Assembly: GCA_902615995.1 (NCBI GenBank)
Contig: CACMRF010000002.1
Span: 1-64,000 of the forward strand
Length of the DNA: 64,000 nucleotides
Direction of reading: 5' to 3'
Source of the DNA: an uncultured SAR116 cluster alpha proteobacterium
Lineage (GTDB): Bacteria > Pseudomonadota > Alphaproteobacteria > Puniceispirillales > Marisalimonadaceae
Under the pieces are notes generated by a model, which worked only from the letters and a program-made list of their open reading frames with translations, had not been told where the DNA came from and did no database searches. This document shows positions 1 to 64,000 of the stretch, in pieces (the first letter of the stretch is position 1; each line of letters begins with the position of its first letter). A program made the position numbers and the translations under genes.

Positions 1-168
1 TAATAAACCCATAAGACACTTCAGTAAAACTGATTTTCCTGAACCAGATTTACCAATTATTACAAGAGATTCCTTTTTTGACAGATGTAAATTTATTTTA
101 TTTAAAATAATATTATTTCCAAATGAAACTGATAAATTTCTAACATCAATTAAATTTTTTGTTTTCAT
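1..168 (-). CDS. mlaF: MlaF-type ABC transporter ATPase, N-terminal part (runs off the window)
   Basis: Reading leftward from an ATG at 168, the 56 visible codons give an ABC ATPase N-terminus. It starts MKTKNLIDVRNLSVSF and has a Walker A motif GKSGSGKS near residues 39-46. The gene is cut by the window edge, so the signature and Walker B motifs are not visible. It starts 5 bp after the mlaE stop on the same strand, which is the usual MlaE-MlaF pairing of the Mla phospholipid transporter. MlaF would power the inner-membrane complex that maintains outer-membrane lipid asymmetry. The assignment as MlaF rather than another ABC ATPase rests mainly on the neighbour. Confidence 0.8.
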   Translation of the reverse strand, partial: MKTKNLIDVRNLSVSFGNNIILNKINLHLSKKESLVIIGKSGSGKSVLLKCLMGLL

Positions 169-173
169 GATAA

Positions 174-944
174 TCAAATAAATAATGCTGTAATAAAATA
201 AGTACTAGTTAAAATCAGTGTAGACGCAGTAACAACTGATATAGTAGTTGCTCTCCCCACTCCCTCTGCTCCACCAGAAGCATTAAAGCCAAAATAACAA
301 CTAATGATAGAAATAATGATCCCAAATACAAGAGCCTTAATTAATCCTTGAATTAGATCAATTGAATTGAAATTATCTATAGTTGATATCATGTATAAAA
401 TAGGATTAAGGTCTAATTTAAAAGTTGCAACTATAAAGCCTCCAAAAACTCCAATTATGTTTCCTACTAATACAAGAAATGGTACTGCTATAATTGATGC
501 TAAAAGTCTTGTTGATATTAGAAATTGCATTGGCCTAGTAGATAAAGTTTCTAAAGCATCAATCTGATTAGAAACTCTCATTGTTGCTATTTCTGCAGCC
601 ATTTTTGCTCCAACTCTTCCGCATACCATTAAACCCGCAAGAACAGGACCTAATTCTCTAAGAATAGATGTTAGTACTATTTTTGATATTGTGCTTTCAT
701 CATTAAAATTATCAAATCCTGAAAAAGTTTGTAAAGCGAGGACCATTCCTGAAAAAAAAGTTGTCAAACCAACAACTGGTAAAGAATAAAACGCAATATC
801 TAAAAATTGGGATAAAAATTGTTTAAAATAAAAAGGTTTTTTAAATAACCAAAAAAAACTCATAAAAAAAAATAAAGTTATTTTTCCTAAGTTTTCAAAT
901 GTACTTAGTGATAGTTTACCAATTAAGTTAAAAAATTTTATCAT
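174..944 (-). CDS. mlaE: MlaE family lipid ABC transporter permease
   Basis: This is a 256-residue integral membrane protein of the MlaE (DUF140) family, the permease of the MlaFEDB phospholipid transport system in the inner membrane. Family features seen are the hydrophobic segment containing SLPVVGLTTFFSGMVLALQ and the conserved cytoplasmic stretch GRVGAKMAAEIATMRVSNQI with its following ALETL. About five further hydrophobic helices follow. Length is normal for the family. The start is an ATG. The gene lies 17 bp after alr and 5 bp before mlaF, so it is probably the tail of the rpsF-dnaB-alr run. Confidence 0.93.
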   Translation of the reverse strand: MIKFFNLIGKLSLSTFENLGKITLFFFMSFFWLFKKPFYFKQFLSQFLDIAFYSLPVVGLTTFFSGMVLALQTFSGFDNFNDESTISKIVLTSILRELGPVLAGLMVCGRVGAKMAAEIATMRVSNQIDALETLSTRPMQFLISTRLLASIIAVPFLVLVGNIIGVFGGFIVATFKLDLNPILYMISTIDNFNSIDLIQGLIKALVFGIIISIISCYFGFNASGGAEGVGRATTISVVTASTLILTSTYFITALFI

Positions 945-961
945 TTTAAGAATAATTTTTT

Positions 962-2047
962 TTATACATATTTTCTAATAACACGATTTGAAATTAGTGT
1001 GAATAATTCATATATACTTATTCCTAAACCACTTTTATTCCATTGAATTAATAATTCTTCATTTATTAATTCTAAATATGAACCAACATTAAGATTTTTT
1101 GAGTCAACATCTGTGATATCAACAATCAATGAATCCATTGTTATAGATCCTATGATTCGACAAGATTTTCCATTTATCATTAAACTTATATTCTTTTTTA
1201 AAATTCTTAAAATGCCATCAGCATATCCTATGCCAATAGTTGCGAGTTTACTATCACGATCGAGAGTTTCTGTTCTACCATAAGAAACTTTATCACCCTT
1301 TTTACCATATCTTATTTGAAGAATGGGAACTTTTAATTTAGCAGGAAAATTTAAATTTTTATTATTAAGTGTTATATTTTTACCATTAGCATCATATCCA
1401 TAAATACCAATGCCAGGTCTGGTTTGATCAAGTATAAATTTTTTATCTAGCAAAATTCCGCCAGTATTTGATAAACTAATTTTTTTGTTTTTAAAATATG
1501 AGTTTATTTTTAATATTTTTTCATATTGTATATAATTAAAATTATCATCTCTATTATTTGAATTTGAAAAGTGTGTCAAAATAAATTCAAAATTGAGAGA
1601 AGAAATATAAGAAATATTTTTTAGAATGTGGTCGAGTTCATTTGAATCTAACCCTAATCTATTCATGCCTGTATCTATGTGCAAAATACTTCTTATTTTT
1701 GGATATAATTTTTTATAATTAATGAGGTTATTTAATTGATTGAGATTATTAATTACAGGTATTAAATTATTCTTTTTATATTCTTCTGGATGATGAATCA
1801 TACCTTCTAGAACACCTATTTTAATTTTATCAGACTTTAAACGATTTCTTAATTTGATAGCTTCCTCAATCTGAGCAACGTAAAAAAAGTTACAACCTGA
1901 CTTGTTTAAACCTGTTGCAACCTCTTCTAAACCAAAACCATATGCATTAGCTTTTACGACTGCTGAGGCTTTAAAATTTGAATGTTTATTTATTTTTTTC
2001 CAATTAGAATTAATTTTTTTTAGAGATATTTCTAAAATACATTGCAT
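962..2047 (-). CDS. alr: Alanine racemase
   Basis: PLP-dependent racemase making D-alanine for peptidoglycan. With the ATG at 2047 it is 361 residues, the family norm. The PLP lysine lies in VVKANAYGFG (K32). The second catalytic base, Tyr256, lies in the motif VSYGRTET. RPGIGIYG and SITMDS are also typical. A TTG at 2053 in the same frame would overlap the dnaB stop by 4 bp; I prefer the ATG two codons later, which leaves no overlap. It is tightly linked to dnaB, a common order in Alphaproteobacteria, and is probably co-transcribed with it. Confidence 0.95.
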   Translation of the reverse strand: MQCILEISLKKINSNWKKINKHSNFKASAVVKANAYGFGLEEVATGLNKSGCNFFYVAQIEEAIKLRNRLKSDKIKIGVLEGMIHHPEEYKKNNLIPVINNLNQLNNLINYKKLYPKIRSILHIDTGMNRLGLDSNELDHILKNISYISSLNFEFILTHFSNSNNRDDNFNYIQYEKILKINSYFKNKKISLSNTGGILLDKKFILDQTRPGIGIYGYDANGKNITLNNKNLNFPAKLKVPILQIRYGKKGDKVSYGRTETLDRDSKLATIGIGYADGILRILKKNISLMINGKSCRIIGSITMDSLIVDITDVDSKNLNVGSYLELINEELLIQWNKSGLGISIYELFTLISNRVIRKYV

Positions 2048-2049
2048 TT

Positions 2050-3555
2050 TCAATAATCTTTAGAAGGTCTTTCATTATCTTGAATTAAATCCAAAAATCT
2101 TGTGAATTGAGATTCAAATTGAATTTGTATATTTCCAGTTGGGCCATGTCTTTGTTTTGATACAATTATCTCTGCTTTTCCATGAGCTAATTCGCATCTT
2201 TCTTCCCAACGTTTAAACCTTTCAGAAAATGTTTCTCTATTTTCATTTTCTTTCTGTACTGGCTGAGCCTTATCTAAATAATATTCTTCTCTATAAACAA
2301 ACATTACTACATCTGCATCTTGTTCAATAGAACCCGATTCTCTCAAATCCGCTAGAATTGGTCTTTTGTCCTCTCTTTGTTCCACAGCTCTACTCAATTG
2401 TGATAGAGCTACAATTGGTAGGTTTAACTCTTTCGCAAGACTTTTAAGTTGTCTTGTTATTGCAGAAACTTCTTGCACTCTGAATTCAGGTCCACGAGAA
2501 ATTTTAGATTGAATTAGTTGTATGTAATCTATAACTATTAATTTTAATCCCTCAGTTCTTTTTAATCTTCTAGCTCTTGAAGCCATCTGACTAACTGATA
2601 AAGCAGGTGTGTCATCAATATAAAAAGGTGTTTCTTGAATAAGGTTTTGAGTTTTAACTATATTAGAAAATTCATTCTCATTTATGTCACCTTTCCTAAT
2701 CCGATGAGAATCAATTCCAGATTGTTCTGACAAAATTCTTTGTGCTAATTGTTCAGATGACATCTCTAAGGAGAAAAATAAAACAGGTTCCTTATTCTCT
2801 AAACTTGATTTTGCTGCTTTAAATGCAATGTTAGTAGCAAGCGCTGTTTTGCCCATAGAAGGTCTACCTGCCAAAACAATTAAATCAGACTTATTTAAGC
2901 CTCCTAAAAATCCATTTAATCTTTTAAAGCCAGTATCTACGCCTGGCAATTCTGACCCTCTTTTGTAAGCGTCACTAATTAACTCTGTAGCTAATTTTAG
3001 AGTAAATTGAAATTTTTGTGGTCCATTATCAACTTTATCTTTTTCAGCTAAATTAAATAAACTTTCCTCTGCTTTTAGAATTAAATCTTCTGGAGAAGTA
3101 TCTATTTCTATATTAAGAGAATTTTCTTTAATATCATCAGATATTCTTATTAAGCATCTTCTGAGATAGCAATTTTTAATTTCATTAGCGTAAGAATTTA
3201 TATTTGAAATTGATAATACGCTACCCTTTAGTTTATTTAAATAATCAGATATATCAATTTTTCTATTCGGGTTTTTATCTCTAAGATAACCTTTTAAAGT
3301 AGTTGGATCTGCTAGTTTATTATTATCAAAGAGAATCAGACATGCTTGATATATTTCTTGGTGTAATGGTTCGTAAAGATGATAATCTTTAATCAAATCC
3401 ATTGTATTTTCTAAGGTGGTATTATCAAAAAGAATTGCGCCTAAAAAACTTTGCTCAGCCTCCAAGTTATAAGGCATAGAACTTATATCGTCAGCATTAA
3501 TTTTATTGTTATTATTTAAATTTATTAAATTGTAAGAATTTTCTTCAGCGCTCAT
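2050..3555 (-). CDS. dnaB: Replicative DNA helicase DnaB
   Basis: This is a 501-residue hexameric replicative helicase. The N-terminal primase-interacting domain covers roughly residues 27-130, starting at PYNLEAEQSFLGAILFD. The RecA-like C-terminal domain has Walker A GRPSMGKT (230-237), then FFSLEMS, VIDYIQLI and the ALSQLSRAVEQR region, all standard DnaB motifs. No intein or insertion is seen. It follows rplI with a 127-bp gap, an order common in bacteria. That gap contains overlapping short palindromes (3581-3603) but no gene. Confidence 0.97.
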   Translation of the reverse strand: MSAEENSYNLINLNNNNKINADDISSMPYNLEAEQSFLGAILFDNTTLENTMDLIKDYHLYEPLHQEIYQACLILFDNNKLADPTTLKGYLRDKNPNRKIDISDYLNKLKGSVLSISNINSYANEIKNCYLRRCLIRISDDIKENSLNIEIDTSPEDLILKAEESLFNLAEKDKVDNGPQKFQFTLKLATELISDAYKRGSELPGVDTGFKRLNGFLGGLNKSDLIVLAGRPSMGKTALATNIAFKAAKSSLENKEPVLFFSLEMSSEQLAQRILSEQSGIDSHRIRKGDINENEFSNIVKTQNLIQETPFYIDDTPALSVSQMASRARRLKRTEGLKLIVIDYIQLIQSKISRGPEFRVQEVSAITRQLKSLAKELNLPIVALSQLSRAVEQREDKRPILADLRESGSIEQDADVVMFVYREEYYLDKAQPVQKENENRETFSERFKRWEERCELAHGKAEIIVSKQRHGPTGNIQIQFESQFTRFLDLIQDNERPSKDY

Positions 3556-3682
3556 TTTTAAATATTAGCATATTTATTAATAATCTAAAGATTAAACGTT
3601 TAAAATGATAATTTAAGAAGCACCATGATGTAGTTATTTTTTTTCATCTAACTAAAAACTTATTTATCAGCCGCATCACTAT

Positions 3683-4339
3683 TTAATTTTTTTGATTTTT
3701 TGTTGAGGCTTGAGTTTCTTTTGATGTATCATCTTCATTTAGTAAACTAACTTCTTGATTTAATTTTTCTGTTTTTTCATCTGTTTTTATTTCATCTGGA
3801 ACAGGTGATTCTATAGATAATTCTGTTTTATCATCTTCATTTTCAGAATTACTAGTTATAGCTTTTCCAAGTTTTTTTTGAATAGATGCTTCTTCAGATG
3901 AACGTGCAACATTAAGTATTATTTCACATGAAACTTCAGGGTGCAAGTTAATCGTAACTTTTTCATATGTTAGATTCTTAACAGATTTATTTAGATCTAT
4001 TTCATTTTTTAAAATTGAAATATTTTTTTCAGCCAAACTGTTTACTATGTCTTTGGTGCTAACCGACCCAAACAATTGGCCAGAATCACTTGCTGCCCTT
4101 ATTAATGTTATTTCTTGATTAGAGAGAGTTTTTAATTTTTCTTTTGCTTCTTTTTTTAATTTATCATTCTGAGATTTTATATCAGTTTTTTTCTCTTCAA
4201 AATATTTTTTATTCTCTGATGTTGCATATAGAGCTTTTTTATTTGGCACCAAGAAATTTCTAGCATATCCTGATTTCACCTTAACTTCATCACCGATGTC
4301 ACCAAGTTTTTTTATTTTTTCTAATAAGATTATATTCAT
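3683..4339 (-). CDS. rplI: 50S ribosomal protein L9 with long acidic C-terminal tail
   Basis: The first ~150 residues are a standard L9. The N-terminal domain has ILLEKIKKLGDIGDEVKVK and GYARNFLVPNKKA, then comes a lysine-rich connecting helix and a C-terminal domain with GQLFGSVSTKDI. The protein is 218 residues against the usual ~150. The extra ~65 residues are a low-complexity Glu/Lys/Ser/Thr tail with no recognisable fold; C-terminal extensions of L9 are known in Alphaproteobacteria. It sits 10 bp after rpsR in the rpsF-rpsR-rplI operon. Confidence 0.96.
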   Translation of the reverse strand: MNIILLEKIKKLGDIGDEVKVKSGYARNFLVPNKKALYATSENKKYFEEKKTDIKSQNDKLKKEAKEKLKTLSNQEITLIRAASDSGQLFGSVSTKDIVNSLAEKNISILKNEIDLNKSVKNLTYEKVTINLHPEVSCEIILNVARSSEEASIQKKLGKAITSNSENEDDKTELSIESPVPDEIKTDEKTEKLNQEVSLLNEDDTSKETQASTKNQKN

Positions 4340-4349
4340 ATATTATCCT

Positions 4350-4601
4350 TTATTTAACAACGTATGGCATTAAACCAATATATCTTGCTCTTTTAATTGC
4401 TTTGGATAGTTCTCTTTGTTTTTTTGCTGAAACAGCAGATATTCTTGAGGGTATTATTTTACCTCTTTCTGATACAAATTTTGTCAATGTTTTTATATCT
4501 TTATAGTCAATTTTATCTTTTGAACCAGAAAATGGGCAAGATTTTCTTTTCTTTAGAAAAGGTCTTCTTACCGCTTCTTTTGTAATTTTCAATTGTGTCA
4601 T
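4350..4601 (-). CDS. rpsR: 30S ribosomal protein S18
   Basis: Small basic protein of 83 residues with the S18 signature: [23 protein letters not shown], the [19 protein letters not shown] block and the [11 protein letters not shown] terminus. S18 pairs with S6 on the 30S platform. The gene lies between rpsF and rplI in the canonical order, 26 bp after rpsF, with an ATG start. Confidence 0.97.
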
Positions 4602-4627
4602 AAATCACCTAAATTGTAATATTAATT

Positions 4628-4963
4628 TTAATTTCCATTATCGATTGTCTCAACCATTTTTGATTGTTTTCCATCATATTTTTTGATTTTGATTGTCATA
4701 AATCGAATAACGTCTTCATGAAGACGCAACTTTCTTTCATATTCTTCTATTTTGTCAGGATGAGTTTCAATGATGAGCATAGTATAATGAGCTTTTTTAT
4801 TTTTATTTATCTCGTAGGCTAGATTTTTTAAGCCCCAATACTCTTCACCTAATATTTTTCCTTTTTCATTTTCAATATTTTTTTTGAATTCAGATATAAT
4901 AATATCTAATTGATTTTTTGTAATATCTTGTCTACATATAATTACATTTTCATATAAAGGCAT
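4628..4963 (-). CDS. rpsF: 30S ribosomal protein S6
   Basis: This 111-residue protein begins MPLYENVIICRQDIT and contains GLKNLAYEINKNKKAHY, the S6 hallmark region, and a ferredoxin-like fold length. A clear ribosome binding site, AAGGAGAAG, precedes the ATG on the minus strand. It is the first gene of the rpsF-rpsR-rplI-dnaB-alr-mlaE-mlaF run. Its promoter must lie in the 135-bp divergent gap shared with fabD. I looked there for an S6:S18 leader motif and did not recognise one. Confidence 0.97.
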   Translation of the reverse strand: MPLYENVIICRQDITKNQLDIIISEFKKNIENEKGKILGEEYWGLKNLAYEINKNKKAHYTMLIIETHPDKIEEYERKLRLHEDVIRFMTIKIKKYDGKQSKMVETIDNGN

Positions 4964-5098
4964 AACTTCTCCTTATGAATATACCAGTTAGTAAAGCCAT
5001 TAATTCTTAATAACAGCAAGGAGTTTTGTTGGAATATAATATTTTATAAAAATTTTGCAATAATTTATTTTTAATTTAATTTACAATTGGAGGTATTT

Positions 5099-6031
5099 AT
5101 GAATATTTTAGCATTTCCTGGTCAAGGATCTCAAAAAATAGGAATGGGAAAAATTTTTTATGAAAACTTTTCTGTTGCAAAAAGTGTGTTTGAAGAGGTT
5201 GATGACACTCTAAATATTAAATTAAGTAAATTAATATTTGATGGTGATATAAGTGAATTATCACTTACAAGTAATACTCAACCAGCTTTAATGGCAGTTA
5301 GTATTGCAATATTAAGGGTTTTTCTTAAAGAATATAAGATTAATGTTAATCAAAAATTTAAATTTGTTTGCGGTCATTCTTTAGGAGAGTTTACTGCCTT
5401 ATGTGCTGCTAATGTAATATCTTTAAAGGATACCGCGAAATTATTAAAAATAAGAGGACAATCTATGCAAGAGGCTGTTCCTCACGGTGAAGGTTCAATG
5501 GCAGCTTTAATAAGTTCTGATTTTAGCAAATTAGATAGTCTGTTAAATATGGTTAAGAAAATTGGAGTTTGTGAAATAGCAAATCATAATTCTTCTGAAC
5601 AAATTGTTATTAGTGGTGATACTAAATCTGTACAAGAATTAGTAAAAAATTCTGCTGAATTCTCAATAAAAAGGGCAGTACTACTAAATGTAAGTGCACC
5701 TTTTCATTGCAGTTTAATGATGCCAGCACAAATTAAATTGGAAAATGAATTAAAAGAGATAAAATTTAATAATCCTGATCTTCCAATTATATGTAATTAT
5801 ACTGCTATTGCTGAAAATAATCCTCTTAAATTAAAAGAAAATATTATAAATCAAGTTACAAATAAAGTTAGGTGGAAAGAAACAATGGAGTATGCTCTTA
5901 ATAAAAAGATCGACAAAGTTTTAGAATGTGGTTCAGGCAAAGTTTTGTCTGGATTATTCAAGAGGTTTTCTAAAGATTTCAATGTTTATAATATAGAAAC
6001 GATAGAAGATTTAAAAAATATTGAAATTTAA
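5099..6031 (+). CDS. fabD: Malonyl-CoA:ACP transacylase FabD
   Basis: Transfers malonyl from CoA to acyl carrier protein at the start of fatty acid elongation. The 310-residue protein begins MNILAFPGQGSQ. The nucleophile Ser94 sits in GHSLGEF, Arg119 in KIRGQSMQ, and His203 in APFHCSLM. The reading frame is open from 5087, but the ATG at 5099 directly follows a GGAGG ribosome binding site and gives the conserved N-terminus. A TATAAT at 5035-5040 is a candidate -10 box. It heads the fabD-fabG-acpP-fabF cluster. Confidence 0.96.
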   Translation: MNILAFPGQGSQKIGMGKIFYENFSVAKSVFEEVDDTLNIKLSKLIFDGDISELSLTSNTQPALMAVSIAILRVFLKEYKINVNQKFKFVCGHSLGEFTALCAANVISLKDTAKLLKIRGQSMQEAVPHGEGSMAALISSDFSKLDSLLNMVKKIGVCEIANHNSSEQIVISGDTKSVQELVKNSAEFSIKRAVLLNVSAPFHCSLMMPAQIKLENELKEIKFNNPDLPIICNYTAIAENNPLKLKENIINQVTNKVRWKETMEYALNKKIDKVLECGSGKVLSGLFKRFSKDFNVYNIETIEDLKNIEI

Positions 6032-6045
6032 AATTAGGAGGTAAT

Positions 6046-6783
6046 ATGTTTTCGTTAAAAGATAAAACAGTTTTTTTAACTGGTTCCACCGGAGGTATTG
6101 GAAAAGAAATTGCCTTTCAAATGTCTTCATTAGGTGCAAAAATGGTAATAACCGGAACTAATGAGGAAAAACTTAAAGATTTATCGTTAAAATTACCAAA
6201 TGAAAATGATTACATTGTATCAAATTTAGATAACAGTCAAAACATAGAAAATTTATCAAATCAATTGAGCGAGAGGGGTCATTCAATTGATATTATGATA
6301 AACAATGCGGGTGTTACAAGAGATAATTTATTTTTAAGAATGAAAGAGGACGAATGGTCATCTGTAATGAATATTAATTTACATTCTAGCGTTTTTTTAA
6401 CTCAAAAAATTATTAAAGGAATGATTAAAAGAAAGTCTGGCAGAATTTTATTTATTACTTCAATAATTGGTCATTCAGGTAATCCTGGCCAATCTAATTA
6501 CTCAGCTTCAAAAGCAGGACTTGCAGCTTTTTCAAAATCTATAGCATCTGAGGTGGCTAGCAGAGGAATAACAGTTAACTGTATTGCTCCAGGATTTATA
6601 AAAACACCAATGACTGACAAATTATCTGAAGATCAACAAAATCAGATTCTTAAAAATATTCCTGCTTCTAGATTTGGATTGCCAAGTGATGTTGCGTCTG
6701 CATGTGTATATTTGTCTAGTGATGAGGCAAGTTTTGTAACAGGTTCCACAATTCATGTGAATGGTGGAATGGGTATGTTTTAA
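6046..6783 (+). CDS. fabG: 3-oxoacyl-ACP reductase FabG
   Basis: NADPH-dependent ketoacyl-ACP reductase of type II fatty acid synthesis; a 245-residue SDR-fold enzyme. It shows the cofactor motif TGSTGGIG (12-19), NNAG (86-89) and the catalytic Ser139, Tyr152 and Lys156 in the YSASK context. The C-terminus ends GSTIHVNGGMGMF, the normal FabG ending. It follows fabD by 14 bp with an AGGAGG ribosome binding site, so the two are an operon. Confidence 0.96.
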   Translation: MFSLKDKTVFLTGSTGGIGKEIAFQMSSLGAKMVITGTNEEKLKDLSLKLPNENDYIVSNLDNSQNIENLSNQLSERGHSIDIMINNAGVTRDNLFLRMKEDEWSSVMNINLHSSVFLTQKIIKGMIKRKSGRILFITSIIGHSGNPGQSNYSASKAGLAAFSKSIASEVASRGITVNCIAPGFIKTPMTDKLSEDQQNQILKNIPASRFGLPSDVASACVYLSSDEASFVTGSTIHVNGGMGMF

Positions 6784-6855
6784 AAATTAAATTATCTTCT
6801 TGGCATAATTTATCAAATATGTTACAGCAAAATCTTTAATATAGTGAGGATACAA

Positions 6856-7092
6856 ATGAGTGACATTGAAAATAGAGTTAAAAAAATTGTAGTGGAACAT
6901 CTTGGCATTGATGAGAATAAAGTTGTTGAGACAGCAAGTTTTATTGATGATCTAGGTGCGGATAGTCTTGATACAGTTGAGCTTGTAATGGCTTTCGAAG
7001 AAGAATTTGATTGCGAGATACCTGATGACGCTGCCGAAAAAATTCAAACTGTTAAAGATGCAATTGATTTTTTAAAAGAGAACTCAAAATAA
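6856..7092 (+). CDS. acpP: Acyl carrier protein
   Basis: This 78-residue acidic protein carries growing acyl chains on a 4'-phosphopantetheine arm attached to Ser37 in the [12 protein letters not shown] motif. The frame is open from a GTG at 6844, but GTGAGGA there is the ribosome binding site of the ATG at 6856, giving the standard [12 protein letters not shown] start. It lies between fabG and fabF. The 72-bp gap upstream leaves room for its own promoter, as is common for this highly expressed gene, but I could not identify convincing boxes. Confidence 0.97.
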
Positions 7093-7098
7093 TTTTTA

Positions 7099-8367
7099 AT
7101 GCGTGAAGTAGTTGTAACCGGCTTAGGTCTTGTAACACCTCTAGGTCTTGGTCATAAAGTTAATTGGAAAAGGTTAATAAACGGATATAGTGGTATCAGA
7201 AAAATTGAATCTTTCTATACTGATGATTTATCTTGTAAAATTGCTGGTCAAGTTCCTAATATTTCAAACGATTTAGAAGGTGGTCTAAATATTAATGATT
7301 GGATTGATACTAAAGATCTTAGAAGAATTGACAGATTTATAGCTTATGGATTAATTGCTGCACAAATGGCAATAGAAGATTCCATGTGGGTACCTTCTAA
7401 TCTTGATGAAAATGAAAAAACAGGTGTCTTAGTTGGTTCTGGAATTGGTGGTCTGGAAACAATTGCTAACACAACTGAGATTTTAAACACTAAAGGAGCC
7501 AGAAAGATAAGTCCCTTTTTTATACCCTCAGCATTGATAAATTTGATATCTGGACAGATTAGTATCAAATATAATTTTAAAGGTCCTAATCATTCAGTAG
7601 TAACAGCGTGCTCTACTGGTGCACATGCTATAGGTGATGCTGCTAAAATTATAGAGAGTGGTAAAGCTAATGTTATGATTGCTGGAGGATCTGAAGCTGC
7701 TTGTTGTAGGATAGGTATGGCAGGTTTTGCCGCTGCTAAGGCTTTAAGTTCTAATTTTAATAACAATCCTCAGGAAGCATCTAGGCCATGGGATCGAGAC
7801 AGAGATGGTTTTGTAATGGGTGAAGGATCAGGTATTGTAGTACTTGAAGAAAAAGAGCATGCCATAAATAGAGATGCTAAAATTTATGCTAAAATAAAAG
7901 GTTATGGCCTTTCTGGTGACGCTTATCATATCACAGCACCTTCATCAGATGGTGATGGTGGTTTTAGAGCAATGAGTTCAGCTTTGCATGAAGCTCAATT
8001 AAATGCAAATGATATTGATTATATAAATGCTCATGGAACTTCTACTCCATTAGGTGATATGATTGAATTAAAAGCTATTAAAAGGTTGTTTGCATCTAAT
8101 CTAAATAGTTTGTCAATAAGTTCTACAAAATCTATGACAGGACATCTACTTGGAGCTGCTGGAGCTGTGGAAGCAATTTTTTCAATTTTAGCTATTCAAA
8201 ATCAAGAAGTCCCTCCAACTATAAATTTAAATACTCCTGATGAGGGCACTTCCGAATTTGATCTTGTGCCAAATAAATCCAAAAAGAAAAACATTAAAAA
8301 TATTCTATCGAATTCATTTGGATTTGGTGGAACTAATGCAAGCTTAATTTTTGGTAGCATTGATTAA
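7099..8367 (+). CDS. fabF: 3-oxoacyl-ACP synthase II FabF
   Basis: Condensing enzyme that extends acyl-ACP with malonyl-ACP; 422 residues, normal length. The thiolase-fold catalytic triad is present: Cys171 in VTACSTGAHAIG, His312 in NAHGTSTPLGD and His349 in SMTGHLLGAAGAVE. The C-terminal NSFGFGGTNA motif is intact. It starts 6 bp after acpP and its end overlaps the start of mltG, so it is translated as part of one operon. Confidence 0.97.
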   Translation: MREVVVTGLGLVTPLGLGHKVNWKRLINGYSGIRKIESFYTDDLSCKIAGQVPNISNDLEGGLNINDWIDTKDLRRIDRFIAYGLIAAQMAIEDSMWVPSNLDENEKTGVLVGSGIGGLETIANTTEILNTKGARKISPFFIPSALINLISGQISIKYNFKGPNHSVVTACSTGAHAIGDAAKIIESGKANVMIAGGSEAACCRIGMAGFAAAKALSSNFNNNPQEASRPWDRDRDGFVMGEGSGIVVLEEKEHAINRDAKIYAKIKGYGLSGDAYHITAPSSDGDGGFRAMSSALHEAQLNANDIDYINAHGTSTPLGDMIELKAIKRLFASNLNSLSISSTKSMTGHLLGAAGAVEAIFSILAIQNQEVPPTINLNTPDEGTSEFDLVPNKSKKKNIKNILSNSFGFGGTNASLIFGSID

Positions 8368-9328
8368 AAATTTTAAATTTTTTTTATTTTTAGTAATAAT
8401 AATTTGCTCTTGTTTTTATTTAATTGGAAGCTTTATAAATTCAATTTTTACTAAACCAATCTCTAATAATGATAGGTTAATTGTTATTAAAAAAAATATT
8501 AACGAAGCTACTTTTTTAAATTATTTAAAAAATAAAGAAATTAAAGTTTCAAAAATTAAATGGCATATTTCGAAACTTTTTCTAAAAGATAAGTTTGTAT
8601 TAAAGCACGGCGAGTTTTTAATTGCTAAAAGTGACTCATTAATTGACATTCTTGAAAAGATTAATAAGAACATTGTAAATTATAGAAAATTTACACTTAT
8701 AGAAGGAACAAATGCTAAAGAATTAAAAAATAAATTAATTCAAACTCCAGGTTTATTTGGGAAAATTCCTTATCTTGGTGAAGGTAAATTTAAACCAGAC
8801 ACCTATCTCTATAAGTGGGGAGATAGCAAATCCTCTCTATTAAAAAAAATGGAGATTGAACAAAATAAAATCATTGAATCTCACTGGGAAAAAAGAAAAA
8901 GGAATAAATTTATTAAATCAAAATTTGATGTATTAATATTAGCTTCTATAATTGAAAAAGAAGGAAAAAAAAGTGAAGAATTAAAAAACATTTCAAGTGT
9001 TTTCTTGAATAGATTAGATAAAAACATGAAATTACAGTCTGATGTTACAGTTGCTTATGCTTTAAATAAAAAAGGAAATAATTTAAATACTTTAGATTTA
9101 AAATCAAAGAATTATTTCAATACTTATCGTTATAAAGGGTTACCACCAACACCTATTTGTTACCCTGGAGAAAAAGCAATTTTAGCTGTATTATATCCCA
9201 ATAACACAGACCATTTATATTTTGTTTCTGATGGTAAAGGAGGGCATAGGTTTTCAAAAAGTTTTTCAGAGCATAAAAAAAATATTAAATTATGGGTAAA
9301 GGATCTAAAAAATCATGGTAAAAATTAA
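8351..9328 (+). CDS. mltG: Endolytic murein transglycosylase MltG
   Basis: Single-pass inner-membrane enzyme that cuts nascent glycan strands. One N-terminal transmembrane helix (about residues 9-28) is followed by a LysM-like segment and the YceG/MltG domain. The catalytic glutamate lies in the conserved LASIIEKEG stretch (about residues 197-205), followed by the SDVTVAYAL substrate-binding motif. No ATG is available: the start is TTG, either at 8351 (17-bp overlap with fabF) or 8360 (8-bp overlap). It sits after fabF as usual in Alphaproteobacteria, and its end overlaps gmk by 14 bp. Confidence 0.92.
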   Translation: MVALIKNFKFFLFLVIIICSCFYLIGSFINSIFTKPISNNDRLIVIKKNINEATFLNYLKNKEIKVSKIKWHISKLFLKDKFVLKHGEFLIAKSDSLIDILEKINKNIVNYRKFTLIEGTNAKELKNKLIQTPGLFGKIPYLGEGKFKPDTYLYKWGDSKSSLLKKMEIEQNKIIESHWEKRKRNKFIKSKFDVLILASIIEKEGKKSEELKNISSVFLNRLDKNMKLQSDVTVAYALNKKGNNLNTLDLKSKNYFNTYRYKGLPPTPICYPGEKAILAVLYPNNTDHLYFVSDGKGGHRFSKSFSEHKKNIKLWVKDLKNHGKN

Positions 9329-9944
9329 AAATGAAGGTGTTTTATTAGTTATATCCTCTCCTTCGGGTACTGGGAAAACAACAATTTGTAAAAAATTACT
9401 TGAGTATGATAAAAATATCCATCTTTCTGTATCTGTAACAACCAGAAAAAAACGTAAAAACGAAGTAGAAGGAATAGATTACTATTTTAGATCAAAAAAA
9501 GATTTTTTAAATTTGAAGTCTAAAAACTCTTTTATAGAAAATGCATTTGTTTTTGAAAATTATTATGGAACATTAAAATCTGAAGTTTTAGAACAGTTGG
9601 AAAATGGTATTGATGTCCTTATTGATATTGATTGGCAAGGTACAAGACAAATTACTCAAGCTATGAAAGGGAATTTAATTAAAATATTTCTATTACCTCC
9701 AAGTATTAACGAATTAAAAAAAAGACTAAGTAAAAGAAATAGTGATAGTGTTAAAGAAATAAATTTTAGAATGTCTCAAGCACTTAAGGAAATAAAACAT
9801 TTTGATGAATATGACTATGTTTTGGTCAATGATAATTTAGATAATACTTTTCAAAAAATTGTAAAAATTATAGAGGCTGAAAGGTTGAAATTATCTAAAC
9901 AACTTTGTTTATCTGATTTTGTAAAAAAGTTAAATTTAACTTAG
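9315..9944 (+). CDS. gmk: Guanylate kinase
   Basis: Phosphorylates GMP to GDP with ATP. The 209-residue protein has a P-loop SSPSGTGKT (14-22), the GMP-binding SVSVTTRKKR and GIDYYF regions, and VLIDIDWQGTRQI as the Walker B-like strand. The length is standard. It overlaps mltG by 14 bp and its end overlaps the convergent rsmA by 4 bp. The yicC gene that usually separates mltG from gmk in related bacteria is absent here. Confidence 0.96.
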   Translation: MVKIKNEGVLLVISSPSGTGKTTICKKLLEYDKNIHLSVSVTTRKKRKNEVEGIDYYFRSKKDFLNLKSKNSFIENAFVFENYYGTLKSEVLEQLENGIDVLIDIDWQGTRQITQAMKGNLIKIFLLPPSINELKKRLSKRNSDSVKEINFRMSQALKEIKHFDEYDYVLVNDNLDNTFQKIVKIIEAERLKLSKQLCLSDFVKKLNLT

Positions 9945-10744
9945 TGTTTTCTCAAAGCAAATTCTATCTTACAAAAATCTTCTAAAGTCAAATTTTCAGG
10001 TCTGATATTTGGGTCTACATTTATTGAATTTAAAAATGAAGACCCTCCCTCTTTTTTAAATATTGTTCTAAGCATTTTTCTTTTTTTTGCAAAAACAAAT
10101 TTTGTTAATTCTTCCATTTTTTCAAAACTGAAATTATATTTTTGGTTCTCATATGGAACAAATTGAACTAAGCTAGATTGAACTTTTGGTTTTGGGAAAA
10201 ATGCAGTGTCAGGTATATCAAATAAAATCTTTGTTTTGGTTTTAAGTTGAGTTATTACAGATAGTCTACTATAAGGCTTTGATCCTGGTTTAGCTATTAT
10301 TCTGTTTGCAACTTCTTTTTGAAACATCATTGTCAATTTACTAAATTGGCTTGAGTTTTTTAATAAATTAATCAGAATTTTTGTGCTAATATTATAAGGA
10401 AGATTTGCAATAACTTCCCTTGAACCACTTCCTAATTTCCAAATTGGCAAATTTAAAGCATCTTTGTTAAAAATTTCGATACAATTATTTTTTTCTTTTA
10501 AATTTTCAAGTAACTTTATTAAACTTTTATCTTTTTCTATTAAAATAATTTTATTTACATTTAATTTTAAAATAGATTTTGTCAAAGTTCCTGCTCCTGG
10601 ACCTATCTCTATTACAGTATTTGAAAGTGGTAAGGAATATTTCACAATTTTATCAGTTATATTCGAATCAAATAAAAAGTTTTGTCCTAATGATTTTTTG
10701 AATTTAAAATTATAACTTTTAAGTTGATCTATATTATTTGACAT
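9941..10744 (-). CDS. rsmA: 16S rRNA dimethyladenosine transferase RsmA (KsgA)
   Basis: Dimethylates two adjacent adenosines near the 3' end of 16S rRNA. The 267-residue Rossmann methyltransferase shows KSLGQNFLFD at the N-terminus, the SAM-binding IEIGPGAGTLT, and the catalytic NLPYNIST motif. The C-terminal domain has KKRKMLRTIF. It overlaps pdxA by 11 bp on the same strand, the common pdxA-rsmA pair. Confidence 0.96.
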   Translation of the reverse strand: MSNNIDQLKSYNFKFKKSLGQNFLFDSNITDKIVKYSLPLSNTVIEIGPGAGTLTKSILKLNVNKIILIEKDKSLIKLLENLKEKNNCIEIFNKDALNLPIWKLGSGSREVIANLPYNISTKILINLLKNSSQFSKLTMMFQKEVANRIIAKPGSKPYSRLSVITQLKTKTKILFDIPDTAFFPKPKVQSSLVQFVPYENQKYNFSFEKMEELTKFVFAKKRKMLRTIFKKEGGSSFLNSINVDPNIRPENLTLEDFCKIEFALRKH

Positions 10745-11744
10745 ACTTTTTATACACTAGATCTTCAGCTTTTTTGATTGCTAAAATTAAACTGTTTGGG
10801 TCAGCTTTTTTCTTACCTGCAATATCTAATGCTGTACCATGGTCAGGAGAAGTTCGAATAAAATCCAACCCGAGTGTTGTATTTATTATATTACCTGAGT
10901 ATAGAGTTTTTATTGGAATTAAAGCTTGATCATGATACATGCAAACAGCTACATCATACTCTTTAATTTTGTTTTTTTGAAATAACGTGTCTCCTGGAAA
11001 AGGGCCTTTAACATTTAAACCTAATTTTTCTAATTTTCTAATTGCAGGGCAAATCAGAGTTAATTCTTCTTTGCCAATCTTACCACCATCTCCAGAATGT
11101 GGGTTCAAGCCTGAAATATAAATTTTAGGGTTTTTAATTTTATACATATTTATTAATTCATTATTAAGAATATTAATTTTTTCAATTATCATTTTTATAT
11201 TTAATTTGTTGGATACAGAGCTTATTGGAATATGTGTGGTTAATGGAACAACTCGAAGTCTTTCTGATTCTAACATCATTATTGGTTTTTTATTAAATTT
11301 TGACAAGTGTCCAAGATATTCAGTATGTCCATTAAATTTAAAATTACTAGATTTCATTATAAATTTATTTATTGGATTTGTTACTACAGCATTAGCTTTT
11401 TTTTGAAGTAAAAAATCAACTGACATTTTAATAGATTTTAAAACAAAATTGGAATTTTTTTTATTTAAAGTTCCTGGAATTGTATCTTCATTTAATTTTA
11501 TAGGAATAATATTTATAAAATCATTTTTATAATCTTTAAAATTAAGTTTTTTGTCTAAAATATTTAATTCAACTGATTTGTTCAGATTTTTTAATTCGTT
11601 TTTAATTAAGCTTGGGTCAGTAATTAATATTAACTCAGAATTACTTTTTTTTTTTAGTTTTTTAATTGCTTTAATCGTGATTTCAGAAGAAATGCTTGCT
11701 GGTTCGCCAGCTGTAATTAATATTCTTTTTTTAATTAAGTTCAT
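10734..11744 (-). CDS. pdxA: 4-hydroxythreonine-4-phosphate dehydrogenase PdxA
   Basis: NAD-dependent enzyme of the DXP-dependent pyridoxal phosphate pathway. The 336-residue protein shows metal-binding histidine contexts GHTEYLG, NPHSGDGG and MYHDQALIP, plus the TTLGLDFIRTSPDHGTALD region typical of PdxA. The start is an ATG, overlapping surA by 14 bp and rsmA by 11 bp, so surA-pdxA-rsmA are translationally linked. Confidence 0.96.
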   Translation of the reverse strand: MNLIKKRILITAGEPASISSEITIKAIKKLKKKSNSELILITDPSLIKNELKNLNKSVELNILDKKLNFKDYKNDFINIIPIKLNEDTIPGTLNKKNSNFVLKSIKMSVDFLLQKKANAVVTNPINKFIMKSSNFKFNGHTEYLGHLSKFNKKPIMMLESERLRVVPLTTHIPISSVSNKLNIKMIIEKINILNNELINMYKIKNPKIYISGLNPHSGDGGKIGKEELTLICPAIRKLEKLGLNVKGPFPGDTLFQKNKIKEYDVAVCMYHDQALIPIKTLYSGNIINTTLGLDFIRTSPDHGTALDIAGKKKADPNSLILAIKKAEDLVYKKYVK

Positions 11745-12993
11745 TAACTTTTATTTTTATATCAATAATAGCATCTTTTTTTAAAATCTTTAAAATTTTA
11801 TTTGTTAAAACATCTACTTTTTGAATTAATAGTTTCTCATCATACATGTTTTGAGATTTTATTTTTTTATTAATATTTTTTTTACTACATATATAAAATT
11901 GAATATTTTCTTTATTAAAAACAATCGGATCTGTAAATTGTTTTTCATTTGTTTTTTCTACCATTAACAATATTTTTTCACTAAAGTTAGTCAAATTAAC
12001 TTTTTGAAAACTTAAATTAAAAATTTTTAATTCGCCAAGTTTTGTATAAATATCCTTACAACTCAATTTTGAATATTTCTCATTAAATTCTTTTAAATTA
12101 ATTATATTTTTTTTCGAATTTAAATAACTTAGTTTTATAAAATCAATAAATTGTTCTCTACTACTTAGTTGACCATTTTCTCTTTTGCCGATTATTCTAA
12201 GATAGTTAAGATTATCATGAAATTTTTCTTTTATTATTTTACCTTCAGGAAATTGAAAAAGTTTATCAAAAGTATTGGATTTGAAATTATTTCTATTTTG
12301 CCATCCAGATCTACCAGCGGAAACTTTAATTAAATTATTTTTTGATAGTATTTTTGATATTTCTTTAAAAGAATAACCTTTATTTGATAAAAAGTTAATT
12401 TGTTTATCAATTGAATTTATTATTTTAATATTTTTTTTATCAATTCTAACTATTATTTGTTCAAGATCTATTTCATGATTTTTATTTTTTGAAATTTTGC
12501 TGATTTCTTCTAAATAGTCATCATACTCTTTTTCGAACATTCGACCTATTAAATATTTTTTTATAATTTCAATCTGTACATTTGAAATAACCACAGATTT
12601 TGAGAGATTATTTTTCTTTAAATAATTTTCAAATACTTCAATTGAATTATTATTTCTTTCTAAAAGATATTTATAGGCATCTTTTTTTGTTAGTACTAAA
12701 ATATTTTTATTAAATTCTTTAGCTTTTTTAATTAAAAGATTTTCAGATATTAGACTTTCTAAAGATAATTCAAAATATTTATTTATGTTTTTATAGTCAT
12801 TATTTTTAGTTCTTAAAAAATGTATTAACTTTGCTTTTTCCTTTAAATCAAAATAAGTAACGGGAGATCTATCAATTGTCGCTATCACAAAATTTTTTTC
12901 AGTTGAATAGACTTTGTTAATCACTCCAAATATAAAAAAAATTAAGATAATCTTTAAATTAAAAATGATATTAACCCTATTTTTTAATTTCAT
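11731..12993 (-). CDS. surA: SurA-like periplasmic chaperone, degenerate PPIase domain
   Basis: About 420 residues with an N-terminal signal/anchor helix (LKIILIFFIFGVI), followed by a SurA N-domain (ATIDRSPVTYFDLKEKAKLI) rich in helices. A parvulin-like region follows (EQIIVRI ... GRSGWQNRNNF ... FPEGKI) in which the usual GGDLGW is replaced by AGRSGW and little else is conserved. SurA helps outer-membrane proteins reach the BAM complex; this copy looks like a chaperone more than an active isomerase. The ATG at 12993 is chosen over a TTG at 13002. Its position next to pdxA and rsmA supports the assignment. Confidence 0.82.
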   Translation of the reverse strand: MKLKNRVNIIFNLKIILIFFIFGVINKVYSTEKNFVIATIDRSPVTYFDLKEKAKLIHFLRTKNNDYKNINKYFELSLESLISENLLIKKAKEFNKNILVLTKKDAYKYLLERNNNSIEVFENYLKKNNLSKSVVISNVQIEIIKKYLIGRMFEKEYDDYLEEISKISKNKNHEIDLEQIIVRIDKKNIKIINSIDKQINFLSNKGYSFKEISKILSKNNLIKVSAGRSGWQNRNNFKSNTFDKLFQFPEGKIIKEKFHDNLNYLRIIGKRENGQLSSREQFIDFIKLSYLNSKKNIINLKEFNEKYSKLSCKDIYTKLGELKIFNLSFQKVNLTNFSEKILLMVEKTNEKQFTDPIVFNKENIQFYICSKKNINKKIKSQNMYDEKLLIQKVDVLTNKILKILKKDAIIDIKIKVNELN

Positions 12994-14110
12994 CAAAAGC
13001 AACCACTAAGTAACACCCAATAAAAAAACTTATTCCAACAGGTCCTATCCCTGCAATAAAAGGATTTAATTTCTCTATTGATCCTAAAACATTCATAAAA
13101 TCTACTGCAAAATAAATGATAAATCCTATTAATATAGTTAAGCACATTATAGTCAAAGGAAATTTTCGGTCATTACTTTTTAAAATTAAAGGTGCACATA
13201 TTAATATCATTGAAACAATCAACAGAGGTTGAAATAATTCTTTTAATAATTGCGTTAAATGATTTGAATAATTAATACCTAATTTTTTCATCAATAGTAT
13301 ATAATCATACAATTCTAATAAATTCATATTTTCTGCAATTTCTGAAGATAAATTAAAAGTTTTGAATTTATTACTTAATTTTATTGAAAAATTATTAAAT
13401 GATTTATTATTTATTTTAGGATCAAGATTTTTACCTTTTTGTAGTAGTAAAGTATTTTCATACAATGAAGCAGTATTAGCAATTATTTTATTTATAAAAT
13501 TATTATTTTTATCAAACTTAAATATTTCTACATTATTCAAAAGATTTTTATTATTGGTAATATTTTGAGCTTTTATGATTAAAAAACCATCATTAGTTTT
13601 CTTTCGTATCCATATACCATTTTTTGATAAAGATATACTTTCCTCTACTTTGTGACCAAAATATTTTTTTTCAAGAATTTTATATTTATTATTACTATAG
13701 TTTGCTAAAGGATGTAAAAAAATTATAGATAATAAACCTAGAATTAAAACTAGTATACATAAAGGAAAAATAGTTTTTTTAAGAGAGATCCCTATTGTTC
13801 TTACTATAACAAAATAATTATTTTGCCTCCATTTTATAAAAGTCATAACAGATGATATTAGTATTGAAATTGGTAAAATATTTTTTATTGTGGAAGGTGA
13901 TTTCAAAAAAGATAAATATATTAAAATCGAAATAAAGTTATCATTATTATAATTAAAATTAACTTTTTCACTTGCCCGTCTATATATCTCAATAAAATCA
14001 ACAAGAAAAACAAGAAGTAAAAAAATTATTAAAACTAAAATAATATTTTTTAAGTATATTTTAATCAAATACGAAAAAAGCACTTTTGGAAATAGATTAC
14101 TATAATCCAT
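12977..14110 (-). CDS. lptG: LPS export permease LptG
   Basis: One of the two permease subunits of the LptB2FG lipopolysaccharide extractor in the inner membrane. The 377-residue protein has three N-terminal and three C-terminal transmembrane helices around a periplasmic beta-jellyroll domain. Seen here are the N-terminal VFLVDFIEIYRRA and, near the end, a helix with GFIIYFAVDFMNVLGS, both LptG-like. It overlaps lptF by 11 bp and surA by 17 bp. No lptD lies between lptG and surA, where it is commonly found. Confidence 0.9.
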   Translation of the reverse strand: MDYSNLFPKVLFSYLIKIYLKNIILVLIIFLLLVFLVDFIEIYRRASEKVNFNYNNDNFISILIYLSFLKSPSTIKNILPISILISSVMTFIKWRQNNYFVIVRTIGISLKKTIFPLCILVLILGLLSIIFLHPLANYSNNKYKILEKKYFGHKVEESISLSKNGIWIRKKTNDGFLIIKAQNITNNKNLLNNVEIFKFDKNNNFINKIIANTASLYENTLLLQKGKNLDPKINNKSFNNFSIKLSNKFKTFNLSSEIAENMNLLELYDYILLMKKLGINYSNHLTQLLKELFQPLLIVSMILICAPLILKSNDRKFPLTIMCLTILIGFIIYFAVDFMNVLGSIEKLNPFIAGIGPVGISFFIGCYLVVAFDEIKK

Positions 14111-15224
14111 CTTTAACTTTCTTGAAATTTAAATATAAAAAATTCTCATATTTTATAGATACAAAACACATTATAATTAATAAAAGTGGTATAGTATAAA
14201 ATATATATGTAAACTCTTCAAATTTAGAAATAATGTTTTTCATAGAGAATAAGATTATTTGGATTAAAAAAACTGAACTAATTATTATAATTTTTTTGAA
14301 AATGTTGTCGTATCTTGAATGTTGGATTCTTAAAAAAAAAGACAGAAATATCATGGAAAAAATTATGGGTGTTAAACTAAATACATTTCTTGAGTGAGCT
14401 TCAGCCAAGTAAATCCCACGAGATTTTGGATTTGAATTAGACATTTTAACCAACTCAAAATATGTAAATTCTTTTAAATCTATAACACGATTTGATCTTG
14501 CATTTTTTTTTGTATTTTTACTGTTAAATGAAATATAATCTTCATTAAAATTTATTATTAATGGGTTTGTTTTTTGTTTCGAAATAATTTTAATTCCATC
14601 AATTAATTTTATTTTAATATTATTTTTTTCTTTAATAAATAAAGCTTTTTTAGCAAAAATATCTACAGTTTTTTGTTTAGAGGAATAATCTTTAATAAAA
14701 AGTTTGTCCAATTCATTTCCATTGATGGTTTTTGCAAAAAAAGTTTTTTTATCAATGTGAAAAAATGTATTTTCATTAAATAAAATTTGAGGTTTCATAT
14801 ACCTTAAATTATCTTCATAGTTTTTATAAAATGAATAACTTTTTGGAAGTAAAAAATGAAAGTTCAAAAATAAAACCGTACTCAAGATCATTCCTAGAAC
14901 AAAAATAGGATAGGAAAGTTGAAGTGAATTGAGGCCTGCTGATTTCATTGCTATAAGCTCTCTATCATTTTCTAATTTTATAAAGGTAATAAATACTCCA
15001 AAAAAAAACCCGAAAGATACGCTTATTGAAAGCCACGCAGGCATGCTAAAAATAGATAATTGAAAAAAATCAATAATAGTACCTCCTTTTTCAAATAAAA
15101 ACTTTATTGATCTAAATGATTGACTTACCCAAACAAGTCCAATAATTACTAGAAATGATATTAATGTATTTAATATTGACATTTTAAAAATGTATTTAAA
15201 AATACGCATGATGTAATTTAGCAT
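14100..15224 (-). CDS. lptF: LPS export permease LptF
   Basis: Partner of LptG in the LPS transport complex; 374 residues with the same six-helix plus periplasmic-domain layout. The motif KLENDRELIAMKSAGLNSLQ is the cytoplasmic coupling helix region that contacts LptB and is diagnostic of LptF/G. The first helix LVIIGLVWVSQSFRSIKFLF also fits LptF. A downstream ATG at 15209 (MRIFKYIF) is an equally good start. The gap to the divergent pepA is only 29-44 bp. Confidence 0.92.
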   Translation of the reverse strand: MLNYIMRIFKYIFKMSILNTLISFLVIIGLVWVSQSFRSIKFLFEKGGTIIDFFQLSIFSMPAWLSISVSFGFFFGVFITFIKLENDRELIAMKSAGLNSLQLSYPIFVLGMILSTVLFLNFHFLLPKSYSFYKNYEDNLRYMKPQILFNENTFFHIDKKTFFAKTINGNELDKLFIKDYSSKQKTVDIFAKKALFIKEKNNIKIKLIDGIKIISKQKTNPLIINFNEDYISFNSKNTKKNARSNRVIDLKEFTYFELVKMSNSNPKSRGIYLAEAHSRNVFSLTPIIFSMIFLSFFLRIQHSRYDNIFKKIIIISSVFLIQIILFSMKNIISKFEEFTYIFYTIPLLLIIMCFVSIKYENFLYLNFKKVKDGL

Positions 15225-15253
15225 TATTTTAATCTAAGTAATAGGAAAGAGTT

Positions 15254-16720
15254 ATGATACAAGCTAGTAATTTGAAAATTGATTTTAAAAAAATTAGTTC
15301 AAAACAGAGTTTAAAAAAAAATGAAATAAATATTTTGTTTTTAGACAATTTAAATGAAATAAAATTTAGACCAATTTGGTTGAATAATGAAATTGAAAAA
15401 TTTCTAGTTAATAATTCCAAAACTAGAAAAATAAAAAAACCATATTTATTTGAAACTCAATTTGGTTTATTTTTAATAATTCCCTATTTAAGTAACTCTA
15501 ATGATTACAGTCTAGAAATTGAAAATCAAGGTGGTTTAATTTTTGATAAAATAATTTCTGATTTTTATGATCATATTAATTTTTATATAGATGATGAATT
15601 TTATTCCGCAAACTTATTAAGAGGATTTTATTTAAAATCTTATAAGTTTGAAAATTACAAATCCAACGCGAAACTACGTAAAATGAAAAATGTAGTAATC
15701 ATATCTCAAAATTACTTAAAAATTAAATCCAGATTTGAGTTTAATTTAAATCTTATTAAAGGCGTTTTTTTTGCAAGAGATTTGGTTTGGAAACCCGCAA
15801 ATATACTTTTTCCTAAATCTTTTTCAGAAGAGTGTAAGAAATTAAAAAAGTTTGGTGTCAAAGTTCAAATTTTAAATGAAAGAAATTTAAAAAAAATAGG
15901 AATGACATCACTTCTTGCTGTTGGTCAGGGTTCCAGACAAGAAAGTCATGTAGTTGTAATGGAATGGAATGGTGGAAAAAAAAATGAGAAACCATTAACA
16001 ATTGTTGGTAAGGGAGTATGCTTTGATTCAGGTGGCTTATCTCTTAAGCCTGCAAAATCAATGGAAGATATGAAATGGGATATGGGTGGTGCTGCAACTG
16101 TAACTGGTTTAATTGAAGCCATTTCAAGAAATAAAATTAAAAAAAATGTAGTTGGAATTATAGGTCTAGTAGAAAACATGCCTGATGGAAACGCCCAAAG
16201 ACCGGGCGATGTTATAAAATCATTTTCAGGGAAGACTATTGAGGTTTTAAATACAGACGCAGAAGGTAGGTTGGTTCTAGCAGATTTGTTATCATGGGCT
16301 GAAAAAAATCTTAATCCTGCATTCATGATAGACTTAGCAACATTAACAGGTGCGATGATAGTGTCCTTAGGAAAAGTAAGAGCTGGATTATTTTGTAATG
16401 ACAAAAAGCTGGCAAAAATAATTGAAGAATCTGGAGAAAAAACTGGAGATAAAGTTTGGTCTATGCCATTGGATGAAGAGTACGATAAAATGATTAATAC
16501 TGAGATTGCTGATATGAAAAATATTGGTGGGTTGGGAGCTGGGTCAATAACTGCAGCATGTTTTTTAAAAAGACATATTAAAAATACACCCTGGGCTCAC
16601 CTTGATATTGCGGGAGTAACTTGGCTAAATAATTCGACCAAAACATCTCCTTCTGGTGCATCTGGATGGGGTGTTAAATTGTTATTTGAATTAATAAGAA
16701 ATTTTGATTATAAGAACTAA
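15254..16720 (+). CDS. pepA: Leucyl aminopeptidase (M17) PepA
   Basis: Di-metal cytosolic aminopeptidase; 488 residues. The C-terminal catalytic domain has the metal and substrate ligands in [15 protein letters not shown] (about 251-265), the diagnostic NTDAEGRL (333-340) and DLATLTGAM. The N-terminal macro-like domain is divergent, as usual. It is divergent from lptF and 13 bp upstream of ndk; the lptF-pepA arrangement is widespread in Proteobacteria. Confidence 0.95.
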
Positions 16721-16733
16721 ATTAGGAGAATTT

Positions 16734-17159
16734 ATGTCTATTGAAAAAACACTATCAATAATCAAACCAGATGCAACTGCTAGAAATATTACAGGACAAG
16801 TAAATTCTATTATCGAAAAATCTGGTCTAAAAATAATTGCACAAAAAAGAATTAAATTGACAAAAGATGTTGCCAGTAAATTTTATGAGGTTCATAAGGA
16901 TAGGCCTTTTTATCAAGACCTAGTTTCCTTTATGGTATCTGGTCCAGTTGTAGTACAAGTATTACAAGGAAATAATGCTGTTGCTCTTTATAGGCAAGTA
17001 ATGGGCTCAACAAACCCAGAAGAAGCAGAGGAAGGAACTATTAGGAAAGAATTTGCTCAGAGTATTGAAGCTAATTCAGTTCATGGATCTGATTCTTTAG
17101 AAAATGCACAAAAAGAGATCTCATTCTTTTTTGCTGAAACTGAGTTGTTTGAAAGTTAA
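16734..17159 (+). CDS. ndk: Nucleoside diphosphate kinase
   Basis: Balances NTP pools by phosphohistidine transfer. The 141-residue protein starts [14 protein letters not shown], has the active-site His117 in NSVHGSDS and the RQVMGSTNP nucleotide site. The frame is open from 16704, overlapping pepA, but the ATG at 16734 follows an AGGAG ribosome binding site and matches family length. Confidence 0.97.
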
Positions 17160-17284
17160 ACTAAAAAAAATGCAAGTAATGCAATTATCACACTAATAGC
17201 TATGCATGAATATAAAGTGAATTTTAAAAAACCTTCATAAAATCGTTGGTTATCTTTAGTATGTTTGTCTAGTTTGTTAGTCAT
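17156..17284 (-). CDS. Small membrane protein resembling aa3-type cytochrome c oxidase subunit IV
   Basis: This is a 42-residue ORF reading [20 protein letters not shown] at the N-terminus, followed by one hydrophobic helix (about residues 21-42: [20 protein letters not shown]). A short hydrophilic head, then a Tyr/Phe-Gly-Phe motif and a single helix is the layout of the alphaproteobacterial aa3-type cytochrome oxidase subunit IV family, which is often encoded by isolated small genes. It overlaps the convergent ndk by 4 bp and lies 11 bp downstream of the purN end on the other side. The call rests on pattern and size only. Confidence 0.62.
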
Positions 17285-17295
17285 GTAAATCTCTT

Positions 17296-17922
17296 TTAAT
17301 ATGAAAATATTATTTCTTTATTATTACGTAACTTATTACTAGTAAAATTATCTTTTTTAAATATAAAAGTCCAAATATATTTTCTAATTACTTCTGGATA
17401 AAACATGTTTTCATATTTTTTTATATTATCTCTCAAAAAAACTATATCGTCATGTTTAACTGGAATGGCGAATTGTCCCAAAATTTTGCCAGAATCAAGT
17501 TTTTCATTTACGATATGAACAGTAGATCCATGAATTTTAATACCATTGAATAAAATTTTTTTATGTGTATTTAGACCAGGGAATAGTGGTAGGATTGATG
17601 GATGTATGTTGAGAATTTTGTTTTTCCATTTTGATACAAACTTTGGTGACAAAATTCTCATAAAACCTGCTAAACAAATTAAATCAATTTTTTTTTTAAT
17701 TAATTCTTGATGAACAACTATTTCAAATTTTTCAATATTTAAATTTGAAATTAATTTTGTTTCATAATTCAAGCTTTTTGCTAATTCAAAGGCAGGACAA
17801 ATTTTATTACATATAACTAGTTGTAATTTTCCAGGAAAACACTTATCCATTGAAGCATTATGAATAGCTAATAGGTTACTTCCTAATCCCGAAGCAAAAA
17901 CAGATAAATTAGCTTTATTCAT
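17296..17922 (-). CDS. purN: Phosphoribosylglycinamide formyltransferase PurN
   Basis: Third step of de novo purine synthesis: formylates GAR with 10-formyl-THF. The 208-residue protein has the N-terminal SGLGSNLLAI nucleotide loop. The catalytic Asn105 and His107 lie in NIHPSILPLFPG, then GSTVH and the conserved Asp in LDSGKILGQ. It overlaps purM by 8 bp on the same strand, the typical purM-purN operon. Confidence 0.95.
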   Translation of the reverse strand: MNKANLSVFASGLGSNLLAIHNASMDKCFPGKLQLVICNKICPAFELAKSLNYETKLISNLNIEKFEIVVHQELIKKKIDLICLAGFMRILSPKFVSKWKNKILNIHPSILPLFPGLNTHKKILFNGIKIHGSTVHIVNEKLDSGKILGQFAIPVKHDDIVFLRDNIKKYENMFYPEVIRKYIWTFIFKKDNFTSNKLRNNKEIIFSY

Positions 17923-18988
17923 AATTTAAAATTATAACAGAATTTTGATTTACTTCTTTTTTTTGCATTTTACCAACTATCCAAGAGTTAAAATTAAGAA
18001 ACTTTAAATGATTGAGCAGTTTTGAAGAATTTTTTTTATCTACGTAAACTAATAATCCAATGCCACAATTAAATGTTTTAAATAATTCGTACCAATCAAG
18101 ATTTGCTTTTTCTTTAATCCACAAAAATAAAGGATCAATCTTAAATGTAGAACAATCTATTATTAATGATAGATCTTTTCCATAAGATCTTTTTGGATTC
18201 TCAATTAATCCGCCACCTGTAATATGTGATATGCCATGAAATTTTAAATTTTTTGGTTTTTTCTTAATTAAATCGGTATAAATATAGGTTGGTTTTAAAA
18301 GTGTTTCAGCAATATTTTTATCATTATTAAAATCAAATTTATCATTAATTATATCTATTGAGTGGTGATCAATTAATTTTCTAATTAAAGAATATCCATT
18401 TGAATGAATTCCATTACTTTCAATTGCAATAACTAAGTCGTCTTCCTTTACAAGAGAGGGCATTAAAATTTCATTTCTTTCAACTGCACCTATAGAAAAA
18501 CCTGCTATATCAAAATTATTTTTTAAATAATGCCCTGGCATTTCCGCTGTTTCTCCGCCTACTAGTGCACAATTAGAAATTATACATCCTCGAATAATAC
18601 TTTTTATAATTGCTTTAATCTGTTTTTCATCTAATTTTCCAACTGCTATATAATCTAAAAAAAAATGAGGCAGGCCTCCCTGTGCCAGAATATCATTCAC
18701 GCACATAGCAACTAAATCGATGCCAATATTATCAAAATTTTGAGCCTCAATCGCTAGTTTAAGTTTAGTTCCAACTCCATCAGTAGCAGACAATAACAAA
18801 GGATCATTATATCCAAGTTTGTTTATATCTAGTATACTAGAAAAACTTCCAAAATTATCAATCACAGCATCATTAAATGTACTAAAAATTTCTTTCTTTA
18901 AATCTTTTAATATTATTTCAAATTTATCAATATCAACGCCTGATTCTTTATATGTTATTGATTTGCTTTTATTATTTTTTTTTTTCAT
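17915..18988 (-). CDS. purM: Phosphoribosylformylglycinamidine cyclo-ligase PurM
   Basis: AIR synthetase, step five of purine biosynthesis; 357 residues. It begins with YKESGVDIDK. It contains the ATP-binding LSATDGVGTKLKLA and the conserved VAMCVNDILAQGG, ALVGGETAEMPG and HITGGGLIENPKR blocks. It is divergent from the DUF2066 gene with a 73-bp gap that must hold promoters for both directions. Confidence 0.96.
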   Translation of the reverse strand: MKKKNNKSKSITYKESGVDIDKFEIILKDLKKEIFSTFNDAVIDNFGSFSSILDINKLGYNDPLLLSATDGVGTKLKLAIEAQNFDNIGIDLVAMCVNDILAQGGLPHFFLDYIAVGKLDEKQIKAIIKSIIRGCIISNCALVGGETAEMPGHYLKNNFDIAGFSIGAVERNEILMPSLVKEDDLVIAIESNGIHSNGYSLIRKLIDHHSIDIINDKFDFNNDKNIAETLLKPTYIYTDLIKKKPKNLKFHGISHITGGGLIENPKRSYGKDLSLIIDCSTFKIDPLFLWIKEKANLDWYELFKTFNCGIGLLVYVDKKNSSKLLNHLKFLNFNSWIVGKMQKKEVNQNSVIILNYE

Positions 18989-19061
18989 AATCGTGATTAA
19001 TTAATTTTAATAGTTAATATAAATATAAAAGATGATATAAATTATTATTTACTTTATTAAC

Positions 19062-20189
19062 ATGACATTTGAATTCAACTCAAAACTTTTTTTCGTAAAA
19101 ATAATTTTTCTTTTTCTTTTTGTACTTCAGTTTGAAGTCATCGCATCTTCGAAATTAGATTGTAAAGAAAAAGCTTTTTATGTAAATAATGTGATTTCAG
19201 ACGCAGTACATCAAAATTTAACAAAAGCAAAATCCAAAGCTGAAGAAAAAGGCAGATTAATGGCTTTTAATCAATTACTTAATAGACTTACTTTAAGAAA
19301 GCAAATTAAAGATTCTTATAAAATTGATTTAAACAAAATGATTAATTTTATTAAGGTTAATAATGAAGCTAATAGTACCAATCGATTTTTAGGAAGTTTT
19401 GATTTTTGTTTCAATAGAGATGAAGTTGTTAGATTTTTTAAAAAAGAAAATTTAAACTTTGCAGAAGTGTTTAGCTTACCTATATCCATATTCCCAATAT
19501 ATGAGGGGCCAAGTGGATTTGTTTTTTTGGACGAAAAGGATACATGGTACAAATTATGGAAAAATTTTTTAAACACAAATGATAGTTTACTTAAATTTAA
19601 ACTATCCACCGGAAATTTAACATTAAAAAGAAGTATTAAAGGTAAAGATATAATAAATTCAAATAAAAATGTTTTAAAAAAAATAATAGAAAATGATTCA
19701 ACAAAAAGAATTTTAGTAGTTATTTTGGAACCAAAGTTAGGACGGTTTGGAAAGTATCTATTAAAAATTTCAGGCAAGCTTTACAATGAAACTGGTGAAT
19801 TTGATCAAACAATTTTTTCTAAATCTAGAAATTATGAAAACTTTAAGTCGATTACTATTTTAAATAAAGATTTGCTTTTAAGTGATATTAGTGAATTGGT
19901 ATACGTATTTGAAGAGAGTTGGAAAAAAAATAATTTTTTTAATGAAGGGTTAATCACTTTTGTAGATGTATATATTCCAATTCAAAGAATGCAAGATTGG
20001 TCAAACTCTTTGCTACTTTTAAACACTCTACCTTACATGAAAAAAATAAATATTATTGGCTTAAGAGGAGACGTTGGTAAAGTAAGTCTTGGATTTCAAG
20101 GAAAGAATAATACTTTTTTTAATATTTTGAATGAAAAAGGTTATAAATTAAAACAAGTTAATGATGAATTTATTTTAATAAAAAAATGA
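19062..20189 (+). CDS. DUF2066 family exported protein
   Basis: A 375-residue protein with an N-terminal signal segment (about residues 10-29, IIFLFLFVLQFEVIASS). Soon after it comes the DUF2066 hallmark, a helix in which Ala-rich residues precede GRLMAFNQLLNRLT. The function of DUF2066 is unknown. In many Proteobacteria it sits, as here, between purM and the AI-2E permease and hda. It overlaps the next gene by 4 bp (ATGA), so the two are translationally coupled. Probably periplasmic. Confidence 0.8.
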   Translation: MTFEFNSKLFFVKIIFLFLFVLQFEVIASSKLDCKEKAFYVNNVISDAVHQNLTKAKSKAEEKGRLMAFNQLLNRLTLRKQIKDSYKIDLNKMINFIKVNNEANSTNRFLGSFDFCFNRDEVVRFFKKENLNFAEVFSLPISIFPIYEGPSGFVFLDEKDTWYKLWKNFLNTNDSLLKFKLSTGNLTLKRSIKGKDIINSNKNVLKKIIENDSTKRILVVILEPKLGRFGKYLLKISGKLYNETGEFDQTIFSKSRNYENFKSITILNKDLLLSDISELVYVFEESWKKNNFFNEGLITFVDVYIPIQRMQDWSNSLLLLNTLPYMKKINIIGLRGDVGKVSLGFQGKNNTFFNILNEKGYKLKQVNDEFILIKK

Positions 20190-21238
20190 TAGCATTTGAA
20201 GAAAATAAAAAAAATATTTTTTTGATCACTTGTTTGACGATATTAACTTTGACAATTTTTGTATTTTATAAAATAACTTATCCATTTGTTTTAGCTTTTA
20301 TATTAGCATATCTTTTGGGTCCAATAAATTATAGACTTAGTTCATTTATGCCTAATGCAATTTCGAGTTTTGTTGCATTGTTAATTTTTGTTATAATTGT
20401 ATTTTTAATTTTATCTCTGGCAATTCCTATTATTTTAGTTCAATTTGAAAAGATAACAATTAGTGCACCTAAATATATAAATTATTTTAACGAGACAATT
20501 TCACCTTATTTTAAATCTATTTTTGGCCAGAAACAAGTTAATGAAGAAGATCTATTTAAACTTTTAAAATTATTTTTCATTAAAATTGGTGATGCAGGGT
20601 ATAATTTTTTTAAGGGAGGTCTTTTAATATTAAACAGTCTCTTTGATATCTTTTTAATTTTAATTATAACATTTTATATGTTACTAGATATGAAAAATAT
20701 TAGAATTTTTTTTAAAAACATAACAAAAAATTCAAGCTTTAGTTTTTTTTCAATTATTTTAGATGAGATAAATTTAACTTTATCTAAATATATCAGAGGA
20801 CAAATTTCCGTTTGTTTATGTTTATCAATTTTTTATTCACTAATTTTAAATTTTATATCACTTGAATTTGGGTTTATTCTAGGATTATTTATAGGTCTGA
20901 TATCTTTTATACCTTACATTGGTGCTTTTTTTGGGTGTTTTTTGGCATTAATATTAGGTCTAGTTCAATTTGGATATGGTTTTGAATTATTAATTATATT
21001 AACAACTTTTATTATTGGTCAATTATTAGAAAGTTATTTTTTGACACCTAAACTTGTTGGCGAAGCAGTTAATTTAAATCCAATATGGATCATTTTTTCA
21101 CTTTCAGTTGGAGGTGGTTTTTTCGGATTTATAGGTATTTTAATGGCTATTCCTGTTGCAGCTATAATAGGCGTAATTGCACGTTATTATTTTAATTTTA
21201 TTTTTGATGACTCAAAAAATGGAAAAAAATTTAATTAA
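20186..21238 (+). CDS. AI-2E family transporter (PerM-like)
   Basis: A 350-residue polytopic membrane protein with about eight helices. Family features are the paired N-terminal hydrophobic segments (PFVLAFILAYLLGPI), a central soluble region, and the C-terminal FIPYIGAFFG, ESYFLTPKLVGEAVNLNP and FGFIGILMAIPVAA motifs. Proposed roles in the family include autoinducer-2 export and ion antiport; the sequence does not say which. Placed between DUF2066 and hda as in many Proteobacteria. Confidence 0.9.
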   Translation: MIAFEENKKNIFLITCLTILTLTIFVFYKITYPFVLAFILAYLLGPINYRLSSFMPNAISSFVALLIFVIIVFLILSLAIPIILVQFEKITISAPKYINYFNETISPYFKSIFGQKQVNEEDLFKLLKLFFIKIGDAGYNFFKGGLLILNSLFDIFLILIITFYMLLDMKNIRIFFKNITKNSSFSFFSIILDEINLTLSKYIRGQISVCLCLSIFYSLILNFISLEFGFILGLFIGLISFIPYIGAFFGCFLALILGLVQFGYGFELLIILTTFIIGQLLESYFLTPKLVGEAVNLNPIWIIFSLSVGGGFFGFIGILMAIPVAAIIGVIARYYFNFIFDDSKNGKKFN

Positions 21239-21917
21239 ACAATTAGCATTACCTTTATCTTTTAGAAACGTTAAAAATCATTCTAATTTTATTTTAAATA
21301 AGGTTAATGAAGTGGCATTATCTTTAATTGATGAATTTAAGGATATTAAACAATTTAAACAAAAATTTAATTTTCCAGTATTAATTCTTTATGGGCCTTC
21401 AGGTTCTGGAAAAACACATTTAGCATATATTTATAAAGAAATCACAGATGCTAAATTTATCAAAAAAATAAGTAATATAAATTTAGATGAAGCTAAATCA
21501 GGCAAATCATTTATTTTTGACGATTTTGATAGAATTAAAAGTTTAAATGAAAATCTTTTTATTCATTTTTTTAATGAAATTTTTGTAAATTTAGGGTCTT
21601 TATTAATTACAACTTCAAAACCACCTAATGAAATCAATTTTAGCTTAAGTGATCTAGAATCAAGGATTAAATCTTGCATAAGTGCAAAAATAGAGTTGCC
21701 AGATGATGATTTTTTATTTTCAATTCTTATAAAAGAATTAAGTGACAAAAAGATTTTTTTAAATGATAAGCACTGTCTATATATTATCAAAAGAATTAAA
21801 AGAAACTATAAATCTATTTCTCTTTTCGCAGAAACTTTGGATATAATGTCTCTTGAAAAAAAAACCAAAATCACATTAAAGCAAATTAAAGAAGTATTAA
21901 ATATTATAAAAGCTTAA
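21219..21917 (+). CDS. hda: DnaA regulatory inactivator Hda-like AAA+ protein
   Basis: About 232 residues related to the AAA+ domain of DnaA. Seen are LALPLSF near the N-terminus (the clamp-binding QLxLPL-like motif, here KQLALPL), Walker A YGPSGSGKTH, a Walker B-like FIFDDFDRI and a sensor 1 region LLITTSKPP. Hda stimulates ATP hydrolysis by DnaA after replication starts. The frame is open from 21177, but the ATG at 21219 (or 21207) gives the conserved N-terminus; it overlaps the permease gene by 20 bp. Confidence 0.88.
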   Translation: MEKNLIKQLALPLSFRNVKNHSNFILNKVNEVALSLIDEFKDIKQFKQKFNFPVLILYGPSGSGKTHLAYIYKEITDAKFIKKISNINLDEAKSGKSFIFDDFDRIKSLNENLFIHFFNEIFVNLGSLLITTSKPPNEINFSLSDLESRIKSCISAKIELPDDDFLFSILIKELSDKKIFLNDKHCLYIIKRIKRNYKSISLFAETLDIMSLEKKTKITLKQIKEVLNIIKA

Positions 21918-21918
21918 T

Positions 21919-23040
21919 TTAATTTTTTTTTAAAAAGATTTTTTTTTCATTAGAAACAATTTTAAGTTCATTATTAAAAAATTTTTTTATTTTTTCTCCA
22001 AACACTTCATTACGCCAAGATTTAAATAATCTGGAGTTTTTATTATTTTTAAAGTTTAACTTTTCTAAATCTGATGTTGTAGCTATTAAATTTGGACTAA
22101 CATTTAATTCATTAGAAATTAATTTAAGAATAATTTTTAAAATACTTAGTAATTCAAAATTACTCTTTAAAAGTTTAGATTTCTTTTCTAATAATGTATC
22201 AGAATTGTTGGATAAAATTTTATCAAGTACTATTAAATCTTTTTTTTCTAATTTATATTTGATACTGAGTGAATTTAAATTATTTGGATTTTTTATTAAT
22301 ATAACTAGATCTTTGTCACTAAATATTAATTTTCGGCTAATATTTAAAGTTATACACTTTTCCTCTCTCCATTCAAAAATTTTTTGTAACTTAAATAAGT
22401 TCAAGTGTTTTGTTTTAGACGGATAAATATTTTTCCAATAGTTTTCTGGAGAATTAAGATAAAGTTTTTTATTAAGAAAAATTTTGGACTCTTCTAATGC
22501 CCAATCAAATCTATTTTTACTTTTTAATTTTTGTTCTAACTTAAAATATATTTTTCTCAAGTAATAGACATCATTCAGAGCATAATTAAGCTGATTTTCA
22601 TTAATAGGTCTTAAAGTCCAATCATAATATTGAAAAGTTTTATCTAATTTTATTTTTAATATTTTTAAAACTATTTTTTCATAACTTATTTGATATTCTT
22701 GACTTATAAAAGAATATGCTATTTGTGTATCGAATATATTGTTGGGTAAAGACCCAAATAAATTAAAAAAAATTTCTATATCTTGTCTGGGTGAATGAAA
22801 AATCTTAAGGATATTTTTATTTCTTAGAATTTTTTTTAAAAGTGGTAAATTTGAAATTTTATTTGGGTCTATTGCATAAGACCCTGTTGAAGTTCCAATT
22901 TGCAACAGGCACAATTGAGGATAAAAGGTTTTGTTTCTTACAAACTCGGTATCAATAGATATAAAATTTTCATCTAGACAAGAATTAATTAATTTCCTAA
23001 AAGAATTATCACAATTAATTAAATTTTTTTCAGAAAACAT
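21919..23040 (-). CDS. rnd: Ribonuclease D
   Basis: 3'-5' exoribonuclease of the DEDD family; 373 residues. The exonuclease I motif is FISIDTEFVRNKTFYPQLC, motif II follows near NILKIFHSPRQDIE, and motif III is ENQLNYALNDVYYL. The C-terminal half holds HRDC-like helices. It is convergent with hda (1-bp gap) and divergent from the EipB-like gene. Confidence 0.92.
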   Translation of the reverse strand: MFSEKNLINCDNSFRKLINSCLDENFISIDTEFVRNKTFYPQLCLLQIGTSTGSYAIDPNKISNLPLLKKILRNKNILKIFHSPRQDIEIFFNLFGSLPNNIFDTQIAYSFISQEYQISYEKIVLKILKIKLDKTFQYYDWTLRPINENQLNYALNDVYYLRKIYFKLEQKLKSKNRFDWALEESKIFLNKKLYLNSPENYWKNIYPSKTKHLNLFKLQKIFEWREEKCITLNISRKLIFSDKDLVILIKNPNNLNSLSIKYKLEKKDLIVLDKILSNNSDTLLEKKSKLLKSNFELLSILKIILKLISNELNVSPNLIATTSDLEKLNFKNNKNSRLFKSWRNEVFGEKIKKFFNNELKIVSNEKKIFLKKN

Positions 23041-23087
23041 ATGAACATTTTAATTTAAATTATTTAGTGTATTTGTTATTTTAATTT

Positions 23088-23882
23088 ATGACTAATTTTA
23101 ATATACATGGTTTAATATCGATTTTTATTTCATTTTTATATGTAAATACAAGTCTATCGTCAACTATTGTCTCACATAAAGCTTATTATGATTTAGAATT
23201 TTTAACAAACAAAACGCAATCAATAGTAGAAGGAGGAAGTGGGAAGTCATCTTTTTTACTTGAAAAACAATGTAAGGGTTGGGCTTTAAAAGAAACTTTT
23301 GCAATTACTTTTAATTTAAATAATAAAAAAAAATCAAAGAATTTCTCAATTTTTAGTTCATTTGAGGATTTTACAGCAAAAAAATTTAGTTTTGAACATT
23401 TAGATAAAAACGATTTTGAAAAAGAAATGTTTTACTCAGGTTATGTGCAAAAAAATAAAAAGATATTAGATGGTATAATTTTTGACAAAAATAATGAAAG
23501 ATTTTCATTTAATGACGATATCTTATTTCCAACTGAACATTTAGAAATTCTTCTTGAAAATGCAAAAAAAAACATAAATTTCAATACAGCAAAAGTTTTT
23601 TTTGGAAGTGATAAAGACAATCTTGTGAAAATTGTATCTGCTTTTATTGGGAAAAAAATTAATACTGATGTATCTATTGAAAATGATTTATTAAAAAAAC
23701 AAGTTTGGCCTATACAATTGTCATTTTATAATCTTAATCAGAAGAGTCCAGACCCTAAAACAAAGGTAATAGCTTATGTTGATGAGAGTGGTATAGCTCA
23801 TGGCTATACAGTTGATTACGGTAGTTATAAAATGAAAGGTAAGTTAATAAGTATTAAAAAAGTTAGTAAATTAAAATGTTAA
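23088..23882 (+). CDS. eipB: EipB/DUF1849 family periplasmic protein
   Basis: A 264-residue exported protein with an N-terminal signal helix, then SHKAYYDLEFL and EGGSGKSSFLLEKQCKGWAL, which match the start of the DUF1849 (EipB) family of envelope-integrity proteins in Alphaproteobacteria. Cys62 and the very last residue, Cys264, fit the single disulfide reported for this family. The ending VDYGSYKMKGKLISIKKV is also typical. It abuts the convergent rpmG with no gap. Confidence 0.8.
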   Translation: MTNFNIHGLISIFISFLYVNTSLSSTIVSHKAYYDLEFLTNKTQSIVEGGSGKSSFLLEKQCKGWALKETFAITFNLNNKKKSKNFSIFSSFEDFTAKKFSFEHLDKNDFEKEMFYSGYVQKNKKILDGIIFDKNNERFSFNDDILFPTEHLEILLENAKKNINFNTAKVFFGSDKDNLVKIVSAFIGKKINTDVSIENDLLKKQVWPIQLSFYNLNQKSPDPKTKVIAYVDESGIAHGYTVDYGSYKMKGKLISIKKVSKLKC

Positions 23883-24050
23883 TTATTTAATTTTGGCTTC
23901 TTTAAAAATAACGTGCTTTTTAGCTTTAGGATCGTATTTTTTAAATTCCATTTTTTCAGGATGATTTCGAGGATTTTTTTTTGTTACATAATAAAATCCA
24001 GTGTCAGCTGTGCTTACAAGTTTGATTTGTATAGATGCAGGTTTAGCCAT
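23883..24050 (-). CDS. rpmG: 50S ribosomal protein L33
   Basis: A 55-residue basic protein starting [19 protein letters not shown], then [20 protein letters not shown] and a Lys-rich end. It is the cysteine-free L33 form usual in Proteobacteria. A ribosome binding site AGGAGAAAT precedes the ATG on the minus strand. It stands alone, with a 57-bp gap to the rnr end downstream on its upstream side. The rpmG-rnr-topA neighbourhood is normal for Alphaproteobacteria. Confidence 0.95.
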
Positions 24051-24107
24051 AATTTCTCCTAACTCTTAATTATGTCTATTTATTTAGTTTGTCAACATCA
24101 AAGATGA

Positions 24108-26024
24108 TTATAAATGTTTGCAGTATTCTAACAATATTTTACCTTTTAAAATATCTGTTTCTTTAATATTAACTAATAATGACATTCCAATTTTAAAAAA
24201 ATTTGATTTACCTTTTAAAAACTCTTTTTTTTCATTAAATATATAATTATCTCTAGGCAGCAACCTTTTTGGAATAAAACCTTCACTTTTATGATTATCA
24301 AATTTTACAAATATACCAAAACTTTTTACTGATATTACTTCACCAGCAAAAGTTTTATCATTTTTACTAGAATAAATTAAAGCTATGTATCTATCGATAG
24401 TATTTCTTTCTGCAATTATAGCCTTTCTTTCAGTACTCGAAATATGTGAACATGTTTCATTTAAATTATTTTTATGAGCTTGATTAATTTCATTATTTTC
24501 TAAAATTTGAGTTAATTTTCTATGAACTATTAAATCTGAATATCTTCTTATCGGTGAAGTAAAATGAACATAATTTTTTAGTGATAAACCAAAATGTCCT
24601 TTATTTTCACTGTGATATCTAGCTTGGGATTGAGCTCTTAAAATTAATTCATTAATTTTTATAAAATCTTTACTATTAGATGATTGCTCAATTATTTTGT
24701 TAAATAAATTGCCTGTTACATTATTATTTTTTAGTAATTTATCATAAGGCGAACCAATACAATTAATCAAAGACAAAATTTTTTCTGGTTTAGGTCTTTC
24801 GTGAATTCTATAAGGGTTATCGGAGCTATATTTTTGAAGTTCTTCTGCGGCACATTCATTTGCAAGTATCATGAACTCTTCAATTATTTGATGACTTTCA
24901 AGTTGTTTGCTTTTTTCGACTGCTAAAGGAGACCCTTTTTTATCAAATAAAATCTTTGTATCACTTATTTTTAAATCAAGTGCTCCACGAGTTGAACTTT
25001 TATATTTTAGTTTTTTATAAACCTGGTATAGATTTTTGACATTTAACAATATTTTTTCGTTTATATATTTATTTTTTTTAAATTTTGTTTTGATTAAATT
25101 ATTAACATCATTATAGGTAAATCTTTTAGCTGACTTGATAGTTGATTTAAAGAACTTGTGTGATAATTTATTACCTTCTGAATCAAGAATAATTTCAACA
25201 GATAAAGCTAAACGAAGTTTGTTTTCTTTAAGAGAACAAAGGTCATTTGACAGTTTCTCGGGTAACATTGGTATTACAAAGTTTGGAAAATAAATAGAAT
25301 TACCTCTTTCTTTAGCATGAGTATCTAAATTTGAGTTTTCTTGAACATAGTGAGAAACATCAGCAATACTTACTATAACTTTCCATTTATTGCTTTTGTA
25401 TTTTTCAACAAAGACAGCATCGTCAAAGTCTTTAGCATCATCGCCATCAATTGTAATTATTGCTAAATTTGTTAAATTAGATCTTTCGTCTATATTAGAT
25501 ATATTAATTTTTTCAACTTCTTTTATCACTTCTGTTGGGAATGTATCAATTATGTTTAATTCATTTATTTCAAGCATTGGAAAAAAATTATTGGAGTTAA
25601 ATCCTCTATAAACTCTTTCTAACTTACATGTTTTCAAATTTTTAAAATTTGATTTAAATTCTTCACTAGCTTTGAGGATTTCTCCAACATTCAAATTTTC
25701 ATGAGAATGATCATTTTTCATGAAATAATAATCATTATTGTCAGAAAATAATTTTTTTATTTTTATGAATTTAGATGAAATTTCATTTACTTGTGCAAAA
25801 AAAGATTTTGGAACATAGATTTTTTTTAGAATTTTTGTATTAATTATTCTTTTTTTTTTATATTTAATTAATGAAGATACAGTATCACCAATTTTAATGA
25901 CGGGGTTTTGTTTGTTGTAAGGTATAAAGACTTCAGAGTTTCTTAACTTTTTGTCAATTATCTTAGCAGTAGTATTTCCGTCTGAATCAATATCTAAGAT
26001 TTTGAGCAAATAATTTTTAATCAT
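24108..26024 (-). CDS. rnr: Ribonuclease R, short form
   Basis: Processive 3'-5' exoribonuclease. The RNB catalytic core has TIDGDDAKDFDDAVFV (about 191-206) with the metal-binding aspartates, then HYVQENSNLDTHAKERGNS and the HFTSPIRRYSDLIVHR motif. A C-terminal S1 domain follows (FAGEVISVKSFGIFVKF). At 638 residues it is about 100-150 shorter than typical RNase R, and the N-terminal winged-helix domain seems to be missing: the protein starts directly in the cold-shock-like region. Confidence 0.93.
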   Translation of the reverse strand: MIKNYLLKILDIDSDGNTTAKIIDKKLRNSEVFIPYNKQNPVIKIGDTVSSLIKYKKKRIINTKILKKIYVPKSFFAQVNEISSKFIKIKKLFSDNNDYYFMKNDHSHENLNVGEILKASEEFKSNFKNLKTCKLERVYRGFNSNNFFPMLEINELNIIDTFPTEVIKEVEKINISNIDERSNLTNLAIITIDGDDAKDFDDAVFVEKYKSNKWKVIVSIADVSHYVQENSNLDTHAKERGNSIYFPNFVIPMLPEKLSNDLCSLKENKLRLALSVEIILDSEGNKLSHKFFKSTIKSAKRFTYNDVNNLIKTKFKKNKYINEKILLNVKNLYQVYKKLKYKSSTRGALDLKISDTKILFDKKGSPLAVEKSKQLESHQIIEEFMILANECAAEELQKYSSDNPYRIHERPKPEKILSLINCIGSPYDKLLKNNNVTGNLFNKIIEQSSNSKDFIKINELILRAQSQARYHSENKGHFGLSLKNYVHFTSPIRRYSDLIVHRKLTQILENNEINQAHKNNLNETCSHISSTERKAIIAERNTIDRYIALIYSSKNDKTFAGEVISVKSFGIFVKFDNHKSEGFIPKRLLPRDNYIFNEKKEFLKGKSNFFKIGMSLLVNIKETDILKGKILLEYCKHL

Positions 26025-26031
26025 ATCAAAA

Positions 26032-28539
26032 TTATTTTCTTTTCTTTGTTCTCAACTCTTTTTTGTTAATTAATTCCAGAGCTTCATCAAGAGTAATTTC
26101 GTCTAAATTCATGGTTTTAGGCAAAGTTGCTCTTGTCTTTTTATACTCAACATAAGGACCATACCTTCCTTTTTTTGCCAGCACCTCTCCGTCATTATTT
26201 GGATGTTTTCCAAGACTTCTTCCTCCAGGAGATTTTTCAGAAATTAATACAACTGAATGATTTAAACCTATAGTTAAAACAGTTTCATCATTTGGTAGAC
26301 TAACTGAATTAACATCATATTTTAAGTAAGGTCCGTATCTTCCAATATTAGCAGTAATTTCTTTATTAGTTTCAGGATGGTTGCCAATAACTCTTGGTAA
26401 CGATAGGAGTAAAAGAGCCTTTTCAAGGTTTATGTCTTTAGGATTTACTAATTTAGGAATACTTACTCTTTTAGGCTTTTTGCCATCTCCAAGTTGAACA
26501 TATGAACCATAAGGTCCTTTCTTTATAAAAACATCTTCACTTGTATTGGGATCTTTACCCAAACTTTGATCAAAATCAATTTCATTCTCAAATTCAGGGT
26601 TACCATCTTTTTTATTAGCTATCTGCTTAGTATATTTGCATTCAGGGTAATTATTACAGCCAATAAATGCACCATATTTCCCAAGCTGTAATCCAATTTT
26701 GCCATCTGAGCATTTAGGGCATTTTCTTGAAGCATCAAATTGATTATCTTCAGTTGAAAAAAACATTTGTTCTAATTCAGACTCTAATGTATTTAAAATC
26801 TCAGATCTCTCTAAGTCAGTCATTTTATCAAGATGTTTTTTAAAATCCCTCCAGAATTCAGATAATAAATCTTTATAAGGCAATTTGCCATCAGAGATTT
26901 TATCAAGATCTTTTTCTAATGTTGCTGTAAATTCGTAATCAACATATTTACCAAAGAAATTACTAAGAAAAGCTGTTAATATTCTTCCTCTTTCTTCTGG
27001 AATTAGTTTTCCACTTTCTTTTGTAACATAATCTCTTTCAACCAGAACTCTTAATGTTGAGGCATATGTTGATGGTCTTCCAATACCAAGTTCTTCCATT
27101 TTCTTAACTAAACTGGCGTCAGTATATCTTGCAGGTGGTTGTGTGAAATGTTGTTCATCTTCTATTTTTTTTAAATTTAAACTTTCATTAAGTTTTAAAT
27201 TTGGGAGAAGTTTATCATCATCATTATCAATTGAAGTTATTTTTTCATCAAAACTTTCTTTATATACTTTTAGAAATCCAGGAAAAGCAATCTGAGAGCC
27301 ATTTGTTCTGAACGTAATAGAGTTATTCTTTGATTTTATATCAACCGTAGTTTTGTCTAATTCTGCTGAAGACATTTGGCTTGATAAAGTTCTTTTCCAA
27401 ATTAAATCATATAACTTTAGCTGATCATTATCTAAATATTTTGAAATTAATTTTGGTGAATAAGTAAAGTTTGTTGGTCTAATGGCTTCGTGAGCTTCTT
27501 GTGCGTTAGCAGCTTTTGATTTATAATATCTTGGGCTTTCGGGAATGAAGTTTTTTCCATATTCATTAGAAATAAACTCTCTTACATTTGTTATTGCTTC
27601 CTTGCTCATTTGAACTCCGTCAGTTCTCATGTAAGTTATTAGACCACTAGTTTCTTGATTTAAATTAATACCTTCATAAAGTTTTTGAGCTACTCTCATT
27701 GTTTTATAAGCACTAAAGCCAAGTTTTCTTGATGCTTCTTGCTGAAGTGTCGAAGTTGTGAAAGGAGGTATAGGATTTCTCTTAACTCTTTTCTTTTCAA
27801 TATTTGATATATAAAAATTATGTTTTTTTATTTCATCTAATATTTTTTTTGAATGTTTCTCATTTGGTATGTCAAATTTTTTTAGTTTTTTTTGTTCAAA
27901 TTCAATTAATCTAGAAGAAAATTGTTCACTAATTGAATTTTCAAAAGTTCCTGAAATAGTCCAATACTCTTCAATTATAAATTTTTCAATTTCTAATTCT
28001 CTTTCACAAACTAATCTAAGAGCTACTGACTGAACCCTGCCTGCTGATCTGGAACCTGGAAGTTTTCTCCATAAAATTGGAGATATTCTGAAACCAATTA
28101 AATGATCTAGTGCTCTTCTAGCCAGATATGCATCAACTAATTCAGAGTTTATATCTCTAGGATATTCCATAGCATTTAACACAGATGACTTTGTAATTTC
28201 GTTAAAAACAACTCTTTGAACCTGTTTGCTTTTTAATACTTTTTTTTCGTTTAAAATTTCATTTATATGCCAACTGATTGCCTCACCTTCTCTGTCGGGG
28301 TCAGTTGCTAAAATTAAAGTTTCTGCATCTTTTAAATCTTTTATTATTCCATTTATTACCTTTATTTTATCTAAAGGTTGATCCCAGTACATCTGAAATT
28401 CTTTTTCTGGTTCAACTGCACCATCTTTTCTTGGAAGATCTCTAACATGTCCAATAGATGCTACAACTTTATAATTGTCACCAAGATATTTATTTATTGT
28501 CTGAGCTTTTGCAGGTGATTCAACAATAACTAACTTCAT
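26032..28539 (-). CDS. topA: DNA topoisomerase I
   Basis: Type IA topoisomerase relaxing negative supercoils; 835 residues. TOPRIM domain at the N-terminus (VIVESPAKAQTINKYLG; LATDPDREGEAISWH), active-site Tyr303 in GLITYMRTDG, and GRPSTYASTL further on. The C-terminus has one four-cysteine zinc finger (CPKCSDGKIG ... CNNYPECKY) followed by several repeated KYGPYVEYK-type modules. It lies 7 bp upstream of rnr. The dprA gene often found between topA and plsY is absent. Confidence 0.97.
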   Translation of the reverse strand: MKLVIVESPAKAQTINKYLGDNYKVVASIGHVRDLPRKDGAVEPEKEFQMYWDQPLDKIKVINGIIKDLKDAETLILATDPDREGEAISWHINEILNEKKVLKSKQVQRVVFNEITKSSVLNAMEYPRDINSELVDAYLARRALDHLIGFRISPILWRKLPGSRSAGRVQSVALRLVCERELEIEKFIIEEYWTISGTFENSISEQFSSRLIEFEQKKLKKFDIPNEKHSKKILDEIKKHNFYISNIEKKRVKRNPIPPFTTSTLQQEASRKLGFSAYKTMRVAQKLYEGINLNQETSGLITYMRTDGVQMSKEAITNVREFISNEYGKNFIPESPRYYKSKAANAQEAHEAIRPTNFTYSPKLISKYLDNDQLKLYDLIWKRTLSSQMSSAELDKTTVDIKSKNNSITFRTNGSQIAFPGFLKVYKESFDEKITSIDNDDDKLLPNLKLNESLNLKKIEDEQHFTQPPARYTDASLVKKMEELGIGRPSTYASTLRVLVERDYVTKESGKLIPEERGRILTAFLSNFFGKYVDYEFTATLEKDLDKISDGKLPYKDLLSEFWRDFKKHLDKMTDLERSEILNTLESELEQMFFSTEDNQFDASRKCPKCSDGKIGLQLGKYGAFIGCNNYPECKYTKQIANKKDGNPEFENEIDFDQSLGKDPNTSEDVFIKKGPYGSYVQLGDGKKPKRVSIPKLVNPKDINLEKALLLLSLPRVIGNHPETNKEITANIGRYGPYLKYDVNSVSLPNDETVLTIGLNHSVVLISEKSPGGRSLGKHPNNDGEVLAKKGRYGPYVEYKKTRATLPKTMNLDEITLDEALELINKKELRTKKRK

Positions 28540-28596
28540 TTAAACTCCATAATTCTTTGCCAATTACCATTGGTTTAAAAATATATCAATATTAAT

Positions 28597-29229
28597 TTAA
28601 ATTTTTTTTTCTTCTTTTTTCAAAAGTCTAATTATATTTGCCCTATGTGTAAAAAAAACAAATATAGTCAAAAGAATTGATAAATATAACAAATTTACTT
28701 TTTCATACTTAAAAAAAATTAAAATTGGGAAACTTATCGATGAAATTAGTGCAGATAAAGAACTTATTTTAAAAATTAAAAATACTAAAATCCAAATAAT
28801 TAATAGACACAAACCTATAAAAAAATCTATTGATAATATAACACCTAAGGAAGTTGCAATTCCTTTTCCACCTCTGAACTTAAGCCAAATTGGGAAACAA
28901 TGTCCTAAAACAAAAAAATAGCCAAGTACTAAAATAAAAAAAATTTTATCAACAATTACAAGATTTAGAAAATCATTTATTATTGGATATGGATATAATT
29001 TAAAAAAAATAAATAAAGGAATAAAACTTTTTGATAAATCTAGTATTAAAGTTGAAAGTGCTAATGTTTTATTTCCTGTTCTTAAAACATTAGTAGCTCC
29101 TATATTTCCACTTCCAATATTCCTTAAATCATTGTTATCAAATAATTTAGTAAGAATAAGTCCAAATGGAATGGATCCAATTAAATAACACACAATGAAA
29201 ATTAGAAATATAATAAAAAATTCAGTCAT
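28597..29229 (-). CDS. plsY: Glycerol-3-phosphate acyltransferase PlsY
   Basis: Integral membrane acyltransferase using acyl-phosphate for the first step of phospholipid synthesis. The 210-residue protein shows all three PlsY motifs: GSIPFG, NIGSGNIGATNVLRTG, and FRGGKGIATSLG. About seven hydrophobic segments. It follows the pyrC-like gene by 6 bp and lies upstream of topA on the same strand. Confidence 0.96.
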   Translation of the reverse strand: MTEFFIIFLIFIVCYLIGSIPFGLILTKLFDNNDLRNIGSGNIGATNVLRTGNKTLALSTLILDLSKSFIPLFIFFKLYPYPIINDFLNLVIVDKIFFILVLGYFFVLGHCFPIWLKFRGGKGIATSLGVILSIDFFIGLCLLIIWILVFLIFKISSLSALISSISFPILIFFKYEKVNLLYLSILLTIFVFFTHRANIIRLLKKEEKKI

Positions 29230-29235
29230 ATTAGT

Positions 29236-30561
29236 TTATAATAAGTCAAAATTATCAAAAACAATTTCACCATTTATCATGGACATATAATTTTTCCCTT
29301 GAACAGGTCTACCGTGAAAAGGAGTTGGAGAAGTTTGCAAGAGATTTTTGTTAATTAAATATTGTTCATTAGGATCAAATATAATGAAATTAGCCTTTTC
29401 GTTAGATCTAATTTTAGGAATTTCAACTTTTAATAATTTTGATGGATTTAAAGTTATTTTTTTTAAAATATTCATTATTGAGACATCTGATTTGTTTAGC
29501 AAATTTAATGTCAGTGGAAGTAATGTTTCAATTCCAGATGCACCTGTAGAAGCTGAAGTAAAAGGAAGAATTTTTGTATCATTCGACATTGATTTGTGAT
29601 CTGATGTAATTATATCAATTGTACCATCAAAAATAGCATTTTGAACTGCAATTCTGTCTTTTTCGTTTCTAAGAGGAGGGGATAATTTAAAAGATGTGTC
29701 ATAAGTTGATAATTCTAATTCATTTAAACTAAAATATGGTGGAGATGTATCACATGTTATTTTGATACCATTCAATTTAGCTCTCATGATGACCTCAATT
29801 GTTTCTTTGGTAGAAACATTTGACACATGATAATGTACACCTGTAAGTTCTGCTAATCTTAAATCTCTTTCGACAATCATTACTTCAGCACATGAAGGAA
29901 TTCCAACTAACCCTAATCTCGTTGAAACTTCCCCTTCATTCATTTCACCTTGAATTGTTGTGGAGTTACTAGCTGTTAAACCAGCTAGAGATTTATCTTC
30001 CGGATTTTGAAGAATAGGTTTTTCAAGCATTTTTGCATAACTCATAACTCTTCTCATCACAAGAGAGTCTTGTATACAATTAGGCGCATCTGTAAAACCA
30101 ATTGCGCCGACTTCAGCCATCAAACCTAATTCTGCGATTTCATTACCCTGTAATTCCTTAGTTGCACCTCCATATGGATAAAAAAATTTATCATTTTTAA
30201 AGTTTGTTTTTTCAATTAAATGTTCGATCATTACAGGGTTATCAAGCAGCGGTTTTTGGAATGGCAAAATTCCCATTTTCAAAACTCCTGAATTAACTGC
30301 TGCATTTTTTAAAATTGAAACATTTTCATTATTCGTTTCATTTAAATAAACTCTTAAGTCAAAAATGCCAGGGGATAAAATTTTATCTTTACAATTGACA
30401 AACCTGAAATCCTTTTCATTAAATGGGATTTTTTTTTTACTATTTTCAAAATATGAAATTATTCCATCAATTATAGTAATATTCATCTCTTGATCCAAAT
30501 TTTGAGATGCATCAATTACTCTAATATTTTTCAATAGGATTGGATTGTTATTTTTGTGCAT
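29236..30561 (-). CDS. pyrC: Dihydroorotase homologue lacking metal ligands (PyrC'/PyrX-like)
   Basis: 441 residues of amidohydrolase (type I dihydroorotase) fold. The motif that should carry the HxH metal ligands reads PGIFDLRVYLNE, with Arg and Tyr in place of the histidines. The later PHH position reads TSPPYFS, and the DHAPH motif reads SDHKSM. One histidine pair (HYHVSNVS) remains. Such non-catalytic dihydroorotase homologues act as structural partners of aspartate carbamoyltransferase in some bacteria, and this gene overlaps pyrB by 14 bp. The start chosen is ATG at 30561; the frame is open to 30609 inside pyrB. Confidence 0.88.
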   Translation of the reverse strand: MHKNNNPILLKNIRVIDASQNLDQEMNITIIDGIISYFENSKKKIPFNEKDFRFVNCKDKILSPGIFDLRVYLNETNNENVSILKNAAVNSGVLKMGILPFQKPLLDNPVMIEHLIEKTNFKNDKFFYPYGGATKELQGNEIAELGLMAEVGAIGFTDAPNCIQDSLVMRRVMSYAKMLEKPILQNPEDKSLAGLTASNSTTIQGEMNEGEVSTRLGLVGIPSCAEVMIVERDLRLAELTGVHYHVSNVSTKETIEVIMRAKLNGIKITCDTSPPYFSLNELELSTYDTSFKLSPPLRNEKDRIAVQNAIFDGTIDIITSDHKSMSNDTKILPFTSASTGASGIETLLPLTLNLLNKSDVSIMNILKKITLNPSKLLKVEIPKIRSNEKANFIIFDPNEQYLINKNLLQTSPTPFHGRPVQGKNYMSMINGEIVFDNFDLL

Positions 30562-31510
30562 TATAAACTGCTTCAATAGTTGCCATGCGGATAGCGACAC
30601 CAATTTCAACTTGTGTCTTTATTAAACTTCTATCTTCGTTATCTGCAAGAGATGATGCTATTTCAACTCCTCTATTCATTGGTCCAGGATGCATAATAAC
30701 TGCTTCATGATGTGCCATTCTAAGTTTTTCTTCATCAAGTCCATAAAATCTGTAATATTCTCTTTTTGAAGGAGATTCGGTTCCTGACATTCTCTCATTT
30801 TGTAACCTTAGCAACATAATTGCGTTTACATTATTAATGCCGTCTTTTAAACTATTAAAACAATTTACACCAAGGTTCTCTAAACCTTTTGGCATTAAGG
30901 TTGGAGGTGCTATACATCTCACCTCAACACCAAGTGTTGTGAGTAGATGTATATTAGATCTTGCAACTCTACTATTAAGTATATCACCGCAAATAGCTAT
31001 TTTTAAACCTTCTATTCTACCTAATCTTCTTCTTATAGTTAGTGCATCTAGAAGAGCTTGTGTTGGATGTTCGTGTCTGCCATCTCCAGCATTAACAATA
31101 CTACAATTTAAGTAATCAGAAAAAAGTTTTGGTGCACCACTCTCAGGATGTCTAACTATTAATAAATTAGGTTTCATCGCACTTAGGGTGTTTGCTGTGT
31201 CGAGAAGACTTTCACCTTTTTTTATTGAAGATTTGTCAACTGAAATGTTAATTACTTCTGCACCTAGACGTCTTCCTGCCAATTCAAAAGATACTCTAGT
31301 CCTTGTCGAATTTTCAAAAAAAACATTAAGAATAACATAACCATTGAGAGTTTTTATTATTTTTAAAGGATCTAAATCTGCGAAATAATCTGCTCTATCT
31401 AACAAAGAGTTTATTTCTAACTTATTCATACCTTCTATGGATAAGAGATTTTTAGAGTTAAGAGAGGCTATTGGAGGGGAGTTCTTATTAATTTTATGAA
31501 TCTTATTCAT
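30548..31510 (-). CDS. pyrB: Aspartate carbamoyltransferase catalytic subunit PyrB
   Basis: Makes carbamoyl-aspartate, the committed step of pyrimidine synthesis. The 320-residue protein has the carbamoyl-phosphate site STRTRVSFELA, then HPTQALLDALT and the aspartate-binding LRLQNER and HPGPMNRG motifs. It is followed by the pyrC-like gene with a 14-bp overlap, suggesting a dodecameric PyrB-PyrC' complex as in Pseudomonas. It lies 16 bp after ruvX. Confidence 0.96.
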   Translation of the reverse strand: MNKIHKINKNSPPIASLNSKNLLSIEGMNKLEINSLLDRADYFADLDPLKIIKTLNGYVILNVFFENSTRTRVSFELAGRRLGAEVINISVDKSSIKKGESLLDTANTLSAMKPNLLIVRHPESGAPKLFSDYLNCSIVNAGDGRHEHPTQALLDALTIRRRLGRIEGLKIAICGDILNSRVARSNIHLLTTLGVEVRCIAPPTLMPKGLENLGVNCFNSLKDGINNVNAIMLLRLQNERMSGTESPSKREYYRFYGLDEEKLRMAHHEAVIMHPGPMNRGVEIASSLADNEDRSLIKTQVEIGVAIRMATIEAVYNAQK

Positions 31511-31526
31511 TAAAAATTAGTTAGTA

Positions 31527-31991
31527 CTACCTTTTTTTTAAAAAGTCTAGTGCAGATTGTAAAATCCAACATGCAGCATGTTTATCAATATTAGAAGATC
31601 TTTTTTTTCTACTTATATCCTGAGATATAAAAATTTTTTCAATAGCTTGTGATGACATTCTCTCATCCTGAAAGAGCAGAGGTATATCATTAAATATTAA
31701 AAAATTTCTAAAAAATGTCTCTACAGATTGACAACGGGGCCCTTTAGTTCCATTCATATTTAATGGCAACCCGACAACAACTCCACCAACATCGTTTTCT
31801 TTTATTATTTTAAGTATTTCATTAAAATCTACATTTTGTTTTTTTCTTACAATTGTTGTTAATGGTGTGGCTATGAAGAGCTCTTTATTAGATATTGCTA
31901 TGCCTATTAATTTAGATCCGTGATCAATTCCTAACAAATTTTTATGATGATTCGTCTTTATTAAAAAATCTTCAGGCTTGCAGATAGGCAT
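31527..31991 (-). CDS. ruvX: RuvX/YqgF-type Holliday junction resolvase or rRNA-processing nuclease
   Basis: 154 residues with an RNase H-like fold: LLGIDHGSKLIGIAIS at the N-terminal strand, GGVVVGLPLNMNGTKGPR, FQDERMSS and a final DKHAACWILQ with the conserved Asp. Members process the 5' end of pre-16S rRNA and are annotated as putative Holliday junction resolvases. The frame is open to a TTG at 32006; the ATG at 31991 is preferred. Divergent from gatC with a gap of only about 45 bp. Confidence 0.9.
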   Translation of the reverse strand: MPICKPEDFLIKTNHHKNLLGIDHGSKLIGIAISNKELFIATPLTTIVRKKQNVDFNEILKIIKENDVGGVVVGLPLNMNGTKGPRCQSVETFFRNFLIFNDIPLLFQDERMSSQAIEKIFISQDISRKKRSSNIDKHAACWILQSALDFLKKR

Positions 31992-32036
31992 AACAGATGG
32001 TATCAAAAAATAAAAATTTTAAAATCATTAAAATAT

Positions 32037-32336
32037 ATGAGTAATAACAGTAAAATTGACTTAGACACATTAAAAAAACTTGGAAAATTATCAAGAATTC
32101 CAATTGATAAAGCAGGTTCAAATAAGCTAATGGAAGATTTAAATAAAATTATAGATTTTATTGAGCAACTTAATGAGGTTAATACTGACAACGTAAGCCC
32201 ACTTAGTTCAGTTACAGGGCATAATTTGCCAATTAGAGAAGATGTAGTGGATGATGGAAATAAAAATAATGATGTTTTAGAAAATGCTCCTGAAAAGAAC
32301 AGTGGATATTTTGTTGTCCCGAAGGTAATTGAATAG
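32037..32336 (+). CDS. gatC: Asp-tRNA(Asn)/Glu-tRNA(Gln) amidotransferase subunit C
   Basis: A 99-residue stabilising subunit of GatCAB, which converts Glu-tRNA(Gln) and Asp-tRNA(Asn) into their amide forms. It shows the GatC pattern LDTLKKLGKLSRI, LNKIIDFIEQLNEVNTDNVSPL and the C-terminal NAPEKNSGYFVVPKVIE. It abuts gatA (stop at 32336, ATG at 32337), so the two are co-translated. Confidence 0.95.
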   Translation: MSNNSKIDLDTLKKLGKLSRIPIDKAGSNKLMEDLNKIIDFIEQLNEVNTDNVSPLSSVTGHNLPIREDVVDDGNKNNDVLENAPEKNSGYFVVPKVIE

Positions 32337-33800
32337 ATGAGTAATTTACTGCAATTTAGTATAAGTGAAGTTCTATCTCTATTAGAGAAAAAAGAATTTT
32401 CAACTAAGGAATTAGTTGAAACTTATATAAATGCTATTGAAAAAACTAAAGATTTAAATATGTACCTAACTACATGTTTTGATCAAGCTTTAGAACAAGC
32501 AAAAATTTCTGATCAAAATTATTTGAATGGTAACCAAAGGTTTTTAGAGGGAATTCCCTTAGGAGTAAAAGATATGTTTTGCACTAAGGGTATCGAAACT
32601 ACTGCATCTTCAAAAATTTTAAAAAAATTCATTCCAACTTATGAAAGTACTGTAACTCAGAATCTTTTGAAAGAAGGCGCCATTAATTTAGGAAAGCTTT
32701 CATGCGATGAATTTGCAATGGGCTCAAGTAATGAGACTGCTGCAAAAGGGGAGGTTATTAATCCATGGAACTTCGAAGAAAAAAGAACCCCAGGAGGATC
32801 ATCAGGAGGATCAGCAGCAGCGGTTGCCGCGAAAGCTGCTTTAGCTGCTACTGGTACAGATACAGGAGGTTCTATAAGACAGCCTGCGGCATTTTGTGGA
32901 GTTGTAGGATTAAAACCAACTTATGGAAGATGTTCAAGATGGGGCATTGTTGCTTTTGCTTCGTCTCTTGATCAAGCTGGTCCAATAACTAGGAATGTAT
33001 CTGATGCCGCATTAATGCTTCAAGTTATGAGTGGTTACGACCCTAAAGATTCAACCTCATCTAATATAAATGTCCCTAACTTTTATAATGACCTCGGTAA
33101 AAGTATTAAAGGTATTAAAATTGGTATTCCTGAGGAATATAATAGTAATGGGATTTCCTCAGACATATTAGAAGCAAAAGATATAACAATAAATTTTTTA
33201 AAAGAAAATGGAGCTGAAATTATACCTGTAAAACTCCCTTTAACAAAATACTCTTTACCCGTTTACTATATTGTTGCACCAGCTGAGGCTTCAAGTAATT
33301 TAGCAAGGTACGATGGGGTAAGATATGGACATAGAATTAATGGAAATAGCTTAGATGAAATGTATGAAAATACAAGAAACTTAGGATTTGGTGATGAAGT
33401 CAAAAGAAGAATTATGATTGGAACTTATGTTTTGTCTTCAGGTTATTACGATGCCTATTACTTAAAGGCTCAAAAAGTAAGAAGATTAATTAAAAATGAA
33501 TTCAATGAAATTTTTAAACAAGTGGATTATCTTGTAACACCAACTACACCAACAACGGCTTTTAAACTTGGAAGTACACAGGATTTGTTGACAATGTACC
33601 TGAATGATGTATTCACTGTACCAGCTTCTTTAGCTGGAATCCCTGGAATTTCCATACCGATTAAACTTGATAATAATAAATTACCTGTTGGAATTCAGAT
33701 ATTAGGAAAAGATTTTGATGAGCAAGGTCTTTTGAATGTTGCTAATGTTATAGAATCTTGTGCATCTTTTAAAGATACTCCGAATGGAGCTGCGTCATGA
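32337..33800 (+). CDS. gatA: Asp-tRNA(Asn)/Glu-tRNA(Gln) amidotransferase subunit A
   Basis: Glutaminase subunit, amidase-signature family; 487 residues. The Ser-cisSer-Lys triad is Lys78 (GVKDMF), Ser155 (PGGSSGGSA) and Ser179 ([13 protein letters not shown]). It releases ammonia that is channelled to GatB. It overlaps gatB by 4 bp. Confidence 0.97.
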
Positions 33801-35266
33801 CTAATGCCAACAAAAACTCAAATTATATATCTGGAAAAACTGGTGATTGGGAAATTATAATAGGTTTAGAAATACATGCTCAAGTTTTAAGTAGTTCTAA
33901 GCTTTTCTCTGGTGCATCTACTGAATTTGGTAAAGATCCAAATCATAATGTTTCCTTAGTAGATGCCGCGATGCCTGGAATGTTGCCTGTAATTAATCAA
34001 ACATGTATAAAGCAGGCAATAAAATCAGGAATAGCTCTAAATGCTGAGATAAATAAGTACTCTGTTTTTGATAGAAAAAATTATTTTTATGCTGACTTAC
34101 CCCAAGGTTATCAAATCAGTCAATATAAATACCCAATTGTAGGTGAGGGTAGTCTAAAAATTACAGATGCTAATGGTGAAGATAAAGTTATAGGAATTGA
34201 GAGAATTCATCTCGAACAAGATGCAGGTAAATCATTGCATGACCAACATCCTAGTAAATCTTTTATAGATTTAAATAGAACAGGAGTTGCGTTAATGGAA
34301 ATTGTTTCTAAACCAGATTTAAGATCTCCTGAAGAAGCTGCATCATATGTAAAGAAAATTAGAACAGTATTAAGGTATATTGAAACATGTGATGGGAATA
34401 TGGAACAAGGATCTCTAAGAGCTGATTGCAACGTATCTGTAAGAAAACCAAATGGAGATTTAGGAACAAGATGTGAAATTAAAAATTTAAATTCAATCAA
34501 ATTTATTTCTCAAGCGATACAATATGAAGCAGAACGGCAGGTTGAAATATTAGAAAATGGTGGCGTAATTGATCAAGAAACAAGGTTATTTGACACGTCT
34601 ACTGGTGAAACTAGATCAATGAGAAGTAAAGAAGATGCTCATGATTATAGATATTTCCCTGACCCAGATCTTTTGCCGTTGGAACTTACTGATAGTCAAA
34701 TCAGTGAGATCAGAAGTGACATGCCTGAATTACCAGATCAATTGGTGGAAAGATTGATTTCTGAATATGGTATAACAAAATATGATGCTAATGTTATTGC
34801 AGAAGAAAAAGAATATGTGCACTTTTATGAAAATTCAGCAAAAAATCGAGATGGTAAACTTGTTGTTAATTGGATGACTTCAGAGCTGTTCGGGTTATTA
34901 AAGAAAAATAATATTCAATTTAATCAAAATCCAATATCTCCAAACTACTTAAATGAACTTGTGGAATTAATTGAAAATAAAACAATATCTGGAAAAATTG
35001 CTAAAGATGTATTCGAAATAATGTTTGCTACATCTAAGTCACCAAAAATGATTGTCAAAGAAAAGGGCTTAGAACAAGTTACAGATGATAGTGCTATTGA
35101 AGATTTTGTTGATCAAGTAATTAATGAAAATAAAGATAAAGTAATAGAATATTTAAGTGGAAAAGATAAACTATTTGGTTTTTTTATTGGACAGGTTATG
35201 AAAGTATCTCAAGGAAAAGCAAATCCAGGTTTAGTTAATAAAATTTTGAAATCAAAATTAAAGTAG
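33797..35266 (+). CDS. gatB: Asp-tRNA(Asn)/Glu-tRNA(Gln) amidotransferase subunit B
   Basis: Kinase/transamidase subunit, 489 residues. The cradle domain begins [13 protein letters not shown]. It includes [26 protein letters not shown] and [12 protein letters not shown], all GatB hallmarks; the C-terminal YqeY-like tail domain ends with [13 protein letters not shown]. Its presence in a full gatCAB operon suggests that GlnRS and/or AsnRS may be missing in this organism, which cannot be tested here. Confidence 0.97.
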
Positions 35267-35270
35267 ATTT

Positions 35271-36170
35271 TTATTTCCAGTTTGAAACAATTATAGCTAT
35301 AATTATCAGCCCTATGGCAACAAATATTCTAGAGCTTATTATTTCATTTAATAAAATATGGCCTAGTATAGTAGCACTAATAGGGTTGAAACCAAGTGTT
35401 ATAGAGGCCTGTGTTGGAGATATCATTTGTAAAGCCTTTCCCCATAAATACATCATTAAAATGCCACCAGGTATAACTAACATTAACATGTAAAAATAAT
35501 TTATATCAGTCAGAAATAGAACATTTGATATTTTTTCATTAACCACAAGACAAATTAACATCGTTAATATAGATCCTGAAAATAATGTAAAAATTAACAC
35601 ATTTACATTACCATATTTTTTTAAAAATTTTCCTGAAAAAACTGTAAAAACTGATGCAGAAACTACACCAATCGTCATCAAAATATCCCCTTTGATAGGA
35701 TGTGGTGCTGTTGGGTCTATAAATTCACTTAAACAAAAATAAACTCCTGAAAAAGCGATGATAACGGAGATCAATTTTGAAAGTGAAAATAATTCTATTT
35801 TAAAAATACAGGCAATTATTATTGTAAAAATAGGCATTGTTGCATATAAAAGGCCTGCTCTAGATGATGTAGTGATTTCCAAACCAAGTGCCATAAATAC
35901 TGGGAAAAGTGTAAACATAAATATTCCAATTAAAGCCATGTATATAAGATCATTCTTTTGAAATATTATTTTTTGGAAACTAAAAAAAAAAAATATTAAA
36001 AATAATAGTCCAGTAAACCCATATCTAACAAAACTTATGACCAACGGATCAAGAGAAGTTACTAAAGCCCTTGTAAATACAAAAGTTGTCCCTCCAAGCA
36101 TTGCTGATAAAGATGAACAAACACAACCTATAAAAAAATATAAGTAAGTGTTTTTTTGATTGCTTGGCAT
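35271..36170 (-). CDS. EamA/DMT family permease
   Basis: A 299-residue membrane protein with about ten hydrophobic helices in two repeats, the drug/metabolite transporter (EamA) layout. Typical are the opening LGGTTFVFTRALVTSLDPLV, FVRYGFTGLLFLIFF and a second-half ending GFNPISATILGHILLNE. The substrate cannot be told. It is convergent with gatB (4-bp gap) and divergent from the aldo/keto reductase gene. Confidence 0.87.
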   Translation of the reverse strand: MPSNQKNTYLYFFIGCVCSSLSAMLGGTTFVFTRALVTSLDPLVISFVRYGFTGLLFLIFFFFSFQKIIFQKNDLIYMALIGIFMFTLFPVFMALGLEITTSSRAGLLYATMPIFTIIIACIFKIELFSLSKLISVIIAFSGVYFCLSEFIDPTAPHPIKGDILMTIGVVSASVFTVFSGKFLKKYGNVNVLIFTLFSGSILTMLICLVVNEKISNVLFLTDINYFYMLMLVIPGGILMMYLWGKALQMISPTQASITLGFNPISATILGHILLNEIISSRIFVAIGLIIIAIIVSNWK

Positions 36171-36214
36171 GAATTAATTTTTATTTTAAAGTATTATTTG
36201 AAAGTCATTAATAT

Positions 36215-37192
36215 ATGAAAATTAGAAGATTTGGAAGAACAGAATTTAAGATTTCTCAGTTAACATTTGGTGGTGGCTGGGTAGGGGGTATATTAATTGA
36301 TCCCGATAAAGAAATAATGCATAAAGCTCTTTCATTGGCATCAGAAAAAGGTATTAATTGGATTGATACAGCTGAATCGTATAGCGAAGGAAAATCTGAA
36401 AAAAATATAGGTGATCTTCTGCCATTATTTTCTAAAGATAAATTTCAAATATCTACAAAAGCTCGATTAGACCCAAATAGCAGTGAAAGTATAATATCTC
36501 AGTTAGACCGGAAAATTGATGCATCATTAGGAAGGCTTCAAAGAAATTTTGTGGAATTGTATCAACTACATAATCGCATACAAAGTGTTGCTGATAAAGA
36601 TACTTTTTCTGCAAAAGACATACTAAAAAGAGGTGGTGTAGCCGATGCTATGGAAAAGTTTAAATCTGATGAAAGAATTAAATCTATTGGAATAACGGCT
36701 TTAGGTGATATAGATGCAATAAATGAAGTTGTGTTAAGTGATTGTTTTGATGTTGCGCAAATTTATTATAATTTATTAAATCCAAGTGCTTCATATAATA
36801 CCAGTGGTAATTGGAATGATCATGAATTTTCAAATTTAATAAATAATTGTATATCTAAAGATATGGGCCTAATGAACATTAGAATTTATGCTGCTGGATA
36901 TTTAGCTACTGACAAAAGACACGGAAGAGAAATACCAGTTACATTTGGAATTAATGAAAATGAATTAAATAGAAGGGTTGAAAAAATTAAATCTATATTA
37001 GATGATGTTAAAGGAACAAAAGCTCAAAAAGCATTAAGATATGGTTTATCTAACAGAGATATGTCCACAATAATAATAGGACTTGCAAATATCAAACATC
37101 TTGAGGAAGCATTAGAAGGATATGACCAAGGTGATTTTGATGAAGAAACTCTGATGAGAATAGAAGAATTACAAAATAAAAATTTTAACTGA
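36215..37192 (+). CDS. Aldo/keto reductase
   Basis: A 325-residue TIM-barrel NADPH oxidoreductase. The catalytic tetrad is visible as Asp51 and Tyr56 (DTAESY), Lys82 (ISTKAR) and His119 (YQLHN). The C-terminal half has the NADP-binding IIIGLANIKHLEEAL motif. The substrate is unknown. It is followed 9 bp later by the PanE-like gene, so the two may form a small carbonyl-reducing operon. Confidence 0.9.
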   Translation: MKIRRFGRTEFKISQLTFGGGWVGGILIDPDKEIMHKALSLASEKGINWIDTAESYSEGKSEKNIGDLLPLFSKDKFQISTKARLDPNSSESIISQLDRKIDASLGRLQRNFVELYQLHNRIQSVADKDTFSAKDILKRGGVADAMEKFKSDERIKSIGITALGDIDAINEVVLSDCFDVAQIYYNLLNPSASYNTSGNWNDHEFSNLINNCISKDMGLMNIRIYAAGYLATDKRHGREIPVTFGINENELNRRVEKIKSILDDVKGTKAQKALRYGLSNRDMSTIIIGLANIKHLEEALEGYDQGDFDEETLMRIEELQNKNFN

Positions 37193-37201
37193 GGATTAAT
37201 A

Positions 37202-38125
37202 ATGAATGTTTTAATATTAGGAGTTGGGGGGTTAGGGGGTTTTTTTGGAGCTCACCTGCAAAAAACAAATTGTGATGTAACATTTTTAGTGAGGGACAAG
37301 ACAAAAAAAATAGTCTCAGAGACTGGCATAAAAATAATAAGTGATTTTGGAAACTTTAAAATAAATCCAATTTTAATTACAAAAAAAGATCTAAAGGTTA
37401 ACTATGATATAGTCATAATATCTTGTAAAGCATATCATTTAGATGAAGCAATTGCTGATTTGAAACCTACTCAAAAAAACGCTATTATAATCCCCCTTCT
37501 AAATGGTCAAGCACACATCAACAAATTAGAAAAAGCATTTAAAAAAGAAAATGTATTTGGTGGTGTGGCTCACGTTAGTTCAAATACAAAATCTCCCGGA
37601 GAAATAAAACATGTTGGCAATATAAAACGATTAAGTTTTGGTAGTCGTCATGAGGCAAATCAAGATATTGCAAATGAGTTTTATCAATTATGTCGCAAGG
37701 CTGACTTCCAAACAGTTTTAAGTGATAATATAGATCAAGATATTTGGGAAAAGTGGATTTTTATTGCAACTATAGCAGGCGCAACAACATTATTTCAAAC
37801 CAGTATTGATAATGTAAGTAAAAAACCAAATGGAAAAATATTCATTCAAAATCTCTGGAATGAATGTATCAATATATCTAAAGAAAACGGATACGAATTA
37901 AGAGCTGAATCTAAAAACTTGCATGAAGATCTTCTGTTTAAGTCTGATGTTCCATTTAAAGCATCTATGCTTATAGATATGGAAAAAAAATTAATGACAG
38001 AGCATGAGCATATATTTTTTGAATTCATAAAACTTGGTAAAAAGAAAAAGTTAAACACAAGTTTGTTAGAAACTTGTTATCTAAATATGAATATTTACGA
38101 AGATAATTTAAAGCAAGAAGGTTAA
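37202..38125 (+). CDS. 2-dehydropantoate 2-reductase family protein (PanE/ApbA-like)
   Basis: A 307-residue NADP-dependent reductase. Rossmann motif LGVGGLGGFFGAHL near residues 6-19, then VIISCKAYHLDEAI, IIPLLNGQAH and a helical C-terminal domain with the conserved Lys-Trp stretch (IWEKWIFIATIAGATTL). Family members reduce ketopantoate to pantoate for CoA, but paralogues with other substrates are common, and the linkage to an aldo/keto reductase rather than panB/panC argues for caution. Confidence 0.85.
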   Translation: MNVLILGVGGLGGFFGAHLQKTNCDVTFLVRDKTKKIVSETGIKIISDFGNFKINPILITKKDLKVNYDIVIISCKAYHLDEAIADLKPTQKNAIIIPLLNGQAHINKLEKAFKKENVFGGVAHVSSNTKSPGEIKHVGNIKRLSFGSRHEANQDIANEFYQLCRKADFQTVLSDNIDQDIWEKWIFIATIAGATTLFQTSIDNVSKKPNGKIFIQNLWNECINISKENGYELRAESKNLHEDLLFKSDVPFKASMLIDMEKKLMTEHEHIFFEFIKLGKKKKLNTSLLETCYLNMNIYEDNLKQEG

Positions 38126-38132
38126 GTAAACA

Positions 38133-38297
38133 TTAATAATCATCTGTTCTATTATCATTTGTCATTGAAGATCTATACAATTCTATGATTTCAGTTCTAC
38201 TTTTTTGATTAATGTCATTTATATTTGTATTATTATTTATTTGAGGAGAGAATATGGTTATTTTGTAAAGTAAAGAAATTAATGTAATTGGGTCCAT
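38133..38297 (-). CDS. Possible small protein, unknown
   Basis: A 54-residue open frame starting MDPITLISLLYKITIF fills most of the 205-bp gap between two genes. It has a short hydrophobic N-terminus and an Asn/Asp-rich end, no recognisable family, and no obvious ribosome binding site before the ATG. An in-frame TTG at 38324 would lengthen it by nine residues. It could be a real small protein or chance; I see no other feature in this gap. Confidence 0.3.
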   Translation of the reverse strand: MDPITLISLLYKITIFSPQINNNTNINDINQKSRTEIIELYRSSMTNDNRTDDY

Positions 38298-38330
38298 TAT
38301 TTTAAATTGCAAGCAGTATGCCAATTTATT

Positions 38331-39131
38331 TTAGGTGCCTACCTTTAATGAACTCATGATACCTCTTAAAGAAGCTATTACACTCAATGCAGTTATTTTT
38401 CCAGTTCCTGGATTTTCCTCAGATTGAATATTTTCAATTTCTATTTTAAAATTTGAGCTATCAGACTGTGCTAAAATTGAGTGAGTATTTTTACTTAAAT
38501 TAGGATCTGCCCAAATTTCAAGTTGTGTTTTTTTAGCACCTACGCCAGCTAGGCCAACTGCAGCAGCAACATTAACATTTGCTGGAAAAGCTTTAGCTCC
38601 TTCAAAAGCATTACCTGAAAAAATAAGTTTTGGTTCATTTAAGTTTTCTAAATTAATATTATTTTCTAAAACAAATTTGGACTTGATTAATGCATTTGGA
38701 GGCTTTTTTGTTATCATTTTAACGAAATTAACATCACCCTCTGAAATTGCACTTAATCCATCTAATCCAATAATTGCACCTGATGCTAAAAATATCTGCG
38801 TAGAATGATGCCGAGCTTTATTAACAAGTTGTAAGTTTTCTAAAATTCCAGCACCGCTAACTGTTATTAATTTTGTTTTATAACTAAAGCATTTTTGAAC
38901 AATTTCTCTGAAGGCTTCTTTTGGTGCACAATCGATAACTAAATCACATATTTTGCAAATTTCATCTAAATCTAAATAATTTAATGGTAAGTTAAATGAT
39001 TTAGTTTTCTTAATTATTTTATTTTTAGTTCTCGAATGAACTCCTATTACATTAAATTGATCTAATTCATTATCTAATTTTTTTGCTACATCAAATCCTA
39101 TTGCTCCAAAACCAATAATTCCAATTTTCAT
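38331..39131 (-). CDS. L-aspartate dehydrogenase-like protein
   Basis: A 266-residue NAD(P)-binding protein: IGFGAIGFDVAKKL at the N-terminus, CDLVIDCAPKEAF, LASGAIIGLDGLSA and PANVNVAAAVGLAGVG, matching the aspartate dehydrogenase (DUF108) family. Such enzymes deaminate aspartate to iminoaspartate/oxaloacetate and can feed NAD synthesis. It follows the gamma-glutamyltransferase-family gene by 1 bp on the same strand, implying joint expression and possibly a shared role in amino-acid nitrogen use. Confidence 0.82.
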   Translation of the reverse strand: MKIGIIGFGAIGFDVAKKLDNELDQFNVIGVHSRTKNKIIKKTKSFNLPLNYLDLDEICKICDLVIDCAPKEAFREIVQKCFSYKTKLITVSGAGILENLQLVNKARHHSTQIFLASGAIIGLDGLSAISEGDVNFVKMITKKPPNALIKSKFVLENNINLENLNEPKLIFSGNAFEGAKAFPANVNVAAAVGLAGVGAKKTQLEIWADPNLSKNTHSILAQSDSSNFKIEIENIQSEENPGTGKITALSVIASLRGIMSSLKVGT

Positions 39132-39132
39132 T

Positions 39133-40941
39133 TCATCTCCCTATTGCATAACCTTGCATAAATCTTGGATTTGCAGCTGCTTTAAGAACTTTATTATCCA
39201 CAGATGCTGCTGTCATTCTTCCTAAAGACCAATCTGGTTCAACAGTAATATTATGCCCTCTATCTTTTAAATTTTTAATAGTATTTGCTGAAAATCTATT
39301 TTCTACAAATAGACTACCTATGTCAGTTTCTCTTGGAAAAAATGAATTTGGAAAATGAAATGTACTAAACCCAGGTGCATCAATAGATTCTTGCAAATTC
39401 AAACCAAAATGAACATGACGTAGAAAAAAGTGTAAAGACCACTGATCTTGTTGGTCTCCACCAGGCGTCCCAAAAACCATATATGGTTTGCCATCTTTAT
39501 AAGCAAAAGTTGGTGATAAGGTTGTTCTAGGTCTTTTTTTAGGAGCTAAAGATGCAGGTGATTTATTATCTAACCAAAACATTTGGCCTCTATTTGACAA
39601 GCAAAAGCCAAGATCAGGAATTATTGGAGAGCTCTGGAGCCAGCCTCCACTCGGAGTGGCTGTTACCATGTTACCCCACTGGTCAATGATATCAAAATGA
39701 GTTGTATCACCTGAAGTTTGTCCTTCAGAATTTGTTGTCAGGTCATCAAACTTTGCTACAGTTGGTTCTCCTATATCGTATTTTGAATTTGATTCTTCTG
39801 TTTCGCCTTTTTTTCTTACAATTACAGGACCACCAAAACCTTCTATTTTGCCTGGCATTACTTCTAAAGACGCTTTATCGTTAATAAGTTTTGCCCTTTC
39901 TATATTATATTCACGACTTAACAACTTATCTATTGGGACATTAACAAAATTAGGATCTCCATAAAATGCTTCTCTATCAGCAAAAGCTAGTTTAGTAGCT
40001 TCTGTAATAATATGAACAAATTCAGGAGAATTTTCATTGAATTTTGATAAATCAAAATTATCGAGAATTGCCAGTTGTTGAAGGAAGCAAGGTCCTTGAC
40101 CCCAGACATCAGTTTTAAAGATCTCATAATTTTTATATTTGAAAGATCTTGGTTTTTCTTCATGAGCCTGCCAACTAGCTAGGTCATTTCCATCCAGCAA
40201 TCCATTATGTTTTCTATTTGAAGTATCAATGAAGTGGTTGTTTTTACAAAAATTGTGAATACTTTCTGCAACAAAACCTGATTTCCAAATTTCTCTAGCT
40301 TTTTCTATTTGTTTTTCTCGGTTAGAAGAAAAAGAAGAGGAAGCATAAATTATTTTTTTGTATGTTTCACCCATTTTTTTATTTGAAAAAAAATCTCCAA
40401 TTTTAGGCAATTCTTTGTTTGGCAGGTAAATTTCAGCTGATGATTTCCAATCTTCTAAAAAAAGATTTTTCACTGATTTTATTGTATTTACTATATTCGG
40501 TACTAAAGGATAACCTTTTTGAGAGATAGACACTGCTGGCTCAAGAACCTCACTTAATTTCATTGATCCATGATTTAACAATAGTAGCATCCAAGCATCG
40601 AAAGCACCTGGAACAACAGCTGCTAAAAGACCACTTCCAGGGACAACATTCAAACCAAGTTTCTTGTAATAATCAATTGTTGCTTTTTGGGGAGCAACTC
40701 CTTGACCACAAATAACCTTTGGTAATTTATTTTTTTTTGAAAAAATTATGGGAACTTCTCCACCTGGACCGTTTAAATGTGGTTCTACAACTTGTAACGT
40801 AAATCCGGTAGCAACTGCGGCATCAAAAGCATTACCACCTTTTTCTAGAATTGACATACCAACTGTGGAAGCAATCCAATGTGTGCTCGTAACAACTCCA
40901 AAGTTACCTGTTATTTCAGGTCTAGTTGTGAAATTAAACAA
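39133..40941 (-). CDS. Gamma-glutamyltransferase-family Ntn-hydrolase
   Basis: 602 residues. The autoprocessing site is SGDTTHFDIIDQWGN, with Thr413 as the expected N-terminal nucleophile of the small subunit; GTPGGDQQDQW further on is the glycine-rich substrate loop. The N-terminus has no signal peptide, so it is probably cytoplasmic, unlike secreted GGT. It may act on glutathione or be an acylase- or oxamate-hydrolase-like relative. The start is TTG at 40941, supported by an AAGGA ribosome binding site and no nearby ATG. Divergent from tctC. Confidence 0.88.
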   Translation of the reverse strand: MFNFTTRPEITGNFGVVTSTHWIASTVGMSILEKGGNAFDAAVATGFTLQVVEPHLNGPGGEVPIIFSKKNKLPKVICGQGVAPQKATIDYYKKLGLNVVPGSGLLAAVVPGAFDAWMLLLLNHGSMKLSEVLEPAVSISQKGYPLVPNIVNTIKSVKNLFLEDWKSSAEIYLPNKELPKIGDFFSNKKMGETYKKIIYASSSFSSNREKQIEKAREIWKSGFVAESIHNFCKNNHFIDTSNRKHNGLLDGNDLASWQAHEEKPRSFKYKNYEIFKTDVWGQGPCFLQQLAILDNFDLSKFNENSPEFVHIITEATKLAFADREAFYGDPNFVNVPIDKLLSREYNIERAKLINDKASLEVMPGKIEGFGGPVIVRKKGETEESNSKYDIGEPTVAKFDDLTTNSEGQTSGDTTHFDIIDQWGNMVTATPSGGWLQSSPIIPDLGFCLSNRGQMFWLDNKSPASLAPKKRPRTTLSPTFAYKDGKPYMVFGTPGGDQQDQWSLHFFLRHVHFGLNLQESIDAPGFSTFHFPNSFFPRETDIGSLFVENRFSANTIKNLKDRGHNITVEPDWSLGRMTAASVDNKVLKAAANPRFMQGYAIGR

Positions 40942-40985
40942 AATTTATAATCCTTAGTTTGATATCGAGGTTTTTCTCTTAAAAA

Positions 40986-41014
40986 TTGACACAGCATCAA
41001 AATTTTATCAAGAT
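40986..41014 (+). promoter_or_regulatory. Candidate sigma-70 promoter of tctC
   Basis: A perfect TTGACA lies at 40986-40991 in the divergent gap between the Ntn-hydrolase gene and tctC. At 17-bp spacing the -10 position (41009-41014) reads CAAGAT, a poor match; GATTAT at 41012-41017 is slightly better but 20 bp away. The -35 is persuasive, the -10 is not. Confidence 0.35.
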
Positions 41015-41042
41015 TATTTAAACAATATATATGGAGAGATTA

Positions 41043-42017
41043 ATGAATTTTAAGAAAATGTTTAAATTAATAGTTGCTTCGACAGCTTTAATTTTCACAA
41101 CTATAGGTTTTTCGTATTCTGCAAATATGCCATGTGGTACCGCTAAATTGATAGTACCTTGGGGTGCTGGGGGTGGTACTGATGTAATTTTTAGACAAAT
41201 GGTTGATAAAATTAATAAAAATGGTGCAAAGCCTCAATTGCAAGTTGTAAATGTTGGAGGTCAAGGTGGAAATAAAGGTGCTAAACAAGCATCTAAGGCA
41301 AAGCCCGACGGATGTACATTATTTGCAATTCACCAAAGTGCAATTACAAGCTATTTCACAGGTCGAATTGATATAACGTGGGATGCATTTGAGACTATTT
41401 CTATGGTAACGTCCACACCTTCAATTATTGGTGCAAATGTTAACACACCTTATAATAATTTATCTGAACTTGTAGCAGCTGCAAAGAAAGCTCCTGGTAC
41501 TATAACTGCTGGTGGTACGTTTGGATCAACTAGTCAATTTGTTTTTCTTTTGCTTGAAGATGCAGCAGGTGTAAAATTTAAGCATGTTTCTTATGACGGA
41601 ACAAAGCAAAGGATGACTGCACTTCTTGCTGATAACATCAAACTTGGTGAGATTAACTTAGCTGCAGCTATTAAATTTATTAAGGCAGGAAAGTTAAAAG
41701 CACTTGGTGTAACTAATGATGCAAGGCTTGATCAAATACCAGATATTAAAACTGCTAAAGAACAAGGTGCAAATGTAATTTTTGCAGTTGAAAGAGGTGT
41801 AGTTGCTCCTAAAGGAACTTCACCCGAAATAGTTAAACACTACGCCAAAATGTTTGAGGGCGCAGCTATGGATAAAGAATTCAAAGCTGCTATGCATAAA
41901 AAAGGTATCTTAATTAATTATAAGGGACCTGAGGATTACAAAAAGCATTTCCAAGCAACTTATAACTACTGGAAACCAATTGCTAAGCAGGTTGGTGTAT
42001 ACAAAAGAAAAGACTAA
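41043..42017 (+). CDS. tctC: Tripartite tricarboxylate transporter substrate-binding protein TctC
   Basis: A 324-residue periplasmic binding protein. Signal peptide of about 25 residues (LIVASTALIFTTIGFSYSA), then LIVPWGAGGGTDVIFRQ, the N-terminal TctC motif, and NVGGQGGNKGAKQASKA. The ligand may be a carboxylate; TctC paralogues are diverse. The frame is open from 41031, but GGAGAG there is the ribosome binding site of the ATG at 41043. A strong hairpin terminator follows, so this gene is probably expressed more than tctBA. Confidence 0.93.
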   Translation: MNFKKMFKLIVASTALIFTTIGFSYSANMPCGTAKLIVPWGAGGGTDVIFRQMVDKINKNGAKPQLQVVNVGGQGGNKGAKQASKAKPDGCTLFAIHQSAITSYFTGRIDITWDAFETISMVTSTPSIIGANVNTPYNNLSELVAAAKKAPGTITAGGTFGSTSQFVFLLLEDAAGVKFKHVSYDGTKQRMTALLADNIKLGEINLAAAIKFIKAGKLKALGVTNDARLDQIPDIKTAKEQGANVIFAVERGVVAPKGTSPEIVKHYAKMFEGAAMDKEFKAAMHKKGILINYKGPEDYKKHFQATYNYWKPIAKQVGVYKRKD

Positions 42018-42027
42018 GTTAAATTAC

Positions 42028-42060
42028 AAAGAAGAGATAATTGATTGTCTCTTCTTTTTT
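42028..42060 (+). terminator. Intrinsic terminator between tctC and tctB
   Basis: A perfect 10-bp stem, AAAGAAGAGA (42028-42037) with TCTCTTCTTT (42048-42057), and a 10-nt loop, run into a continuous T tract to 42060. It starts 11 bp after the tctC stop and ends 15 bp before the tctB ATG. It should end most transcripts after tctC and allow partial read-through into tctBA. Confidence 0.75.
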
Positions 42061-42075
42061 CTTATACACAAAATA

Positions 42076-42558
42076 ATGAAAATTAACAAAGATACAATTG
42101 TTTCAATATTTCTTTTGATCTTCTGCGGTATAATGATCAACAGCAGTTATTATATTGAAGATCCAGGATATCAAGGTATGAAAGCAAGCTATTGGCCTAG
42201 GATAATTTTGTGGCTTTTATCTATTATGTCACTTGTAATGCTGGTAAAGTCTTTTGCAAATAAAGTTAATAGCATTAATGCAAGATCATTTTCACAAATT
42301 AATTATATGCAATTTAAAAACGCTTTAATTTGTTTTGGCATGTTTATATTTTTTCTAACATTTTTAGAATATTTAGGAATGCTACTAGGTGGTATTTTAT
42401 TTGTATTTGGTTTATTAACTTTTTTAGGTGGATTTTCTATAAAAAAGTCAACTAATCATTTAATAATTTCGGTAGTTACGATAGGTGTGATGTGGTCTAT
42501 TTTTACTTTTGGTTTGAAGGTTATTCTTCCAGAAGGTGAACTAATAAGAATTTGGTAA
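42076..42558 (+). CDS. tctB: Tripartite tricarboxylate transporter small membrane subunit TctB
   Basis: A 160-residue protein with four hydrophobic helices, the TctB layout: an N-terminal helix (TIVSIFLLIFCGIMI), the conserved AGYW-like region here as KASYWPRIILWLL, and two later helices. The frame extends back into tctC, but the ATG at 42076 gives the family start MKINKDT. It lies 4 bp upstream of tctA, so tctB and tctA are co-translated. Confidence 0.88.
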   Translation: MKINKDTIVSIFLLIFCGIMINSSYYIEDPGYQGMKASYWPRIILWLLSIMSLVMLVKSFANKVNSINARSFSQINYMQFKNALICFGMFIFFLTFLEYLGMLLGGILFVFGLLTFLGGFSIKKSTNHLIISVVTIGVMWSIFTFGLKVILPEGELIRIW

Positions 42559-42562
42559 GAAT

Positions 42563-44215
42563 ATGATAGATGTAATTCTACAAGCATTTGCAAGTATAGT
42601 TTTTGATCCGGTTACTTTAGGATTGATGTTAGTTGGCACTTTAGCTGGTATATTGGCTGGAGCAATTCCTGGCTTTACAATTGCAATGGGTGTAATTTTA
42701 ACACTTCCATTTACTTTTGGAATGACTGCCATTCAAGGCTTAGCAACAATGTTAGGTGTTTTTGTAGGAGGTTTTTCTGGGGGTTTAATGTCATGTATGT
42801 TAACTGGAATACCTGGAACCCCATCATCGGTAGCTACAACTTTTGATGGATTTCCCTTAGTAAGATCAGGAAAACCAGGATTAGCTCTAGGATTAGGTTT
42901 ATGGTCTTCTTTCTTTGGTGGAATGATAAGTGCAGTTATATTGGTTGCTTTAGCACCTCAGCTGGCATTTTTAGGGTTAGAATTTGGGCCTTGGGATTAT
43001 TTTTCTCTAATCATTTTTGCATTAACAATTACTGTTAGCTTGTCCGGTGGAAATATTGTAAAAGGACTTATTGCAGGGCTTTTAGGATTATTTGCTGCAA
43101 CAGTTGGAGAAGACGAAATCAATGGTGTAGCCCGTTTTACATTTGGGTTTGATGAATTCAAACAAGGATTTGCATTTTTACCAGTCTTAATTGGTTTATT
43201 TGCATTTTCTCAACTCTTAACTGATGTAGAGGACGACAAAAGAGCAAAGAGTCCGTTGATGGAAAAATCTGGAACTTTAGTGAGGGTAGAGCACAGGCAA
43301 GCAATTGCAATTATTTTTAAAAGATGGATAAATTTATTTAGATCAAGTTTTATAGGAATCTTTACTGGTATTTTACCTGCTGCAGGGGGGTCTATTTCAA
43401 ACATATTAGCTTATGATCAAGCAAAAAAAGCATCTAAAAGAAGGGCTAATTTCGGAAAAGGTGAATATGATGGTATTGTTGCACCTGAAGCAGCTAATAA
43501 TGCAACAGCGGGAGGTGCACTTATAATGATGATGGCACTTGGTATACCCGGTGATATTGTTACAGCTGTAATGCTTGGCGCATTAATGATACATAATATT
43601 ATACCTGGCCCAACTTTTATACAAGATGAGCCACTCTTAGCATATGGCGTATTCATAGCTTTTTTTGTTGCCCATTTTTTCATGGTTGGTCTTCAAGCTT
43701 TTTCGTTAAGAATATTTTTGTTAGTAACAAAAATACCAATGTATGTATTAGCATCAGTAATATTAGCATATTGTGCCATTGGTGTTTTTGCTTTACATAA
43801 TGTTGTTTTCGATATTTGGGTGATGTTCTTTTTTGGTATAATTGGTTACTTCATGAAAAAATTAGGTTTTCCTCTAGCTCCAATGATCTTAGGAGTTGTT
43901 CTAGGTAAATTAGCTGAGTTAAATTTAGCAAGAGCCACAGGGATCAGTGATGATTTATTTTTATTTTTTCTGCGACCTTGGTCACTATTTTTTTTAATAA
44001 TGGCAGTGATTTCTGTTATTTTTCCATTCTATCAAGATGCAGAAAAAGGCTCAAAGTTTTCAAATATTTATGTTCCAGCTTCAGTATTTGCTTTATCTGT
44101 TCCATTATTCTTTATGGAAAGTGTCACAAGATTAATAATAGCATTGATAATGGTCGGAATAAGTTTTTATTTTGTTTATAAATCATTTATCAAAAACAAA
44201 CTTTTAACAAATTAA
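42563..44215 (+). CDS. tctA: Tripartite tricarboxylate transporter large permease TctA
   Basis: A 550-residue polytopic protein with about 12 helices. Family motifs include LVGTLAGILAGAIPGFT, SCMLTGIPGTPSSVATTFDG, GLMLGVFVGGFSGG-type glycine runs, IFTGILPAAGGSISN and the EAANNATAGGALIMM signature. It couples solute uptake to an ion gradient with TctC delivering the ligand. It is convergent with the SDR gene, with a 1-bp gap. Confidence 0.95.
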   Translation: MIDVILQAFASIVFDPVTLGLMLVGTLAGILAGAIPGFTIAMGVILTLPFTFGMTAIQGLATMLGVFVGGFSGGLMSCMLTGIPGTPSSVATTFDGFPLVRSGKPGLALGLGLWSSFFGGMISAVILVALAPQLAFLGLEFGPWDYFSLIIFALTITVSLSGGNIVKGLIAGLLGLFAATVGEDEINGVARFTFGFDEFKQGFAFLPVLIGLFAFSQLLTDVEDDKRAKSPLMEKSGTLVRVEHRQAIAIIFKRWINLFRSSFIGIFTGILPAAGGSISNILAYDQAKKASKRRANFGKGEYDGIVAPEAANNATAGGALIMMMALGIPGDIVTAVMLGALMIHNIIPGPTFIQDEPLLAYGVFIAFFVAHFFMVGLQAFSLRIFLLVTKIPMYVLASVILAYCAIGVFALHNVVFDIWVMFFFGIIGYFMKKLGFPLAPMILGVVLGKLAELNLARATGISDDLFLFFLRPWSLFFLIMAVISVIFPFYQDAEKGSKFSNIYVPASVFALSVPLFFMESVTRLIIALIMVGISFYFVYKSFIKNKLLTN

Positions 44216-44216
44216 A

Positions 44217-45050
44217 TTATAGGTACTTGGAAGATAATTCTAAACTTTTATTCCAAAGCTTATCGGCGTTAACTTTACTCATAGAAAAGTTTGATGAAGG
44301 CGACAACTGACTTTTATAGAAATACTCTCCAGTTATTTTTTCATGTGTTTCAATTAAGTATAATAAAGTTTCAGTACCTTCATTGATATTTATTCCACCA
44401 AATTTCATGGCCAATTTTATGCCTAATTTTATAACATAATTATTATTGCTACCAAAATTAGTTTGAACAAAACCTGGATGAAGGCAATTTACATTTATTT
44501 CATCTTTTTTTAATATTTGGCTTAATTTTTTTGTAAATAATATATTACATAGCTTAGATTTTTTATAAGCAATCCACCCATTATAATTTTTTGTCATTTG
44601 AAGATCATCGAAATCTAAATTTACTCCCCAATGTGCACCGCTCGCAACATTAATTATTTTAGAGTTTTTTTTAATTAAGTTATTCTTGATAACAAAATGT
44701 GTGAAAAGAAAATACCCCAAATGATTTAATGCAAATGTTTTTTCTATTTTTTCTTTAGAGAGAGATTTATTGAAAAAAACAGCTCCTGCATTATTGACTA
44801 ATATGTCAAGTTTTGAAAACTTATTAACCTTAAAAAAATTATTAATTTCCCCTAAACTTGATAAATCACATTTTAAAAATGAAATATTTTTGTTATTCGA
44901 AATTTCTCTAAGCTTTCTGAGTGCAAGCTCTCCTTTATTTATGTTATTTCCAATTAAAACTAAATTATTTTCTGGGTTCTTGACTAAAGTTTTTGCAGCA
45001 TTAAAACCTATGCCACTTGTTCCTCCTGTAATTAAAATATTTTTTTTCAT
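44217..45050 (-). CDS. Short-chain dehydrogenase/reductase
   Basis: 277 residues: TGGTSGIG cofactor motif near residue 8, LDILVNNAG, a Ser in INVASGAHWG and YKKSKLCN with the catalytic Tyr-x3-Lys, then LHPGFVQTNF. The pattern resembles retinol-dehydrogenase-type SDRs. The substrate is unknown. Its start overlaps the thiE end by 4 bp, so it may be co-expressed with thiamine salvage by position only. Confidence 0.88.
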   Translation of the reverse strand: MKKNILITGGTSGIGFNAAKTLVKNPENNLVLIGNNINKGELALRKLREISNNKNISFLKCDLSSLGEINNFFKVNKFSKLDILVNNAGAVFFNKSLSKEKIEKTFALNHLGYFLFTHFVIKNNLIKKNSKIINVASGAHWGVNLDFDDLQMTKNYNGWIAYKKSKLCNILFTKKLSQILKKDEINVNCLHPGFVQTNFGSNNNYVIKLGIKLAMKFGGININEGTETLLYLIETHEKITGEYFYKSQLSPSSNFSMSKVNADKLWNKSLELSSKYL

Positions 45051-45703
45051 TTTGCTAATTTTTTAAATTCCTTAAATTTTTTTTCAGGATCAATACTATT
45101 AAAAATTTCAGATATCATTGCAAACCCTGAAACACCCATTGACTTAAGCTTATTAATGTTTTTTAGTTTTATACCACCTATGGCTACAACAGGTATATCT
45201 ACTTTTTTTATAATTTCTTCTAATATTAATTCACCTATTGCATTTGATGCATCAGCCTTGCTTTCAGTAGGAAAAATAGGGCCAACACCAATATAATTTA
45301 TAAAATTAGGAATATTTTGAATTTGACCCAAGTCAGTGATTGATAAACCAATCTTTACTTTACTACTAATTCGATTTTTTGCTAGTTCAGGGTTCATGTC
45401 ATTTTGTCCTATATGTAAAATATCAACATCATTAATAAGTTTTTTGACTACTTGTACATTGTCATTAATACAAAGCTTACAACTTGTATTTTTTAATACC
45501 TGTACTATTTCCTTCGCAAGTTTTAAAAAATCAGTATCACTTGAGTTTTTAAATCTAAGTTGAAATACATCTAATCCTAAAGATGAAAAAAGACTGACAA
45601 ATCTAACCAAAGCTTCACTTTTGGTTTCAGAGGGTAATAGGTGCCTTTCTTGAATATTTTCAGGCCCTCCAATTACATATGTATTAAGTTTAAATGAGTT
45701 CAA
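45047..45703 (-). CDS. thiE: Thiamine phosphate synthase ThiE
   Basis: Joins hydroxymethylpyrimidine pyrophosphate and thiazole phosphate to make thiamine phosphate. The 218-residue TIM barrel has LQLRFK-type (VFQLRFKN) N-terminal strand, INDNVQVVKK, LHIGQND, YIGVGPIFPTESK and VVAIGGIKLKNI motifs, all ThiE-like. The start appears to be TTG at 45703, overlapping thiM by 14 bp; no ATG fits. Under the control of the TPP riboswitch upstream of thiM. Confidence 0.87.
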   Translation of the reverse strand: MNSFKLNTYVIGGPENIQERHLLPSETKSEALVRFVSLFSSLGLDVFQLRFKNSSDTDFLKLAKEIVQVLKNTSCKLCINDNVQVVKKLINDVDILHIGQNDMNPELAKNRISSKVKIGLSITDLGQIQNIPNFINYIGVGPIFPTESKADASNAIGELILEEIIKKVDIPVVAIGGIKLKNINKLKSMGVSGFAMISEIFNSIDPEKKFKEFKKLAK

Positions 45704-46508
45704 TTTTTATATTTTTTTCAACTTCATCAGTTGTTAAATTATAAATAGTATCCACTAATTCTGTTCTCAATGAGGCCGGACCTCTTGCCGAATTTGACGC
45801 TTTTTCAGATGCAACTGAATATATTCCTAACATATTAGCAGTAGAAACTAAATTATTTTGATTACTTGTTAATGCTGCACCTATAAGACATGTAAGGGCA
45901 CACCCAGTTGCAGTTATTTTTGTCATCATTTCATTTCCCCCATGAATAGCATAAACTTTTGAACCGTTGGTTGCATAGTCAACTTCGCCGGTAACAGCTA
46001 CTATTATATCATATTCGTTTGAAATTTTAATTGCAGCATCTAAGGCCTCATTTGAAGATGACGTGCTGTCAACTCCTTTTCCACTATTTGAAATACCAGA
46101 TATTGAAATAATTTCAGACCCATTGCCTCTCAAAACTGTTGGTTTTAAAGATAATAATTCTTTAGCATTTTTACTTCTAAAATCACTTGCACCTGCACCT
46201 ACAGGGTCTAAAACCCAAGGTATGCCATGCAATTTTGCTTCATTTACTACTTCAATTGCACATTTTTGCCAATATTGATCAAAGGTTCCAATATTTATAG
46301 TTAAAGCACCGTTAATTGCTTTAGATAGATTTGCAAAAGATTTGGCTTCCTCAATTGCGTGAGCCATCGCAGGGGATGCCCCAATTGATAACAAAATGTT
46401 TGCAGCTATATCCATAGAAACAAAGTTACTTATATTCCAAACCAATGGTGATTTTGTTTTAATTTCTTTAAGTAAGTTTCCTGCATTAGTATCTTTTAAA
46501 TAATTCAT
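45690..46508 (-). CDS. thiM: Hydroxyethylthiazole kinase ThiM
   Basis: Salvage kinase phosphorylating the thiazole moiety. The 272-residue ribokinase-like protein shows SPLVWNISNFVSMDIAAN, GASPAMAHA, WVLDPVGAGAS and the ATP/catalytic region ITATGCALTCLIGAAL. A TPP riboswitch precedes it directly. With thiE it makes a thiazole salvage pair; de novo genes (thiC, thiG, thiD) are not in the window. Confidence 0.95.
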   Translation of the reverse strand: MNYLKDTNAGNLLKEIKTKSPLVWNISNFVSMDIAANILLSIGASPAMAHAIEEAKSFANLSKAINGALTINIGTFDQYWQKCAIEVVNEAKLHGIPWVLDPVGAGASDFRSKNAKELLSLKPTVLRGNGSEIISISGISNSGKGVDSTSSSNEALDAAIKISNEYDIIVAVTGEVDYATNGSKVYAIHGGNEMMTKITATGCALTCLIGAALTSNQNNLVSTANMLGIYSVASEKASNSARGPASLRTELVDTIYNLTTDEVEKNIKIELI

Positions 46509-46510
46509 AC

Positions 46511-46583
46511 TCTCCCTCCGCCAGTATTATCTAGATCAGGTTATAAGGGTATCTCTCAGCTTATCATATAAGCACCCCTGTTA
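46511..46583 (-). promoter_or_regulatory. TPP riboswitch (THI element) upstream of thiM
   Basis: On the minus strand the leader reads CAGGGGTGCT, then GCTGAGAGATACCC, AACCTGATCTAGATAATACT and GGCGGAGGGA, the conserved core of the TPP riboswitch in order and spacing. The 3' part, GGAGGGAG, ends a few bases before the thiM ATG at 46508 and also serves as the ribosome binding site, so TPP binding should block translation directly. Confidence 0.95.
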
Positions 46584-46595
46584 TTTGTATTTATA

Positions 46596-46608
46596 ATTAT
46601 ATATTATA
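46596..46608 (-). promoter_or_regulatory. Candidate -10 region of the thiM-thiE transcript
   Basis: Two overlapping TATAAT hexamers occur on the minus strand (46601-46596 and 46608-46603), about 13-20 bp before the riboswitch core, the right place for its promoter. No good -35 hexamer is seen upstream. The rest of the 191-bp gap up to 46699 shows nothing else except the start region of the next plus-strand gene. Confidence 0.4.
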
Positions 46609-46699
46609 GAAGTTTTTAATCTACATTATTTTAACTTTAATTATGGTTACTTCTTGTTTTTTTATGTTATTTATTCTCTTATATAAATGAGGAAATTTT

Positions 46700-47494
46700 A
46701 TGATAATTAATCATGGAGTAAGAGGATCAATACCTACTTCAGGGCCTTTTACGGTCAAATATGGTGGCTCAACACCTTGTGTGGAAATTCTTACAAAAAA
46801 TGTTCAGATTATATTTGACTGCGGTAGTGGGTTTTCTAAAGTTAAAATCAACGATACGAAACCAACAATAATTTTATTATCTCATTTTCATCATGATCAT
46901 CTTCAAGGTTTACCATTTAATCCAACTTTATATTCCTCAAAAGAACCAATTTTAGTTGCCTGCGCTCACAAATCAAAGCTCGAAACAAAAAAAATTATAA
47001 AGCAAAGTTTTTCACCCCCATTTTTCCCTTTTGATTTATTAAATTTGACCAACAACTTAAAAGTTGTTGAATTTAAAGATATAGTATCTGAATTTAAAGT
47101 ACATAATTTTTCTTCTTTTAGCTTGATTCATCCAGGGGAGTCTTCTGGATATAGTTTAAATGACCAAGATATAAAGTTTTGTTATCTTTTAGATAATGAA
47201 TTTCATAAAACTCAAAAAAATGATTTAATTAAATTTTGTGAGAATTCTGACTTAATAATATGGGATGGAATGTTTACAGAAGATGAATTAAAAACAAAAA
47301 AAGGTTGGGGTCACTCTTCAATTGAACAAGGTTTAAAGTTTGCAGAAGATTTAGACTTAAAAAAATTAATAATTTCACATCATGCACCAGATAGGACTGA
47401 TGAACAAATTGAAAAAATTAGTGCTAAATATAAAAATTCTAATTTAATTTTTGCTCAAGAAAATAAGGAGATTAGTTTTTATGGAAAAACTTGA
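46700..47494 (+). CDS. Metallo-beta-lactamase-fold hydrolase
   Basis: 264 residues with the MBL metal motif SHFHHDHLQG (His62, His64, Asp66, His67), further metal ligands in LIHPGESSGY, LLDNEF and WDGMFTEDE, and a final ISHHAPDRTD. It resembles phosphodiesterase-like members of the fold (RNase Z/PhnP-like), including the short glycine-rich N-terminus GVRGSIPTSG. A GAGGA site precedes the ATG. It overlaps the next, cyclic-nucleotide-binding gene by 14 bp, suggesting linked function in nucleotide signalling, though this is inference. Confidence 0.85.
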   Translation: MIINHGVRGSIPTSGPFTVKYGGSTPCVEILTKNVQIIFDCGSGFSKVKINDTKPTIILLSHFHHDHLQGLPFNPTLYSSKEPILVACAHKSKLETKKIIKQSFSPPFFPFDLLNLTNNLKVVEFKDIVSEFKVHNFSSFSLIHPGESSGYSLNDQDIKFCYLLDNEFHKTQKNDLIKFCENSDLIIWDGMFTEDELKTKKGWGHSSIEQGLKFAEDLDLKKLIISHHAPDRTDEQIEKISAKYKNSNLIFAQENKEISFYGKT

Positions 47495-47819
47495 TTTTAA
47501 TGAGAACCAAAGTGTATTTAAAGTAGGAGAAAGTTCTGATAAAATGTTTTTGCTAGTAAAAGGAAAAGTTGGAATTTTCTTGCCCAAAAATGAGACAAAT
47601 GATGCAGATTTTTTTGTTGAAGAAAATGAATTATTTGGTGAGATGGGTATTATTGATAATGAACTTCGATCGGCCTCTGCAAGGTGTGTTACTCAAAGTA
47701 CTATCATTGCTATTACAAAAAAAGAATTTGATGAACAAGTTAATTCATCAAATATATTTGTTAAGGCTTGTTTGGCAGCATTATCTCATAGATTAAGACA
47801 AGCGAATAAAAAGCTTTAA
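47481..47819 (+). CDS. Stand-alone cyclic nucleotide-binding domain protein
   Basis: 112 residues forming one CRP-like cNMP-binding domain and nothing else: MFLLVKGKVGIF beta roll, then the phosphate-binding cassette LFGEMGIIDNELRSASARC, with the conserved Gly-Glu and Arg-Ser, and a C-terminal helix ending SHRLRQANKKL. There is no DNA-binding helix-turn-helix. The ATG at 47481 overlaps the MBL gene by 14 bp and gives the natural domain start; the frame is open from 47451. Confidence 0.85.
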   Translation: MEKLDFNENQSVFKVGESSDKMFLLVKGKVGIFLPKNETNDADFFVEENELFGEMGIIDNELRSASARCVTQSTIIAITKKEFDEQVNSSNIFVKACLAALSHRLRQANKKL

Positions 47820-47829
47820 ATTATAACAA

Positions 47830-47850
47830 TATAAAAATTGAATTTTTATA
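47830..47850. terminator. AT-only palindrome in a convergent gap, possible weak bidirectional terminator
   Basis: TATAAAAATT and AATTTTTATA are perfect inverted arms around a single G, in the 58-bp gap between the convergent cNMP-binding and dioxygenase genes. As RNA it would form an AU-only hairpin with a T tract on either strand. The position suits a terminator; the lack of G-C pairs makes it weak. Confidence 0.3.
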
Positions 47851-47877
47851 ATTTATATTTTGATGAGCTATAATAAT

Positions 47878-48699
47878 TTACCAATCTTTTTCAAAATCTT
47901 TTGAATAACAAAATCTTTTTATTGGAGTGGCTTCGCCTCTTGGAATTTGCGCAATTGGGTTAAGTTTAAAACTATCAACGCCTCTAGCTAATTGAGTTTC
48001 AAAAAAAGGCCATTTATTTAAATCCCCTTTTACATTTGTAGGAGAAAATCTCATTGTTATTCCGCATCTTCTTCTATCTGAATTATTTGGATCCGATCCG
48101 TGTAATAAAGCGTCATTATGTAAAGATATTTCACCTGCTTTCAAATCCATATAAACTATGTTGTCTTGATCAATTTGATCTTCTGAAACTTCCTGGTCTA
48201 AAACTAAATGAGATGCATTATTTGTATGGTGTTTATATCCATTTGATCCTTTTTTATGGCTGCCCGAAACAACTTTCATTGCACCATTTTTTTTATCGGT
48301 GTCGTATACTGCCAGCCAAACAGTTACTGCGTTTGCTGGTTTTAAAGGCCAATATTGTGCGTCTTGATGCCAAGGAACAACAGATCCACTTTTAGGCTCT
48401 TTATGAAAAAATTGACCTCCCCACTGAACAAAATTTGGACCTAATATATCTTCAACGTAGTCTAATATTTCAGGTGTTCTACACAAGTCATGAAACTTTT
48501 TACTAGCTTTATGCCACATATTTGTTTTATTTATATCTACGTCAGATGGCAATCTAGAACTTAATTCTTCAAATAATTTTTGTAATTCTAAGGCTCCATT
48601 GTTTGAAAAAACAGGCAAGTTTTTAACGTAACCTTGTTCTGAATATTGTTGCTTTTCTTTTTTTGTTAATCTTCTAACGTTATTACTAATCTGGTACAT
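47878..48699 (-). CDS. Phytanoyl-CoA dioxygenase family protein
   Basis: A 273-residue Fe(II)/2-oxoglutarate oxygenase. The iron triad is His111 and Asp113 (WHQDAQYW) and His200 (LLHGSDPN); an Arg cluster at 209-211 (DRRRCGITMRF) fits 2-oxoglutarate binding. SGSHKKGSNG is also typical of the PhyH family. The substrate is unknown. Start at ATG 48699; 15 bp downstream of the glucokinase start-side stop, so the two may be co-transcribed from the glk side. Confidence 0.88.
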   Translation of the reverse strand: MYQISNNVRRLTKKEKQQYSEQGYVKNLPVFSNNGALELQKLFEELSSRLPSDVDINKTNMWHKASKKFHDLCRTPEILDYVEDILGPNFVQWGGQFFHKEPKSGSVVPWHQDAQYWPLKPANAVTVWLAVYDTDKKNGAMKVVSGSHKKGSNGYKHHTNNASHLVLDQEVSEDQIDQDNIVYMDLKAGEISLHNDALLHGSDPNNSDRRRCGITMRFSPTNVKGDLNKWPFFETQLARGVDSFKLNPIAQIPRGEATPIKRFCYSKDFEKDW

Positions 48700-48714
48700 A
48701 CAGCCTCTAATTAA

Positions 48715-49728
48715 TTATTTATTATAAATCATATATGTGTTTTGAAAATAAGTATTATGAAAACAATCTTTTGCTCCTATTAGTCCATTACTTTCATTTT
48801 TACATAAATAAATTGGAATATCATTTAGATAATCAAAGTATTTATCAATTTTTAAAAATTCATCAAGAAAGATTTCTTTATTTAAAAATTTTTGCAACTT
48901 TATTGAAATTCCACCGCATATTACAACCCCACCAAGACTTCCATTTAAAAAAATATTATTGATTACAAATACTACTAAAAGTTTATACATTTGAGTAATT
49001 GCAGAAATAGCATCTCGATCATTTTTATCAGCTAAGTCTGAGATTTCACTAGCTTGAATTTTAAATATTTGGCTTCCATTTTTGTGTTGATAAAAGTTGA
49101 ATAAATTTTCAACACCTCTTCCACTAACTAAATCTTCAAAACTAACGTATTTTTGAGATTTAAGAAGATATTTTAATATTTCTATTTGTTCAGAATTACT
49201 CGGAGAAAAAAAAATATTTCCGCCTTCACCAGGAATAGGGATTACATAATTGTCAATTTTCTTTAAGTTGCAAACTCCTAAACCAGTTCCTGGACCAGTC
49301 ACCAAAAGGGGTGAGTTTTTTTTTGAAGTTCCATGTTTTATTTTCTTAAGGTTTAATTTATTTAATAAAATTTTATATTTCTTTACATCCTTTTCTAAAA
49401 GTAAATCTTTAAAAACATAACTTTGCGCAACAAAATCATTAATTACTAAAAGTGATTTAAGTTTGAGATTTTTCAAAAGTTCAACTTTATTAAATTTAAT
49501 ATGATTGTTACTTAAAATAACATCATCATCTTCGCATGGGCCTGCTACTGCAATCGATATATGTTCATTAAAAATATCATGTTTTTGCTTATATGTTTTT
49601 ATAATATCTTCTAAAGATTTAAAATCTGAACATAAAAAGCTTTCGGGGAGACTTATTTCAGAATTAATATTTTTTTGAAACGCCAATCTAGCATTTGTTC
49701 CTCCAACATCTGCAACAATTAAACTCAT
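48715..49728 (-). CDS. glk: Glucokinase
   Basis: 337 residues of the bacterial Glk family: ADVGGTNARLAF phosphate-binding N-terminus, SIAVAGPCEDD, LVINDFVAQSY with the catalytic Asp, TGPGTGLGVCNL, and PGEGGNIFFSPS in the glucose-binding region, with GGVVICGGIS near the C-terminus. It makes glucose-6-phosphate in the cytoplasm. It is divergent from the glutathione transferase gene. Confidence 0.92.
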   Translation of the reverse strand: MSLIVADVGGTNARLAFQKNINSEISLPESFLCSDFKSLEDIIKTYKQKHDIFNEHISIAVAGPCEDDDVILSNNHIKFNKVELLKNLKLKSLLVINDFVAQSYVFKDLLLEKDVKKYKILLNKLNLKKIKHGTSKKNSPLLVTGPGTGLGVCNLKKIDNYVIPIPGEGGNIFFSPSNSEQIEILKYLLKSQKYVSFEDLVSGRGVENLFNFYQHKNGSQIFKIQASEISDLADKNDRDAISAITQMYKLLVVFVINNIFLNGSLGGVVICGGISIKLQKFLNKEIFLDEFLKIDKYFDYLNDIPIYLCKNESNGLIGAKDCFHNTYFQNTYMIYNK

Positions 49729-49790
49729 AAAAACCTTTCAAAATTTTGATTTCTGTTTAAATTATTTTAGTAATAGTATGGAGATATACA

Positions 49791-50480
49791 ATGATTAAAT
49801 TTTATTATAATACTGGCCCAAACCCTATGAAGATAGCTCTTTTTTTAGAAGAAGCAAATATAGATTATGAAGCAATTCCTATAGATACAAGAAAAGGTGA
49901 ACAGCATGAAGAAGATTATCTTAAAGTTAATCCTAACGCAAAAGCTCCAACTATTTTAGACGGCGATAATATAGTTTTTGATAGTAATGCTATACTTCTT
50001 TATTTAGGGGAAAAAACTAATAAATTCATGCCAAATAATGATTTGAAATCTAAAAGTGAATTATATTCTTGGTTAATGTTTGTGGCAACTGGAATAGGTC
50101 CTTACTCAGGACAATCAGTACATTTTCAACATATGGCTCCTGAAAAAATAAAATACGCAATTAATCGATATACCTATGAAGCAGAAAGACATTATAATAT
50201 TTTAAATAATAGACTTGAAAAAAATGAATATATGTTGGGTAACACTTATACGATTGTTGATATGGCTGTATGGGGTTGGACAAGAATGATTGAAAAAGTG
50301 ATTGCAGTCGGAGAATTAGATAAAAGAAAAAATCTAAAGAGACTTATGAATTATATAAACGCCAGACCTGCAAGTGAAAAAGCTGAAAATATTGCTCATA
50401 GAAACAAACATAATTTTAAAATTGAAATAGATGAAGATGCTAGCAAACACATGTTTCCGCAAAATGAAAGACTTAAATAA
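49791..50480 (+). CDS. Glutathione S-transferase
   Basis: 229 residues: thioredoxin-like N-terminal domain (FYYNTGPNPMKIALFLEEA, NAKAPTILDGDNIVFDSNAILLYLGEK) with the conserved Pro and the Glu/Asp-Ser pair that binds glutathione, then an all-helical domain with the TIVDMAVWGW N-capping motif. It resembles YfcG/Ure2-like transferases, which may act as disulfide-bond reductases. The catalytic residue near the N-terminus is Tyr/Asn rather than a clear Cys or Ser. Confidence 0.88.
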   Translation: MIKFYYNTGPNPMKIALFLEEANIDYEAIPIDTRKGEQHEEDYLKVNPNAKAPTILDGDNIVFDSNAILLYLGEKTNKFMPNNDLKSKSELYSWLMFVATGIGPYSGQSVHFQHMAPEKIKYAINRYTYEAERHYNILNNRLEKNEYMLGNTYTIVDMAVWGWTRMIEKVIAVGELDKRKNLKRLMNYINARPASEKAENIAHRNKHNFKIEIDEDASKHMFPQNERLK

Positions 50481-50560
50481 CGATCTTTAAAAATTAATCT
50501 TAATCTTTTATTTGGTATAAATATTGTATATTATTTAATTATTATCAATTTGGGTTAGCT

Positions 50561-51562
50561 ATGCGAGATTGGGATACACGAATTAATGAATTGAAAAAAA
50601 ATATAGAAGCGGCTAGAAATCGTTTTGTAATACCCTTTCTTGACACTAAATCTTTAGAAGAACAAGTTGTAAAAGATATAAAACCTAACCCAATCGCTAA
50701 TGAAAAATCCGAAATTAAAGAAATTGACAAAAATGAGGAAACACAAGATTCCAAAAAAACTACAGATGAATATACCCAATCTATTCAACCTTCCCAAGAA
50801 GAAGCAGAAGTAATTTTAGCTAAAGAAGAGGTAAAAGACGAAGTTGAGGCCTCTGAAGCACCATCAAAAGAAGTCAAAGAAGAAAATATTGAACAAGTTC
50901 AAAAGCTAGATACAGATCAAGTTGATGCAATGTTAGATGAGGTTAAATCTGATAAAGTACCATCAGAAGAAACAGAAGTTATTGAAGCTAAAGTAGAAGT
51001 AAAAGAAGAAGTTGAGGCCTCTGAAGCACCATCAAAAGAAGTCAAAGAAGAAAATATTGAACAAGTTCAAAAGCTAGATGCAGATCAAGTTGATGCAATG
51101 TTAGATGAGGTTAAATCTGAAAAAGCACCACCAGAAGAAACAGAAGTTATTGAAGCTAATGAAAAGGTCAAAGATGATGTTGAGGTTGCTGAAGTCCCAT
51201 CAGAAAAAGAAGAAATTGTGGAAGATAAAGTAGAGTTAAAAGAAGATGTAAAGGCTGTTGTGTTACCAACAAAAGAAGTTAAAGAAAAACAAAAAAAGGG
51301 TAGAAAGAAAAAAATTAAAGAAATTAAACCAGATATTTTAGCAACTGAACTTATTAAGTTAGAAGCAATTAAAGAGGAAGATCTGACTGAAGAACAAGAA
51401 GATAGATTAATGGAGTTAAGAAGAATTAAAGCACAAAGGTTAATGCATCAGGAAGCTGATGATCAATTTCAAAGTGAAATGAAACAAGCAGATGATGAAA
51501 TTAAAACATTAAAATCTCAACTAAAAATTAAAGATCCACTTCCAAAAGGTTATGTTGAATGA
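50561..51562 (+). CDS. Acidic repetitive protein of unknown function
   Basis: 333 residues, very rich in Glu, Lys, Val and Asp, with no hydrophobic segment, so probably cytoplasmic and largely disordered or coiled. The start MRDWDTRINELKKNIEAARN looks helical. A 56-residue unit occurs twice nearly identically (residues 87-142 and 143-198) and a third time in part; each full copy holds QVDAMLDEVK. A Lys-rich linker (KGRKKKIKEIK) leads to a helical C-terminal part with EEQEDRLMELRRIKAQRL. No family recognised. It lies 62 bp before a small unknown gene on the same strand. Confidence 0.85.
   Translation: MRDWDTRINELKKNIEAARNRFVIPFLDTKSLEEQVVKDIKPNPIANEKSEIKEIDKNEETQDSKKTTDEYTQSIQPSQEEAEVILAKEEVKDEVEASEAPSKEVKEENIEQVQKLDTDQVDAMLDEVKSDKVPSEETEVIEAKVEVKEEVEASEAPSKEVKEENIEQVQKLDADQVDAMLDEVKSEKAPPEETEVIEANEKVKDDVEVAEVPSEKEEIVEDKVELKEDVKAVVLPTKEVKEKQKKGRKKKIKEIKPDILATELIKLEAIKEEDLTEEQEDRLMELRRIKAQRLMHQEADDQFQSEMKQADDEIKTLKSQLKIKDPLPKGYVE
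50819..51250 (+). repeat. In-frame tandem repeat, 168-bp unit
   Basis: Units start at 50819, 50987 and 51155, each beginning GCTAA. The first two share a stretch of about 72 identical bases (from the GAAGTTGAGG at about 50840 and 51008 on) and differ at only a few other sites; the third is degenerate and shorter. The 168-bp period equals 56 codons, so copy number change would not break the frame. Confidence 0.9.
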
Positions 51563-51624
51563 CTATATTTATCTTATTTCAATTTTAAAGAAAATATGTT
51601 AAAATATTGTTTTAAGGAGGTTTT

Positions 51625-51861
51625 ATGTCAAATATAGTTGAGACTAACTTTGGTACTTTAGTTGATTCAAAGAGAGTTGCCAGAGGATCCGCTTCTAATG
51701 TAATAAAAAAAGGCGCGTTTTACGTTTTTTCAATAAGAGTAGATAGCGATGATATAAGAGAATATTCATTTACTGACAGAGCTAGAGCTGAACAAATGAG
51801 AAACATTCTCATAAGCCATCTAGAAACAAGAATTTCAAAAAAAATTAAAAAGTCTAATTAG
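51625..51861 (+). CDS. Small protein of unknown function
   Basis: 78 residues, beginning MSNIVETNFGTLVDSKRVA, with a predicted beta-rich centre (GAFYVFSIRVDSDDIREYSF) and a basic helical end (RARAEQMRNILISHLE). A strong AAGGAGG ribosome binding site precedes the ATG, which supports it as a real, well-translated gene. No family recognised. It overlaps the convergent 56-residue gene by 4 bp. Confidence 0.8.
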   Translation: MSNIVETNFGTLVDSKRVARGSASNVIKKGAFYVFSIRVDSDDIREYSFTDRARAEQMRNILISHLETRISKKIKKSN

Positions 51862-52028
51862 CTTCTAATTTTTTTTTCTTCAAGTAAGTTATTTATTTTT
51901 TCAATCTGAGGACTTATTTGTTTAACAAGACTATTTATTTCATCTGAATAATTGAGAGTTCTTGTTTTCACAATTTCAAATATTAAGTCATCAAATTGTT
52001 TTTTAATTTCTAAATATTTTTTTGACAT
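51858..52028 (-). CDS. Small helical protein of unknown function
   Basis: 56 residues, MSKKYLEIKKQFDDLIFEIV at the start, with heptad-like hydrophobic spacing through most of its length (LVKQISPQIEKINNLLE), suggesting a short coiled coil. A ribosome binding site AGGAGAAAT precedes the ATG on the minus strand. No family recognised. It ends inside the stop of the convergent 78-residue gene. Confidence 0.65.
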   Translation of the reverse strand: MSKKYLEIKKQFDDLIFEIVKTRTLNYSDEINSLVKQISPQIEKINNLLEEKKIRS

Positions 52029-52068
52029 ATATTTCTCCTAGTTAATAAAGGCAAAAATCATGCCAAAA

Positions 52069-52374
52069 TTATATTTCTTGAGTAATTGTTATAATTTTTC
52101 TTGTTCGATAAACTTGATGTGACCATTTTTTGTCATAAATACTAATCATTTTTTTTAATGCTTCACTTTTTAAAATTTCATTAGCTTTATTTAGATTATC
52201 AAATTCATAATATGCGTAATGTATATCTTCATTTTCTATTTCCCATCCTCTAGAAGCAGAAATTGCGGAAAAAGTTTGTTTAGCTTCAGATAAATGTTCT
52301 TTTTCGTACCAATCATCAAAATCATTTTTTAAATGTGGTGGTACAAATGACTTAACAACAAGAAATATTCTCAT
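52069..52374 (-). CDS. Dimeric alpha/beta-barrel-like small protein
   Basis: 101 residues beginning MRIFLVVKSFVPP, with FDDWYEKEHLSEA followed later by YYEFDNLNKANEIL. The DWY-x-EHL pattern and beta-alpha-beta spacing resemble EthD/antibiotic-biosynthesis monooxygenase-like ferredoxin-fold proteins. The function is not clear. It follows the DsbA-family gene by 6 bp on the same strand and is probably co-transcribed with it. Confidence 0.6.
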   Translation of the reverse strand: MRIFLVVKSFVPPHLKNDFDDWYEKEHLSEAKQTFSAISASRGWEIENEDIHYAYYEFDNLNKANEILKSEALKKMISIYDKKWSHQVYRTRKIITITQEI

Positions 52375-52380
52375 AAATAA

Positions 52381-52995
52381 TCATAATCTTTCAATATTCT
52401 CTTTTTCAAATAGTTCATGAAAATTTTTTTCTTTCTGTGCTCCAACTAAATAACTTGTACCTAAAATATAAGTAGGGACTCCAGTTACACCTATTTTATA
52501 AGAATACTCCCAATGTTTATCGATTACATCTTTATAAGTTCTTTTTTGCAAAATTTCTTTTGCTTCTTTTTCTGGTAATTTAGCTCTAGATGCTGCACTT
52601 AAAAGAATATCTATTTCATAAACATTTTTTTTATTTATAAAGTAAGACTTGTAAAGTTCATCATGTATCATATTATTTTTATATTTAAATTGAGCCCAGT
52701 ATCCAAGTTCTTGAGCTAATCTGCTATTGTAAGTATAATCCCTGTTGTTATATTTTAGATTTTCTTCATTCATGAGTTTACTCATCATAGAATTTTTTTG
52801 ATTTAATTCTTTTTGAGAGCAATCGAATAGATCAAGTAAATTCATTCCTTCTTTTGGAGTATCAGGATGTAATGGGAAATGTATAATATCTAATTTTATT
52901 TTATATTTTGAAATTACTTTTTTTAGTCTAGCTTGACCTAAATAACACCAAGGACAAACATAATCAGTAAAAATTTGAAGTGTTTTTATTTCCAT
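52381..52995 (-). CDS. DsbA family oxidoreductase, FrnE-like
   Basis: 204 residues with a thioredoxin fold and inserted helices. Active-site motif CPWC at 14-17 (DYVCPWCYLGQ), then cis-Pro context GVTGVPTYIL and the C-terminal helix. There is no signal peptide, so unlike DsbA it is cytoplasmic, as for FrnE/2-hydroxychromene-2-carboxylate isomerase-like members. The CxxC is intact, favouring thiol-disulfide exchange. Confidence 0.87.
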   Translation of the reverse strand: MEIKTLQIFTDYVCPWCYLGQARLKKVISKYKIKLDIIHFPLHPDTPKEGMNLLDLFDCSQKELNQKNSMMSKLMNEENLKYNNRDYTYNSRLAQELGYWAQFKYKNNMIHDELYKSYFINKKNVYEIDILLSAASRAKLPEKEAKEILQKRTYKDVIDKHWEYSYKIGVTGVPTYILGTSYLVGAQKEKNFHELFEKENIERL

Positions 52996-53074
52996 TTTTT
53001 AATAACTTTATTTCAATATATTTTTTATGATATATAATCCAAAGAAAATATGAAATTAATTATAATTAATTGCA

Positions 53075-54526
53075 ATGAATTCCTACTTTAATTTTGAAGA
53101 TACATATACAAACTTGCCTAAATGTTTTTTTACAGAGCAAGAAATTAAAAAAGTTTCTCTACCAGGTCTTGTTATTTTTAACGATAAATTAGCTAAAAGT
53201 CTTAATATTAATATCCCTTCAAATGATAAAAGTGAAATGGCAAAAATTTTGTCTGGTAATTTTAATGATAAAAAAATGAATACATATGCACAAGCATATG
53301 CAGGTCACCAATTCGGTCATTTTACTAACCTTGGTGATGGTAGAGCAATTATGCTAGGTGAACATGTAAGTAAATGTGGTAAAAGATATGATATACAATT
53401 GAAAGGGTCAGGAATAACACCTTATTCTAGACGGGGAGACGGAAAAGCAGCTTTAGGTCCCATGTTGAGAGAATATATAATAAGTGAAGCTGTTCATCAT
53501 CTTAATATTCCAACAACTAGAAGTTTATCGGTTATAAAAACTGGCGAAGATGTCTTTAGAGAAAAAAAATTGCAAGGATCAATTCTAACAAGAATTGCTT
53601 CATCACATATTAGAGTAGGGACATTTCAATATGCAGCTGCACAACAAGACACAAAAATCTTAAGAAGTTTATTTGATTACACTGTTAAAAGACATTATTC
53701 AGATATAAAAAATTCAGAGGAGATTTCTATAAAGCTTCTAAAGGAATTTTCTTTAAAGCAAATTAATTTGATAATTAATTGGATGAGAGTAGGTTTTATT
53801 CACGGGGTAATGAATACCGATAATATGACCCTTTCAGGTGAAACAATAGACTATGGTCCATGTGCTTTCATGAATTCATATGATCCTAATACTAAATTTA
53901 GTTCAATTGATCACATGGGAAGATATTCTTACAAAAACCAACCAATCATCGCGCAGTGGAATATTGCTAGATTTGCTGAGACCTTACTGCCTTTAATTTC
54001 AAGTGATTTGAATGAAGCAATAAAAAAAGCTGAAGATGTAATAAAATCTATGCCAGAAACTTATAAAACCAATTGGTTAAACATGATGAAGAAAAAATTA
54101 GGTTTAATTGACAATGATAGTGAAGATGAAAATATAATTAACTCTTTATTATCTTGGATGGAAAAAAATAATGCCGATTTTACAAATACATTTGTTGATT
54201 TAATGAATGAAGAAAATCTAGATCAAAGTATTTATAAATCCCAAGAGTTTAAGAGTTGGTTTAAAATTTACAAGAAAAGGAAACTCAGTAAAAATTTTTC
54301 AAAATCTAAATCTTTAAAACTTATGAAGGAAAATAATCCTATAATAATTCCAAGGAATCATATTGTAGAGAATGTTTTGTCAAGTGCCGAGGAAAGAGAT
54401 TTAAATCCTCTTAAAAAGTTTTTAAAAGTATTAGAAAATCCATATGATAATAATGTAAAAATACCGAGCTATTTTAAAATTGATATTAAATCAGACCAAC
54501 CATACATGACATTTTGTGGAACATAG
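53075..54526 (+). CDS. selO: Protein adenylyltransferase SelO (YdiU family)
   Basis: A 483-residue pseudokinase-fold enzyme that AMPylates proteins. Family motifs are AYAGHQFGHFTNLGDGRA, QLKGSGITPYSRRGDGKAAL, REYIISEAVHHL and the metal-binding GVMNTDNMTL and TIDYGPCAFM. The C-terminus reads YMTFCGT, so the selenocysteine position of eukaryotic SelO is represented by a plain Cys codon close to the end. Divergent from the DsbA-family gene (79-bp gap), which fits the redox link of SelO. Confidence 0.93.
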   Translation: MNSYFNFEDTYTNLPKCFFTEQEIKKVSLPGLVIFNDKLAKSLNINIPSNDKSEMAKILSGNFNDKKMNTYAQAYAGHQFGHFTNLGDGRAIMLGEHVSKCGKRYDIQLKGSGITPYSRRGDGKAALGPMLREYIISEAVHHLNIPTTRSLSVIKTGEDVFREKKLQGSILTRIASSHIRVGTFQYAAAQQDTKILRSLFDYTVKRHYSDIKNSEEISIKLLKEFSLKQINLIINWMRVGFIHGVMNTDNMTLSGETIDYGPCAFMNSYDPNTKFSSIDHMGRYSYKNQPIIAQWNIARFAETLLPLISSDLNEAIKKAEDVIKSMPETYKTNWLNMMKKKLGLIDNDSEDENIINSLLSWMEKNNADFTNTFVDLMNEENLDQSIYKSQEFKSWFKIYKKRKLSKNFSKSKSLKLMKENNPIIIPRNHIVENVLSSAEERDLNPLKKFLKVLENPYDNNVKIPSYFKIDIKSDQPYMTFCGT

Positions 54527-54531
54527 TCAAT

Positions 54532-55239
54532 CTAAATATTTTGACTGACATCCCATCTTTTTTTAAGGTATCTACAAGTATCACAACCAAAAGATCCTTT
54601 TGGATAAATATCTTGATTCATAAGATTTTTTGCTTCACTTATTGTCTTGCTTACCCAATTGTCGTTGCAATCTAATTTGATCAAATGTAATTCAAATTTT
54701 AGAGTTTGATTGAACATAGGCTCATTTTTTAAACCATTAAAATAGACTAGGTATCCTGTGTCAGACACTTTAAACCCATTTTTACGAAACAACCACTGAT
54801 ACATTTCCAATTGTCTTCTGTAAGCTTTTGGATACTCATATTTGTTCCAAGTCTCTTCCCAATCAAAATTATTTTTTGATGTGGATTTAACGTCAGATAA
54901 AATAAGTTCACCATTAGGTTTGACCCAAACATCATCTACTGCTCCGTAAAAATGAACATCAGTTTCACTATCATAATGAGAGATACCTTGAAAATTATTT
55001 CTCCATTTATCGATATCGTCATGTTTAAATGGAACAGCATCAATATGATTTTCTAAGAAAATTGGGTGTGGTTGTTGTTTATCTCTATAGTAGTCAAATT
55101 CGTTTTTACATAAATTATCTACAGCACTATTAAGTGTAAATGGAAGTGTGTTCAGTCTTACCTTATATTTATACATTAATATAAAGCATCTTTTACAATT
55201 AAGATATTGTTCTATAGCTGATCTACTAAGTTTTATCAT
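54532..55239 (-). CDS. PD-(D/E)XK nuclease family protein with two CxxC pairs
   Basis: 235 residues. RecB/Cas4-like nuclease core: Asp102/Asp103 in YGAVDDVWV, Asp116 and Lys118 in ILSDVKSTS, and the RRQLEMYQWLF helix with the QxxxY motif. The N-terminus (LSRSAIEQYLNCKRCF) matches the PDDEXK_1 start. Cys15-x2-Cys18 and Cys219-x2-Cys222 could bind an iron-sulfur cluster or zinc, as in Cas4 and AddB. It is convergent with selO (5-bp gap). The role, repair or defence, is not settled by the sequence. Confidence 0.82.
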   Translation of the reverse strand: MIKLSRSAIEQYLNCKRCFILMYKYKVRLNTLPFTLNSAVDNLCKNEFDYYRDKQQPHPIFLENHIDAVPFKHDDIDKWRNNFQGISHYDSETDVHFYGAVDDVWVKPNGELILSDVKSTSKNNFDWEETWNKYEYPKAYRRQLEMYQWLFRKNGFKVSDTGYLVYFNGLKNEPMFNQTLKFELHLIKLDCNDNWVSKTISEAKNLMNQDIYPKGSFGCDTCRYLKKRWDVSQNI

Positions 55240-55361
55240 AAATTAATAATAAGGTATTTTAAAAAAAAATAAAAAATAATTCACTTTATTCAAGATAAAT
55301 TATTATGAATTAATAACTATTATAACATTGATTGTTATTCTAGATTTATTACATTTAAAGT

Positions 55362-57689
55362 ATGTGCTTAACAAAAAATATTTATTTTATTAAAACTTTG
55401 ATATTTTTTTCACTTTTTATTTTTCTATTAAGCTGCAGTTCAGGTAATCTGAAAACTAGCTACGGCATGAGGTTAATTTCCCATCCTAACCTTAATTTGT
55501 GTAAAGGGAAATTTCATGAAAATAGATGGACGAACTGTACAGGTTTTATAAACTATAAAAATAATGACACCTATCAGGGGGCGTTCTTAAATGGAAAAGC
55601 GCATGGTGAAGAAGGGACTTACACATGGCCTAATGGCGATACTTTTATTGGCACATTTAATAATGGTACTTATACCAGAGGAATTTACAAATGGGCAAGT
55701 GGTAATAAATATATTGGTGAATTTAAAGCTGCCGTCAAAAATTCAAGAAGGTTTTATAATAAACATGGCTTAGGCATTTATAAAAGTAGGAATGAAACAT
55801 ATATCGGAGACTTTTTGAAAAATGATTACCATGGATTTGGTCTAAAAAAACATAATTATGGAAAAAATAAAATAAGTGAGGGAGAATTTAAACGAGGTTC
55901 ATTTATAAAAAAAAGAAATGTTGATTTTAAAATTCGACAAATTAAAAATCATCTTAGATATTATATTAACCGAGACGAAGATATAAGAAAATTTGTTGAT
56001 AAAGACATTAGTGTCAAAAATAAAACACTTTACTCATACAAAGCTGAAAAAAATGTTATGCATAAGAATGTGACTCGACAGAAAGAAAATAATTATTTAA
56101 ACAGTAGAAGTCCATTGTCTTTAACAAATTCTATCGAAAAAATTAAAAATAATTTTTTTACCAAATTTAAAAAATGTTCGTCAAATATAAATAACTTTTG
56201 CGTAAAGAAAATTAAATTTTCTAATGGGTTAGGTGAGGGATTAGTTAAGAACAGAAAATTAAATGGAATAGGATATTTTAAAAATAAAAGCGGAGAAGCT
56301 TACGTTGGACAATTTAAAAATAATAGTTTTGATGGCTTGGGTATTTATTTTTATAAAGATAATTGGATATATGATGGTCAATTTAAAAATGGGAAAAAAG
56401 TTGGTTATGGAACAATGTACTTTAATAAAAAAGTTTCAAAAAGTGGGTATTGGGTTGATGGAAAATTCAAAAATAAAATCAATTTCCCAGTTTCTTTTTA
56501 TGCTTCGTCCTTATTAAACAATGCTAATTCACCTAGTAATAGCACAACTGCTCAAAATAAAACTATTAGGGAACTTAAAAAAGAACTCGACAAATTAAAA
56601 AAGGAAAATTTAAATAGATTAAAAATAATTAAACTAGATAAAGTAGAACCATCAATTAAAATATTTACAAAAATTGATGAAGAGATTGTTAGTTTAGATG
56701 GAAATATAAATGATAATGTGGGTGTTTCTGAATTAATTATCAATGATATGATAGTTGGGTTTGAAGAGAGTGGTAATTTTAAAACTAATTTGTATATCCC
56801 AAGATCTGGCCTTAATATTAAAATCACTGCTTTTGATTTGAATGGAAATAAAAGTACAAAAGAGTTTTTTGTAAATAGAAAGCCAACTCAAATTATCAAT
56901 ACTATAAAATTTTCAAAACTAGATCCTACTCAATTTAAAGTTAAAAAAAATAATAACTCATTAGCTGTTATTGTTGGTATATCAAATTATAAAGACATTC
57001 CTTCTAATGCATTGTTTGCAGATAATGATGCAAAAGTTTTTTATGATTATGCAAAGTTTAAGCTTGGGATACCAGACGAAAATATTAAAGAATTAATCAA
57101 CTCAAGAGCTGAAGAAAGTGATATTTTATTAGCTTTAAAAGAATGGCTTCGATTAAATTCATTTGATAACAAATCAAATATATATCTTTTTTTTGCGGGT
57201 CATGGTTTAGCTTCACAAGATGGAAAAGAAAAATATCTTTTACCTTATGATGGAAGACCTGAGTTACTTAATAAAACAGCAGTTTTGTTGAAAGAATTAA
57301 TTAATGATATTTCTATTCTAAAGCCAAAAAAAGTCTTTATATTTTTAGATACATGTTATTCTGGGTTATCTAGAACTGAAGAAACATTGATTTCAGCTAG
57401 ACCGGTTGTTTTAAAAGCAACAGATGAATATTTACCTAAAAATTTTACTTTATTTTCTGCTTCTAAACATGATCAGATCTCAAGACCTCTTAAAGAAACA
57501 AAACATGGAATGTTTTCTTATTTTTTAATGAAAGGAATGGAGGGTTTTGCTGATTTAAATAACGATAAAAAAATAACTACTAATGAATTGCATCAGTATG
57601 TCAAAACAAATGTTAATAAATTTTCATTAGGTAAACAGACTCCTCAGTTATTTGGAAATTCTGAAACTGTTTTGGTTAATTTGAACTAA
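55362..57689 (+). CDS. MORN-repeat lipoprotein with C-terminal caspase (peptidase C14) domain
   Basis: 775 residues. A lipoprotein signal ends in FLLSC (Cys25) followed by Ser, which favours outer-membrane sorting. MORN repeats (YxGxFxNGxxHGxG type) lie at about 71-165 and 312-370, each cluster preceded by a cysteine pair (47/59 and 272/280). A short coiled coil (about 400-420) and an Ig-like domain (about 428-505) follow. The caspase domain covers 533-775, with the dyad His613 (FFAGHG) and Cys665 (FLDTCYSG). A 12-residue EF-hand-like loop (Asp731-Glu742) may bind calcium. No ribosome binding site is evident. Confidence 0.88.
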   Translation: MCLTKNIYFIKTLIFFSLFIFLLSCSSGNLKTSYGMRLISHPNLNLCKGKFHENRWTNCTGFINYKNNDTYQGAFLNGKAHGEEGTYTWPNGDTFIGTFNNGTYTRGIYKWASGNKYIGEFKAAVKNSRRFYNKHGLGIYKSRNETYIGDFLKNDYHGFGLKKHNYGKNKISEGEFKRGSFIKKRNVDFKIRQIKNHLRYYINRDEDIRKFVDKDISVKNKTLYSYKAEKNVMHKNVTRQKENNYLNSRSPLSLTNSIEKIKNNFFTKFKKCSSNINNFCVKKIKFSNGLGEGLVKNRKLNGIGYFKNKSGEAYVGQFKNNSFDGLGIYFYKDNWIYDGQFKNGKKVGYGTMYFNKKVSKSGYWVDGKFKNKINFPVSFYASSLLNNANSPSNSTTAQNKTIRELKKELDKLKKENLNRLKIIKLDKVEPSIKIFTKIDEEIVSLDGNINDNVGVSELIINDMIVGFEESGNFKTNLYIPRSGLNIKITAFDLNGNKSTKEFFVNRKPTQIINTIKFSKLDPTQFKVKKNNNSLAVIVGISNYKDIPSNALFADNDAKVFYDYAKFKLGIPDENIKELINSRAEESDILLALKEWLRLNSFDNKSNIYLFFAGHGLASQDGKEKYLLPYDGRPELLNKTAVLLKELINDISILKPKKVFIFLDTCYSGLSRTEETLISARPVVLKATDEYLPKNFTLFSASKHDQISRPLKETKHGMFSYFLMKGMEGFADLNNDKKITTNELHQYVKTNVNKFSLGKQTPQLFGNSETVLVNLN

Positions 57690-57696
57690 AAAATAA

Positions 57697-57724
57697 TTGA
57701 ATCAATTCGTCTAACTCTTATAAT
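57697..57724 (+). promoter_or_regulatory. Promoter of the FtsK-like gene, predicted leaderless transcript
   Basis: TTGAAT (57697-57702), a 16-bp spacer and a perfect TATAAT (57719-57724) lie in the gap after the caspase gene. Transcription starting about 7 bp downstream would begin at or next to the A of the ATG at 57731. No ribosome binding site precedes this ATG. The -35 lies inside an inverted repeat, AATTGA-A-TCAATT (57695-57707), that could bind a regulator. Confidence 0.55.
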
Positions 57725-57730
57725 GTTACA

Positions 57731-60619
57731 ATGTCTAAAACTAGTACACCTTTATTATTTCCTTCTGAATATACTAATTTGGAAAATAAAGTTATTAATA
57801 AACCCCAATTTGAGGTGGGAATGATTTATGTTAAAGAAGGCGATAACATAAAAAAAGGGCAAAACCTTTTGGAATTGCATTTAATAGAGCCAAAAGAACA
57901 AGTTTTAAAACAACCATTATATTTCACAATCACTAATGAATCAGGTCAAGAAGGTTGGCTAGCTGAGTTAAGAGTTAAAAAGGGGGATATTGTGCTTCCT
58001 TCTGAGGAATTCTTAATTCTTGATAAATTAAAAGAAACGAAGAAGATCAACAATAGCAATTCACTTAGTAAAAATGAAAAGAATTATAGCTGGAGTATAA
58101 ATGAAAAATTAAAAACTATTTCAAATAGGTTTGTAGATAAGCTTAATAAAAATTTTAGTGAAATTATTGTTAATCAAGAAAATGAAATATTAAAATCTCA
58201 ATCAGAACAATTCAATAAATTGAAAGAAAGTTTAAATCCAAATTATAATTTGTTTGAAAATTTATTAATCAATCAAACTTATGAACCATCAAATTATAAC
58301 TACACACAACCTAAATTTTTGCCATTAGGATCTTTTCCAAAAGATCATTTGATTAAACAAAACCTTATTTGCCTTCAAGAATTTCCATATGGAAACATAC
58401 TTGTGGAATATAATAAAAATTCATCTCAATTTTTGCATGATTATTTAATTCAAACAATTTCTATATCATTAGAAAGTTTGGATCCAAGATTAATTCAAGT
58501 TAGAGGTATTAGTTTTGATGACTTTGGGTCATCATTAAATTTGCTTGGAAATTTTGATGAAAAGTTCCTAAAAAAAGTTTGTACTGACGATGAAGACTTA
58601 ATGAGTTTGTCAGAAGAGTTGGAACAAAGAATTATTGAAGTAAGAAAAAAATGCCTTAAATCTTACGATAATCTTTTTGATTATAATGCTTCAAATGCAA
58701 AAAACCCTTTTGCATATTATTTTGTATTTTGTACGATAAATAAATCATTTTCTGATGAATCTAAAAAAATTCTTAATAAATTTATTAGCTCAAATACGTT
58801 AAAAAATGCTGGTATTTTCTTTTATGTATTTTCAAATGACATTAAAAATATTGTTGGTGATTTTGAATTAAATATAAAGGCTCAGAATGTTAGCAAGAAA
58901 ACTGCTGATGTTTATATCATTGCAAAAGATAATAATTCAATCCTTAATAATAGATTATTAAAAACAGATCTATTATCAAAAAAAGTTTTAGCTTCAATTG
59001 TAAAGAACATTAATAGTAAGGATGTTTCTATAAACCTCGACCCTTTAATTGAAACTAAAAATCAATGGTTTAAATCAAAATCAAATGAGGGTTTAAAAGT
59101 TCCTGTAGGATATAGTTCAGATAAAAAATTAGATTTGGTCATTGGGCACGGTGCTCCTAATTATAATGTTCTTATTGGGGGAGGTGTTGGAAGTGGCAAA
59201 TCAGTATTACTGCATAATATTATTTTAGGTATTTCTACAAAATATAGTGTTGATGAATGTCAATTTTTGTTACTTGATTATAAGGAGGGTACTGAGTTTC
59301 AACCTTATGAAAATCTTCCACATGCTCATGTATTGTCTACTGAAAGTGACACTGCTTTTGGTTTGAAAACCTTAGAATTTATTAATACAGAAATCACTAA
59401 AAGAGGTGATCTATTTAAGAAACATGGAGTAAGTAATATTAAAGATCTAAAAGACAAAAAGAAAATAAAATTACCTCGTTGGTGTGTGATTATTGATGAG
59501 TTTCAAAGAATGCTTCAATATGACGCAGTAGGTGCAAAAAGTTCAGACTTGTTTGATGATCTTTTAAGACGTGGAAGAGCTTTTGGAATTCATTTCATAT
59601 TAGCAACTCAAAGTATATATGATTTAAATTTAACGCCTGCAACTTTATCCCAATTAAGTATACGTATATGCTTGAGAATTTCTGAAATGGATGCAAGTAA
59701 AATTTTACACCCTGATAATTTAGTACCCTCAACATTTGAAAAGCCTGGTATGGCAATTTATAATGATAATATTGGCCTTATTGATGCTAATGAACAAGTT
59801 CAAGTACCTTTCATTAATACTGAGAAAATTCTAAATACTATAAAATCTGTTAAATCACATAATAAAATCAAAACGGAGAATTACGTTTATAAGGGCCAAA
59901 ATTTTGAAATTTTTGACCCAAGTAAAGTTGGATCTAAAGAAAAATCAAATATTTGTTTTGGTGCACTTCAAGATATTAAAAGAAACTATCATTTTTTAAG
60001 TTTAAATCCTCAAATGTATAACCCAATTTTGATAGTCGGTAATGACAATGAAAAAAAGAAACTTATTTTGAAATCTTTTTATAGAAATTATTTTACAGAC
60101 AGCAAATCATATGAAATTGAATGTTTTGATTTTCATCCCTTAAAATCGCAATATCTTACTGATTTAATCCCAGGCAATCAAAAAAAATATGTATATATAG
60201 ATCAAAAAGAGATAATTTTAGAAAGATTAGAAATAATTAAATCAAAAAAAAGTAAATCCATACAGATATATTTGTTTATTGGACTAGACAAATTATTAGA
60301 ATTTAAAGAAAAATACACAGATGATTTAGGAAATGTAAAAAATAATAATGTAAAAGATTTAATTCTTAATATCATTAATAAAAGGCTTGCTTTAAATATC
60401 GTGCCTATTGTGTTTATTGATAAAATCAATGCTTTTACAGAGACATTCGAATCTGCAAATTTTGAAATTAACAGTGTTACACCAGATATTTATTCTAGAA
60501 AATTATATATGGAGACTCCTGGAGTAGACATAGTTGATATAGGTCGCTTAGGAAAAAATAAGATTTTATACTATGATGATGAAAATATGATAAAACAACC
60601 CCTAACTTTGTTAAAATAG
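57731..60619 (+). CDS. FtsK/SpoIIIE-type ATPase, EssC/EccC-like, with lipoyl-like N-terminal domain
   Basis: 962 residues, no transmembrane helix. Residues ~22-98 look like a barrel-sandwich (biotinyl/lipoyl-like) domain (VKEGDNIKKGQNLLEL ... GWLAELRVKKGD), without the usual modified lysine motif. A coiled region follows (~118-170), then three FtsK-like modules: ~195-375 without a P-loop; ~450-695 with Walker A GGGVGSGKS (483-491) and Walker B VIIDE (586-590) plus LLRRGRAFGIHFILATQS; and ~735-955 with a degenerate P-loop (IVGNDNEKKKL). Three modules in series match type VII secretion ATPases. Eight bp upstream of the WXG100-like gene. Confidence 0.85.
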   Translation: MSKTSTPLLFPSEYTNLENKVINKPQFEVGMIYVKEGDNIKKGQNLLELHLIEPKEQVLKQPLYFTITNESGQEGWLAELRVKKGDIVLPSEEFLILDKLKETKKINNSNSLSKNEKNYSWSINEKLKTISNRFVDKLNKNFSEIIVNQENEILKSQSEQFNKLKESLNPNYNLFENLLINQTYEPSNYNYTQPKFLPLGSFPKDHLIKQNLICLQEFPYGNILVEYNKNSSQFLHDYLIQTISISLESLDPRLIQVRGISFDDFGSSLNLLGNFDEKFLKKVCTDDEDLMSLSEELEQRIIEVRKKCLKSYDNLFDYNASNAKNPFAYYFVFCTINKSFSDESKKILNKFISSNTLKNAGIFFYVFSNDIKNIVGDFELNIKAQNVSKKTADVYIIAKDNNSILNNRLLKTDLLSKKVLASIVKNINSKDVSINLDPLIETKNQWFKSKSNEGLKVPVGYSSDKKLDLVIGHGAPNYNVLIGGGVGSGKSVLLHNIILGISTKYSVDECQFLLLDYKEGTEFQPYENLPHAHVLSTESDTAFGLKTLEFINTEITKRGDLFKKHGVSNIKDLKDKKKIKLPRWCVIIDEFQRMLQYDAVGAKSSDLFDDLLRRGRAFGIHFILATQSIYDLNLTPATLSQLSIRICLRISEMDASKILHPDNLVPSTFEKPGMAIYNDNIGLIDANEQVQVPFINTEKILNTIKSVKSHNKIKTENYVYKGQNFEIFDPSKVGSKEKSNICFGALQDIKRNYHFLSLNPQMYNPILIVGNDNEKKKLILKSFYRNYFTDSKSYEIECFDFHPLKSQYLTDLIPGNQKKYVYIDQKEIILERLEIIKSKKSKSIQIYLFIGLDKLLEFKEKYTDDLGNVKNNNVKDLILNIINKRLALNIVPIVFIDKINAFTETFESANFEINSVTPDIYSRKLYMETPGVDIVDIGRLGKNKILYYDDENMIKQPLTLLK

Positions 60620-60627
60620 GAGTATTT

Positions 60628-60915
60628 ATGGTTAAATTTAACATAAGACCTGCAGAGTTACAGACAATGATTTCAAAGTTACAACAGTACAGTAGTCAGA
60701 TGCTAAGTTTAAGTAACAATATGAAATCTACTGCTAGAAGTCTTAATGCTTCATGGAAAGATCCTCAATATCATGCGTTTATCGCTCAAATTGATGCAAT
60801 GTCTGCTTCCATGAGAGGTAATGCAGAAGCCATGGCAGCATCAAAAAAGAATCTACAAACTCTCAAACGAAACCTAGAAAGAGCCGAGCAAGAATATAGA
60901 AAATTAAATTCATGA
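60628..60915 (+). CDS. WXG100-like (ESAT-6 superfamily) small protein
   Basis: A 95-residue all-helical protein starting MVKFNIRPAELQTMI. Two long helices are joined by a turn containing Trp43-Lys-Asp45 (LNASWKDPQYHAF), the WXG/WXD hairpin of the WXG100 family, at the expected midpoint. No signal peptide. The tail EQEYRKLNS has the tyrosine but not the acidic residue of the YxxxD/E secretion signal. AGGAG precedes the ATG. It overlaps the next gene by 4 bp (ATGA) and follows an EssC-like ATPase, the classic type VII secretion pairing. It is a likely substrate or structural partner. Confidence 0.82.
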   Translation: MVKFNIRPAELQTMISKLQQYSSQMLSLSNNMKSTARSLNASWKDPQYHAFIAQIDAMSASMRGNAEAMAASKKNLQTLKRNLERAEQEYRKLNS

Positions 60916-62030
60916 TAGATAAAGCATATAAAAATTATTTTTTAGAATTAAATTCATTAGATATTCAATCAAAAAAAATTAATGAAATCTCACAAAGAAT
61001 TAATGATTTTAAAATTTATTCGAGTAATGCTTCTAAGTTAGGTAACAGCAGTTTTTTGGATGAAAAATCAAATTTTTTAAATTTGAATATTAATTATAAA
61101 AATTTCGAAAATGAATTAGATGATTTATTTAACAGAATAATTAACGATAAATATTTTGACAATGAGGAGTACGAATTAGCAACAAGAAAACTTGAGGAAT
61201 TATTTAATATAGCAGGTAACCTAAACTCAATAAGAAAAAATTTTCAAATTGTTTTAAATTCAAATTTTATAATTCATTCTTTTGACGATAAGAGTAAAAA
61301 ATATTTTCTAAAAGCCTTAAATGATGAGATAAATTATGTTTTTTCCCAAAAAAAAATGAATGTTAATGCTCAAAAAATCCCTGCTCAATTGAGACATATA
61401 AATAAAGAATTGATAGATATTAATGAATTAATCAAAGAAACTAATGAATACTCAATATGTGTTTTAGAACGAGCACTTCTTGATAAAGATATAGATTTTA
61501 AGTCTTTATTTAAAAAAGGGACTTTTATTAATTATCAAATTCAAAAAATTGTACAAGGTAAATTTGAATTTATTGAAAATGATGTTTTAAACCGTCCTTT
61601 ATATAATGTGTTTAAAATGCTAGCTGATGATGTGTGTTATTCTTTAGTAGAAGAAATTTCAAAACAATCTATGTCAAATGAATATAAAAAACATAATAAT
61701 ATAGCTCATAAATTAATTAATAACTATTTTAGGGGTTTAACTAAAGGTGATAATTTTGATATTGAGTTCATAAAAAATAAAGTTAAAGAAATTTATGAAA
61801 ATGTAAAATCTAATAATATTGCTGCTTATAACAAGTTAATGGAAAAGAAACGAAAAGCTAAATTACAAAAAAAGATATTAAAATATGTTTCATATATTGT
61901 TGGTGGTTTGCTTGGTTTATGGGCAATTATAGCTTTAATAGGTTTTCTCTGGACAAATTATCCTGGTTGGACGTTTATTGTAGGTGTTCTAATAATATAT
62001 GGCATTTACAAAGCAGGTACTAGTAAATAA
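60912..62030 (+). CDS. Unknown protein with two C-terminal transmembrane helices
   Basis: 372 residues, no family recognised. Residues 1 to about 320 are mostly helical and charged, with coiled-coil-like stretches at the start (YFLELNSLDIQSKKINEISQ) and a Lys-rich segment (KKRKAKLQKK) just before two membrane helices at about 325-347 and 352-367, leaving a short C-terminal tail. The large domain is probably cytoplasmic. It is translationally coupled to the WXG100-like gene by a 4-bp overlap. Since the ATPase lacks membrane helices, this protein may anchor it. Confidence 0.8.
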   Translation: MIDKAYKNYFLELNSLDIQSKKINEISQRINDFKIYSSNASKLGNSSFLDEKSNFLNLNINYKNFENELDDLFNRIINDKYFDNEEYELATRKLEELFNIAGNLNSIRKNFQIVLNSNFIIHSFDDKSKKYFLKALNDEINYVFSQKKMNVNAQKIPAQLRHINKELIDINELIKETNEYSICVLERALLDKDIDFKSLFKKGTFINYQIQKIVQGKFEFIENDVLNRPLYNVFKMLADDVCYSLVEEISKQSMSNEYKKHNNIAHKLINNYFRGLTKGDNFDIEFIKNKVKEIYENVKSNNIAAYNKLMEKKRKAKLQKKILKYVSYIVGGLLGLWAIIALIGFLWTNYPGWTFIVGVLIIYGIYKAGTSK

Positions 62031-62089
62031 ATATTACATAATTTTATTAGATTAAATTCTATTTTTTAACCTTAACTTCTGGATGAAAT

Positions 62090-63490
62090 ATGTATGATTA
62101 TGTAAATAAATGGATTAAAAATAACAAAGATAAAATCTATAATTTTTCTGAGTTCTCAATTATTTGTCCTTTAGAAATTCAAATGCGTATAACCAATCTA
62201 GATTTGCCAGATAGCGATCTTGATTTTATAGATAAAAGATTTAATGATTTAAATGATTATCTATCGTTTAATGTATCTGGAGAAGTTGAAACAATTAGTT
62301 TAACTTTATGGACAGAAGAGGGTAGTGGTAACATTATCTTTGAATGTGATTTTAAAAATAAAAAAATTATTTACCCAACTAAATTAAATTATTCAAAGAT
62401 AGATGAAACAAAGCTATCAAGTATTCTTGATAAACAATTTAATAAGTGTTTTGAAAAAAATAATTGGGAAGATTCTTTTGGAAACAGATTTGTTACATTT
62501 TTGTCTAGAGAAAAGTATGATTTGATTAATGAACAAGATAAAAAACCTTGGGAAAATGCTAAAAATAAAAATTTAAAGATTTATTATGAAAACTTTAAAA
62601 AACAACCTAGTTATTGGAATGAAATTATTGCTCCATATTTAAATTATATTTTAGACCAAGAATTTATAAAAAATAAAGGTCCTGAAAATATCAAAAAAAT
62701 AACTTATGATAGATTTGATTATATTAAATTTAAGTCATTTATTTGTGAGGCTACAGATAATGAATCAAGGATAGATCCAAAAAGAAAAATTCAAGGAATG
62801 CCTGATATATGTGTCTATGTTTACTATTTAGTTAGTGTTCCAGATAATGATTCCCTAGATACTTTTGCTGGAGCGAGTGTTAATCAATGGCTTACTGAAA
62901 ATATCAAATATTTAAATATTAATAATATGATGGATGTTATAAGAGGTATTTCATTTAATCATATATATTTTAATTTTTGTTTGTTAACTACAGATACTCT
63001 TGGGTATGACTATTTTCTTTTAGATACACAAGAAGCTATCAATGAAACTAAAAAAAGTGATTTGATTAAATCTATAACAATAAAAGGTCAAAGTTCTTAC
63101 ATTGAAAGCAAATTAGACAAGGAAACTTTTGTAAAAGAATTTAAAGAGAATTTACCACCATCAATTGAAGATCCTTTAGCTACTGAAAAATCTACAAAAA
63201 TAGATCTTCCTTTTGATTTCACTCAGAAATGTAATTTGTTAGTGTCAGTTTTATTAAATAAGATTTCGAAGAATAAGATTAATCTTGATGTTAAGTTAAT
63301 GAAGCCAGATTTGATTTTATTTAAACTTTGTGAGGACAGAACCACCTTTGTTTCATTGATACAATCAATTAAATTAAATTTTGATGTTTTAACAGAGGTG
63401 CCTGAAAAACATTTAATAACTATGGCAGATGTATACGCATTTATACATGATTATATCATTAATTCATTCTCTTTAGATGATGTTGAATAA
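62090..63490 (+). CDS. Unknown protein with C-terminal acyl-carrier-protein-like domain
   Basis: 466 residues, no signal peptide or membrane helix. Residues 1 to ~375 match nothing I recognise; there are several Trp/Tyr-rich stretches (FKKQPSYWNEIIAPYLNYIL). Residues ~380-458 look like an acyl carrier protein: helix I (NLLVSVLLNKI), a helix II with VSLIQSIKLNFDV, and the terminal VPEKHLITMADVYAFIHDYI. The Asp-Ser-Leu attachment site is replaced by Asp416-Arg-Thr, so it cannot carry phosphopantetheine there. 59 bp after the membrane-protein gene, same strand. Confidence 0.72.
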   Translation: MYDYVNKWIKNNKDKIYNFSEFSIICPLEIQMRITNLDLPDSDLDFIDKRFNDLNDYLSFNVSGEVETISLTLWTEEGSGNIIFECDFKNKKIIYPTKLNYSKIDETKLSSILDKQFNKCFEKNNWEDSFGNRFVTFLSREKYDLINEQDKKPWENAKNKNLKIYYENFKKQPSYWNEIIAPYLNYILDQEFIKNKGPENIKKITYDRFDYIKFKSFICEATDNESRIDPKRKIQGMPDICVYVYYLVSVPDNDSLDTFAGASVNQWLTENIKYLNINNMMDVIRGISFNHIYFNFCLLTTDTLGYDYFLLDTQEAINETKKSDLIKSITIKGQSSYIESKLDKETFVKEFKENLPPSIEDPLATEKSTKIDLPFDFTQKCNLLVSVLLNKISKNKINLDVKLMKPDLILFKLCEDRTTFVSLIQSIKLNFDVLTEVPEKHLITMADVYAFIHDYIINSFSLDDVE

Positions 63491-63500
63491 TTTTTTTAAG

Positions 63501-63896
63501 TTATAACCTAATAGAAAATCTATTTCTCATTTGTTCTATCGATGATTTTGGTACGTCATGTATTGATTGACCTTTATGCCTGTTTTCTAGAATAAGACTT
63601 ACAAAGTGTGCATTATATTTAATAGCTAAATCTTGATACTCTTTTACCTCATGTTCAGTCGTCATTGTATTGCTAACTACAACAGAATTACCAAGTTTTA
63701 ACTCTTTTTCTACATTTTTATAACAAAATTCATGTGCTTTTTTAATTAATTTAAAATCAAATATCCCGTCATTAAAATTGTCAAAATATTGATCGGCTTC
63801 AAAAAAATTTAAACCTAAATACTTAGCAAATTCTGATTTTCCTGAGCCAGGTAACCCTCTAACAGCAATTAATTTTAAATCATTTTTTTCATTCAT
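63501..63896 (-). CDS. P-loop kinase-like protein (AAA_33, N4BP2/polynucleotide-kinase-like)
   Basis: 131 residues from the ATG at 63896. Walker A RGLPGSGKSEFA near residue 13, EADQYF, the KKAHEFCYKNVEKELKLG helix, VVVSNTMTTEHEVKEYQDLA and VPKSSIEQMRNRF together match small ATP-binding proteins related to the kinase domain of N4BP2 and phage polynucleotide kinases. The frame is open to 63965, but that would add residues before the conserved start and run into the divergent gene. Convergent with the 466-residue gene (10-bp gap). Confidence 0.82.
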   Translation of the reverse strand: MNEKNDLKLIAVRGLPGSGKSEFAKYLGLNFFEADQYFDNFNDGIFDFKLIKKAHEFCYKNVEKELKLGNSVVVSNTMTTEHEVKEYQDLAIKYNAHFVSLILENRHKGQSIHDVPKSSIEQMRNRFSIRL

Positions 63897-63929
63897 AACT
63901 TTGTTTAATGATATATAATAATTTACAAT

Positions 63930-64000
63930 ATGATAGATAAAAAAATCATTAAAAATATTCATCAAAACATAGCAGTTACCGTTGAAAATTTACTTTTAGA
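63930..64000 (+). CDS. Start of an unidentified gene (cut by window end)
   Basis: An ATG at 63930 opens a frame running to the window edge, reading MIDKKIIKNIHQNIAVTVEN at the start. Too short to identify. It would be divergent from the kinase gene with a 33-bp gap, which fits the compact layout elsewhere. It could be chance. Confidence 0.4.
   Translation, partial: MIDKKIIKNIHQNIAVTVENLLL

What the first reader, a model, noticed from the sequence alone, without database searches (positions are those of the whole stretch)
57731..63490. Type VII secretion-like operon in a probable diderm alphaproteobacterium
Four genes run in one direction: a three-module FtsK/EssC-like ATPase (8-bp gap), a 95-residue WXG100-like protein with a mid-chain WKD turn (4-bp overlap), a protein with two membrane helices, and a large unknown protein. 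An EssC-type ATPase directly followed by a WXG100 protein is the minimal core of type VII secretion, characterised in Actinobacteria and Firmicutes. The surrounding genes (mla, lptFG, surA, EipB) imply an outer membrane. The accompanying genes do not resemble EccB/D/E, EsaA, EssA or EssB. This may be a distinct lineage or a non-secretory use of the same parts.
Basis: partly seen in the sequence, partly recalled or inferred. Interest (0 to 1): 0.88.

Follow-up and report, generated by a model that had tools for sequence, protein, structure and literature searches.

The report
Mobile type VII-like cassette in Gram-negative
A Gram-negative bacterium carries, on a strain-specific DNA island, a pumping motor and a small partner protein that are distant cousins of the type VII secretion machinery of Gram-positive bacteria; such cassettes had been noticed in other Gram-negatives, but nobody has yet shown what they do.

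Summary
57731-60619 encodes an FtsK/EssC-family ATPase with three modules, only the middle one with Walker A and B; 60628-60915 is a true WXG100-type protein (PF06013 above cut-off). The 372- and 466-aa partners have no detectable relatives. It is not a classical type VII system: the ATPase has no predicted membrane helix and no D3 module, and there is no EccB/D/E, EsaA, EssA/B or EsaB. [quoted passage not shown] PMC11090510) and unconfirmed as secretion systems (PMC10765036). New here: a member in this alphaproteobacterial-type lineage on a ~27-kb island absent from same-genus relatives; a family-wide WxD turn instead of WxG; co-linearity with D1-D2 of EccC; colicin-DNase plus SUKH immunity genes in the cargo slot of Helicobacter/Campylobacter relatives; membrane hairpins fused to the ATPase in planctomycete relatives. 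Best mechanism: a WxD-guided protein-export motor docked to the inner membrane by the 372-aa protein. Function is inferred, not shown.

The parts
57731..60619 (+). Three-module FtsK/EssC-like ATPase, 962 aa, no predicted transmembrane helix
   Evidence: FtsK_SpoIIIE 1.3e-21; EssC TIGR03928 7.4e-37; AF2 model mean pLDDT 72, modules 2 and 3 mostly 70-95; EccC 4nh0 Z 31.3 over 486 residues, 4.2 A; highest hydropathy 1.63
57803..58030 (+). Residues 25-100: biotin/lipoyl-like (barrel-sandwich) sequence without the modifiable lysine motif; not seen in any of the 86 related loci
   Evidence: Biotin_lipoyl_2 5.9e-5 and Biotin_lipoyl 8.6e-4 on the 120-aa fragment, both under Pfam cut-off; BCCP chains best but weak, E 0.02; no relative; pLDDT under 50 there: tentative
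58070..58225 (+). Residues 114-165: one long predicted helix (coiled-coil-like) ahead of module 1
   Evidence: secondary structure of the model at low confidence
58307..59026 (+). Module 1 (residues 193-432), FtsK-like, degenerate (no GKS/GKT)
   Evidence: hhalign to EccC/EssC D2 96.4%, D1 94.4%; no match to the slice taken as D0; sequence
59027..59830 (+). Module 2 (residues 433-700), intact: Walker A GGGVGSGKS at 483-491, Walker B WCVIIDEF at 584-591, invariant R616, Q627, R645
   Evidence: best match is D1 of EccC/EssC: 3e-38 against 2e-31 (D2) and 8e-14 (D3),
59873..60616 (+). Module 3 (residues 715-962), degenerate; corresponds to D2 of EccC/EssC; the protein ends where D3 would start
   Evidence: hhalign D2 95.7% against D3 64.1% and D1 60.3%; one collinear alignment of 443-962 to EccC 413-1067, E 4e-42
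60628..60915 (+). WXG100-family protein, 95 aa, turn motif WKD at residues 43-45 (60754-60762)
   Evidence: PF06013 1.9e-8 over cut-off; relatives' WxD profile 2.5e-18
60912..62030 (+). 372-aa protein: mostly helical, C-terminal membrane helices (322-347 clear, about 352-367 weaker) behind a lysine-rich stretch; proposed membrane anchor of the ATPase, or alternatively an effector
   Evidence: hydropathy; no relatives; fused counterpart in planctomycete-type ATPases
62090..63490 (+). 466-aa protein of unknown fold, no membrane helix; cargo, immunity or regulator unresolved
   Evidence: no family, structure or sequence match; single-sequence model unusable, pLDDT 37
55250..64000 (.). Part inside the window of an accessory island that runs on to about contig position 82,480
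   Evidence: blastn homology to same-genus genomes stops at 55,247-55,275 and resumes at 82,476-82,489; GC 22-26% in most 4-kb bins from 56 to 80 kb

Best explanation
A member of the diderm 'solo WXG plus middle-active three-module EssC-like ATPase' cassettes, carried on an accessory island. Most likely mechanism: the ATPase forms a ring through module 2, the only module that can hydrolyse ATP, with modules 1 and 3 as degenerate docking and regulatory modules. It is held at the inner membrane not by its own helices, as in EssC/EccC, but by the neighbouring 372-aa protein with C-terminal membrane helices. The WxD hairpin protein, probably a dimer, binds the motor and serves as activator or targeting partner for a helical-leader cargo, which is pushed across the inner membrane; in relatives the cargo is an antibacterial-type nuclease with its immunity gene. 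Shown: sequence family, module activity pattern, co-linearity with D1-D2 of EccC, conserved ATPase-WXG neighbourhood, island setting, toxin/immunity cargo in the epsilon branch. Inferred: ring, membrane docking by the 372-aa protein, direction of transport, cargo identity here (possibly the 466-aa protein or a gene elsewhere). No outer-membrane component was found.
For: EssC/EccC best by sequence and fold; intact Walker motifs only in module 2; collinear with D1-D2 of EccC; true WXG100 with the family-wide WxD turn, 67 of 79 WXG-like genes found, as in HP0062 (WRD, PMC3397514); WXG near the ATPase in 47 of 86 loci; the gene between WXG and ATPase in Helicobacter and Campylobacter is a helical leader plus Colicin-DNase/WHH nuclease followed by SUKH (SMI1/KNR4), two nuclease copies in H. 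labacensis; planctomycete/verrucomicrobial/lentisphaeral ATPases carry coiled coils and a membrane hairpin fused ahead of module 1; Pararhodobacter and Deinococcus have separate coiled-coil plus membrane-helix proteins next to a soluble ATPase.
Against: Secretion has not been shown for any member of this kind (PMC10765036). The 372-aa protein has no detectable homology to the fused hairpins, so the anchor role rests on architecture alone. The beta/gammaproteobacterial TerY-P branch has no membrane part at all, so an intracellular job is possible for the family. No cargo or immunity gene is recognisable in this operon. No outer-membrane exit is encoded.
Confidence: 0.5

Rival explanations
1. 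Non-secretory use: an intracellular conflict or defence module in which the WxD protein and the EssC-like motor act on proteins or nucleic acid inside the cell, as suspected for the TerY-P/CoCoNuT-linked versions.
For: The ATPase has no membrane helix. In the beta/gammaproteobacterial branch the same pair is embedded with VWA, PP2C phosphatase, Ser/Thr kinase, a CARF-annotated protein and an AAA protein and has no membrane partner. The CoCoNuT authors note that the lack of transmembrane domains makes a different mechanism likely (PMC11090510). Here the island also holds NACHT-like NTPase and TPR genes, and a caspase gene lies upstream.
Against: None of the TerY-P partners is present here, and PADLOC finds only the caspase and weak generic ATPase matches. 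The window groups with Akkermansia/Bacteroidales members, not with the TerY-P branch. The 372-aa neighbour is a membrane protein. The epsilon branch carries toxin plus immunity pairs.
Confidence: 0.27
2. The 372-aa protein is the effector, not the anchor: a helical leader with a C-terminal membrane-active tail, comparable in lay-out to LXG toxins that insert into membranes, with the 466-aa protein as its immunity or accessory protein.
For: It occupies, directly after the WXG gene, the place of the helical-leader proteins of Pararhodobacter (312 aa, ParB-like tail by eye) and, relative to the WXG gene, of the WHH nucleases of Helicobacter/Campylobacter. Cargo in these operons is the least conserved part, which fits its lack of homologues. 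TspA shows that membrane-depolarising T7SSb substrates exist (PMC7456083).
Against: No WXG/LXG similarity in its leader. The lysine-rich stretch before the helix favours a resident protein with its large domain in the cytoplasm (positive-inside rule, general knowledge). The soluble ATPase would then have no anchor.
Confidence: 0.25
3. A DNA translocase or conjugation-type motor (FtsK/TcpA-like) with a WXG100 neighbour by chance.
For: FtsK and TcpA motor domains superpose on module 2 as closely as EccC does (Z 28-31).
Against: Sequence and tandem arrangement favour EccC/EssC; FtsK model 34.6 bits against a cut-off of 1566; no FtsK gamma domain or relaxase nearby; the WXG linkage recurs across phyla; this family is distinct from the chromosomal FtsK found in the relatives at about 28% identity.
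Confidence: 0.04
4. Assembly or binning artefact: foreign DNA joined to this genome.
For: No relative of the cassette in 136 genomes of the order; the genome is an incomplete assembly of 47 contigs; composition shifts at the edges.
Against: Both flanks on the same contig are same-genus DNA: left flank 78-94% and right flank 91-94% DNA identity to relatives, and the same point is a breakpoint in several relatives. The order also carries relatives of the caspase gene next to it.
Confidence: 0.04

Closest known systems
Mobile T7SS with solo WXG and middle-active three-domain YueA-like ATPase (Zhang et al. 2012, PMC3482391, footnote to the secretion table)
   Same: Three FtsK/HerA modules with only the middle one active; WXG gene in the operon; mobile setting; diderm hosts
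   Different: The 2012 list names beta-, gamma- and epsilonproteobacteria, planctomycetes, verrucomicrobia, cyanobacteria and bacteroidetes, not this lineage; here with a lipoyl-like N-terminus and two orphan partners
EssC-like ATPase plus two WXG100 extension of Type III-A CoCoNuTs (PMC11090510) and the TerY-P clusters
   Same: ATPase with only the central module active, no membrane helices, helical stretch ahead of module 1, WXG100 partner
   Different: No VWA/kinase/phosphatase/helicase/nuclease partners here; one WXG instead of two; a membrane protein in the operon
Helicobacter HP0062/HP0066 and the Helicobacter/Campylobacter cassettes (PMC4978471, PMC3397514; loci L023, L099, L107)
   Same: WxD hairpin protein and three-module ATPase
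   Different: Epsilon cassettes carry Colicin-DNase/WHH nuclease and SUKH immunity genes between WXG and ATPase; none recognisable here
Akkermansia and Bacteroidales cassettes (loci L070, L077, L076)
   Same: Nearest ATPases in the tree (support 0.994) and, for Akkermansia, nearest WXG genes
   Different: ATPase only 23-24% identical overall; two WXG genes in Akkermansia and none recognised in L076; other partners (Sel1/ankyrin proteins in Akkermansia, a kinase-like protein in L076)
Classical T7SSa (ESX) and T7SSb (Ess/Yuk)
   Same: EccC/EssC D1-D2 homology; WXG100 protein
   Different: No membrane helices in the ATPase, no D3, no EccB/D/E, EsaA, EssA, EssB or EsaB, WxD instead of WxG

Membership tests
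[quoted passage not shown]
Diderm solo-WXG / middle-active three-module ATPase cassette (PMC3482391, PMC11090510) | WXG100-type gene in the same operon | tested here: met
Diderm solo-WXG / middle-active three-module ATPase cassette (PMC3482391, PMC11090510) | Mobile or accessory location | tested here: met
   Absent from 136 genomes of the order by PF06013; island edges at 55,247 and about 82,480. No integrase was identified.
Diderm solo-WXG / middle-active three-module ATPase cassette (PMC3482391, PMC11090510) | Common descent of the ATPase with these cassettes rather than with EssC/EccC | tested here: met
   Tree of module 2: window with L070/L077/L076 at 0.994; annotated EssC form their own clade at 0.997. 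Rooting on EccC is arbitrary.
CoCoNuT / TerY-P linked version | VWA, PP2C phosphatase and Ser/Thr kinase genes alongside | tested here: not met
   none in 55-79 kb of the contig by Pfam/PADLOC of the main ORFs
Classical T7SSa/T7SSb | WXG100 protein | tested here: met
   PF06013 over cut-off; NCBIfam WXG100_ESAT6 under cut-off
Classical T7SSa/T7SSb | EccC/EssC equivalog ATPase with D1-D3 | tested here: not met
   126.5 bits against a cut-off of 778; collinear with D1-D2 only, ends before D3
Classical T7SSa/T7SSb | Membrane-anchored ATPase | tested here: not met
   maximum 19-residue hydropathy 1.63, inside module 3
Classical T7SSa/T7SSb | EccB/EccD/EccE or EsaA/EssA/EssB/EsaB partners | tested here: not met
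   no Pfam or NCBIfam match of the partners at E up to 1 to any such family
Classical T7SSa/T7SSb | Secretion of the WXG protein | not testable with these tools
   needs experiment
FtsK DNA translocase | FtsK equivalog score and C-terminal gamma domain | tested here: not met
   34.6 bits against a cut-off of 1566; no gamma-domain match in Pfam at E up to 1

The most novel reading that the evidence does not exclude
A type VII-related export system of diderm bacteria built from separate parts: a soluble motor equivalent to D1-D2 of EccC with a lipoyl-like adaptor domain in front, docked to the inner membrane by a separate hairpin protein, guided by a WxD protein and lacking the D3 module. It would be a distinct class of T7SS present in alphaproteobacteria.
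Probability: 0.25. Interest if true: 0.75.

Novelty: new member of a known kind. Interest (0 to 1): 0.5.

Why it matters
Textbook type VII secretion belongs to Actinomycetota and Bacillota. WXG plus FtsK pairs in Gram-negatives have been reported since about 2011 but, according to a 2023 review, never confirmed as secretion systems (PMC10765036). This case adds a lineage and, with its relatives, gives features that make the question testable: a diagnostic WxD turn, an ATPase that stops before D3 (the module that, from general knowledge of the EccC structure work, binds the export signal of EsxB), toxin-immunity cargo in one branch, and membrane hairpins fused to the motor in another.

Tried and rejected
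Close relatives of the ATPase in genomes and viral contigs by single-protein search: none. Relatives of the 372- and 466-aa proteins: none in viral contigs, plasmids, the neighbourhoods of related cassettes by phmmer (45) or hhalign, 18 whole genomes that carry related cassettes (372-aa only, 110), PHROGs or PDB. A PADLOC LeoBC match of the 372-aa protein (1.9e-6) was not accepted: no GTPase domain, and the protein is helical and K/N/E-rich; it was not tested further. An acyl-carrier-like look of the 466-aa C-terminus was by eye only and found no support. Structure of the 466-aa protein from its sequence alone: pLDDT 37, not usable, so no fold search was run. The upstream caspase-MORN lipoprotein (55362-57689) was left out of the system: its relatives occur in many copies in the order without the cassette, and none occurs near related ATPases. 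Module 1 as D0 of EccC: no support by hhalign on the slice I took as D0. Absence of a C-terminal YxxxD/E signal (1 of 79) is not diagnostic, since a Bacillota WXG100 control lacks it too. Promoter and terminator scan: promoters no more than shuffles; the one + strand terminator-like site lies inside the ATPase gene.
Full report
What is there. The 962-aa protein matches FtsK_SpoIIIE and, far better than FtsK, the T7SS ATPase models EssC and EccC, though well below their equivalog cut-offs. The 95-aa protein passes the Pfam WXG100 cut-off. In the 136 genomes of the same order no other gene does, and in 61 relatives the ATPase finds only partial matches at about 28% identity in ORFs of mostly 770-860 aa, consistent with housekeeping FtsK. 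The host is diderm: two LptF/LptG genes and EipB are in the window.

Anatomy of the motor. Only residues 433-700 carry Walker A (GGGVGSGKS, 483-491) and Walker B (WCVIIDEF, 584-591). Modules 1 and 3 are FtsK-like but degenerate. The AlphaFold model (38 sequences, mean pLDDT 72) superposes residues 432-962 on EccC 415-1033 (Z 31.3, 486 residues, 4.2 A); module 2 alone superposes on FtsK as well as on EccC, so fold alone does not decide between them. A profile-profile alignment runs collinearly from residue 443 to 962 against EccC 413-1067 (E 4e-42). Module by module, module 2 is closest to D1 and module 3 to D2. The protein therefore stops where D3 begins. No segment is hydrophobic enough for a membrane helix. 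The N-terminus (residues 25-100) resembles biotin/lipoyl domains weakly, is modelled with low confidence, and is not found in the other loci.

Relatives. An alignment-based scan of one genome per species returned many related loci (446 confirmed, best 80 kept): Planctomycetes, Verrucomicrobia, Lentisphaerae, Cyanobacteria, Chloroflexota, Proteobacteria (including Pararhodobacter, another Rhodobacteraceae and Acetobacter), Campylobacterota, Bacteroidota, and also Actinobacteria and Firmicutes. In 47 of 86 loci examined a WXG-like gene lies near the ATPase. Of 79 WXG-like genes found, 67 have W-x-D rather than W-x-G at the turn; the Helicobacter pylori protein HP0062 is reported to have WRD there and an FtsK-domain gene in its cluster (PMC3397514). 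On a tree of module 2 the window sits with Akkermansia and a Bacteroidales genome (support 0.994), apart from annotated EssC and EccC; the window branch is long and the rooting is arbitrary.

What sits around the pair elsewhere. In Helicobacter and Campylobacter the slot between WXG and ATPase holds a helical leader fused to a Colicin-DNase/WHH nuclease followed by a SUKH (SMI1/KNR4) gene, the usual look of a toxin with its immunity protein. In beta/gammaproteobacteria and Acetobacter the pair is embedded with VWA, PP2C, kinase, CARF-annotated and AAA proteins and has no membrane component. In Planctomycetes, Verrucomicrobia and Lentisphaerae the ATPase itself has coiled coils and one or two membrane helices before module 1. 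In Pararhodobacter, Deinococcus and others a separate coiled-coil plus membrane-helix protein lies next to a soluble ATPase. The window's 372-aa protein, helical with C-terminal membrane helices, looks like such a split anchor. This is an argument from architecture, not homology, and the same protein could instead be an effector.

Setting. Homology to same-genus genomes stops at 55,247-55,275 and resumes at 82,476-82,489 on the same contig, with lower GC in most of the stretch between. In two relatives different genes follow the left edge, and in several others the contig ends there. The cassette is therefore on an accessory island of about 27 kb whose two flanks belong to this genus, which argues against a binning artefact. 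No relative was seen with both flanks joined, so an empty site is not shown. The island also carries a NACHT/NPHP3-like NTPase and several TPR proteins.

Mechanism. Best supported: an EssC-type motor with one working ATPase module, brought to the inner membrane by the 372-aa protein and guided or activated by the WxD protein, exporting or delivering a cargo. Shown: family, module pattern, D1-D2 co-linearity, conserved neighbourhood, island. Inferred: hexamer, docking, direction of transport, cargo. Confidence about 0.5, with intracellular defence use the main rival (0.27). Whether the 372-aa protein is anchor or effector is a separate open point. Nothing found here would take a substrate across the outer membrane.

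Known or new. Zhang et al. [quoted passage not shown] The CoCoNuT paper (PMC11090510) describes the same ATPase pattern with WXG100 partners and no membrane helices. A 2023 review (PMC10765036) notes that such Gram-negative pairs have not been confirmed functionally. The window is a new member of that kind, in a lineage not on the 2012 list, with an unusual N-terminus and two orphan partners. It fails the tests for a classical T7SS on membrane anchoring, D3 and partner genes; that lowers 'it is a T7SS', not 'it works like one'.

Noticed in passing
window 55362-57689 (+): Caspase-like (Peptidase_C14) protein with MORN repeats and a lipoprotein-like N-terminus, 41 bp upstream of the ATPase; related caspase/MORN proteins occur in multiple copies in several genomes of the family and order.
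   Followed up: partly
contig C2 63930-69116 (L064 3930-9116), beyond the window's end: Two NTPase-like proteins (542 and 732 aa, the second NPHP3_N/NACHT) each with an R-x4-H motif that looks HEPN-like by eye, followed by a TPR protein (448 aa): a possible separate conflict system on the same island.
   Followed up: partly
contig C2 69108-75317 (L064): A 1261-aa membrane protein with no Pfam match and an 806-aa TPR protein, both in the low-GC part of the island.
   Followed up: no
contig C2 76903-78331 (L064): LPP20-like lipoprotein next to a 273-aa exported protein, a pair that by recollection resembles DUF4384/LPP20 genes near caspases.
   Followed up: no
window 54532-55239 (-) and contig C2 80464-81981: Cas4-like PD-(D/E)XK proteins near both ends of the island; the left one is core in the genus.
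   Followed up: partly
L107 6340-9035 (Helicobacter labacensis): Two near-equal Colicin-DNase/WHH toxin-like genes flank a 140-aa gene of the SUKH-like cluster (SMI1/KNR4 in its Helicobacter/Campylobacter relatives) and a small gene within one cassette, which suggests cargo duplication.
   Followed up: partly
L082 5265-6203 and L090 2359-3297 (Rhodobacteraceae): 312-aa helical-leader protein after two WXG genes; in L082 its C-terminus reads by eye like a ParB/Srx nuclease-type domain; no Pfam match.
   Followed up: partly
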